A model generated the notes under the pieces. That model ran no database searches, was not told the origin of the DNA, and saw only the letters and a program-made list of their open reading frames with translations. Shown in pieces: positions 1 through 37,940 of a stretch of DNA of 37,940 nucleotides. Both the position numbers and the translations under genes were made by a program. How positions within the stretch are numbered: the first letter of the stretch is position 1; every line of letters begins with the position of its first letter. Source of the stretch: a virus; the IMG/VR virus record IMGVR_UViG_3300037189_003621, positions 1-37,940 of that record. The stretch is one strand, 5' to 3'.

Positions 1-1392
1 CCAAACCTCCTGCACCAAGTATGGGAAGTACATAACAACAAGCACTATGCCCTTTGGGAAATGGGGCAACTTGCCTCAGTAACAGGTGACTGCTTTGTAA
101 AGATTGCTTATGAAGAGCCTTACGTAGATGGTATTGGTATCCCACAAGAAGGACGTATTCGGGTTATCCCATTGAACCCAGCGCACTGTTTCCCTGAGTA
201 CCACCCCCATGACCGTGACCGTCTTACTCGGTTCAAACTTAAATACCGTTTCTGGGGTACATCTCCAGAAGGTACCCGTCAGGTATACACCTTTACGGAA
301 ATCCTTTCTGATGACATGGTTCAGCAGTTTATTAACGACGAACTCATTGACGAATACCCCAACGCAATTGGAACTATTCCAATTGTGCATATCCCGAACG
401 TAACCATTTCGTCATCTCCTTGGGGGCAAAGTGATATATGGGATATTATTCCTCTCAATCGTGAACTTAACGAAAAGATGTTGGAAGTATCTGACATCAT
501 TAACTACCACGCAGCGCCGGTAACCATCATCACGGGTGCCAAGGCTTCCCAGTTAGAGCGTGGTCCTAAGAAAGTTTGGGCTGGTCTTCCTAAGGATGCC
601 AGTGTCTTTAACCTTGAATCACGTGGCGAGATGTCTGGTGCCTTGGAATACATCCAAGTAATTAAGCGCACAATGCATGAAGTTACGGGTGTACCTGAAA
701 CCGCACTTGGTCAGTTCCAGCCAGTATCTAACACTTCAGGTGTTGCCTTGGCTATTCAGTATCAGCCATTAATGAACCGTTTTAGCATGAAAAAGATCCA
801 CTTTACTAAGGGTCTTGAGCGTGTTAACGAATTGATTATCCGTACTGCCGCAATCTTTAGACCAGAACTATTGCAGTACAACCCTGCTGTTTCTGCTGAA
901 CCGGAAGCGGATCAACTTACACAGTTGGACCCAATGGATCAATTGACTTACAAAACAACTGTTCACTGGCCTGAACCACTGCCAGTAGATGTTCTCATCA
1001 AACTCAATGAGGTACAAGCCAAGATGCAACTTGGTCTTGAATCTAAGCGAGGCGCTCTTCGCATTCTCGGTGAAGAATTTCCAAATGAAAAGATGTTGGA
1101 AATCTTTGAAGAATTGCAAGACGATGCGTTAGACCAAGGTGCCCTTGACATGATGAGAGCACAAATCCAGCAAGCAATTATGCTCGCTACAGGAATGGTC
1201 CCCACCCCAGACGGTGGTGCACAACCTGTATCTGCTGGAGGTGCTAATGTAAGTAATGCGGGAAGCGAAGGTGGACCGTTGCCGGGTGTTGGAGCAGCCG
1301 CTCCAATGGAAGGCGAACTCGTAAATAAAATAGTATCCCGGGCATACGGTGGGCGCTTTGCACAACGCCGTAGTCCAGACGAAGACAACTAA
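1..1392 (+). CDS. Portal protein (5'-truncated by window edge)
   Basis: The portal forms the dodecameric ring at one capsid vertex through which DNA enters and leaves. The frame is open from base 1 through the first in-window ATG at 61, so the true start lies upstream and 463 codons are visible. The assignment rests on overall resemblance to myovirus portals, with an alternating beta/alpha body, a long helical stretch in the last third and an Ala/Gly/Pro-rich disordered tail (about residues 390-463), and on position directly before a coiled-coil scaffold and the capsid gene. No catalytic motif is expected. The terminase genes that usually precede a portal are outside the window. Confidence 0.85.
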   Translation, partial: PNLLHQVWEVHNNKHYALWEMGQLASVTGDCFVKIAYEEPYVDGIGIPQEGRIRVIPLNPAHCFPEYHPHDRDRLTRFKLKYRFWGTSPEGTRQVYTFTEILSDDMVQQFINDELIDEYPNAIGTIPIVHIPNVTISSSPWGQSDIWDIIPLNRELNEKMLEVSDIINYHAAPVTIITGAKASQLERGPKKVWAGLPKDASVFNLESRGEMSGALEYIQVIKRTMHEVTGVPETALGQFQPVSNTSGVALAIQYQPLMNRFSMKKIHFTKGLERVNELIIRTAAIFRPELLQYNPAVSAEPEADQLTQLDPMDQLTYKTTVHWPEPLPVDVLIKLNEVQAKMQLGLESKRGALRILGEEFPNEKMLEIFEELQDDALDQGALDMMRAQIQQAIMLATGMVPTPDGGAQPVSAGGANVSNAGSEGGPLPGVGAAAPMEGELVNKIVSRAYGGRFAQRRSPDEDN

Positions 1393-1443
1393 ACGTTTTA
1401 TTAAATAAGTTCCTAATAGCCAAACCAGTGAGGTTAAGTAATT

Positions 1444-2241
1444 ATGTCAAATCGTAACGTTCCCGAAGGGGACATCATTTCAGTTCCTATGGACGCTCCA
1501 ATGGTAGAGCAGTTTGTAGAGGACGCAACTAAGAAATCCCGTGTTTTTTCTGAGGATGAAGTAGAAGCCATCCGTAAACAGGAAAAAGACAAGATGTACA
1601 AGCGCATTGAAGATGCCGACACACGTGTAAAAACGGTGGAAGAGCAAATGACTATCATTGCCCAAGAGCGTGAATCTGCTCGTAAGGAAGCAGAAGAACG
1701 TTCTAAGCAAGAGCAGGAACTCATTCGCCAACGTGAAGTGGCTGAATTAAGCGCTAAAGAACTTCTTGCAAAACGTGAAGATGAGTTCAATGTCAAGATT
1801 TCCCAGATTGAACAGGACTATCGCACCCGTTTTGAAGAGATTGAACAACAACGTGCTCAGCAGGAAGCCCTGCTAGAAAAAGAGCGTGCGCTTCAAGCAC
1901 TTAACTCTTACCGTAATCGCCGTCTAAACGACGAGTCGGAAGGAATCATCCCTGAGTTGATTGATCTTGTATCAGGAAACACTGAGGAAGAGATAGAAAA
2001 TTCAATTGCCGTACTTCGTGAGAGAAGTAATGCTATTATTGAATCAATCCAACAAGCGACCCAGCAATCTCAGGGTCGGTTGCGGGGTGCGCCGGTAACG
2101 GCTCCCCCATACGGGCCAATGGAAACTCAAACGGAACACCAAACATTGACTGCCGAAGATATTCGGAATATGCCGATGGAACAGTATGCAAAGATGCGTG
2201 ACAGGCTCATGTCAGCCCGCCCTTCACGGGGCAGGTTTTAA
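1444..2241 (+). CDS. Capsid scaffold protein (coiled coil)
   Basis: A 265-residue, highly charged protein. Residues about 40-160 are an almost uninterrupted Glu/Lys/Arg/Gln-rich heptad-like coiled coil, flanked by an acidic N-terminus and a C-terminus rich in Pro, Gln and Arg. Coiled-coil proteins of this size between portal and major capsid genes are usually internal scaffolds that shape the procapsid and are then removed. No protease motif is seen, so the prohead protease is presumably encoded upstream or absent. A GAGG ribosome-binding site lies about 10 nt before ATG 1444. The role is inferred from composition and synteny. Confidence 0.75.
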   Translation: MSNRNVPEGDIISVPMDAPMVEQFVEDATKKSRVFSEDEVEAIRKQEKDKMYKRIEDADTRVKTVEEQMTIIAQERESARKEAEERSKQEQELIRQREVAELSAKELLAKREDEFNVKISQIEQDYRTRFEEIEQQRAQQEALLEKERALQALNSYRNRRLNDESEGIIPELIDLVSGNTEEEIENSIAVLRERSNAIIESIQQATQQSQGRLRGAPVTAPPYGPMETQTEHQTLTAEDIRNMPMEQYAKMRDRLMSARPSRGRF

Positions 2242-2278
2242 AACCCAATCATAACCACTATCCACGGAGGATAAACAT

Positions 2279-3364
2279 ATGGCTTTTCCCGGCCCCGCTG
2301 GTGGTGCAGTAACAGGTGCTAACCTTAGTTCAATTACGACTACAGGTTACTCAAGTGATGCAACACTTTCACCCGCAATTCAGACCATTTGGTCAAAAGA
2401 AATCTTGTTCCAAGCGATGCCAGTTCTTCGCTTTGAGCAGTTTGCTGTTAAGAAAACTGAACTTGGCGTTATGCCCGGTCTCACCGTTAACTTCATGCGT
2501 TACAACAACCTCTCGGTTGATGACTACGCTGGAGCAGAATTGGTTGAAGGTGTCCGTATGGACCCAGTTGCACTTTCTGCAAGCCAGATTCAAATTACAG
2601 TTAAGGAACAAGGTAAGTCTGTAGCCGTTACCGAATTGTTGCTCAATGCATCATTTGATGACGTTATGGCTTCATCTTCACGCCTTCTTGGTCGTCACAT
2701 GGCACAGTCTATGGACATCCAAGCACGCAACACCCTTTACAGCCCCGGAGTTCCTTTCGGTGGTGGCGCTGCTGTTGCTCCTTCGGTTATCTTCGGACGT
2801 ACCGCTGCTGCAACCCGTGGTTCCATCTCACCATACGATGCTGGTACCCTCGGTACGGCTTCTGCACCGGGATACCTCTCACCTGCTGCCGTTAAGGACG
2901 CAGTTGAAGTACTTGCTGGACAGAACATCCCACGCCTTGGCGACACATACGTTTGTTTCGTACACCCATCACAGAGCCGTGCGCTCCGTGACTGGCCTGA
3001 GTTCATTGAAGTCACGAAGTACGCCGCTCCCGGCAACTTCATGCTCGGTGAAATTGGTCGCTTGTACGACGTAGTATTCATTGAAACCACTCAGGTTCTT
3101 AAGGGTCAGGCTGGCACAGATGTTGTTGACCTCAACCCAGCATCTGCCGGTTACACAGATCCAATCGCTGACTCATACTCTGCAATCATGATCGGTGACA
3201 ACGCCTTCGGACAAGCCATTGCATTGCCAGTGGAACTCCGTGACGGTGGTGTCATTGACTTTGGTCGTGAGCATGGTTTGGCATGGTACGCAATCTGGGG
3301 CTTCGGTGTTATCACCGCAGAATCCCGTGTGCTTATCAACACTAAGGGTGGTGCTATCTCCTAA
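2279..3364 (+). CDS. Major capsid protein
   Basis: A 361-residue protein with the composition of an HK97-fold capsid subunit: a short Gly/Ala-rich N-arm, a stretch around residues 40-130 typical of the E-loop/spine region, and a C-terminal beta-rich A-domain ending in a short Gly/Ile tail. It is preceded by a strong GGAGG site at about 2265-2269. Codon use in this gene leans to C-ending codons more than its neighbours do, which fits very high expression. Its place after the scaffold gene and before a structured hairpin supports the call. Confidence 0.9.
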   Translation: MAFPGPAGGAVTGANLSSITTTGYSSDATLSPAIQTIWSKEILFQAMPVLRFEQFAVKKTELGVMPGLTVNFMRYNNLSVDDYAGAELVEGVRMDPVALSASQIQITVKEQGKSVAVTELLLNASFDDVMASSSRLLGRHMAQSMDIQARNTLYSPGVPFGGGAAVAPSVIFGRTAAATRGSISPYDAGTLGTASAPGYLSPAAVKDAVEVLAGQNIPRLGDTYVCFVHPSQSRALRDWPEFIEVTKYAAPGNFMLGEIGRLYDVVFIETTQVLKGQAGTDVVDLNPASAGYTDPIADSYSAIMIGDNAFGQAIALPVELRDGGVIDFGREHGLAWYAIWGFGVITAESRVLINTKGGAIS

Positions 3365-3381
3365 TATTGGAGATAGTTGTG

Positions 3382-3404
3382 GCGGGGGGTCTTCGGACCC
3401 CCGC
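3382..3404 (+). terminator. GC-rich UUCG-tetraloop hairpin after the capsid gene
   Basis: A stem with five consecutive G-C pairs plus T-A and C-G pairs closes a C(TTCG)G tetraloop at 3392-3395. One extra G bulges from the 5' arm (six Gs against five Cs). There is no following T-run, so it may act as a partial terminator or as an mRNA-stabilising 3' end for the abundant capsid transcript rather than a classical intrinsic terminator. It sits alone in the 75-nt gap between the capsid gene and the next gene. Confidence 0.6.
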
Positions 3405-3439
3405 TCCACTCATACACATTCACAAACTAAGGAGTAATA

Positions 3440-3673
3440 ATGACTACAAAACGTACACCTAGCATTTTTGCAGAAGAAACTTCTGAAGAGGAAGTCGTGG
3501 TCACCCCGGCTCCTCCAGCAGATTCTGGTTTGCGCCGTGCCCGTATAAAAGGCACTTGGACCATGTATTGGGGTCGTGCAATCTTTAACTTTGAAGATGG
3601 CAAGACTTACAATATCCCGTCGGATCTTTGGTCACACCTCAAGGCTCACGGGAACATCTACGACACTCTCTGA
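3440..3673 (+). CDS. Small protein next to the capsid gene, unknown
   Basis: A 77-residue protein with an acidic, Pro-rich N-terminal third (residues 8-30) followed by a compact basic/aromatic segment containing W38, Y41, W42 and W66. The architecture of disordered arm plus small beta domain and the location right after the major capsid gene would suit a head decoration or head-tail joining accessory, but no family is recognised. An AAGGAG site precedes ATG 3440. The downstream fibre gene starts 8 nt after its stop, so the two are probably cotranscribed. Confidence 0.6.
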   Translation: MTTKRTPSIFAEETSEEEVVVTPAPPADSGLRRARIKGTWTMYWGRAIFNFEDGKTYNIPSDLWSHLKAHGNIYDTL

Positions 3674-3681
3674 GGTAATTA

Positions 3682-4998
3682 ATGGGTTACACAATTCCCA
3701 ATGCTCCCGATGCATCCGTAACAGACCAATCTGAGCCAGATAGTGTAGATTTTGTAACCCTTGGTAACCGCTCTAGCGGTGTAGTTTCAGGTTGTGCAGT
3801 TACTGCCTCAGCCGTTGCTGACCAGAACGTAGTTGTTGCCAGTGGCGAAGTTTTATCTAATGGCACGTACTTTCCTGTTACAGGAACTACCCTAACCTTA
3901 GGGTTAGGAGATACGACTAGCCCTAGATTTGACCTTGTGGTGGTTAACTCATCAGGTACTGTGGTTAAGCGTGCAGGTACCGCTGGCAGTAACCCTACCT
4001 TTCCTGCCTTAACAACGGGCGATGTTCTTCTTGCCGCTGTATACCGTGCGGCGGGTACAGCAGATGTTGTTACGTCTACCCGTATTATTGACAAGAGCAT
4101 TACTCAGCCCAGCAATACAAAACGCACCGGTTCGGGAACCCCTTCCAACTCTTTAGGGACAATCGGTGATACTTATGTTAATACCGCTATCTCTTCTAAC
4201 AGTGGTCAATCCCAAGTATGGCTTAAGACTGCTGCTGCGCTATGGGAAAACCTTGCTGAATACACCGTTCCTGAAACTGATTTACTAGTTAATAACACCC
4301 TTGTGCGTCGTAACGGCAGTGGAAACTTTGCAGCAGGAACTATTACTGCCACTTTAACTGGCAACGTGACAGGCAACGTGACAGGCAACGTTATTGGTAA
4401 CCTCACTGGTAACGTGACGGGTAACGTTTCTGGTACAGCAGGAAGTTGGGCTAGTGCCAAAACAATTACTGTAAGTGGGAACGCATCAGGCTCTGTTTCT
4501 CTTGACGGATCAGCAAACGTTACTTTGTCTTTAGGCAGTATTAGCGCATCTAGTTTATTGCAAAGTGGGTCTGGTCCTGCAATGACCTTTAACTGGAACG
4601 GTCAAGGTGGTCAACCTAATTGGTTATGGGGAAGTAATGACGGTACAAACCATTACGTGTACAACCCAAGCAACTTTAACGTTGCTTTTGCCACCAACGC
4701 CACCAACGCTACCAACGCCACCAACTTAACTACTATGCGTAAAGGTACAATTGTTGCTAGAACCGGCCCCGGTAGTGGTGATGCGTACCTCTACGGCACC
4801 ACAGGTGGTGGTCTTTTTTCTATTCCACATGGACTTGGGTCTACTCCGTCTACAGCAATTGTTTGCAATGGAGATGGTGGGGCTTATGGTCTCAATCATA
4901 CTTTTTCTGTGCATAGTTTAGATTCAAGTTCTGTAACCGTAAAAGTTATTGGCTGGACCAGTGGTGACCTTCGTTGTAACTGGGTTGCTTTCGCCTAA
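3682..4998 (+). CDS. Fibre / receptor-binding protein with short tandem repeats
   Basis: A 438-residue Ser/Thr/Gly/Asn-rich protein. Residues 1-150 look like a beta-structured attachment domain. The middle is low-complexity and carries a six-fold four-residue repeat of the type TGNV (about residues 226-249) and a four-fold ATN repeat (about 337-348), both typical of trimeric fibre shafts. The C-terminus, with a PHGLGSTP stretch and a terminal WVAF, resembles the tip domain of phage fibres. It lies between head and neck genes rather than with the baseplate, so it could be a head fibre or a misplaced tail fibre. Function is inferred from composition. Confidence 0.7.
   Translation: MGYTIPNAPDASVTDQSEPDSVDFVTLGNRSSGVVSGCAVTASAVADQNVVVASGEVLSNGTYFPVTGTTLTLGLGDTTSPRFDLVVVNSSGTVVKRAGTAGSNPTFPALTTGDVLLAAVYRAAGTADVVTSTRIIDKSITQPSNTKRTGSGTPSNSLGTIGDTYVNTAISSNSGQSQVWLKTAAALWENLAEYTVPETDLLVNNTLVRRNGSGNFAAGTITATLTGNVTGNVTGNVIGNLTGNVTGNVSGTAGSWASAKTITVSGNASGSVSLDGSANVTLSLGSISASSLLQSGSGPAMTFNWNGQGGQPNWLWGSNDGTNHYVYNPSNFNVAFATNATNATNATNLTTMRKGTIVARTGPGSGDAYLYGTTGGGLFSIPHGLGSTPSTAIVCNGDGGAYGLNHTFSVHSLDSSSVTVKVIGWTSGDLRCNWVAFA
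4357..4428 (+). repeat. Six tandem 12-bp repeats (TGNV shaft)
   Basis: Six consecutive units of consensus ACTGGTAACGTG, each encoding Thr-Gly-Asn-Val or a close variant. The first three copies are nearly identical, differing by one to three bases, which points to recent slippage. The unit length is a multiple of three, so copy-number change would alter fibre length without shifting the frame. Confidence 0.9.
4690..4725 (+). repeat. Four tandem 9-bp repeats (ATN)
   Basis: Four units of GCCACCAAC, one with a single T substitution, encode Ala-Thr-Asn four times. They are in frame inside the fibre gene and, like the upstream 12-bp array, could expand or contract without disrupting translation. 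Confidence 0.9.
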
Positions 4999-5000
4999 CC

Positions 5001-5153
5001 ATGACAGACCGTCTTATCCCTGAACCTACCGGCACTGTTACTGACACCACAAGGGTGCGTAGTGTTATGACCCCCCGCCACCGTGAAACACAGCCACAGG
5101 TAAATCAGGCGTTACTGGATACCGTTCCCGGAGTTGGATCAGGAGATCAATAA
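5001..5153 (+). CDS. Small 50-residue protein in the neck region
   Basis: ATG at 5001 opens a 50-codon frame ending in TAA at 5151-5153, and the last A of that stop is the first base of the next gene's ATG (TAATG), indicating translational coupling. It begins 2 nt after the fibre stop. The product is hydrophilic, with several Thr, Pro, Arg and Gln residues and no membrane segment or known motif. Tight packing between two virion genes is the main argument that it is real. The function is unknown. Confidence 0.65.
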   Translation: MTDRLIPEPTGTVTDTTRVRSVMTPRHRETQPQVNQALLDTVPGVGSGDQ

Positions 5154-5950
5154 TGGCTTTAACACCTTTAGAGCACACAGTCCAACTTGCACGTAACTAT
5201 TTGCGTGACTTCCCTAAATTCTTTCAGGTTTCTTTTGATGCTGTTGGGCGCACTTTTGAAGTAGGTCAGCCTAACATTGACCCTACAACCGTATGGATTG
5301 CCACAACTGTGGGCGGTAGCGCAACTCCTCTAACTTCTTCTGCTTACACACTGGATCACCGAAATGGTGTGTTGCGGTTAACTAACACCCCAGCGGCTAA
5401 TACTCAACTTTTGGTTGAAGGTTATTACTACGAATGGATTCTTCCAGAAGACCTCCAGTTCTACGCACAACGTTCTATTAACTACCACCTGCCCACAATC
5501 CGTATACCATTAGAAAATGCTACTCCGGCTGTATTAGACGTTGTAGGTCTTGGAGCGCTTGTAGAGGCTCTACAGGCCCTAATGACGGAGTATGCACGTG
5601 ACATTGACGTAATGACTTCTGAGTCTGTCCATATCCCCGGCTCCCAGCGGTTTCGGATGCTTCAAAGTTTGTGCCAACAATGGGAAGTTGAATACCGTAG
5701 ACACGCTAATAACTTGAATATTGGTCCTGAACGCATTGAACAATTGAGTCTTCGTCGGATGTCCCGTACTACTAACCGCCTTGTGCCCCTTTACAAGTCC
5801 AAGGAAATTGGGGACTACGGACCAATTGAGCGTATTTTTGCTGAAGAGTCTGAAGGTCATATCCTTATTGAAACTGAAGAAGACTTGCGTACCGACGTAT
5901 TTATTGACATGGACCCCGAAACTGGGGTCACTAGCAATGCGTTCTACTAA
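5153..5950 (+). CDS. Head-tail connector / neck protein
   Basis: A 265-residue protein. The first 95 residues look like a beta-sandwich, followed by a mostly helical body with an acidic C-terminal segment. Size, order (after capsid, before a 178-residue and a 139-residue protein, then sheath) and mixed alpha/beta composition fit an adaptor or neck protein joining portal to tail. The start is set by the TAATG overlap with the preceding small gene, and it is coupled by one base to the next gene (TAATG at 5948-5952). No specific family signature was recognised, so the exact neck role is inferred. Confidence 0.6.
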   Translation: MALTPLEHTVQLARNYLRDFPKFFQVSFDAVGRTFEVGQPNIDPTTVWIATTVGGSATPLTSSAYTLDHRNGVLRLTNTPAANTQLLVEGYYYEWILPEDLQFYAQRSINYHLPTIRIPLENATPAVLDVVGLGALVEALQALMTEYARDIDVMTSESVHIPGSQRFRMLQSLCQQWEVEYRRHANNLNIGPERIEQLSLRRMSRTTNRLVPLYKSKEIGDYGPIERIFAEESEGHILIETEEDLRTDVFIDMDPETGVTSNAFY

Positions 5951-6486
5951 TGGATGCTCGTAGAGAACTAGGGTTAATCCGCAAGCAGTACCGTGAATAC
6001 CACCGCAAGGTTGGGGAAACGGTTGTGTGGTTTGAATACTCACCTTTTGCCGCTGCTGCTAGTGCAGGCTCTACCTACGATGATGTCTATGACGAAGGTA
6101 ATGTTGGCACAGGTGGTCGTAAATATAAAACAGGAATAACAATTCCCGTTCTTCTTATTACCGAATCAGAAGATACAAAGCGAGCCATCCCTGAAGGTCG
6201 CCAACCTGTACAACTTGTAAACCTTGTAGCGTCCATTGAAGACATGCGAGTAGCAGGAGTGCAGTCTCCGTTTGAATACCAAGCCCATCTCAATGACATC
6301 TTTATGTATGACGGTAGATACATGGCGGTACAGTCTTACAAAGTTCGTGGGCGTGCTCGTGATGACGTACTGGTAGTTGTTGAAGGCTTGGAACTTTACA
6401 TTGACCAAGAGTTTCCTTTTGATACAGGACCAGCGCCAATGACTGTGAAGAACCTCCCTTGGCCTTCAACCCTAGGCAATACCTGA
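5950..6486 (+). CDS. Head closure / neck protein
   Basis: A 178-residue protein with a basic helical N-terminus and a beta-rich remainder, including an acidic stretch near residue 45. It lies between the connector and tail-completion genes, where head-closure proteins of about this size normally sit, and its start overlaps the previous stop by one base. I infer a stopper or neck function. There is no catalytic motif, and the final 20 residues are Pro-rich and probably extended. Confidence 0.55.
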   Translation: MDARRELGLIRKQYREYHRKVGETVVWFEYSPFAAAASAGSTYDDVYDEGNVGTGGRKYKTGITIPVLLITESEDTKRAIPEGRQPVQLVNLVASIEDMRVAGVQSPFEYQAHLNDIFMYDGRYMAVQSYKVRGRARDDVLVVVEGLELYIDQEFPFDTGPAPMTVKNLPWPSTLGNT

Positions 6487-6548
6487 TAAACTAAAAGTAA
6501 TCTTAGCGTGCGCTAGGAGGTCCAACGCCTAGAACTCTGGAGTGTGCC

Positions 6549-6968
6549 ATGACTGGCTCTTCTTCTTCTTATACATCCACGAGTTCTAAAGGCGTATTTA
6601 CGAAGTCATTTGGGGTCATTGATTACGCCCAAAACATCCTGTCAAAGTACGACGAAATCCTTATGCAAGCGTTTAAAGATAACGCTAAGGCTGAACAAGC
6701 CCGTGTTCAAAAAGAAGCCAATACACGGGAATCAGGATGGAAAGATATATCCGATAAAATAAAAGTTGCATATGACCATGAGGGTCGGCAGTTTTCTTAT
6801 TCTATTGAGGGCGATGAATCCACCCAGTCTCACGCAATGACCCTTGAATACGGTGATGGTACTAACCCACCTGATCCACTACTTCGTACAAGTGCTATCG
6901 GTAGCCAACATGATATGTCTACTGACATTAACCAAACTCTGCGTACCGGACTGTCGGGCGGTCTTTAA
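6549..6968 (+). CDS. Probable tail-completion (neck) protein
   Basis: A 139-residue protein with a Ser/Thr-rich start, an amphipathic helical segment (about residues 25-65), then a beta-rich part containing a Gly-Asp-Gly-Thr-Asn-Pro-Pro stretch near residue 103. Size and position just before the tail-terminator-like gene match HK97-gp10-type tail-completion proteins, but I cannot confirm the family by eye. A TGGAGTG ribosome-binding site lies 5-10 nt upstream. The 62-nt gap before it contains two alternative hairpins. The stop overlaps the next ATG (TAATG). Confidence 0.5.
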   Translation: MTGSSSSYTSTSSKGVFTKSFGVIDYAQNILSKYDEILMQAFKDNAKAEQARVQKEANTRESGWKDISDKIKVAYDHEGRQFSYSIEGDESTQSHAMTLEYGDGTNPPDPLLRTSAIGSQHDMSTDINQTLRTGLSGGL

Positions 6969-7639
6969 TGGCTAAGATTGGATTCCTTCTTGCCGAAGAC
7001 GAGGCTATTAAAAAGCGTTTAACGGGTTTAACTGTGACTGATGATCGTGATGCCTCACGTGATGTTCAAGTGTTCTTTCGGTACCCAGAGGGTGAAACCG
7101 AACGCCACTACCCGTTCATTACAATTGAAATGATTGACCTTATCCATGCTCGCAATAGGCAACATTCAGAGTTAGAGTTAAATTATTACAACACAGCGGG
7201 TGGTGCGTCTGCTCCTGCTAACTGGCAAAAAGCACCCAATGCCCTTACGTATTGGCCTAGTGAATCCTCTAACTTCTCTCAGTTTGCCAATAAAAACAGT
7301 TTCCCCATCTTGTCTACCAACGAGTTTGTCCCTATAGACCTTGTTTACCAGATTTCTACCTACACCCGTACTGCTCTACATGACCGCCAAATGACATCTT
7401 TGATGCTCCGTAAGGTTTTCCCGTTTAGGCGGGGGTCAATCCATGTGGACGCTGACAACACAGACCGTCGTTTGGAACTTTTGGACTGGACTACGGCTGA
7501 CCTACTGGATGCCGAAGCAGGATACCGCAAGCGCATTTTTCGCAAAATCTACACGTTGCAGATGGGGGCAGAGTTGCCATCCACTGATGTATATGGAACC
7601 AAGCAAGTATCTAAAGTAATCGCTAATATTGAGTACTAA
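6968..7639 (+). CDS. Probable tail terminator protein
   Basis: A 223-residue alpha/beta protein beginning one base inside the previous stop. It contains strongly hydrophobic beta strands (for example around residues 46-56 and 118-127) separated by a Ser/Asn-rich insertion, and a basic helical segment near 145-155. A protein of this size between tail completion and sheath is usually the tail terminator that caps the tube and sheath and docks it to the head. The assignment is by synteny and fold impression, without a diagnostic motif. Confidence 0.5.
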   Translation: MAKIGFLLAEDEAIKKRLTGLTVTDDRDASRDVQVFFRYPEGETERHYPFITIEMIDLIHARNRQHSELELNYYNTAGGASAPANWQKAPNALTYWPSESSNFSQFANKNSFPILSTNEFVPIDLVYQISTYTRTALHDRQMTSLMLRKVFPFRRGSIHVDADNTDRRLELLDWTTADLLDAEAGYRKRIFRKIYTLQMGAELPSTDVYGTKQVSKVIANIEY

Positions 7640-7685
7640 GGTTTTAAATGTTTTCTCTGTCTACCCACATATTTAGGAGTTTATA

Positions 7686-9191
7686 ATGGCTTACACCTCA
7701 CCCGGTGTTTACGTAACCGAAGGACCTTTTGCTACCGCCGTAGTGACCGGTCCTACCACCACTGCTACTGCCTTTTTAGGCACGTCTTCCCGTGGACCAA
7801 CTACACCAACCCTTGTTGATTCTTGGGGTACTTATAAATCACTTTTTGGTGAACTTTCAAGTGCATACGATCTAGGTTATGCCGTTTATCACTACTTTGC
7901 AAATGGTGGGCGTACTGCCTATGTTGCACGTGTTGCAGGTGCAGGTGCTTCTAGCGCAGCAGCAACCGTTGCGGGAACCTTCAGCAACAGTTCTGGAACT
8001 GTGTTTTCTGTTCGTGCAGCAAACGTTGGTACATGGGGTAACTCTTTAACCAGTGAAATCTCAAGTGGACTAGTTACAGGTTCAACACCTACTTTTAATA
8101 TTGTTGTTAAAAACAGTGGTACTGAAGTAGAACGTTGGAGTGAACTTAGTCTTGATCCTGACAATAATCGTTTTGTTAACAACGTTATCAATACGTACTC
8201 TACATATATCCGAACTTTCAACGTAGCCTCCCTTGCTGGTGCTAGTTACACAGTAACTAGCGCTACCGCTACATTGGCTACTGGTGCTAATGGAAGTGCT
8301 TTGACTGACGACACCGCCGGTGCTACGCAAACTGCGTGGTCCAGCGCATTGTCGGGTTTTGATTCCGTACAGGGTCAACTCCTTTTCAACCTTGTAGGTA
8401 AGTCAAACTCTACGATTGTCAACGGTGCAATTGCGTATGTTGAAGGACGTGGCAACTCGTTCTTAATTATTGATCCATTAGCAACTGCTACAACTAGCGC
8501 AGGCGCTTTAAGTGCCGTTGCCGGTTACACAATTTCATCTTACGCCGCTGTTTACTACCCAATGTTGAAGATGTCAAACCCTGCAACATCAGGAACTGCT
8601 GCACTTCGTGACACCTACCCCGGTGGTGCACTTGCTGGTCTTTACACTCGTGTAGACACAGAGCGTGGAGTTGCTAAGGCACCTGCTGGTTATGCATACG
8701 ACGTGCGTAACTGCTTTGGTCTTGTGAACTCATTCACTGAAGCAGAGATTGGTACGTTGTACAGTTCCAACATCAACACCCTTAAAGGTGTTCCCGGCGC
8801 TGGCGTTATTGTAAATGGTGCTCGCACCCTTAAGAAGACTGATATTACAAAGTATGTACCTGTTCGTCGTAGCCTTAATTACATTAAGTCTAATGCGGAA
8901 GCATTAACTCAATTTGCAGTATTTGAGCCAAACGGTGAGCGTTTGTGGTCTGACATCTCAGCCCGTCTTGCAAACTTCCTTTCAAACTTCTGGGCACAGG
9001 GTGGCTTGAAGGGGCGTAGTGCGGCTGAAGCCTATTACATCACATGTGACAGCACGAACAACACAAACGGCACTATGGAAGTTGGTGAAGTTCACGTAGA
9101 AATTGGCGTTGCACTTCAGGCACCTGCTGAATTTATCGTCATCTCCGTCACACAGTTTGTTGGCGGTAACCAAGTCAAAGAAACCTTTTAA
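7686..9191 (+). CDS. Contractile tail sheath protein
   Basis: A 501-residue protein with the hallmarks of a myovirus sheath: an N-terminal start of the type AYTSPGVYVTE, a Thr/Ala/Gly-rich variable domain in the middle, and a conserved C-terminal domain with a ...VRRSLNYI... region, a Trp-containing ARLANFLSNFWAQGGL helix and a terminal beta segment. The sheath surrounds the tube and contracts to drive it through the envelope. An AGGAG site lies 8 nt upstream. The tube gene follows after 10 nt, as in most contractile-tail operons. Confidence 0.95.
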   Translation: MAYTSPGVYVTEGPFATAVVTGPTTTATAFLGTSSRGPTTPTLVDSWGTYKSLFGELSSAYDLGYAVYHYFANGGRTAYVARVAGAGASSAAATVAGTFSNSSGTVFSVRAANVGTWGNSLTSEISSGLVTGSTPTFNIVVKNSGTEVERWSELSLDPDNNRFVNNVINTYSTYIRTFNVASLAGASYTVTSATATLATGANGSALTDDTAGATQTAWSSALSGFDSVQGQLLFNLVGKSNSTIVNGAIAYVEGRGNSFLIIDPLATATTSAGALSAVAGYTISSYAAVYYPMLKMSNPATSGTAALRDTYPGGALAGLYTRVDTERGVAKAPAGYAYDVRNCFGLVNSFTEAEIGTLYSSNINTLKGVPGAGVIVNGARTLKKTDITKYVPVRRSLNYIKSNAEALTQFAVFEPNGERLWSDISARLANFLSNFWAQGGLKGRSAAEAYYITCDSTNNTNGTMEVGEVHVEIGVALQAPAEFIVISVTQFVGGNQVKETF

Positions 9192-9201
9192 GGAGTAATA
9201 C

Positions 9202-9822
9202 ATGCCAATTGTAAGAACTGACCCAATTCGTAACTTTAAGTTTGAAGTTTCGTTTATCCCGCTAAATCAAAATAATGAAGGTGCTCCAAGCACCATTGGA
9301 CTTGGCGAATTTGCTCAAGGCATCAACAAACTTGGATTTGCTGCCATGTCAGGTTTGTCGGTACGTAACGAAATGATTCCTTACCGTGAAGGTGGAATGA
9401 ATACGCACCCACACAAAATGGTTGGACAGTCTGACTTTGATCCCGTGACATTCTCACGTGGTGTCATTGAAAAACAAGACCAACTGTGGAAGTGGCAACG
9501 CTTTATACACAACTGGCAGAGCGGCGTTCCCGGTAGCACCGGTGGCTCTGACTACCGTTGTGACGTTGTAGTTCGTGTTTATGACCACCCACACTCAAAC
9601 GCTTCTTATACAGATAGCGTAGAGGCAGGAAGTAAAACTACTTTCTCAGGCACACCAAAACTTGGTATGAAAATCTTCAACTGCTGGCCCGGCGCATACG
9701 CAATGGGTGGTCTTAACGCAGGTGACAATAACATCATGATTCAAGAACTAGTGTTACACAATGAGGGTTGGATTCTGGCTTGGACTCCAGAAGACATCGC
9801 CGCATTACCAGCCGCTAAGTAA
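9202..9822 (+). CDS. Tail tube protein
   Basis: A 206-residue protein of the T4 gp19-like tube family. Residues about 8-22 (DPIRNFKFEVSF) form the typical first strand, followed by a GLxxxxE-type segment (SGLSVRNEMIPYREGG, about 50-65) and a C-terminal strand pair ending in a hydrophobic helix near residues 174-200. It stacks as hexameric rings inside the sheath. Its position immediately after the sheath gene with a strong AAGGAG site is diagnostic. Confidence 0.92.
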   Translation: MPIVRTDPIRNFKFEVSFIPLNQNNEGAPSTIGLGEFAQGINKLGFAAMSGLSVRNEMIPYREGGMNTHPHKMVGQSDFDPVTFSRGVIEKQDQLWKWQRFIHNWQSGVPGSTGGSDYRCDVVVRVYDHPHSNASYTDSVEAGSKTTFSGTPKLGMKIFNCWPGAYAMGGLNAGDNNIMIQELVLHNEGWILAWTPEDIAALPAAK

Positions 9823-9843
9823 TTAAATAACTAGGAGTACAAC

Positions 9844-10629
9844 ATGTCAGATACAAGTGCGGCTAACGCTGCTATTGCCGACCCAGCCCCACGAATCAAT
9901 GATGCCCCTAACACCTCAGTAGAGTTGCTTAGGGGTATTTTTGACCCTGTAGAAGGGGAATGGCAAACCAACGCTTCAATCCGGGAACTTACTGGAGAAG
10001 ATGAAGAGGTTGTTGCTTCAGCATCCTCTAAGAAAGAACTGTCATACGCCGAACACATGTCCATCCTTTTGGAACGGTCTGTTCAAAGCATTGGCAACTT
10101 AAAGGTATCTGAGAACCCCGGGTTGATTGACAACCTTATGATTGGGGACCGTGACATGCTTTTCATTGGCACGGTAAAAGCCACCTACGGCAGAATGCGT
10201 GACTTAGAAGTAAGTTGCGGAAACTGCAATGCTACAAACTTTGTAACCCTTAATCTAGACGATGACTTTAAAGTAGAGCCACCTAAGCGTGATTTACGCA
10301 CCCCCATTGAGGTAACACTCAAGGATGGGTCAGTGGTAAAATTAAACTATCCGACAGGTGCGGATAGTTTGTACGTTGCAAAAAAGGCTAAAACCACGGC
10401 AGAACAAAATACGCTTATGTTGTCACGCTGTTCCACTTGGAACGGTAGCCCTCCAGAGAATACGGAAGCATGGGCAAAGAAGTTGAATCTAGGCGACAGA
10501 AACAAGTTGGTAAAGGCGCTAACCACTGACACACCGGGTCCAAAAATGGAAGAGGTGAAAACTCAGTGCGCCAAATGTGACGGAGACTTATTGATCTTGA
10601 TGGACTGGGTTTCACTTTTATTCGGTTAA
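9844..10629 (+). CDS. Tail assembly chaperone / gp26-like protein with two CxxC pairs
   Basis: A 261-residue protein located between tube and tape measure, where tail assembly chaperones and T4 gp26-like baseplate-hub proteins lie. It has an acidic IRELTGEDEE motif (about 46-55), helical middle, and two CxxC knuckles (C125/C128 and C242/C245) that could bind one zinc ion. It ends with MDWVSLLFG. A second reading frame continues for 48 codons past its stop and overlaps it by 29 nt, suggesting a longer recoded product. Which of the two families it belongs to is not settled by the sequence alone. Confidence 0.65.
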   Translation: MSDTSAANAAIADPAPRINDAPNTSVELLRGIFDPVEGEWQTNASIRELTGEDEEVVASASSKKELSYAEHMSILLERSVQSIGNLKVSENPGLIDNLMIGDRDMLFIGTVKATYGRMRDLEVSCGNCNATNFVTLNLDDDFKVEPPKRDLRTPIEVTLKDGSVVKLNYPTGADSLYVAKKAKTTAEQNTLMLSRCSTWNGSPPENTEAWAKKLNLGDRNKLVKALTTDTPGPKMEEVKTQCAKCDGDLLILMDWVSLLFG

Positions 10630-10771
10630 TTTACAAGTTACCTACTGGGAATACGAATCAATTGCTTCCATATATAAAGGCTTTGGGTTTAACGACTTGA
10701 AAAACATGTCCGTTAGACAAAGGGCATATTGGCATTCAATGGCTCATTGGCGAGCAAACAGTAGAGGTTAG
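10601..10771 (+). CDS. +1-frame extension of the tail assembly chaperone (probable recoding product)
   Basis: A frame offset by +1 (equivalently -2) from the upstream gene is open from 10601 to a TAG at 10769-10771. It has no ATG near its beginning; the first in-frame ATG is deep inside (10727) without a Shine-Dalgarno site. Its residues are rich in Trp, Tyr and Arg (WEYESIASIYKGF, MSVRQRAYW), which does not look like noise. Tail assembly chaperones are commonly made as a short form and a frameshifted long form. A plausible slip codon is CTT at 10615-10617 (to TTT in +1), 3 codons before the TAA, but I cannot fix the site. Confidence 0.6.
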   Translation, partial: WTGFHFYSVNLQVTYWEYESIASIYKGFGFNDLKNMSVRQRAYWHSMAHWRANSRG

Positions 10772-10773
10772 TT

Positions 10774-12204
10774 ATGGCTGAAAACGAAAAGCAAGTAGGC
10801 GGGAGTCCAATGGACCCCGGTGCAACCGCTGATGTAGGTAAGTCGCCGGGTATCGGCACGGTCAACGTAAACTCACGCACTGCTATTGATTCTTCTGCTT
10901 TTAAAGAACTTAACTCTGAGTTTAAAAAGTTAAATACTTTTGTAACAAAGTTTCAGGCAGACCTTCCTAAACTTATTGAAGGCACCAAGAAATGGGCATC
11001 TGAACTTAACAAAGTTGCTAAGGGCATGTCTGCTGCTTCTAAAGGTGGAGCCGGTGGTGGAAGTTACTTCCCCGATGCGGGGTCTGCTACCAACGTAAAC
11101 TCTGGAAACAGTTACAACGTTAGCAAAACTGTAAACGTCTACCAAGGCGGTGGCGGTGGCGGTGGAGAACCAGCACCCCCCACCAAGGCTCAAATGAAAA
11201 GTGCAACATGGGGTGCTATTAAAGACCTAGCAGGCTCCGCTATAAATGCAATGGATGCTCGTGCTGCACGTGGGGCTTCTTATAGCCTTGGTGCTGATCG
11301 CATGAACATGATGTACCAGCAGATGTCTGGTTTGTCTCAAAACCAAACGTACCATACGTACAGAGAACCACTTCAAAAATACAAACTTGGTATGGGTGGT
11401 ATTAACGAACTCCTTAACCTTCAAGCCACTACTGGTCTAAACGCTCAACGTCAAGCAGGTTCTGTTGAGGCTATGCGAGCATCTTCTGGATTTCAATACA
11501 GCACGTCTGATATAGCCGCACAGACACGGGCACTTGGTTCGGCGCAATCCAGTAACCAAATGTTTATGATGCTTGGTACTGGTATGTATGGAGTTGGTGG
11601 TAAACAACGCACCCAACAGGAAGTTTACCAAGACGTTATTAAACGCACTGGTTTAACTAATGACAAAATGTTAAAAGGGGCGTTTCAACAGGGTTCTATG
11701 ACCCGTGAACGTTTGCGCCAATCAGGAGTACCTGAAGATCAGATTGACTCTATCCTTCAATACGCACAGCAAAATGTTGCCTACCAAAAAAAGGGTGGCA
11801 AAGGGTTCTATGACCCGGGTAACAAAGAACAGCGTTCTTTTATGGGCGTTGAAAAAAACCAATACGCTACACAATTTGAAGAAACAGAACGTGTAAAAGG
11901 TAACAAAGAAGAAAACTTCTACAAACGTCAGAACGATAACTTTGCTGCTGCGGAACGTAACACGCAATCTATTGAAAAACTAACAACTAAAATAGAAGAA
12001 CTTACTTCTAGTTTAATTGGTGCAAACATTGCCACTAAACCGGGGCGTAGTTTCTTGGGCAGTGTTACCAAGTGGGGTAAGAAGATTGCTGGCGCAGGCA
12101 TGATGGCTGCCGGTGCGGGGTTAATTCCTTTTACTGGTGGCACAAGTGCTACTGCATTTACTGCGGGGGCACTTCTTTATTCAAGTGGTGACGGACCTCC
12201 TTAA
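10774..12204 (+). CDS. Tape measure protein, N-terminal part (ends at in-frame TAA)
   Basis: A 476-residue protein: N-terminal helical/coiled region (about 35-90), a Gly-rich hinge with seven consecutive Gly near residue 125-132, long Gln/Ala-rich helices with little secondary-structure interruption, a coiled segment around 385-420, then a hydrophobic Gly/Ala segment (about 435-470) that could insert in a membrane. This is typical of tape measures, which set tail length and help DNA pass the membrane. It ends GDGPP then TAA, but the same frame continues open for 441 more codons with a Gly-rich linker and enzyme domains. AGAGGT precedes ATG 10774. Confidence 0.75.
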   Translation: MAENEKQVGGSPMDPGATADVGKSPGIGTVNVNSRTAIDSSAFKELNSEFKKLNTFVTKFQADLPKLIEGTKKWASELNKVAKGMSAASKGGAGGGSYFPDAGSATNVNSGNSYNVSKTVNVYQGGGGGGGEPAPPTKAQMKSATWGAIKDLAGSAINAMDARAARGASYSLGADRMNMMYQQMSGLSQNQTYHTYREPLQKYKLGMGGINELLNLQATTGLNAQRQAGSVEAMRASSGFQYSTSDIAAQTRALGSAQSSNQMFMMLGTGMYGVGGKQRTQQEVYQDVIKRTGLTNDKMLKGAFQQGSMTRERLRQSGVPEDQIDSILQYAQQNVAYQKKGGKGFYDPGNKEQRSFMGVEKNQYATQFEETERVKGNKEENFYKRQNDNFAAAERNTQSIEKLTTKIEELTSSLIGANIATKPGRSFLGSVTKWGKKIAGAGMMAAGAGLIPFTGGTSATAFTAGALLYSSGDGPP

Positions 12205-13530
12205 GGTGGGGGTAAGGGTGGACCTAATAACTCCAAAGTAACTACGTCAGGTTCACAAGCACCTAACGTTAAAAAGAGTGCAGGAGCACTTAGCCAACTA
12301 AACTCTCGCTTTGCACAAAAAGTGCAGGCAATGCTAGAAGAAAACCCTCGCCTTTACATTGGTAATGGTCTTCGTTCGTCTGCCCAACAAAAAGCAATGT
12401 TCCTTGACCGTTATAAACCTACTAACCAACAGACAGATTTAAAATGGAACGGTACTTATTGGAAGCACGTTAAGGGTGCCGCTGCTGCTCCTCCGGGAAT
12501 GTCTATGCACGAAATTGGACTTGCAGCAGACTTAGGACCAGAATCTGAATTTCCTTGGATTGTAGAAAACGCTGCAAGGTTTGGGCTTCGCCACTTCGCA
12601 GATGTAAACAACGAACCATGGCACGTTCAACCTGTAGAACTTCCGGGGAGCCGTCGTGAGTACGAAGCCGCTGGTGCTCCTTGGGGAACTAAGGGTGAGA
12701 AGTTTGACCCTAACTCCATCATCATTGGAGGAGCCGCTTCTGCACTTGTTGAATCTGCCCCCGGTTCAGGTGGAAGTAGCAAAGGGTTTAAATGGTCTGG
12801 CATGAACATGGGCGAAATCTTGGATACAAGTGCTCATAACGCCGCTTTTGGAACATCCTCTGGAGGTAGTAAAGGTTCTACACGTCGTGGTAGCGCTGGT
12901 ACTGGTTCTACAAAAGGCAAGACACTGGGTGGCATTGAAGTTGCCCGTATCTTCTATAACGCAGGGTTCCGTGGGGCTGACCTTGTAAAAGCAGTTGCCA
13001 TTGCACAACGTGAGTCTAGGTTCAACACGGGAGCCTATAACCCTGACGTTACAACAAAAGATAAGTCTTTTGGTTTGATGCAAATCAACATGATTGGAAA
13101 CTTAGGACCTGCACGTCGTAAACAGTTCGGCATTAAGTCCGACGAGGAATTGCTTGATCCTAACGTAAACGCTCGGGCTGCTTACGCTATCTACAAATCA
13201 AGTAATAAGTCATTCCATGCTTGGGGTGAGTACAAGGGCATGGATTCATCTGCACATACAAACTCAGCCGCTGCTGCTAAATACGTAAAATCGGCAGGGT
13301 ATAGCACAACAGGTGACCCTGTAAAAGTAAACAGTGCTGGAGCAGGCGCTCCAATTGCTATGGGTGGTGGAACCACGATGGTTGGTGGAGCCTCTTATAA
13401 TATTACTGTTGCTCCTAATATTTCTTTACAAGGTGGAGCCGGTGGAACATATGACCTTCCAAAACTTGCACGAGATGTAGCCACTTTAATGGAACGTGAA
13501 ATTCGCCTAACTATGCTAAGGACTACATAA
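12205..13530 (+). CDS. Tail lysin: M15 peptidase plus lytic transglycosylase (continuation of the tape measure frame)
   Basis: In the same frame as the tape measure and open directly after its TAA. The first ATG is 12322, but domain sequence begins about 20 codons earlier, so a start there would clip the fold. Counting from ATG 12322, S61-x-H63-x2-G66-x-A68-x-D70 and E98-x2-H101 are the M15 (VanY-type) zinc-peptidase motifs. A Ser/Gly linker (about 145-200) follows, then an SLT-type transglycosylase with catalytic E230 in AIAQRESRF and SFGLMQIN at 248-255. The two activities would cut peptide stems and glycan strands of peptidoglycan during DNA entry. The C-terminus resembles a tape-measure end segment. 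Confidence 0.8.
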   Translation, partial: GGGKGGPNNSKVTTSGSQAPNVKKSAGALSQLNSRFAQKVQAMLEENPRLYIGNGLRSSAQQKAMFLDRYKPTNQQTDLKWNGTYWKHVKGAAAAPPGMSMHEIGLAADLGPESEFPWIVENAARFGLRHFADVNNEPWHVQPVELPGSRREYEAAGAPWGTKGEKFDPNSIIIGGAASALVESAPGSGGSSKGFKWSGMNMGEILDTSAHNAAFGTSSGGSKGSTRRGSAGTGSTKGKTLGGIEVARIFYNAGFRGADLVKAVAIAQRESRFNTGAYNPDVTTKDKSFGLMQINMIGNLGPARRKQFGIKSDEELLDPNVNARAAYAIYKSSNKSFHAWGEYKGMDSSAHTNSAAAAKYVKSAGYSTTGDPVKVNSAGAGAPIAMGGGTTMVGGASYNITVAPNISLQGGAGGTYDLPKLARDVATLMEREIRLTMLRTT

Positions 13531-15206
13531 TGGGTTACGCAACAAACCAATTTGAAAACTTTACAAACTACGAAGGTCCTACTAAAGACCTTAAACGTAC
13601 TGTAGACGATAACCCTAACTTCATATATCCAGACTCTCGTGTACCTGACATCTATAACCCTATTACAGGTAACTCTAATAAAAGGTATACCGTTGACACT
13701 CGGTTCCAACGAGGGTTTATTCGTGGCATCTATCCTGCCGTACTTGGTGGTACATCTAACCCATCGGCAGCAAAAGTAAAACAACGTCGTCTTTTCTTTC
13801 AGTTTAACCCTGCAACCATAGACCGTAGTGTGGCAATGAATGGCGAAACTATGATGCCACTGCTTCAAGACGCTGCTCAGATGTTTCAACCAATCAACGG
13901 TAACGCTCAGTTTAGTTTTGAATTGTTGTTTGACAGACAGGCAGAAGTTGTCATGTCGGAATACCGTAACAATGATGGAAACTTAGTTACAGGAGCCACC
14001 TTGTCAGGGTCCCTTGATAACTATGGCGCTAACTGGCAACAATCAAACGTTTCTGACCTAGGTGTACTTGCCGATCTCTATGTCTTGGACTCAATTATTG
14101 GGCAGTCTATTACTCCGGATATGACATCGTTCTTAAAAGACTATTGGAATTACGTAGACAAAGCAGTAACTTCTTACAACTCTAGGACTGGAGGTGCTTC
14201 TGCTACTGGGTTTGATGCAGCATCTTTTGAAAAAGACGCATCAGTTAACTATGGCAACTCTGCGTTCTTAAGTCCATTACCTATCCGCATTGTGTTCTCT
14301 TCTTTGTTTATGGTTGAAGGTTTTGTTACTGCAAGCAGTGTGCAGTTTATGAAGTTTACAAAGAACTATGTGCCCACCGTGTGCCGTGTGGCCCTTGACG
14401 TTAAGGCACTGTATATTGGATTTGCACGAGAAAAGTCTTACCTTACAGACACAATTGCAAAAGGAATTGCAGACGAAGTTGCTCAACAAAATGAGGCACA
14501 GGCTGTTGTTCAAACTGCTACTACATTCTCAAAAGATGCTATTAGGTTTAAATATGGCATTACAAGTTTATGGAAACGACCTGAAAACTTGCAGGGTATC
14601 TCTTATGATTCTACTTTTTCTACTTTTTCTAATTTCTTTTCAGCAAGTGGATACAATGACAACCTCTTGACATTTGAAGGACCTGTAGATAGTTATGTAG
14701 TTAAGTCGCTTAGTGAAGAAGTAAAAAAAGGTGCTGTTTGGAGTTTTGCAAGTGCTCTTCAAATATTTGAATATGCTGCTGATATTGAAGCAAATGATAT
14801 TCCAAAAGAAAATGGATGGTACGGTAAAAAGATATTCCAATCTTTCATAAACTTTGATGACTTAGGAAAAAGTTCAGTAACTGGAAGTCCTTTTAATATA
14901 ACCAATGAAAAAATGGCAAACGAAACTAACAAAAAAACTAGTTCAACTAGCCCAAGCCAACATGTTTGGAGGGCTATTGGGAAGCCAAACGTAAAAACAA
15001 TTGGTGCTAACTCTATAATTTTATTTAAAATAAAACACAGTATTACAACAAGTGTTAACGTTCAAGGAACTATTACCCCTATTACGTCATATGTTGAAGA
15101 TGACTTTACGCTAATTGCCAATAGCACATCTGCATGGGAAAACTGGGTTGGAAGACAACCAACATGGCTCCTTCCAAAAACAACCCTTACAGGAGCGTAC
15201 CAATGA
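13530..15206 (+). CDS. Baseplate / tube-initiator-like protein
   Basis: A 558-residue protein. Residues about 85-125 contain an LFFQFNPATIDRS segment like those of contractile-injection-system tube/baseplate adaptor proteins (the CIS-tube type N-domain). The rest is Ser/Asn-rich with beta segments and no enzymatic motif. It is translationally coupled on both sides: its ATG overlaps the lysin stop (TAATG) and its TGA overlaps the next ATG. The position between lysin and a LysM-sized protein matches the baseplate adaptor that joins the tube to the hub. The family call is from motif resemblance only. Confidence 0.55.
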   Translation: MGYATNQFENFTNYEGPTKDLKRTVDDNPNFIYPDSRVPDIYNPITGNSNKRYTVDTRFQRGFIRGIYPAVLGGTSNPSAAKVKQRRLFFQFNPATIDRSVAMNGETMMPLLQDAAQMFQPINGNAQFSFELLFDRQAEVVMSEYRNNDGNLVTGATLSGSLDNYGANWQQSNVSDLGVLADLYVLDSIIGQSITPDMTSFLKDYWNYVDKAVTSYNSRTGGASATGFDAASFEKDASVNYGNSAFLSPLPIRIVFSSLFMVEGFVTASSVQFMKFTKNYVPTVCRVALDVKALYIGFAREKSYLTDTIAKGIADEVAQQNEAQAVVQTATTFSKDAIRFKYGITSLWKRPENLQGISYDSTFSTFSNFFSASGYNDNLLTFEGPVDSYVVKSLSEEVKKGAVWSFASALQIFEYAADIEANDIPKENGWYGKKIFQSFINFDDLGKSSVTGSPFNITNEKMANETNKKTSSTSPSQHVWRAIGKPNVKTIGANSIILFKIKHSITTSVNVQGTITPITSYVEDDFTLIANSTSAWENWVGRQPTWLLPKTTLTGAYQ

Positions 15207-15460
15207 TAATTAAAGGTTCACGGTACACGCAATCTTCAGAAACACGTAATGATGAGACTGCATATGTGGCTGATGCTTCTACGTTTAAGGTAGGAAGTTA
15301 CTTTACAATTATTGCAGAAGACGGGGACTCATTTGAGTTTCTAGCGGCACGACACCTTAACAGTCCTCAGATGTACTGGAAACTTGCTGACATCAACACC
15401 CATGTGCCTTTCCCTGACTTTATTGAAGCCGGAACTTCAATCAGAATTCCTTTAGCATGA
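15203..15460 (+). CDS. Small LysM-like / gp53-like baseplate protein
   Basis: An 85-residue protein starting at ATG 15203, which overlaps the upstream TGA and has an AGGAGCG site 5-6 nt before it; a longer frame from 15134 has no ribosome-binding site and is rejected. The C-terminal half has the pattern LAARHLNSPQMYWKLADIN followed by PDFIEAGTSIRIP, typical of the LysM-like fold in P2 gpX and T4 gp53-type baseplate proteins. It probably links wedge and hub. The stop overlaps the next gene by 4 nt. Confidence 0.65.
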   Translation: MIIKGSRYTQSSETRNDETAYVADASTFKVGSYFTIIAEDGDSFEFLAARHLNSPQMYWKLADINTHVPFPDFIEAGTSIRIPLA

Positions 15461-16635
15461 TCTTTAAAAGTTCTTCTCAGTTATCCCCAAACGTTAGTGT
15501 TTCTATTGACAACACTCCCGTGGATTACTTGAGCCTGCAACGAATTACGGTGGAACTAAAAGAAAACATGCACGACATGGTTATTTTAGATTTTGCAGGT
15601 TTAGACCCAGAAACCATGCACTTGTTCATTGACTCTGCGGTAACCCTTAATATCTCAATGCCGTTAGAAGCAACTAATGAATACACGTTTCATGGTTACG
15701 TTATTTACTTAGAACCTTTTTCATCTACCAAAATGGGAACAGCAAACGGAAGCCCATTCCAGTTAACTCGTGTCTTTTGTCTAGGACCTAGTTACCGAAT
15801 GAAGGGTTTGAAATCTAGCGTCCATGAGAATAAAACACTGGCAGAGATTGCTACGGAACTTGCGGCTAAGTACAAGTTCTCCCTGTCTGTACCTAACGAT
15901 ACATACCGTTTCCCACGTTTAGTTCAAAGTGCAGAATCCGATTGGTCATTCTTAGTTAAAGCCTCCAACCGCCTTGGCTATAACTTAATGGTGACTGGTT
16001 CCCACATACATATTTGGGACCCTTATATGTCCATAGCCCGTAATTCTTCATATAGCGTGTTGTACACCATACGAGGAACTAAGGGAGATGTTCGCCCTTT
16101 ACCGGGGCAAATCCTTAAGTTTGATGGACGTATTGGTAACGTGTCGCCTGATGGTGCAAGATCTACAGACACTATCCATACCTTAGACAGCAACGGAAAT
16201 ATCCTGTCAGTAGGTAACTTAAATTCCCAAGATACATCTAGTTTGGGAACACCTGTTCAGTCTGCATTTACAAACGTTTTAAACTGGAACGCTGATTCAT
16301 ATGAGACTGCTAACAAACTAGTTGAAGGCGTGCTACGTCGTAAGTTTCCAATGACTGCTTCAGTTGACGTAGTTGCCGACCCCAGCATTACTCCCGGTGG
16401 TATCGTAAACATTAAAGAATACAATGCACAGTTTGATGGTTATTGGTATGTCCGTGGGGTGCGCCATGAACTTACTCAGCACGTTATGGCAACCTATTTA
16501 GACCTTGCAAAAGACTCTCTTGATGGTATTCAAACCAGTCCAATTAACATGGAACCTTTTAAAACACCACCAGAAACTGCTTTAATCCACGGGGATTGGG
16601 TATCTACAAAGGACATGATAAATGTATACTCCTGA
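15457..16635 (+). CDS. Baseplate hub protein (gpD / gp27-like)
   Basis: A 392-residue protein with a late-control-D-like organisation: an N-terminal beta barrel, a middle segment around residues 125-190 (LAEIATELAAKY, then SDWSFLVKASNRLGYNL), and a C-terminal barrel with PGGIVNIKEYNAQFDGYWYVRGVRH. The SDWxFLxxxAxxxGY pattern is the common signature of gpD/VgrG-type hubs. It forms the ring on which the spike sits. It starts with ATGA overlap of the previous stop and overlaps the spike gene by 14 nt, consistent with hub-spike coexpression. Confidence 0.8.
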   Translation: MIFKSSSQLSPNVSVSIDNTPVDYLSLQRITVELKENMHDMVILDFAGLDPETMHLFIDSAVTLNISMPLEATNEYTFHGYVIYLEPFSSTKMGTANGSPFQLTRVFCLGPSYRMKGLKSSVHENKTLAEIATELAAKYKFSLSVPNDTYRFPRLVQSAESDWSFLVKASNRLGYNLMVTGSHIHIWDPYMSIARNSSYSVLYTIRGTKGDVRPLPGQILKFDGRIGNVSPDGARSTDTIHTLDSNGNILSVGNLNSQDTSSLGTPVQSAFTNVLNWNADSYETANKLVEGVLRRKFPMTASVDVVADPSITPGGIVNIKEYNAQFDGYWYVRGVRHELTQHVMATYLDLAKDSLDGIQTSPINMEPFKTPPETALIHGDWVSTKDMINVYS

Positions 16636-17389
16636 CCAGTATTCTCTTACAGCCACCCAGCGTGCACTTGTTACATACTCCAATAGCGCTACCGGAGAAA
16701 TAAGAGTAAAGATACCTTCAGTATTGGGCAGTACTTCTGAAATCTTTATCTCTAAAATTGGTCGGCAGGCTAATGCAGGGGTATGGTCTGTGCCTGATGT
16801 AGGTTCACAGATTGTTGTTAGTTACGATGATTACCATTTAACCAATGTCTTTTGGATGCAAACAGATGCTGTAGTGCCTTCAACCTTTACGTACAAAGTA
16901 GGAGACACTGGTCCCGGTGGTGGTATTATCTTTTTTGTTGACCGCTTTAACGAATATTCAGGATTTACTTATCTTGAAGTAGCCCCAGTCAGTACGCAAG
17001 TTCAAAGAACATGGGCTACAGATGTAAACTCAAACCAAACAACAGCCGTTTCTGGTGCTGACTCAAAAGCATTAGGTAGTGGGTATCAGAATACATTAGA
17101 CATAGTTGCTCAGACTGGAAATGTCGCCGCAAGTTGTGCAGCAGCATATTGTGCCGATTTAGTGTCAGGCGGTCAATCCGACTGGTACTTACCTTCGTTA
17201 GCAGAAATCAAAATGGTTTACGATGTGCTCTATGTTAACTTGGGTGTTGGTGGTTTTGCGTCTGGCCTCTATTGGAGTTCGTCTGAGTACAACTCGTCGG
17301 ACTCGTGGATTCAGAACTTCATGGTCGGGGTCCAGATCAACTACCCTAAGACGATCACACTCTACGTAAGCCCAGTGAGAAAGTTTTAA
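16622..17389 (+). CDS. Baseplate spike with C-terminal C-type-lectin-like (DUF1566/Lcl-type) domain
   Basis: A 255-residue protein. Residues 1-90 form a gp5/VgrG-like OB domain. Residues about 92-255 form an Lcl/DUF1566-type lectin-like domain: VGDTGPGGGIIFFVDR at its start, DWYLPSLAEIKMVYD near 190-205, LYWSSSEYN, and a terminal VSPVRKF. Such domains bind ligands and are known targets of diversity-generating retroelements. The last 45 codons (17255-17389) use far more C- and G-ending codons than the rest, many of NNC form. No reverse transcriptase or template repeat was found in the window. It probably recognises the host surface; that role is inferred. Confidence 0.75.
   Translation: MYTPDQYSLTATQRALVTYSNSATGEIRVKIPSVLGSTSEIFISKIGRQANAGVWSVPDVGSQIVVSYDDYHLTNVFWMQTDAVVPSTFTYKVGDTGPGGGIIFFVDRFNEYSGFTYLEVAPVSTQVQRTWATDVNSNQTTAVSGADSKALGSGYQNTLDIVAQTGNVAASCAAAYCADLVSGGQSDWYLPSLAEIKMVYDVLYVNLGVGGFASGLYWSSSEYNSSDSWIQNFMVGVQINYPKTITLYVSPVRKF
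17270..17389 (+). other. Candidate variable region of the spike lectin domain
   Basis: Within the last 40 codons, about 15 end in C (for example GGC, CTC, TAC, GAC, TTC, GTC, ATC), each derivable from AAC by changes at adenines only, whereas the rest of the gene prefers T/A-ending codons. The flanking WSSSE and VSPVRKF are the conserved frame of this family. This matches the footprint of adenine mutagenesis by a diversity-generating retroelement, but without the template copy it remains an inference. Confidence 0.4.
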
Positions 17390-17395
17390 ATAACA

Positions 17396-17809
17396 ATGAA
17401 AACTATTGCAGTTCCCTTTACATTTCAAAGTGACACAGGTGCCGTCAACTATACGGAATCCTTAGATACTGTCGTGCGCCAAAACATTCTTGACATCTTG
17501 TCCACATCCCCCGGAGAACGGGTAATGAACCCTAAGTACGGCGCAGGTCTACGTAACCTTCTATTTGAGGAACTAGACCCACTGGTATTTGCTGAATACC
17601 GTATGGATGCCATGCAGGAACTCAATGAATATATGACTGTTGGCAAAGTTACAGACCTTAAAATAGAAGTGCCAAGTAATGATTTCTATGGAATGGAAGA
17701 CGACGCAACCGTTCGTATTTCAGTAAAATATGTTGTTCCACCATATAACTCTTCGGTAGTAGTATTTAACTTAAGCAACTCGCAAACCACTTTATATGGA
17801 GGGGCATAA
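17396..17809 (+). CDS. Baseplate wedge protein, gp25-like
   Basis: A 137-residue protein of the T4 gp25 / gpW lysozyme-like wedge family. The conserved segment is around residues 27-55: VRQNILDILSTSPGERVMNP followed by a YGAGLRNLLFE stretch, with the invariant Pro-Gly-Glu-Arg. Despite the historical name it is structural and joins the sheath's first ring to the wedge. It starts 6 nt after the spike stop, and its stop overlaps the next ATG (TAATG), as is usual for the gp25 and J pair. Confidence 0.9.
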   Translation: MKTIAVPFTFQSDTGAVNYTESLDTVVRQNILDILSTSPGERVMNPKYGAGLRNLLFEELDPLVFAEYRMDAMQELNEYMTVGKVTDLKIEVPSNDFYGMEDDATVRISVKYVVPPYNSSVVVFNLSNSQTTLYGGA

Positions 17810-19314
17810 TGCCTAGTTTTGATTACACCAGTAGGGACTACTTGTCCATACGCCAAGACCTGTTTGACCGTGCTTCAGCATTTATACCTGAATGGACAGC
17901 CCGTAACCCTTCGGACTTTGGTGTCCTCATGGTTGACCTTGTGGCATACGTTGGTGACATCCTTCACTACTATGTAGACCGTGCTGCTGCTGAAACTTAT
18001 TTAAACACAGCAACCCAAAAGAGCAGTGTCCTTGCTATTGCTAACTTGTTGGATTACCGCCCACTGTTTCAGACCGCATCTGAGGGAACAGTTACCCTTA
18101 CGGCAACTGACCCAAACCACGCAGGGGTTATAACTATTCCCAAGAACACAATGTTTGTAGCACCTGCGACATCTAACTTACCCGTTGTGTACTTTGCAAC
18201 AACTGCATCGGCAAGTATGGGGGCTTCAGTAGCCTCTATTGAAGTTGTAGTATCGGAAGGTAAGTACGTTAATTTAGAAGCGCCGGTGCAAAGTGTTACA
18301 CGAGTATCTTCCAGCAACGGCACCTCAGGACAACGCTTTAACCTTCGCTACACGGGCGCTATAGGTTCAAGTGTAGAAGTATCTGTGTATGAAGGGACAG
18401 TAGTCTCTGGGTCTCCTACAGCAATTACTTATTCGTATAGTTCTGATATTGCTAGTGAAGACGCTGCGGCTAGAGTATTTACTTTAGAGGTAACGTCGGA
18501 TGGGGTAATGCAAGTTATCTTTGGTAATGGCATCAACGGCAAGATACCTGCAAACAATGCAGAAATAAAAGTATCGTATCGTTACGGTCAGGGGTACGCA
18601 GGAAACATTTCAAGTGGGCGAATTACTGCATTTGATACAGGCTCCGCAATTGAAGGATTGATAATTTCATCGTCTTCATCTACCGCAGGGGGTTCTGATT
18701 CAGAGTCTCTTGAATCTATGAAGGCAAATATTCCGTTAATGTTTCGTACTCAAGACCGTGCGGTTTCATTACAAGACTTTAAAGACCTTGCCATACGTGT
18801 TCCCCAAGTAGCAAAGGCGACGTGCTCTAACGCCGGTTCCAACGTAATGGTTTTTGGTGTTCCTTATCAACCAAATTACTTAGCGCAAGCAACAAACTCT
18901 CTTGCCATTTCTAGTACGATACAAAACGCAATTATTACCTACTTTACCCCACGTACTATGGTGGGGGCAAGTGTAGGGGCTGCTGCTTCAGTGACATTAC
19001 AACCTGTAAACATTACAGCAACTATTAACGTAAAGCCACAGTACGTTGCACAGTTAGTAAAAGAGGATGTAGAAACTGAGTTAAATAAGTTCTTTACATT
19101 TGACAACGTGTCTTTTGGACAAATTCTATCTATTGGTTCTATTTATAGAGCCATACAAAATGTGGAAGGTGTTGATTACGCAACTATTAGCGTATTTAGT
19201 GTTACTAGTTCAGGCACATCCAGTACATTAACTCCCGCAACTGCTACACAACTGTTCCGAAAAGGAACATTTACCTTAACTACATCAGGTGGTATAACGG
19301 GAACGTTGGTATAA
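17809..19314 (+). CDS. Baseplate wedge J-like protein (gp6 family)
   Basis: A 501-residue protein. Its N-terminus (DYTSRDYLSIRQDLFDRA, then a WTARNPSDFG segment and the helical LVDLVAYVGDILHYYVDR) is the signature of baseplate J / T4 gp6 proteins. The central Thr/Ser-rich beta domain and the QDFKDLAIRVPQVAKA motif near residue 325 complete the family pattern. It dimerises around the hub to form the wedge ring that triggers sheath contraction. It is coupled to the gp25-like gene upstream by a one-base overlap. Confidence 0.9.
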   Translation: MPSFDYTSRDYLSIRQDLFDRASAFIPEWTARNPSDFGVLMVDLVAYVGDILHYYVDRAAAETYLNTATQKSSVLAIANLLDYRPLFQTASEGTVTLTATDPNHAGVITIPKNTMFVAPATSNLPVVYFATTASASMGASVASIEVVVSEGKYVNLEAPVQSVTRVSSSNGTSGQRFNLRYTGAIGSSVEVSVYEGTVVSGSPTAITYSYSSDIASEDAAARVFTLEVTSDGVMQVIFGNGINGKIPANNAEIKVSYRYGQGYAGNISSGRITAFDTGSAIEGLIISSSSSTAGGSDSESLESMKANIPLMFRTQDRAVSLQDFKDLAIRVPQVAKATCSNAGSNVMVFGVPYQPNYLAQATNSLAISSTIQNAIITYFTPRTMVGASVGAAASVTLQPVNITATINVKPQYVAQLVKEDVETELNKFFTFDNVSFGQILSIGSIYRAIQNVEGVDYATISVFSVTSSGTSSTLTPATATQLFRKGTFTLTTSGGITGTLV

Positions 19315-19317
19315 CTT

Positions 19318-21012
19318 ATGGCATTAGCGTCGTTTACACTCAGAAAAACTACAGTTGGTGCAGGTTCTTTCCTTCGTAAAAACGCAGGACTTGACAACTC
19401 TTTACGAGCAGATGGTTTTACTAACTCTCAAATTATAGTAACGGGTAATAATACTTTTAGTGCCAACATTATAAGCACTGGTACAGTTCGTCTTGAATGG
19501 ACTCTTTCTGAGGCTTTAGAAGATGAAAGTGTTGTTGTTGCAACAGCCCCAGTAGAACTTTTAATAGTTTCTTCTACCGCTGGAGAACCTGTAACCATTA
19601 ACGACGGGGTTCTTCTAACTACGGTTACATCAACTTCTAACAATACTTATTATGACGATGTTCCTGTAATTCAGGAGGGCCGTTGGGTTTATTATGCACT
19701 GTTTATTAAGTATAGTGACGGCACTGACGTTTGGTATAGCAACGCAGCCAACCTGTATATTCAAATTCCAAAATCGTATAATTCTGTAGAAAACCTTTGG
19801 AAGCGTATTCCGGAATACTACCAACTTCTTGACTTAAACCAGCCTCAACTAGAAAACGGGTCCACGCCTTTGTATTCTTTTCTTAGTTTGCTAGGGAACG
19901 AAATGGACCGCACCCGTACTTTGATTGATACCATTGCGTTGTCTAATGACCCTGAGGTATCTGTTACACCTGCACTTGCAGAGTTAGCATATGAAACTGG
20001 CCTTGAAATAACATTAAAAGATTTAGGTACCGCTAAAGCACGTTCATTGTTAAATAACATTGGAACACTACGCCAACGTAAAGGAACCAAGGGGAGCATC
20101 GCTTCTTACATTTCTGCGTTGTCAGGTTGCCCTGTTACCTACGAATTTAGTTCACCAACTCATGTATTCCATGTGTACGCTCAACGAGTAAACTTTATAT
20201 CTGATCCACGTTTCCAAGAAGCAACCATATCTGCAAGCACCGGAAATGCAAGTGGTAGTAAATTAAGTTTACAAACAACGCCTACATGGGGTGTGTACAC
20301 CTATGGCACGGCTGGTTCTGGAGCAAGCGTTAGCCCTGTAGTCACCAACATGAATGATGGTATTCAAATCCAAATACCGGCATCTGCCCCAAACAACAGA
20401 ACAGTGTTTGTGTACCCACGTAAAACGTTTAAGTACGCTACAACAACACGGTACGGCAGTAGGTTTAACGTTACGTTATCCGCTGGAGCAACTTTTAATA
20501 ACCTTCATACTTCTACAAATACCACACGTTTGGCGTGGGAATCGGGTGTTGCCGGAGGTAGCGTCCCTCCTACATACTTCCAAGACGCTGCATGGAACAC
20601 TAGCCCAAACTATGCATATGGGAGTACTTCACAAGAGTATGTACTTGACTACCCTGCTGACCCCGCCGCCGTTTTTTCAACTATCACTTCTGTTCCAGTA
20701 CTTATGTTTACAGCAACCCCGGGGAGCACCATCTTTATTTCTAAGTGGTTACTAGAGCCTGATAGCGCTGGGTCTTACTTTGACGGGTCTACCCGTGAAG
20801 GTGGCTACATCCCTATTAACACAGGGGTAGTTGGTGACGGATCATTTGACTACTATTGGGGGGCTAATGGTGCTAACAATGACTTTTCATATTATTTGTT
20901 AGACCATGAACGGACAATCAGTACTGTAGAACGGATTATCGCACAGTACATTATGCCTGTTACAATGCTGTCGTCATACCAAATAGACTGGAACTACTAC
21001 CTAGGGAAGTAA
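19318..21012 (+). CDS. Baseplate protein, gpI-like with C-terminal carbohydrate-binding-like region
   Basis: A 564-residue protein starting 3 nt after the J-like stop. Residues 1-150 form an Ig/Fn3-like beta domain. Residues about 158-275 match phage tail protein I: NLWKRIPEYYQLLD, PLYSFLSLLGNEMDRTRTLID, and the GTLRQRKGTKGSIASYISAL motif. The rest (about 290-510) is Ser/Thr/Gly-rich beta sequence like a carbohydrate-binding jelly roll, and the end returns to a short helix. It would connect wedge to fibres. The combination of gpI domain and binding module suggests it also contributes to adsorption, which is inferred. Confidence 0.75.
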   Translation: MALASFTLRKTTVGAGSFLRKNAGLDNSLRADGFTNSQIIVTGNNTFSANIISTGTVRLEWTLSEALEDESVVVATAPVELLIVSSTAGEPVTINDGVLLTTVTSTSNNTYYDDVPVIQEGRWVYYALFIKYSDGTDVWYSNAANLYIQIPKSYNSVENLWKRIPEYYQLLDLNQPQLENGSTPLYSFLSLLGNEMDRTRTLIDTIALSNDPEVSVTPALAELAYETGLEITLKDLGTAKARSLLNNIGTLRQRKGTKGSIASYISALSGCPVTYEFSSPTHVFHVYAQRVNFISDPRFQEATISASTGNASGSKLSLQTTPTWGVYTYGTAGSGASVSPVVTNMNDGIQIQIPASAPNNRTVFVYPRKTFKYATTTRYGSRFNVTLSAGATFNNLHTSTNTTRLAWESGVAGGSVPPTYFQDAAWNTSPNYAYGSTSQEYVLDYPADPAAVFSTITSVPVLMFTATPGSTIFISKWLLEPDSAGSYFDGSTREGGYIPINTGVVGDGSFDYYWGANGANNDFSYYLLDHERTISTVERIIAQYIMPVTMLSSYQIDWNYYLGK

Positions 21013-21266
21013 TGAACTATATACTTGCAGCACTAGCCGTTTATAAAATAATACAAATATTAAATGCATTAACGCCAAAAGAAGCAATGCCATGGGTAAA
21101 GATAGCCTTTGGAATTATTATAGGGTACGCTTCTATACTCGTAGTGGACTTTGATAACAATCTCATAGCGGGTCTGGTTGTCTCAGCGCTTGCCGGGGTG
21201 TGTCACACCGTGCTACGGTTACTCACACTATTAGGCGACATGGTACAAAAGAAGTCAATGCGATAA
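21012..21266 (+). CDS. Small membrane protein, possible holin
   Basis: An 84-residue protein with three predicted membrane segments (about residues 2-20, 28-47 and 52-74) and a basic C-terminal tail ending KKSMR. Its ATG overlaps the previous stop (TAATG). Small three-helix proteins next to the baseplate block are often holins, which permeabilise the membrane at lysis, but no dedicated endolysin gene is adjacent, and the only peptidoglycan hydrolases in the window are in the tail lysin. The holin call is therefore tentative. Confidence 0.5.
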   Translation: MNYILAALAVYKIIQILNALTPKEAMPWVKIAFGIIIGYASILVVDFDNNLIAGLVVSALAGVCHTVLRLLTLLGDMVQKKSMR

Positions 21267-21276
21267 GGAGAAAAAG

Positions 21277-22086
21277 ATGGCAGTATACGGAATATTAGGT
21301 AGTGGTTCTTGCGCTAAGAATGTTATTGAAGATGGGTTAAAAGATATTGGGATTGAAAACAATGTCTTTCTTGTAGTACTTCGTAAAGGTGCTTCAGACA
21401 ACGAAGACCGTGTGTATGAGTTTCTCATGGAGAACGAGGCTGACTTCCATGCATTTACAAACAGCAAAGCCCCACAAATTATCAAGGATTCAGCCAGTCG
21501 GATATATGACTTTGATGACAACGAGGCAATGTTTCCACACTTGTTAAAAGAACTTAAAGACAAAAAAGGAACACTCCTTTTGATGTGGAACAACGAAACC
21601 GCAGATGCTTTAACAGGTATTTGTTTTGATGCTTATGACCTAGGCATTCCTGTGCTTGAACTCAGCAATGGGTTAGTACCCATCAATGTTGTTGCAGAAC
21701 CTACAGAGGGTGAAGAACCAGACGAAGAAGAGGTTGTAGAAATTGAACCTTTTACTGAGGCTGAGATGCGTTCAATGAGCATTGGAGTTCTGCGTAAAGC
21801 AGCAACTGCTCACGGCATTGAAGGTGTGGGGGCATACTCTAAAGAAGAATTACTTATGGTATTAACAGACACTAAATCTCATAAAGAGAAACTAGAAGAG
21901 GATGTTGAAGTGAAAATAACTGTAACACCTACCCCAGTAGTCACTACAACACCTGTAGTACACGATAGGCAGACTCTAGAGGCACCTGAAGGCGACTGCA
22001 TGGTTACGGTAGTCATGCCTAATGGCACTGTCATCTCAACCCCTGCCACTATGGGCGAGGTTCGCCTAATCCTAGGACTTGGTTGA
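21277..22086 (+). CDS. Acidic two-part protein with Rho-N/SAP-like segment
   Basis: A 269-residue protein with a strong AAGGAG site. Residues 1-130 look like a small Rossmann-type alpha/beta domain (starting AVYGILGSGSCAKN). An acidic linker (140-155) leads to a helix-extended-loop-helix around 158-195 (MRSMSIGVLRKAATAHGI, then YSKEELLMVL) resembling Rho-N/SAP nucleic-acid-binding modules. The C-terminus is Thr/Pro/Val-rich and ends in a short beta domain. It is the last plus-strand gene of the virion block and its 3' end overlaps the convergent Dps gene by 15 nt. The function is unknown. Confidence 0.6.
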   Translation: MAVYGILGSGSCAKNVIEDGLKDIGIENNVFLVVLRKGASDNEDRVYEFLMENEADFHAFTNSKAPQIIKDSASRIYDFDDNEAMFPHLLKELKDKKGTLLLMWNNETADALTGICFDAYDLGIPVLELSNGLVPINVVAEPTEGEEPDEEEVVEIEPFTEAEMRSMSIGVLRKAATAHGIEGVGAYSKEELLMVLTDTKSHKEKLEEDVEVKITVTPTPVVTTTPVVHDRQTLEAPEGDCMVTVVMPNGTVISTPATMGEVRLILGLG

Positions 22087-22509
22087 TGCCTTAAGTTGCC
22101 ATGCCCATTTCTTGTGCATGTCATCTCGTTCCGCAAGGAAGTTAGCAATGCCCTGTTCATCAGCAGCGAGTGCGGCTTTAAGAGCAAGATTAACGCTCTT
22201 AATAAGACCCTCGTTAATGGTAAGCAGGGCTTTTGCCATTGCCTTAGGAGAAGGGTCAACATCTTTAGACTCTACGGTACGAAGGTCAATAAACTTATTT
22301 AATGTGAAGGGAGCATACTCCCCAAGTTTACGAAGGTCTTCTGCCAGTGGGTCAATAGCGCTGTAGACATCTTCATAGATCTCTGCAAACAATGAGTGGT
22401 ACTGAGAGAAGTCCTGACCTTCTACGTTCCAATGGTAACCGTGTGCAACAAAGTACATAGTGACGCTATCGGCAAGAGTTGTTTTAAGAGCGTCAGTTAA
22501 TTTAGACAT
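22072..22509 (-). CDS. dps: Dps-like ferritin-fold DNA-protection protein
   Basis: A 145-residue minus-strand protein. The ferroxidase ligands are all present with standard spacing: H26 in the HGYHW segment, H38, D53 and E57, matching H51/H63/D78/E82 of E. coli Dps. Dps dodecamers oxidise and store iron and shield DNA from peroxide. The start at 22509 is chosen because its ATG overlaps the upstream stop (TAATG); a start 12 nt earlier (22521) is less likely. The C-terminus is short and basic. It may protect phage or host DNA during infection, which is inference. Confidence 0.9.
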   Translation of the reverse strand: MSKLTDALKTTLADSVTMYFVAHGYHWNVEGQDFSQYHSLFAEIYEDVYSAIDPLAEDLRKLGEYAPFTLNKFIDLRTVESKDVDPSPKAMAKALLTINEGLIKSVNLALKAALAADEQGIANFLAERDDMHKKWAWQLKASTKS

Positions 22510-22793
22510 TAACAATCCCATTTTCTAAGCGATTTGTTTATACGTGAATCAGGATCATTAGCAGTTTTAGATGAAGTGTTTTTCTTCTTCATACCTTCCA
22601 TACGAGCACAAAAAGAATCACGACGAGCGGCAGACTTAGCAGACTTCTTAGCCTGCTCTTTAGATACAGGAGGCTTAAGGTTACTGCCGGGGTTAGCACG
22701 CTCATAGGATTTGCGTCCCTTTTCGTTTAGTCCACCCTCTTTGTCTTTTCCTTCTTTGCGTTGCCACGCTTCAGATTTCTTTTTAGCAGCCAT
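22509..22793 (-). CDS. Small basic protein, DUF6321-like
   Basis: A 94-residue, very Lys/Arg-rich protein with the pattern WQRKEGKDKEGGLNEKGR near its start, then NPGSNLKPP, a RRDSFCARMEGMKKK core and DPDSRINKSLRKWDC at its end. I recall this pattern from DUF6321-type phage proteins of unknown function. Its charge suggests nucleic-acid binding. Translation is coupled on both sides by TAATG overlaps with the 54-residue gene upstream and Dps downstream, so all are read from one minus-strand transcript. Confidence 0.7.
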   Translation of the reverse strand: MAAKKKSEAWQRKEGKDKEGGLNEKGRKSYERANPGSNLKPPVSKEQAKKSAKSAARRDSFCARMEGMKKKNTSSKTANDPDSRINKSLRKWDC

Positions 22794-22957
22794 TACTTCT
22801 TGCCCTTCTTTGACACCGCCATGTTATCCACTAGGTTTGGGTAAGGGCGACCCGCTTTTTTAGCACGAGCCTTTGCTTCAGACTTCTGTTCAGGAGTCAA
22901 CTTTTTATCTTTTTTAGAAGGGTCTGGGGTATCCCATACTTTCTTTTTATCAGCCAT
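22793..22957 (-). CDS. 54-residue basic protein in the Dps operon
   Basis: ATG complement at 22957 opens a 54-codon frame ending in TAA at 22795-22793. Both ends form TAATG overlaps with neighbouring minus-strand genes, which is strong support for a real gene although it is very short. The product is Lys-rich with a PDPSKKDKKLTPEQKSEAK segment and an AKKAGRPYPNLVDN motif. There is no membrane segment. The function is unknown; nucleic-acid binding is plausible from charge. Confidence 0.7.
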   Translation of the reverse strand: MADKKKVWDTPDPSKKDKKLTPEQKSEAKARAKKAGRPYPNLVDNMAVSKKGKK

Positions 22958-23259
22958 TAGTTTGCCCCACGTCGCAAGATGCCTTGATGACGAGAAGTAG
23001 TAGGTGAATAAGTTTCTTCAGGAATTACCCACCCTTGCTCTTGACTGTGCACACCAATAGGTGTCCCATAAGAATGAACTACGTAGTCAATGTCACTAAG
23101 CGCAGAAATGATATTACGGTTACCTTGGGACATGCGTCCAAAGTTTAATTGATCGCCGGGTCCGGTATGTTGCCGAGCGCTAAGAGCGCCATGACTAACA
23201 AATGCTTCACGTCGTCCGATGTATTGGTCTGCCTTACGGCTAGAAATAGGAGTTGCCAT
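22957..23259 (-). CDS. 100-residue protein, first gene of the Dps operon
   Basis: Starts at the ATG complementary to 23257-23259 and ends in a TAATG overlap with the next gene. A longer reading from 23448 would run through the divergent gene and lacks a start signal. The product begins MATPISSRKADQY, has a RREAFVSHGALSARQH segment and an Arg-rich end. No domain is recognised. There is no Shine-Dalgarno sequence, but a TATGAT hexamer lies 7 nt before the ATG on the minus strand, as in leaderless actinobacterial transcripts. Confidence 0.7.
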   Translation of the reverse strand: MATPISSRKADQYIGRREAFVSHGALSARQHTGPGDQLNFGRMSQGNRNIISALSDIDYVVHSYGTPIGVHSQEQGWVIPEETYSPTTSRHQGILRRGAN

Positions 23260-23338
23260 GCATCTATCATACGCCAAAAGTGGACAAGCATGTAGCAATA
23301 TAGTGTATGCTGACAAACTCAAACACAAGGAGCACCAG
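23260..23338. promoter_or_regulatory. Divergent promoter region between the Dps operon and replication genes
   Basis: A 79-nt non-coding stretch separates two divergently transcribed operons. On the minus strand TATGAT (23271-23266) is followed 7 nt later by the start codon of the 100-residue gene, fitting a leaderless promoter; no convincing -35 is seen. On the plus strand TATAGT (23299-23304) is a possible -10, and AAGGAG (23327-23332) is the ribosome-binding site for the replication gene at 23339. This is the only divergent junction in the window. Confidence 0.5.
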
Positions 23339-23812
23339 ATGGCTGACGGACCATTTATACAGTACCCAACATGGTTAAGGAAATACCTGCGTGGGGACCC
23401 AACAACAACCGACATTTTGCTTGAGTTACTGGGGTACATGAACGGCAAGACCCAGACCCTGTGGACAAGTTATAACCACATTTCAGAGAATACTGGTTAC
23501 CACAGAACTACGGTCATCAAATCTGTAAACAAGTTGGTGGACCTTGGGGTACTCATAAAAAAGGTCAAGTCTAAGAATGGGCGTAGCCTTCCCAACGAGT
23601 ATTACGTGAACTTTAACAACCCCAATTACCTGACTGTAACAGGGGTAGTCGGGGAACTACCCTCCCCATTAGGGGTAGTCGGGGAACTACCCCGGGGTAG
23701 CGTGGGGACTACCCCCGAGGGTAGTCGGGGAACTACCCAAATAAGAATAAACAAGAATAAAGAAACAAGAAGAGAGAATTTAGGAAAGATAGACCCAAGG
23801 TTGATGTCATGA
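23339..23812 (+). CDS. Helix-turn-helix replication-initiator candidate
   Basis: A 157-residue protein. The start ATG 23339 has AAGGAG 6 nt upstream; the longer frame from 23219 crosses the promoter and is rejected. Residues about 22-75 form a winged HTH (ISENTGYHRTTVIKSVNKL around 48-66). Residues 101-134 are a repetitive GVVGELP/GSVGTTP-type stretch encoded by four DNA palindromes, followed by an Asn/Lys-rich tail and a terminal KIDPRLM. It heads the replication block, two genes before the helicase loader, so it plausibly binds the internal palindromes to open the origin, in analogy to lambda O. That role is inferred. Confidence 0.65.
   Translation: MADGPFIQYPTWLRKYLRGDPTTTDILLELLGYMNGKTQTLWTSYNHISENTGYHRTTVIKSVNKLVDLGVLIKKVKSKNGRSLPNEYYVNFNNPNYLTVTGVVGELPSPLGVVGELPRGSVGTTPEGSRGTTQIRINKNKETRRENLGKIDPRLMS
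23642..23738 (+). repeat. Four iteron-like palindromes inside the HTH gene
   Basis: Four imperfect copies begin at about 23642, 23672, 23694 and 23719. Each is an inverted repeat with arms GGGGTAGT and ACTACCCC (7-8 bp) around a short CGGGGA-type loop. Copies 1 and 2 are identical in the core, copy 3 differs (loop CGTGGGGA), and copy 4 lacks the outer pair. Spacing is 22-30 bp. Such clustered palindromes in an initiator gene are typical of replication iterons. Confidence 0.9.
23739..23786 (+). other. A-rich tract adjoining the iterons (possible unwinding element / origin)
   Basis: Directly after the last palindrome lie about 48 nt that are overwhelmingly A with scattered G and T (for example AATAAGAATAAACAAGAATAAAG). 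Together with the palindromes this gives the layout initiator-binding repeats plus easily melted region, as in lambda ori. It remains coding (Asn/Lys/Arg-rich tail of the HTH protein). The origin function is inferred. Confidence 0.5.
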
Positions 23813-24231
23813 AATCTCGCTTTGAGGATGATTGGGGTACCCCATTAGGTGCCGACAAGAATGAAGCGCACGAAGCCACTTCAAAGAAGCGACCAAAAAA
23901 AGACACGCTTAGTGGTTTGGTCAAAGATTTCCATGACCGCCTTATGCTGGATACCAGCAATCTGATGAACGCCCAAGTAAACGCCCCAGCCCTCATGAAG
24001 GCATTCCGCAAAGTATTAGACACGGGGCGTACACATGAAGACGCTCGCCAAATGATTATTCAATTCCACAAGGATATTGCTATCAAGCCCTTGACGGGTG
24101 GCATCCCTGCATGGCAGGCTTTCATCTCTCGTCTTGACTCTTTGGCATTAAAGACACAAACGCATGAAGTTGAGTATGACTACAACGGACCAAAGATTGA
24201 CCCACGACTTATGAAAGACACAGATGACTGA
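23809..24231 (+). CDS. Replication-block protein with C-terminal KIDPRLM motif, unknown
   Basis: A 140-residue protein whose ATG overlaps the preceding TGA. The N-terminus is charged and low complexity (about residues 10-32), the middle is helical (about 35-125), and the end carries KIDPRLM, the same seven residues as the end of the preceding HTH protein but encoded by different codons. No enzyme motif is seen. Its position between an initiator candidate and a DnaC-like loader suggests a helicase-loading or primosome accessory, by context only. Its 3' end overlaps the loader by 8 nt. Confidence 0.65.
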   Translation: MKSRFEDDWGTPLGADKNEAHEATSKKRPKKDTLSGLVKDFHDRLMLDTSNLMNAQVNAPALMKAFRKVLDTGRTHEDARQMIIQFHKDIAIKPLTGGIPAWQAFISRLDSLALKTQTHEVEYDYNGPKIDPRLMKDTDD

Positions 24232-24871
24232 ATGGAAAAGCGCTAAGTATTGGAAACATCGTCCTCCTGAAGAACGTGTCCAAAACGCACGTGTACCTGC
24301 ACGCTTTAAAGATAAGAACCTGTCTGAGTACGACGTTACAACAGGCGATGAGGACGCTTACAACGCCGTGGTCCATTGGGCGGCATCTATTGACGAACGC
24401 CTTGAGGATGGCATGGGCTTGTATCTGTATGGTCCAACTGGTGTGGGTAAGACGCACCTTGCTCAAGCGGCACTTACTCGTATTGTAAAGAAGCACAATG
24501 TGTCAGGGTTATTTATTACCGCTGATCGCTACACCGACATGGTTTACGATGAGATGCGAAACAGTGGAGAACTCCCCGAGCCATACTCAGACCCAAACTT
24601 ACTGAAGTACATGCGACGTACTTTTGACGTTCTTGTATTTGACGGTCTTGGATCAGAACGTGCTACTACCGAGTTTGCTCGTAACGCAATCATTTCATTG
24701 ATTGACAACCGCTATGAGGAAAAGTTAATTACTGTCATCACTTCTATACTCCCTCCACAAGAGTTGTCTCGCACATACGGGAAACGAATTGCATCCATGC
24801 TGCAAGAGAGTTGCTTTTTTATCAAGGTAGATGGTCAAGACCACCGGACAGTGTTTACCAATGCTGGGTAA
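24224..24871 (+). CDS. DnaC-like helicase loader (AAA+ ATPase)
   Basis: A 215-residue AAA+ protein. Walker A is GPTGVGKT at residues 70-77, and Walker B is VLVFDGLGSE at about 136-145 with D140; a Gly replaces the usual second acidic residue at position 141. The size and N-terminal helices match DnaC/DnaI loaders that place the ring helicase on ssDNA. The gene overlaps both neighbours and precedes the DnaB-like helicase by one gene, as expected for loader and helicase. A sensor-type Arg (R187) is plausible near the end. Confidence 0.88.
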   Translation: MTEWKSAKYWKHRPPEERVQNARVPARFKDKNLSEYDVTTGDEDAYNAVVHWAASIDERLEDGMGLYLYGPTGVGKTHLAQAALTRIVKKHNVSGLFITADRYTDMVYDEMRNSGELPEPYSDPNLLKYMRRTFDVLVFDGLGSERATTEFARNAIISLIDNRYEEKLITVITSILPPQELSRTYGKRIASMLQESCFFIKVDGQDHRTVFTNAG

Positions 24872-25286
24872 TGACATTCGTGACTTTCATGACGTTGGTC
24901 AAGGCGTAATCTTTGAAGACCTTCTTGCCTCCCCACCACCTAAGCGCATCTTCCAACGCACTGATGGCGACTGGGATAAAGAGTTGCGTAAATGGAAAGC
25001 GCATGAACTCCCATTAAAGGCGTTAGTAGATACTTCAGACCGTTTAGGTATCAGCACAGAGGTTTATACATTCCTTGGAGATGACGCTGGAGATGCCGTA
25101 GACCGTTGGTTGGGTCGCAAAGGTATTTCGCTACCAGTATTTGTATACGACAACGTAGAGGAACTTGCATACGACTTGCGCTTCAAGCGCTCTATGCGTA
25201 CTATCTACGTTCCTGACCAAGAGCAAGCACTTACTATTGGATTACGTGCCCAAGTTGTTGACTCAAAGAAAGCATGGACTATCTAA
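24861..25286 (+). CDS. Unknown alpha/beta protein between loader and helicase
   Basis: A 141-residue protein started at ATG 24861, inside the last 11 nt of the loader gene; the longer frame from 24831 has no start signal. The C-terminal half (about residues 56-141) looks like an alpha/beta fold with DTSDRLGISTEVYTF, VFVYDN and IYVPDQEQA segments, which vaguely recalls HAD-type small hydrolases, but I do not see the catalytic DxDxT. Its stop overlaps the helicase ATG (TAATG). Position suggests a replication role; the function is unknown. Confidence 0.6.
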   Translation: MLGNDIRDFHDVGQGVIFEDLLASPPPKRIFQRTDGDWDKELRKWKAHELPLKALVDTSDRLGISTEVYTFLGDDAGDAVDRWLGRKGISLPVFVYDNVEELAYDLRFKRSMRTIYVPDQEQALTIGLRAQVVDSKKAWTI

Positions 25287-26536
25287 TGGCAAACGCTGAA
25301 CACCTCTTACTCAGCAAAGTTTTACAAACAGGTTCCGTCACAGAAGTAATTGATGCTGGTATACGTCCAGACCATTTCACAGGTGAGTACACCGGCATGT
25401 GGATGTGGCTCCTTGAGTTCTGGCGTAAGCACGGTTCAGTTCCTACTGAGCGTTCGTTTAAACAAGAGTTTGGTGACTTCCGTGTTGATGACACAGAGGC
25501 AGAACCTTTTTCTGCATTAATTGATGAGTTGTACCACGCTTACAAACGTGAGCATATTGTCATGTCCATTGCCTCTGCAATGCCAATGCTTAACAACAAC
25601 AATGTTGATGACGCATACAAGATGCTTGCCGAAGGTTTACAAAAGGCTTCTGTAGAAACTGCTCACTTACGTGACCTTGACATCATTCAGAACTGGGAAG
25701 CACGCCTAAAGCGTTACGATGAGATTCGTCAGATGCCCAACGCACTACGTGGGATTCCTACAGGCTTTACAGGTCTTGACCGCATTACCGCAGGACTACG
25801 CCCACAGCAGTTGATTACCTTTGTAGGTGAAGCCAAAAAGGGTAAGTCGCTCATGACTCTTATTATGGCTAACGCTGCTCACCAACATGGTATTACCCCC
25901 ATGTACGTGTCCTTTGAAATGAGCATTGAAGAGCAAGAGGCACGTTACGACGCATTGCTATCAGGTGTAGCGCACACCAAGATTATTCGTGGTGACCTAA
26001 ACAACCGTGAGATGGAACAGATTCAAAAGGCGTTACGCCTACAAAAGAACATGCACCCTTTTATTATGACTGAGGACTCTGCGTCGCTTACTACCGTGAG
26101 CGCTATTGCAGGAAAGGTTCAGCAGTACCGCCCCGGCATTCTATTTGTTGACGGTGTGTATCTTATGGACGATGAGCACGGCGAGCCTAAGGGAAGCCCA
26201 CAGGCACTTACTAACATCACTAGATCTTTGAAGCGTCTTGCCCAGCGCTTTGACATCCCCATCATTGGCACTACACAAGTGCTGTCATGGAAATTGGGCA
26301 ACAAGAAATCACGACAGGTTACTGCGGATTCAATTGGCTACTCATCATCATTTGTTCAAGACTCTGACTTAGTTCTAGGCGTAGAGTCCGACCCTGACAT
26401 TGATAACCAATCAATCATCCGTGTAATTCTTGCTCGTAGCGCCCCTAAAGGCGAGGTACGTATTAAATGGGATTGGGAAAACATGGACTTTACAGAGGTG
26501 GATGAAAGCGATGATGGTGGCAACTGGTATTACTGA
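25286..26536 (+). CDS. DnaB-like replicative helicase
   Basis: A 416-residue RecA-fold helicase. The N-terminal domain (about 1-125) is helical. The C-terminal motor has TGFTGLDRITAGLRPQQL before Walker A GEAKKGKS (181-188) and Walker B ILFVDG (285-290), followed by a TTQ motif (near 334) typical of DnaB H3. The start at 25286 uses a TAATG overlap; an upstream ATG at 25274 would add four residues. It unwinds the fork ahead of the polymerase. Confidence 0.9.
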   Translation: MANAEHLLLSKVLQTGSVTEVIDAGIRPDHFTGEYTGMWMWLLEFWRKHGSVPTERSFKQEFGDFRVDDTEAEPFSALIDELYHAYKREHIVMSIASAMPMLNNNNVDDAYKMLAEGLQKASVETAHLRDLDIIQNWEARLKRYDEIRQMPNALRGIPTGFTGLDRITAGLRPQQLITFVGEAKKGKSLMTLIMANAAHQHGITPMYVSFEMSIEEQEARYDALLSGVAHTKIIRGDLNNREMEQIQKALRLQKNMHPFIMTEDSASLTTVSAIAGKVQQYRPGILFVDGVYLMDDEHGEPKGSPQALTNITRSLKRLAQRFDIPIIGTTQVLSWKLGNKKSRQVTADSIGYSSSFVQDSDLVLGVESDPDIDNQSIIRVILARSAPKGEVRIKWDWENMDFTEVDESDDGGNWYY

Positions 26537-27425
26537 TTTATCACATGTTCTTGTAGAACTTGGTGTAGACGTTCGCCGTGCGGGTGACAAAGAAATATCA
26601 GGGTGTTGCCCTGTTCACTTAAAGCGCACAGGTCATATAGACAGGTCACCGTCATGGTCTATGAATACCCAGACTGGTCTGTGGATTTGTTACTCATGCG
26701 GCGCTAAAGGAACATTGTCAAGTCTTGTTTCAGACTTAACGGGAACAGACCAAAGCGTTATAGAAGTACATAAGTTTCTTATTGAGGCAGGACTTAAACG
26801 CCTCAATGCAAAAGAAGAAGTAGAAGAGCAGCCTGAAGTTGATTGGGTGTCCTATAGCCAGTTCAGGGATGTTCCCCTTAACCTTTTGCAGAGTAGGTCA
26901 CTTGCCCCCAACGTTGCACGGTTACACGGTATCAAGTGGGATGTTACTAATCGTTGCTGGGTTATCCCTATAGTTGCACCCACAGGGGAACTACTGGGTT
27001 GGCAGTCTAAGAAAAAAGGTTGGGTTCGCAACTACCCAATAGGCATCAAGAAAAGCGAAACGTTATTCGGTATTGAACGCTTTACCTCAGACACAGCGGT
27101 GTTAGTAGAGTCTCCACTTGACGTAGTGAGGTTTGCGTCTTTAGGGTTAAAGGCTCAGTGCCTGTCTTCCTTTGGCGCTTTTGTAAGTAAGCAGCAGATT
27201 GACCTGCTATCTGCCGTAGCCAAACGTGTCATCATTGCTATGGATAATGACGAGGCAGGTCTAGAAGCCAACAAGCGTTTATTTAAAACCTTGCCACGTT
27301 TCACAGACGGTACCTTTTGGATAAACTATAAGCACACATACGCAAAAGATATAGGTGAGATGGACGACGACGAAATACGTACAGCGATTGACGGCGCATC
27401 CGTAATGCCGGGATGGATAATGTGA
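26511..27425 (+). CDS. DnaG-like primase with zinc-binding domain
   Basis: A 304-residue protein from ATG 26511, which overlaps the helicase by 26 nt; GAGGTGG lies 9-10 nt before it, and the longer frame from 26430 is unlikely. The N-terminus has a CPVH...CYSC zinc site (C33, H36, C60, C63). A Toprim domain follows with E200 in AVLVESPLD and D245/D247 in IIAMDNDEAG. It synthesises RNA primers for lagging-strand replication. It is shorter than cellular DnaG and lacks a separate helicase-binding domain, as in many phages. Confidence 0.85.
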   Translation: MMVATGITDLSHVLVELGVDVRRAGDKEISGCCPVHLKRTGHIDRSPSWSMNTQTGLWICYSCGAKGTLSSLVSDLTGTDQSVIEVHKFLIEAGLKRLNAKEEVEEQPEVDWVSYSQFRDVPLNLLQSRSLAPNVARLHGIKWDVTNRCWVIPIVAPTGELLGWQSKKKGWVRNYPIGIKKSETLFGIERFTSDTAVLVESPLDVVRFASLGLKAQCLSSFGAFVSKQQIDLLSAVAKRVIIAMDNDEAGLEANKRLFKTLPRFTDGTFWINYKHTYAKDIGEMDDDEIRTAIDGASVMPGWIM

Positions 27426-28969
27426 GTTTTACGGGAACCCTTTACCCTTTTCAACAAGAGGCAAGTGACCGTATGGTTGACCGTGGACAGATGTTACTTG
27501 CCATGGTCATGGGTGCAGGCAAGACCCCCACCACTCTCGCCACTATTGAAACACTACTGGATCAAAAAGAAATCTCTAAAGTCTGTGTAGTTGTTCCAAG
27601 TAGTCTTAAGTACCAGTGGTTACGTGAGATTAAGAAGTTCACCACCTCTAGGGCGATTGTCATTGACGGCACCCCTGCTCAACGTGAGAAGTTGTGGCGA
27701 TTATCTATTGGTTCTCAGTACATCATTGTCAATCCAGAGTCTCTTGCTAAGGACGTAGACCATTGGGAGTCTTTGCATTTCACTGCAATGGTTATTGACG
27801 AGGCAACAATCATTAAGTCGTTTAGCGCTAAACGTTCTAAGTTGCTTAAGAAGTTAGGGGCTAAGTGTCACTACAGGTTTGCTTTAACGGGGCAACCCAT
27901 TGAGAACCGACCTGAAGAACTATTTTCTATTATGCAGTTTGTAGATACTTCTGTGCTGGGAAAGTTTAATGTATTTGACCGCACCTTCATTGTGCGTGAC
28001 CATTTTGGTAAACCAATGCGGTACCGTAACTTAAAACAACTTAATGAAACTATGGCTGAGGTAATGGTTCGCAAGACACGTGAAGATATTGCAGACCAGT
28101 TACCTGAAGTTATACATCAAGTAATACCAGTTCAATTTGATAAAGCCGGTGCAGCGTTATACGAAAGCATTGCTAAAGATTTATTGAATGAGATTCAGAA
28201 GGCAATATCTCAACATGGTCGTAGTTTTGACTTATGGTCCCATTACAACGGAGGTGGTGGAAATGAAGCACAGGGTCAGATCATGTCTAGGCTTACTGTC
28301 CTTCGTATGTTGTGCGATAACCCTAGGCTGGTTCTGGAGTCAGCGGAAGCATTTAATGACCCTAACAAGCATGACGAAGGCAGCGCCTACGCCTCAAGAC
28401 TGGTCGCCCAAGGAAGGGTTCCCACGGTCTATAAGGCACCCAAACTAGATGCCGTTGTTAACTACATTGAGGATGTACTAAATGAGGACCCAAATAACAA
28501 GGTGGTTTTATTTTCGTTTTTTAAAAAGAACCTACGGGTTATCAAGGAAGCAACTGCGTCTATTACGGATAGTGTCCTCTTCATGGGAGGAATGGGAGCA
28601 GAAGAACGAGACCAAGCCAAGACCAAGTTTGCAACCGACCCCAATTGCCGTATCTTTCTATCCTCAGATGCGGGAGGGTACGGAGTTGACTTGCCGAACG
28701 CAAACTATCTTATTTCTTTTGACCTCCCATGGTCTGCCGGTAAGTTGGACCAACGAGATGCCCGAATAATCCGTTTGTCATCCGTACATCCCCATGTTAC
28801 AATTACAGCCTTCGTCATGAAAGGCAGCATTGAAGAACGTCAGTACGAGATGCTCCAACAAAAACGAGAAATTAATAAGGCGTTTATTGACAAAGGTTAT
28901 GATACGCAAGGTAAGTTTGAACTCAATCTAGGAACTCTTTCCGAGTTCCTTTCACACTCAGAGGTATAA
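27413..28969 (+). CDS. SNF2/DEAD-like helicase
   Basis: A 518-residue SF2 helicase. Motif I is VMGAGKTPT (32-40), motif II is DEAT at 129-132, motif III is LTGQPIEN near 158-165, and the helicase C domain carries motif VI-like QRDARIIR near 456. The overall pattern is that of phage SNF2-family helicases, but with DEAT in place of DEAH. It probably remodels DNA-protein complexes or forks during replication or recombination. It overlaps the primase by 13 nt. The exact role is inferred. Confidence 0.85.
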   Translation: MDNVSFTGTLYPFQQEASDRMVDRGQMLLAMVMGAGKTPTTLATIETLLDQKEISKVCVVVPSSLKYQWLREIKKFTTSRAIVIDGTPAQREKLWRLSIGSQYIIVNPESLAKDVDHWESLHFTAMVIDEATIIKSFSAKRSKLLKKLGAKCHYRFALTGQPIENRPEELFSIMQFVDTSVLGKFNVFDRTFIVRDHFGKPMRYRNLKQLNETMAEVMVRKTREDIADQLPEVIHQVIPVQFDKAGAALYESIAKDLLNEIQKAISQHGRSFDLWSHYNGGGGNEAQGQIMSRLTVLRMLCDNPRLVLESAEAFNDPNKHDEGSAYASRLVAQGRVPTVYKAPKLDAVVNYIEDVLNEDPNNKVVLFSFFKKNLRVIKEATASITDSVLFMGGMGAEERDQAKTKFATDPNCRIFLSSDAGGYGVDLPNANYLISFDLPWSAGKLDQRDARIIRLSSVHPHVTITAFVMKGSIEERQYEMLQQKREINKAFIDKGYDTQGKFELNLGTLSEFLSHSEV

Positions 28970-28970
28970 G

Positions 28971-29357
28971 ATGCAAGACGACACATATTACGCAAAGTTG
29001 ATAGAAGACTTTAAGAAAAGCAAAGAAGCCATAGACTCTTTGACTAAACGTCAAGATGTTCTAAAAAAGGAACTTGTTGAGGCTCTAAAGGAAAAAGGCA
29101 TTGTTGATGACAAAGGACACCTGTGGTGGTCTATTGCCGGTTCTGACCTCAAGTACGAACGCCGTGTATCTCGTTCACTAAACACAAGTGCAGCAGAAGC
29201 ATGGGCACGTGAGAAGGGTTTATGGGATGACGTAAAAGAAGTTGTGGAAGCCCTTAGTGAGGACAAACTTCTTGGGTACGCATGGAACCACAAAGAATCT
29301 GAAGAAGTTATTCAATCTTTCTATGTAGAGAAAGAGTCATGGGCTTTTAAGGCATGA
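28971..29357 (+). CDS. Coiled-coil protein in the replication block, unknown
   Basis: A 128-residue, acidic, mostly helical protein. Residues about 5-45 form a strongly charged coiled coil. A compact segment with GHLWWSIAGSDLKYERR around 53-70 follows, and a helical C-terminus ends in WAFKA. The gene starts 1 nt after the helicase stop and overlaps the next ATG by 4 nt. There is no recognised family; it may be a small adaptor, by context only. Confidence 0.6.
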   Translation: MQDDTYYAKLIEDFKKSKEAIDSLTKRQDVLKKELVEALKEKGIVDDKGHLWWSIAGSDLKYERRVSRSLNTSAAEAWAREKGLWDDVKEVVEALSEDKLLGYAWNHKESEEVIQSFYVEKESWAFKA

Positions 29358-29788
29358 AAGATGTCCTTGATTTATTTGGGGACTTACCGGATTTTCCCGG
29401 CAAGAAACAACCAAAGAATCGCCCTGAAGCACAGTTACAGTCTTCTATTCTTAATGACCGTTACAACGGCGCTAAGGGTAAGGATTACATCATTAATGGA
29501 GTAAGGCAAACGTTTTATAGCATTGGTGAAGTATGCAAAGCACTGGGTAAAAGCCCAGTAACAATCAGGATGTGGGAAAGTAAGGGCTGGATTCCAAAAC
29601 CCAGTTTTCGTACTCCCACTCCACAATCTGAACAAATTCCCGGTAAGATACCGAAAGGTCGTAGGCTCTACAGCCAAGATCAACTTGACACACTGCTAGA
29701 CGGTGTGGAAAGATTCGGAATATCGGAACACTACTCAGGTGACTGGGATGGTTTCAGAAAATACATCAAAGACAATTGGAAACGTTAG
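29354..29788 (+). CDS. MerR-like DNA-binding protein
   Basis: A 144-residue protein. Residues about 54-82 match a MerR-type winged helix-turn-helix: FYSIGEVCKALGKSPVTIRM followed by WESKGWIP. A wing with RRLYSQDQLDTLL follows near 103-115. The N-terminal 50 residues are basic and lack a domain, and no effector domain follows the HTH. It probably regulates phage genes or binds DNA in replication. It sits directly before the ssDNA-binding protein candidate, whose start is 9 nt after its stop. Confidence 0.8.
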   Translation: MKDVLDLFGDLPDFPGKKQPKNRPEAQLQSSILNDRYNGAKGKDYIINGVRQTFYSIGEVCKALGKSPVTIRMWESKGWIPKPSFRTPTPQSEQIPGKIPKGRRLYSQDQLDTLLDGVERFGISEHYSGDWDGFRKYIKDNWKR

Positions 29789-29796
29789 GAAGATAT

Positions 29797-30447
29797 ATGG
29801 GAAAGTACGACGACGATAACGACGTAAAGACAGATGAAGTAAGTAGCGTTGCAACAGCACCTGCTCGCACACTTGTGCGTGGTGGCTGGGGTGGTGTAGA
29901 GGCAGTTAAGAATGCCGACTCTCCATTTGCACAACGCCTCAAAGTTGTTGAGGAGCCACAGATTGTGAAGTTCCTTAGCGACGAGCCTTATGCCTCATGG
30001 AGGCAGCATTGGATTGAACGCCAAGGTCAGAAGTCCTTTGTATGCATTGGAGACTTTGACGAAAAGGGTTGCCCACTTTGTGATGCAGGTAGCCGTCCAT
30101 CAATCCGCATTGCTTTTAACGTAGCATTGCTTATCCCCGGCGAAGAGCCTGTACTCAAGTCCTATGAAGTTGGACCTCGCATCATTGACCAGTTGAAGAA
30201 CTTTCACACTGATCCACGTACAGGTCCTCTCTCAAAGCATTTCTGGGCAGTATCAAAAACTGGTAAGGGTTCAACTACCGCAACTAACCACCAAATGGTT
30301 AAGGCAAGTGACCTTGAAGAGTGGGGCATTGCTTCGCTTACGGACAACGGGCTTAACGATTTGATTACACGTGCATACACTGCCGACATCATTTCTATTC
30401 CAGCACGTAAAGACTTGTTAGTAGTCGCTAACGAAGATTTAGATTAA
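29797..30447 (+). CDS. Putative single-stranded DNA-binding protein (gp32-like zinc site)
   Basis: A 216-residue protein from ATG 29797, with AGGAAGA just upstream; the longer frame from 29776 overlaps the previous gene without a start signal. H71, C83, C92 and C95 form an H-x11-C-x8-C-x2-C arrangement, very close to the zinc site of T4 gp32. The rest is OB-like beta with an acidic N-terminal linker. An ssDNA-binding protein is expected between helicases and polymerase. No acidic C-terminal tail longer than NEDLD is present. Confidence 0.7.
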   Translation: MGKYDDDNDVKTDEVSSVATAPARTLVRGGWGGVEAVKNADSPFAQRLKVVEEPQIVKFLSDEPYASWRQHWIERQGQKSFVCIGDFDEKGCPLCDAGSRPSIRIAFNVALLIPGEEPVLKSYEVGPRIIDQLKNFHTDPRTGPLSKHFWAVSKTGKGSTTATNHQMVKASDLEEWGIASLTDNGLNDLITRAYTADIISIPARKDLLVVANEDLD

Positions 30448-32519
30448 TGCCTAGGGGTACAGCCCCTGCGCCTTACAACGTTGTTACAACTATTCAAGAG
30501 TTAGAACAAGCAGTTCAACGTATTAAAGAGGTAGGGGCTTTTGTATTTGACGTAGAAACACGGGGCATTCTTGAACGCCACCCTGACCTTGTGCAGACCA
30601 TGGAACTTGCATGGAAGAAGCACATTGCTACGCTTAAAAACCCAAGTCCTGAGATACAACGCCGTGCATATGAGAACTATGTAGATAAATACAGTTCTAT
30701 GCTGGCGTTAGACCCTTTACGCAATGAAGTGTTTTGGATAGGTCTTGCAACGCAAGGAGAATCATGGGCTGTACCGATGGGTCATCCACTTGGTTTTATG
30801 GTAACACCTGAAGAAGTAGGTGACGGGACTACAGTCCCACCCGAGGGTTACCGTAAGATACTCAAGAATGGTCAAGAGTCAACGGCTAAAGACCGTTACC
30901 ACATACCTGCAACGTATAGCGACCCACCACAGCAGTTGTCTAGGTCAGAGGTTTTAGAAGTTCTAAAGCCTTTGTTCTTTAGCGACATTGTGAAGATAGG
31001 TCATAACGTTAAGTTTGACGCTCGCAGCATCGCTAAGTACTACGGCGAGTTACCATTAGGTCCATACGCCGACACAATGGTTATGCAGCACATTGTCAAT
31101 GAGAACCTGATGTCGTACTCTCTTGAGAACCTCATCATCCATAATTACGACAAGCATGAAGCCTACGCACGTGACGGCAAGTTGGGAAAGATTATTAGTA
31201 TTGTCCCTTACGACAAGGCTATTAACTATGTGCACCTTGACGTTCGTTGGACATGGATGCTGTATCAGCGCCTGTGGGGAAAGATTAAAATAAATGACTC
31301 TCTAGTCAAGTGTTTCTATCAAGACTCTCAGGTTCTTCGCATTCTTATGGAGATGGAGAACGAGGGCATCCCAGTAGACCACCGCAACATGGTGGTGCTG
31401 GGTAAAGAACTAGACAACAAGATGCGTGACACTTTGCTTGCGCTGTCTGAGCACACACCCGTTGGTTTTAACCCTGACTCCACTAAAAATAAACAGGAGT
31501 TTTTGTTTAATAAAAAGCGTGAGGGTGGTTTAGGTCTTAAGCCTCACAAGTTGACCAAGGGTGGTGCACCATCTGTTGATGAAGAGTCTTTACGGTTCTT
31601 GGAGAAAGAACACCCTGCACTAACTCTGATGCTGGAGTGGTCTGAAACACAGAAGTTAAAGTCAACGTATGTTGATGGTCTTCTTCCAAAGTTATATCAG
31701 AGCAGGCTGCATCCATCATTTCACTTGCACCGCACCGCAACAGGTCGCCTGTCCTCTAGTGACCCCAACCTTCAGAACGTCCCACGTGGTTCTAACGTGC
31801 GTAGTTTGTTTGTTGCCCCCGAAGGGCACACCCTGCTTGTAGCAGACTATGACCAAATTGAACTACGTGTTATGGCGATGTTCTCCCAAGACAAAGAACT
31901 TATGAATGTATTTAATAACAACATTGACATTCATACTGGTGCTGCTGCTCTTCTATTTAAAAAGAAGATAGAGGATGTTACTAGTGAAGAACGTCAAATA
32001 GGTAAAGGCGTTAACTTCCTCACCGCTTACGGTGGTGGTGCTCGCAAGTTGGCACGTACTACTGGTATCTCTTTTGATAACGCTCAGCATATGATTCAAG
32101 AGTATTACCGTCAGTTCTCAGGACTGACTGAGTGGAAGCAACAGGTAGTTGCTCAGGGTAAGAAGTATGGCTACGTGTCTACATTGGCGGGCAGGTATCG
32201 TCGCCTCCCCGACCTACGGTCTGGTTACCAAGAAGCACGCTCACGTGCCGAACGTCAGGCTGTGAACGCTGTGGTACAAGGAAGTGCTGCTGACCTTTGT
32301 AAGCAAGCCATGATTGACATTCACAAGACTCTTATTGGAACCGGCGCAAAGATGCTGGTACAGGTACACGACGAACTTGTGGTTGCTGTTCCTGACGGTG
32401 TACTAGATGACATTATCCATCCGTTTTTGACCGCAATGGGAGATGATAAGGTAATTAACGGGGTTCCCCTAAAAGTCTCTTATCACCATGCGCTCAACTG
32501 GGCAGAAGCGAAGGGTTAA
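30447..32519 (+). CDS. polA: DNA polymerase I (family A) with 3'-5' exonuclease
   Basis: A 690-residue polymerase. The exonuclease motifs are FVFDVETRG (D35, E37), KIGHNVKFDA near 185, and YVHLDVRWTW (late exo motif) near 255. Polymerase motif A is VADYDQIELR near 465, motif B is RQIGKGVNFLTAYGGG near 515-530, and motif C is QVHDELVV near 638. No 5' nuclease domain is present. An insertion separates exo motifs I and II. Its ATG overlaps the ssDNA-binding protein's stop (TAATG), and the next gene overlaps by one base. Confidence 0.97.
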   Translation: MPRGTAPAPYNVVTTIQELEQAVQRIKEVGAFVFDVETRGILERHPDLVQTMELAWKKHIATLKNPSPEIQRRAYENYVDKYSSMLALDPLRNEVFWIGLATQGESWAVPMGHPLGFMVTPEEVGDGTTVPPEGYRKILKNGQESTAKDRYHIPATYSDPPQQLSRSEVLEVLKPLFFSDIVKIGHNVKFDARSIAKYYGELPLGPYADTMVMQHIVNENLMSYSLENLIIHNYDKHEAYARDGKLGKIISIVPYDKAINYVHLDVRWTWMLYQRLWGKIKINDSLVKCFYQDSQVLRILMEMENEGIPVDHRNMVVLGKELDNKMRDTLLALSEHTPVGFNPDSTKNKQEFLFNKKREGGLGLKPHKLTKGGAPSVDEESLRFLEKEHPALTLMLEWSETQKLKSTYVDGLLPKLYQSRLHPSFHLHRTATGRLSSSDPNLQNVPRGSNVRSLFVAPEGHTLLVADYDQIELRVMAMFSQDKELMNVFNNNIDIHTGAAALLFKKKIEDVTSEERQIGKGVNFLTAYGGGARKLARTTGISFDNAQHMIQEYYRQFSGLTEWKQQVVAQGKKYGYVSTLAGRYRRLPDLRSGYQEARSRAERQAVNAVVQGSAADLCKQAMIDIHKTLIGTGAKMLVQVHDELVVAVPDGVLDDIIHPFLTAMGDDKVINGVPLKVSYHHALNWAEAKG

Positions 32520-32872
32520 TGTCTGTTACCGATGAAAGAATGTTTTACTTGATGCTGTCTGCCACAGAAGGGCAAGCCTACGCTCATCAGATGGGGTTTC
32601 AAATTCCGTCTGAGGATGTGCAAAAACTTGAAATAATGGACATATTGTCTAGATGGGTTTTGTTTGCGAAGTCTGGAGTGTACGAAGACATTACTGAGTC
32701 GGCTGAATGGTTTGCCCACTTCCTGCATTCTTTGGATAAGATATCATCCCCCGCTGATGAATTTCAAAGTGCCTTGACAGTCTTTGCGGTTTCCATGTTA
32801 AATAAAATGGTAGAACGTGGTTTAGTTATTTTAGTTGTAAACGATGCATTAAAGGATGAATACTATGACTGA
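32519..32872 (+). CDS. Helical protein after polymerase, unknown
   Basis: A 117-residue, mostly helical, mildly acidic protein starting on the last base of the polymerase stop. It has two amphipathic helical blocks (about residues 8-50 and 55-110) with scattered aromatics and ends DEYYD. No motif is recognised. Its stop lies inside the zinc-ribbon gene that follows (8-nt overlap). Tight coupling with the polymerase suggests coexpression, not a proven link. Confidence 0.6.
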   Translation: MSVTDERMFYLMLSATEGQAYAHQMGFQIPSEDVQKLEIMDILSRWVLFAKSGVYEDITESAEWFAHFLHSLDKISSPADEFQSALTVFAVSMLNKMVERGLVILVVNDALKDEYYD

Positions 32873-33227
32873 CTGGTGGTCAAAGAAACTTGCAGGGGAA
32901 AAACCTACTGCACCACGCCCAAACTTGCCTCCAGTGGAATCACCTGTTAGGTTTCCACAGGCACAGAACCCACCTAACCGTGTAACTTCTCAACAGCCTG
33001 ATCCAAACGTAAAGCCTGAATCATTTTCAGAAGCACTACGTATGGGGTACACCAAAGGTGGAGAAGCAGCACGTCAAGAACAGACATGCCCTGATTGTGG
33101 AAGTGGTTACGTGTTTACTAGGGCAAAAGGAAATATGCAAAATGGTGCAGCACCTGCACCACGCTGCTACGAATGCGGTTGGAATGGTATGTATGACCAA
33201 GCCAGCCAATCAGCATGGTCAAACTAA
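32865..33227 (+). CDS. Zinc-ribbon protein
   Basis: A 120-residue protein. AAAGGA 8 nt upstream supports ATG 32865 over 32856. The N-terminal 70 residues are Pro/Asn/Gln-rich and disordered-looking with a conserved-looking TDWWSKKL start. The C-terminus has a two-knuckle zinc ribbon: C75-x2-C78 and C101-x2-C104 about 22 residues apart. It might bind nucleic acid or protein in the replication/recombination complex. It lies just upstream of recA. The function is unknown. Confidence 0.65.
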   Translation: MTDWWSKKLAGEKPTAPRPNLPPVESPVRFPQAQNPPNRVTSQQPDPNVKPESFSEALRMGYTKGGEAARQEQTCPDCGSGYVFTRAKGNMQNGAAPAPRCYECGWNGMYDQASQSAWSN

Positions 33228-33236
33228 GGAGACAAG

Positions 33237-34265
33237 ATGCCAGCAGATACAAGAGAATCATTACAGTCCATTATTTCTTCTATTCAAAAGAAGTATGGCG
33301 ACGACATCATTGTCAAGGGTAGCGACGTAAAAGAAGAGATGCCCCGTATTACTACGGGAGTACTTGCTTTTGACCTCATGCTTGGGGGTGGGTGGCCTAT
33401 GAACCAATGGAGTGAAATCATTGGTGAAGAGTCATCAGGTAAGACCGCTATGGCTTACAAGACTATTGCCGCTAACCAAGCCATTGATCCAAACTTCTGT
33501 GCGCTATGGATTGCCGCTGAAGACTACGTACCAGAATACGCAAAGGCTATTGGCGTAGACCTTGATCGCCTGTGGGTAGTTGAATCCAACATCATGGAAC
33601 AGGTTTATGACCTCATCATTCGCACACTAGATAACCGTGCCGTAGACCTTATTGTTATTGACTCACTCCCTTCGCTGGTTCCCGGAGATGAATTTGAGAA
33701 GAACATGGACGAGTTCACTATGGGTCTTGGTGCTCGCTTAACGGGTAAGTTCTTCCGTAAGTCGTCTAAGGCACAAAAGCGTTCGCTGGTACATGAAGAC
33801 CGTGGATGTACTGGTCTTGTTATCAACCAGTGGCGTGACAAGATTGGTGTTATGTGGGGTGATCCCCGCACTACCCCCGGCGGTAAGGCAAAGAACTTTC
33901 ATTACTTCTGCCGTGTAGAGGTAAAGCGTGACGAATGGATTAAAGAAAAAGATGAGACTGTTGGGCAGTCCATCAAGGGTCGCACTATCAAGAACAAGAC
34001 CTATCGCCCACAGCAGGTAGCCGTTGTTGACTTCTACTTTGCTGGTGCCAAGGGGTTTGACTTAGGTCAATTTGACACCATTAAGGACATGATAAACATT
34101 GCAGCGTCTTGTGACATCATCACACGTGCTGGTGCTTACTACTCTTATGACGATCAACGTTGGCAGGGTAAAGATGCAATGATCCTCGGATTCCGTGAGG
34201 ACATTGGCATGCAAGAGAAACTACGTACTGAAGTACTTACGCACTTCAATGTTCCGGTTGTATGA
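33237..34265 (+). CDS. recA: RecA-like recombinase
   Basis: A 342-residue RecA/UvsX-type ATPase. Walker A is GEESSGKT at 63-70, and Walker B is LIVIDSLPSL near 139-148. The N-terminus contains RITTGVLAFDLMLGGGW, the usual RecA segment ahead of Walker A. It forms filaments on ssDNA for strand exchange and recombination-dependent replication. The C-terminal domain is shorter than cellular RecA and differs from it, as in phage homologues. GGAGAC lies just upstream, and its stop overlaps the next gene. Confidence 0.92.
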   Translation: MPADTRESLQSIISSIQKKYGDDIIVKGSDVKEEMPRITTGVLAFDLMLGGGWPMNQWSEIIGEESSGKTAMAYKTIAANQAIDPNFCALWIAAEDYVPEYAKAIGVDLDRLWVVESNIMEQVYDLIIRTLDNRAVDLIVIDSLPSLVPGDEFEKNMDEFTMGLGARLTGKFFRKSSKAQKRSLVHEDRGCTGLVINQWRDKIGVMWGDPRTTPGGKAKNFHYFCRVEVKRDEWIKEKDETVGQSIKGRTIKNKTYRPQQVAVVDFYFAGAKGFDLGQFDTIKDMINIAASCDIITRAGAYYSYDDQRWQGKDAMILGFREDIGMQEKLRTEVLTHFNVPVV

Positions 34266-34591
34266 TATTCGGTGGAGAAGAACGCAAAGACATTATCAAG
34301 AAGTCTCGCAAGCAGGAGAAGCGTTCAGCGGATACTTATCGTGGTAGCCGTAACGCAGGTTCTGGTAGCGGCTGGATGCGTAAAAATGATGTCCGGTCTA
34401 AAGAGTTTCTTATTGAAAATAAACTCACGATAGCCACAAAAAGCATTACCATCAAAGATGTAGATTTAAGAGAATTGAGAGAACGTGCAATTATTGAAGA
34501 CCGTGTACCGATTTTGCAGTTTGATCTCGCTAATCGTCGCTACGTCATACTTACTGAAGACGATTTTTTGGAGTTAACAACTAATGACTGA
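34262..34591 (+). CDS. PDDEXK resolvase-like nuclease (small)
   Basis: A 109-residue basic protein. A GSRNAGSGSGWMRKNDVRS stretch (residues 28-46) with D43 and an IENK motif (E52, K54) are the core of a PDDEXK nuclease such as phage Holliday-junction resolvases. The remaining helix and strand (LQFDLANRRYVILTED) complete a minimal fold. It overlaps recA by 4 nt and the Cas4-like gene by 8 nt, so it belongs to a recombination cassette. Cleavage specificity is inferred. Confidence 0.7.
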   Translation: MIFGGEERKDIIKKSRKQEKRSADTYRGSRNAGSGSGWMRKNDVRSKEFLIENKLTIATKSITIKDVDLRELRERAIIEDRVPILQFDLANRRYVILTEDDFLELTTND

Positions 34592-35432
34592 CGATACCCC
34601 ATGGCACCTTAAGAACTATAAGAAGTCCTTGCTGTCACACAGCAGGCTTATACCTGTTGCAGAAGAGATGCTTATGCGTGAGCAATTAAAGAGCACACGT
34701 GACACAGAGCATCTGCATCCTTCAGAGATTTGTAAGAAGGATTGGTGTCCCCGTTCTTCTTGGTACACCATCAAGGGTTACGAACGTGATGATAAGCCTT
34801 TAAGTTTCCAGACCCTTAACATCTTTGCTGAAGGTCACGCTATCCACGACAAGTGGCAGACGTGGTTAACTAAGGCAGGAGTACTTGAACAAGTTGAAGT
34901 ACCCATCATTAACGAAGAGCATCACCTCATGGGTCACGCCGACGGCATCATTAACGACGCTAAGGGTAAAGCAATCTTAGAGATTAAAAGTGTTGGCATT
35001 GGCACAGTCCGTATGGAACACTACGATTTGTGGCTTCGGTATAGCCACAAGGAAATAACAATGGACGAAGTATGGAAACAGATTCGTCAGCCATTTCAAA
35101 CTCACTTACGTCAAATCATGCTGTACATGTACTGCACAGGTATCCATGAAGGTGTTTTCTTGTATGAATGGAAAGCAACACAAGACGTAAAAGAGTTTTC
35201 TGTTAAGTTTCAACCTGAGCAAATTGAATCCATTTTGTCTGGTTGCCAAACTGTAGTTCGTGGTTTAGACTCAGGCATCCCTCCCATGCGTCCCGTGTGG
35301 GTAGAAAGTCCTACAAGCAAAACATGCAAGGCATGTGCATATCAAAAGGTGTGTTGGAAAGAAGTAGATGATGAAAACAGTAGTACGCCATCCGCTGGCT
35401 CCGTCTGGTCCGATAATGGGGGACTTCCTTAG
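34584..35432 (+). CDS. Cas4/RecB-like PDDEXK exonuclease with Fe-S cysteines
   Basis: A 282-residue protein. H87 in EGHAIHDKW, D120 in GHADGII, E133-x-K135 in ILEIKS, and a Q motif near 177 (HLRQIMLYMY) are the RecB-type nuclease residues. C55 together with C248, C251 and C257 (TCKACAYQKVCW) fit a Cas4-type 4Fe-4S cluster. It likely resects DNA ends for RecA or degrades host DNA. There is no CRISPR array or cas1/cas2, so a CRISPR role is unlikely. Its 3' end overlaps the next gene by 65 nt. Confidence 0.85.
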   Translation: MTDDTPWHLKNYKKSLLSHSRLIPVAEEMLMREQLKSTRDTEHLHPSEICKKDWCPRSSWYTIKGYERDDKPLSFQTLNIFAEGHAIHDKWQTWLTKAGVLEQVEVPIINEEHHLMGHADGIINDAKGKAILEIKSVGIGTVRMEHYDLWLRYSHKEITMDEVWKQIRQPFQTHLRQIMLYMYCTGIHEGVFLYEWKATQDVKEFSVKFQPEQIESILSGCQTVVRGLDSGIPPMRPVWVESPTSKTCKACAYQKVCWKEVDDENSSTPSAGSVWSDNGGLP

Positions 35433-35874
35433 TAAGTTCTCGTTGCCTGAAAAGCCGGGTCATGAGTTACCTGAATTGCCATCGTTCTTAGATGAACTGC
35501 CCGATCCTGAGTTAATGGAGTTGTATGGTCAGTTCATGTCATGGGGTTCATACGCCAAGTCAGAACTTGTGCAGGCAGAGATTATTGAAGAGCGTGCCGC
35601 TAACACGTGTCGTTTAACAGAGGCAAAGGTTCTCATCAGCCAGTGGGGTGACTCAGTAAAAGGAGACACCGTTACCTTGGCTAAGGCTCGCCGTGACATT
35701 GATCCTGAGGTAGTAGGTCAACAAGAGACTCACCTAGAGGCACGGGCATACCGTAAGTTGGTGGAGTCCGTATTTGAACGCTGTGAGCGTAATGCCCAAG
35801 TGTTGAGCCGTGAACTTAGCCGTCGCATATCTATGGCACCAAATGAGCGCCGTGCAGCACGGTACAGCGCATGA
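35368..35874 (+). CDS. Unknown helical protein after the Cas4-like nuclease
   Basis: A 168-residue protein. ATG 35368 (second of two adjacent Met codons follows) gives a basic start; an alternative ATG at 35416 would remove 16 residues and reduce the overlap with the upstream gene to 17 nt. Residues about 40-160 are strongly charged and helical, with ERAANTCRLTEAKV and RERNAQVLSRELSRRIS-like stretches. It may pair with the nuclease, but no family is recognised. It ends in an ATGA-type overlap with the next gene. Confidence 0.6.
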   Translation: MMKTVVRHPLAPSGPIMGDFLSKFSLPEKPGHELPELPSFLDELPDPELMELYGQFMSWGSYAKSELVQAEIIEERAANTCRLTEAKVLISQWGDSVKGDTVTLAKARRDIDPEVVGQQETHLEARAYRKLVESVFERCERNAQVLSRELSRRISMAPNERRAARYSA

Positions 35875-36155
35875 ACGTAAAACTTAAATACCACGGACCT
35901 TCTCACTTGACTCTCTTGTACTTACAGATGAAGCGCAAGCCTGTAAAGAAACAGGATATTTCTAAGTTTTATAGCCATGTCTTTCGTGACGCTCAAGTCA
36001 TTAACAGGGTAGTAATATCCTTAAAAGGTCATGGGTTTATTGTTGAAACTCCTGATGGTTATGCCATTACGAATTGGGGAAGCCATTACCTGCACAGTGT
36101 TGCAAGGAAGTATCAAGGAAGTAACAAGGAAAGGGCATCTAGGATTAATGGATGA
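35871..36155 (+). CDS. Small winged-helix-like protein
   Basis: A 94-residue basic protein. The sequence from about 12 to 75 reads like a winged helix: a hydrophobic first helix, KKQDISKFYSHVF, then QVINRVVISLKGHGFIVET and a PDGYAITNWG wing. It probably binds DNA. The gene overlaps its neighbours on both sides: 4 nt upstream and 8 nt downstream with the 44-residue gene. A longer frame on the same strand in a different phase from 36031 is not used. Confidence 0.65.
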   Translation: MNVKLKYHGPSHLTLLYLQMKRKPVKKQDISKFYSHVFRDAQVINRVVISLKGHGFIVETPDGYAITNWGSHYLHSVARKYQGSNKERASRING

Positions 36156-36282
36156 ACCTGCCCTCAAAGAAGTACCAAAAGCGCAAAAGGAACTAGTGGC
36201 ACTCTGGACCAAACATTGTCGTAAACTAGAAACCGAAATTGAGCAACTCAAGGAAGAACTTAGAAAGTACAGAGGTTACTAA
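36148..36282 (+). CDS. 44-residue coiled-coil protein
   Basis: ATG 36148 overlaps the upstream stop region and the 44-codon frame ends at 36282, where the next gene's ATG shares the last base. The product is a single long charged helix (HCRKLETEIEQLKEELRKY near the end), so it probably acts as a coiled coil. A longer frame in the same phase starting at 36031 lies inside the winged-helix gene and is unlikely. The function is unknown. Confidence 0.6.
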   Translation: MDEPALKEVPKAQKELVALWTKHCRKLETEIEQLKEELRKYRGY

Positions 36283-36491
36283 TGTCGGAAGAACTTGAAC
36301 TCGCTGACTTTTGGAAAGGGCGTGCTTCAAACCGTGCCATGTCCTTAAAGGAAATGACTGATGACCGGGACATGTGGCGTAACTTAGCCGTTCGTGCTTA
36401 CAAAGAAATGTTCAGCATAGATCAGGAATACAGCGATCATAAGGTATGGATTGAGATAGAAGACGCTTACGAAGAGGCAACAGTTGAGTAA
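36282..36491 (+). CDS. Small acidic protein, unknown
   Basis: A 69-residue acidic protein with a helical core (about 8-45, containing DFWKGRASNRAMSLKEM) and an acidic end. Its ATG shares a base with the preceding stop (TAATG), and its stop overlaps the TTG-started gene that follows. Nothing in the sequence suggests enzyme activity. It is packed with the other small accessory genes, and the function is unknown. Confidence 0.6.
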   Translation: MSEELELADFWKGRASNRAMSLKEMTDDRDMWRNLAVRAYKEMFSIDQEYSDHKVWIEIEDAYEEATVE

Positions 36492-36846
36492 GGCTAAACA
36501 AAAGGGTACGTCTTTTGAAGTACTTGTTAGAGACTATTTAATCTCTAAAGGGTTCATCCATGCTCATCGCCCTGCTTTGTCAGGTGGCAAGGACACGGGA
36601 GATGTCAACGGCATTGCTCGTCGCTCTACCCTTCGCAAGGTAGCAGTACAGTGCAAGAATCAAAAGCAGTTTCAATTGAGCCAGTGGTTGAATGACACCG
36701 TGGAGCAGGCTGAACGTCTTGATGGGGCTTTACCTGTGTTGGTTGTCAAACGTGCTGGTAAAGGGGAAAAAGCATTGGATGATACATATGTCGTGATGCG
36801 GTTGCGTGACCTGTCAGACCTGCTTATAGAGGCTGACTACACTTAA
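36484..36846 (+). CDS. Hjc-like PDDEXK resolvase (TTG start)
   Basis: A 120-residue protein begun by TTG at 36484, with GAAGAGG about 6 nt upstream; there is no ATG in the first part of the frame. E12 in GTSFEVLV, D40 in GKDTGDV, and Q56-x-K58 in VQCKNQ fit archaeal-type Holliday junction resolvases and related PDDEXK nucleases. It would act on recombination intermediates. It is the second small PDDEXK protein in this cassette besides the one at 34262. The family call is by motif. Confidence 0.75.
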   Translation: MSKAKQKGTSFEVLVRDYLISKGFIHAHRPALSGGKDTGDVNGIARRSTLRKVAVQCKNQKQFQLSQWLNDTVEQAERLDGALPVLVVKRAGKGEKALDDTYVVMRLRDLSDLLIEADYT

Positions 36847-36883
36847 AATACTAGGGTACACAAAATATAAACAGGAGTACCTT

Positions 36884-37174
36884 ATGTCTCAAGAATTAAC
36901 TACTACCATTGACGACGTTCTAAAAGTCTCAGGTTCTAGTAACCCTCAATCTGTTGGTTCTATCATGGCTCGTGCAATTAACTCAGGTCAGTTGCCTAAA
37001 ATGCGTGCTATTGGCGCTTCAGCAGTAAACCAAGCCGCTAAAGCATGTGCAATCTCACGAGGCTTTGTAGCCCCACGTGGCATTGATCTATCGTTCATCA
37101 TTGGCTTTGATGATGTTGCCGGTGAAAATGGGGAAACCATTTCCGCTATGTCATTCAAGCCCATCATTAAGTGA
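36884..37174 (+). CDS. spoVS: SpoVS-like (Alba-type) protein
   Basis: A 96-residue protein with the SpoVS pattern: LKVSGSSNPQSVGSIMARAI (13-32), the RAIGASAVNQAAKACAISRG core (41-60) and VAPRGIDL (62-69). SpoVS is an Alba-like fold protein that in Bacillus affects sporulation and may bind nucleic acid. A phage copy could modulate host chromatin or a developmental switch. AGGAG lies 7 nt upstream. The surrounding 37-nt gap also contains an AT-rich TATAAA that might be a promoter. Confidence 0.85.
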   Translation: MSQELTTTIDDVLKVSGSSNPQSVGSIMARAINSGQLPKMRAIGASAVNQAAKACAISRGFVAPRGIDLSFIIGFDDVAGENGETISAMSFKPIIK

Positions 37175-37181
37175 GGTAATT

Positions 37182-37808
37182 ATGGCAATTAAATCTTTTC
37201 ACAAAGGTTACCCAGAGGGTGACAGCCCACACGAAGGCGTACAGCGTGGTGCTGGTCGTCAGGCAACTGCTAAAGAGCAGGAAACACACTCTCTTGCCCA
37301 CGCAGATAACTTTGAAGGACCTCGTGTAGGTGAAATTTATGGTTCAACATCTGATGGCATGAGCGGGAAGCCAAGGGGACAAGTGCCCTTGGGTGGTAAA
37401 GGTCAAGCAGAAGGTGGTAACTGGCAAGCCGATGGTAGCCAAAATCAGCAAATGAACCCATCACTGCAAATGGATCAAAATAATGGTCAGAGCGACAAAC
37501 AAGGAACTGGTGTTGGAGCACGTCAGGCTCTTACTGACTACGCCCACGGCACCGCCAAGTCAAAGGTATACCAGCACAAGGGAAGCGGTAACTTTGTTGA
37601 AACCGCTGGAGACCATACTAATGAGTACGGCACCACTGCCACTGGTCAAATGAACAACACCAAAAATGACCGTAATATTTCAGGCGTTTACGGTGACAGG
37701 CCAAGTGGGTCACAGATTGCTGCCGACACTGAGAATTACACAGACGTTACCGAAAAGGTACGTGCTTCAGATAGTTACAAATCTGCAAAGTTTCCCTACA
37801 CTCGCTAA
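37182..37808 (+). CDS. Low-complexity protein of unknown function
   Basis: A 208-residue protein from ATG 37182 (GAGGT just upstream); the longer frame from 37077 overlaps spoVS and is rejected. It is rich in Gly, Gln, Asn, Thr and Asp with short imperfect repeats and no hydrophobic core or catalytic motif, so it is probably disordered. It follows the SpoVS-like gene closely. It could be a structural or nucleoprotein component, but there is no evidence in the sequence for a particular role. Confidence 0.6.
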   Translation: MAIKSFHKGYPEGDSPHEGVQRGAGRQATAKEQETHSLAHADNFEGPRVGEIYGSTSDGMSGKPRGQVPLGGKGQAEGGNWQADGSQNQQMNPSLQMDQNNGQSDKQGTGVGARQALTDYAHGTAKSKVYQHKGSGNFVETAGDHTNEYGTTATGQMNNTKNDRNISGVYGDRPSGSQIAADTENYTDVTEKVRASDSYKSAKFPYTR

Positions 37809-37813
37809 TTTAA

Positions 37814-37940
37814 ATGCCACCTACTGACCATCGTAACCGCCCTGTGGGGAATCCTAAGACTGCTCATGGTGGGCACGTGCCTACTCAATGGCATCCAACT
37901 ATGGGCGCTCCTCAGACGGCTACAGGGGGCGCTGGAGCCA
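37814..37940 (+). CDS. Partial gene running off the right edge
   Basis: ATG 37814 opens a frame of 42 codons to the window end without a stop. The product begins MPPTDHRNRPVGNPKTAHG and is rich in Pro, His, Gly and Thr. The start lies 5 nt after the preceding stop, consistent with an operon, but no clear ribosome-binding site is seen. Too little is visible to assign a function. Confidence 0.45.
   Translation, partial: MPPTDHRNRPVGNPKTAHGGHVPTQWHPTMGAPQTATGGAGA

Follow-up and report, generated by a model that had tools for sequence, protein, structure and literature searches.

The window analysed here, a 37,940-base IMG/VR record (IMGVR_UViG_3300037189_003621) that is the sole contig of its assembly, carries a tape-measure/tail-lysin gene in which an in-frame TAA separates the tape-measure part from two wall-cutting domains. 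This locus raises the question of how such a stop is to be read. The preliminary description, made from the letters alone, offered three readings: stop-codon readthrough that yields a minority tape measure carrying the lysin, a recent nonsense mutation, or an assembly error. Here, we compare the gene with its relatives, estimate the selection acting beyond the stop, and weigh these readings together with further alternatives.

Results

Gene content and neighborhood

Pfam and PHROG matches revealed the gene content of an uncultured contractile-tail phage, with the gene order portal, capsid, sheath, gp19-like tube, T4_baseplate-like, the gene at 10774–13530, hub, baseplate J, and tail P2 I-like, and with the replication genes located in the right-hand part of the window. 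The gene at 10774–13530 lies between the tube and T4_baseplate-like genes on one side and the baseplate and hub genes on the other, which is the placement expected of a tape measure. A near-identity search of cultured phages found no near-identical one. The host is likely actinobacterial, judging from the sheath sequence, which resembles those of Streptomyces phages such as BRock.

Elsewhere in the window, a ferritin-like gene of Dps size (22072–22521, minus strand; PF00210, E 1.5e-16) is present on the opposite strand amid late genes, and the ORF adjoining it (22509–22793, minus strand) matches DUF6321. A DnaG-like primase ORF with Zn ribbon and Toprim (26430–27425) has a TTG start and overlaps the DnaB-like helicase gene by ~107 bases; its true start probably lies further downstream.

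One gene with one nonsense codon

The frame runs from the ATG at 10774 through ...SSGDGPP to the TAA at 12202–12204; beyond it, another 441 sense codons lead up to a second TAA, whose last base is 13530 (Table 1). As first described, it is otherwise open from end to end, and the continuation encodes an M15 peptidase and an SLT transglycosylase, both identified by Pfam matches and both with intact catalytic motifs in the window (MHEIGLAAD and WHVQP in M15; RES in SLT). Because 441 open codons of conserved enzyme beyond a stop are not a matter of chance, 10774–13530 is a single gene carrying one nonsense codon. The two hydrolase domains lie inside a tape-measure frame (PHROG 16823, tape measure), which is a single frame in relatives; the N-terminal 476 codons gave no Pfam or PHROG match.

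In the model of an intact relative, helices cover most of residues 41–418, the pLDDT is below 50 at residues 411–493, around the stop position 477, and the C-terminal helix corresponds to residues 895–916, modeled with low to moderate confidence. When relatives were compared, the linker was found to vary freely in both length and sequence after the GDP/GDG motif.

Table 1. Features of the interrupted tape-measure/tail-lysin gene, with positions in the window.
Feature	Position	Strand	Basis or remark
Tape-measure/tail-lysin gene	10774–13530	+	918-codon single frame in relatives; interrupted at codon 477 in the window
N-terminal 476 codons: helical tape-measure part and variable hydrophobic stretch	10774–12201	+	Model of intact relative
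Strongly divergent patch just upstream of the stop	12111–12189	+	Differs from the closest relative at ~43 of 79 bases; no indel
Hypervariable Gly-rich linker joining the tape-measure part to the M15 domain	12190–12303	+	Family comparison and model
In-frame TAA, private to the window contig	12202–12204	+	Glu codon in three close relatives; no stop in others
M15 D-Ala-D-Ala carboxypeptidase/endopeptidase domain	12304–12630	+	VanY/M15 PF02557, E 4.8e-8
SLT transglycosylase domain	12940–13221	+	PF18896, E 9e-13; PF01464, E 1.2e-8
Conserved C-terminal helix of the full-length protein	13456–13527	+	No difference from the closest relative; conserved across the family alignment

Relatives covering the codon all read it as sense

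Three close relatives were available at the site (IMG/VR 3300007639_000002, 3300009051_000038, and 3300027211_000088, of 79, 12.5, and 6.4 kb, respectively). They are 92% identical to the window at the nucleotide level over 11826–14416, a sample of three in which two are identical over this interval and the third is 99.5% like them, and 3300007639_000002 is ~96% identical to the window over the first 14.4 kb. All three share the gene and the gene order with the window, but carry a Glu codon at the position of the stop in an uninterrupted gene, which spans 918 codons in the one relative covering it whole.

A wider search via the sheath gene gave ~80 loci. In every one of the ~40 non-redundant relatives spanning the junction, nearly all of which show 32–54% identity, the N-terminal and lysin parts are in one frame, and the proteins are ~755–990 residues long where complete. 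A stop at the position of 12202–12204 was found in no relative spanning the site. The alignment of homologs that had been proposed as a check on the stop thus gave a consistent answer: wherever a relative covers the codon, it encodes an amino acid, which favors a recent nonsense mutation or an error. With no relative carrying a stop here, readthrough loses its evolutionary support.

The nearest cultured phage, Streptomyces phage BRock (Borockvirus), resembles the window in having sheath, tube, and baseplate genes followed by a large lysin-annotated gene (gp134, "endolysin"), and its sheath is 34% identical to that of the window over 78% of the query. It differs in having a single 1025-codon ORF at this place, with homology judged by position; the N-terminal part had no detectable tblastn match in the cultured-phage collection. 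The BRock gene is probably also one frame across the junction.

The integrity of the other genes was also compared. No frame-breaking indel was found in any window gene compared, and no internal stop in the relatives' copies, in a comparison where about 24.2–28.0 kb was without a close relative and a few other genes were covered only partly. Among the 532 gene-locus pairs examined by tblastn, from related loci that include redundant ones, a single break was flagged. Since breaks are rare in the related contigs, the lesion in the window is unusual; such lesions are rare, yet they do occur in related contigs. A portal gene fragment in one locus (L077:2–919) has two internal stops in the tblastn alignment. 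Seen separately from the tblastn break, the homolog of the 10774–13530 gene in another locus (L031:9440–10985) changes frame near the N-terminal Gly-rich region, possibly through assembly collapse.

Selection and age of the stop

Between the window and the closest relative, dN/dS was 0.12 after the stop and 0.11 for codons 1–438, and the synonymous and nonsynonymous differences numbered 14 and 1 in the M15 domain and 14 and 0 in the SLT domain. Coding constraint therefore extends beyond the stop, as expected under readthrough; it is equally expected with a very recent stop or an error. When the amino-acid differences after the stop were polarized by other relatives, 10 were derived in the window, 9 were derived in the relative, and 3 were unresolved, with no excess of changes on the window lineage. 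With half of the differences placed on the window branch, untranslated sequence would be expected to accumulate ~50 nonsynonymous changes there in the enzyme domains (14 × 488/136), and at most 1 was seen. By a Poisson 95% limit, the time spent untranslated amounts to no more than about a tenth of that branch. Given the purifying selection after the stop, three options are left: the stop arose within the last ~10% of the branch, it is false, or it is still bypassed, and bypass would fit this selection as well.

A mosaic tail region around the stop

The tail region at ~11–13 kb is several times more divergent than its neighbors, with pS of ~0.2–0.25 vs 0.04–0.07. Counted per 500 bases, the differences from the closest relative were 42–66 at 11–13 kb, up to 77 at 4.5–5 kb, and mostly 0–19 elsewhere. 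This pattern suggests mosaic exchange at 11000–13000 and ~3500–5000, which would involve the tape-measure region and a tail-fibre-like gene, respectively. The stop itself lies 13 bp downstream of the 79-bp divergent patch listed in Table 1. The patch encodes the hydrophobic stretch just before the GDG motif, equal in length but strongly divergent, and an exact 26-mer search found the window's version in no other IMG/VR contig. Consensus assembly is prone to errors in strain mosaics of this kind.

Taken with the comparisons above, the stop is very likely a nonsense lesion private to this contig in an ordinary one-gene tape measure, being either a consensus error or a fresh, probably defective mutation. 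A consensus error is slightly favored over the mutation, because the stop adjoins the divergent patch in the strain-mosaic tail region.

Alternative explanations

Programmed readthrough, which would make the short tape measure the main product and a lysin-bearing form the minor one, is very unlikely. It is consistent with the 441-codon open frame downstream and the strong purifying selection on it, and with the position of the stop in a flexible linker; the Pro-Pro before the stop, a slow termination context, also counts in its favor. Against it, the stop is missing in every relative, including those 92% identical, and TAA followed by G is not known to be a leaky context. Bypass would require a context shared by no relative, and TAA is the normal terminator in the window: the 46 listed genes, with both halves of the interrupted gene counted, end in TAA (27), TGA (17), or TAG (2), and since TAA ends 26 other genes, recoding or reassignment of this codon was rejected. 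Neither the window nor the fetched relatives yielded any tRNA, suppressor tRNA included. The imperfect palindrome described around the stop, CCTTAAGG, is present, but the role in pausing suggested for it did not stand, as the close relatives have another base at the stop position and lack the palindrome. The substitution that creates the stop also creates the palindrome, which is therefore not a conserved signal, and a palindrome or anti-Shine-Dalgarno element was rejected as a functional signal. At the level of titles and abstracts, no precedent for tape-measure readthrough was found in the literature; the "readthrough" of PMC3091744 refers to the −1 frameshift of P2 E/E′ and was set aside as a precedent. 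There is likewise little chance that the TAA is a real, tolerated, leaky codon in the linker, giving mostly short tape measures and few with the lysin, and thus a newly arisen two-product tape measure.

Even less probable is the production of two proteins, with a short tape measure ending at the stop and the lysin half made by reinitiation or from an internal start, GTG 12322 or ATG 12331. An ORF does begin at 12322, and in the structural model the stop falls in a linker between folded parts, so the halves could fold apart. The first ATG had been placed at 12322 in the preliminary description; this codon is GTG, and the first ATG is at 12331. Both starts are situated inside the M15 domain and have no plausible Shine-Dalgarno site, as it had stated for 12322, at 117–126 bases past the stop, and an internal start for the lysin half was rejected for this reason. 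No start codon with a ribosome-binding site was found in the stretch separating the stop from the M15 domain, and none of the relatives examined has two separate genes at this locus.

Ribosomal hopping or paired frameshifting that skips the stop is extremely improbable: a matching GGA CCT pair does occur in frame before the stop and shortly after it, but the +1 and −1 frames at the stop close after 12 and 4 codons, which also disposes of a simple frameshift, and in the close relatives the codons in between are plain coding sequence, read without a stop.

Discussion

In the relatives, the gene product is one chain, in which the helical tape-measure part is joined by a flexible linker to the two wall-cutting domains, with a C-terminal helix that may anchor the full-length protein at the baseplate. 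In the window, the TAA in the linker would have arisen as a consensus error, where the assembly passes through a strain mosaic. Alternatively, it would be a very recent real mutation leading to a 476-residue truncated protein and probably to a defective phage. We infer both the choice between error and mutation and the phenotype from the comparisons presented here.

In TP901-1, infectivity depends on the last 60 residues of the tape measure (PMC5099701), so a truncated tape measure in the window phage is unlikely to work or assemble. Mycobacteriophage TM4 resembles the window in having a tape measure with a wall-cutting motif (mt3), and differs in being a siphophage with another motif in a single uninterrupted gene (PMC1796659). 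TM4 with mt3 alone deleted is viable and has a shorter tail (PMC1796659). That deletion removes one motif, whereas the stop in the window would remove the whole C-terminal half.

Were readthrough real at this site, it would represent a new means of controlling the dose of a tail lysin, but the evidence points the other way. More generally, the locus calls for caution: a private stop seen in just one contig can mimic recoding, and comparing relatives resolves the case.
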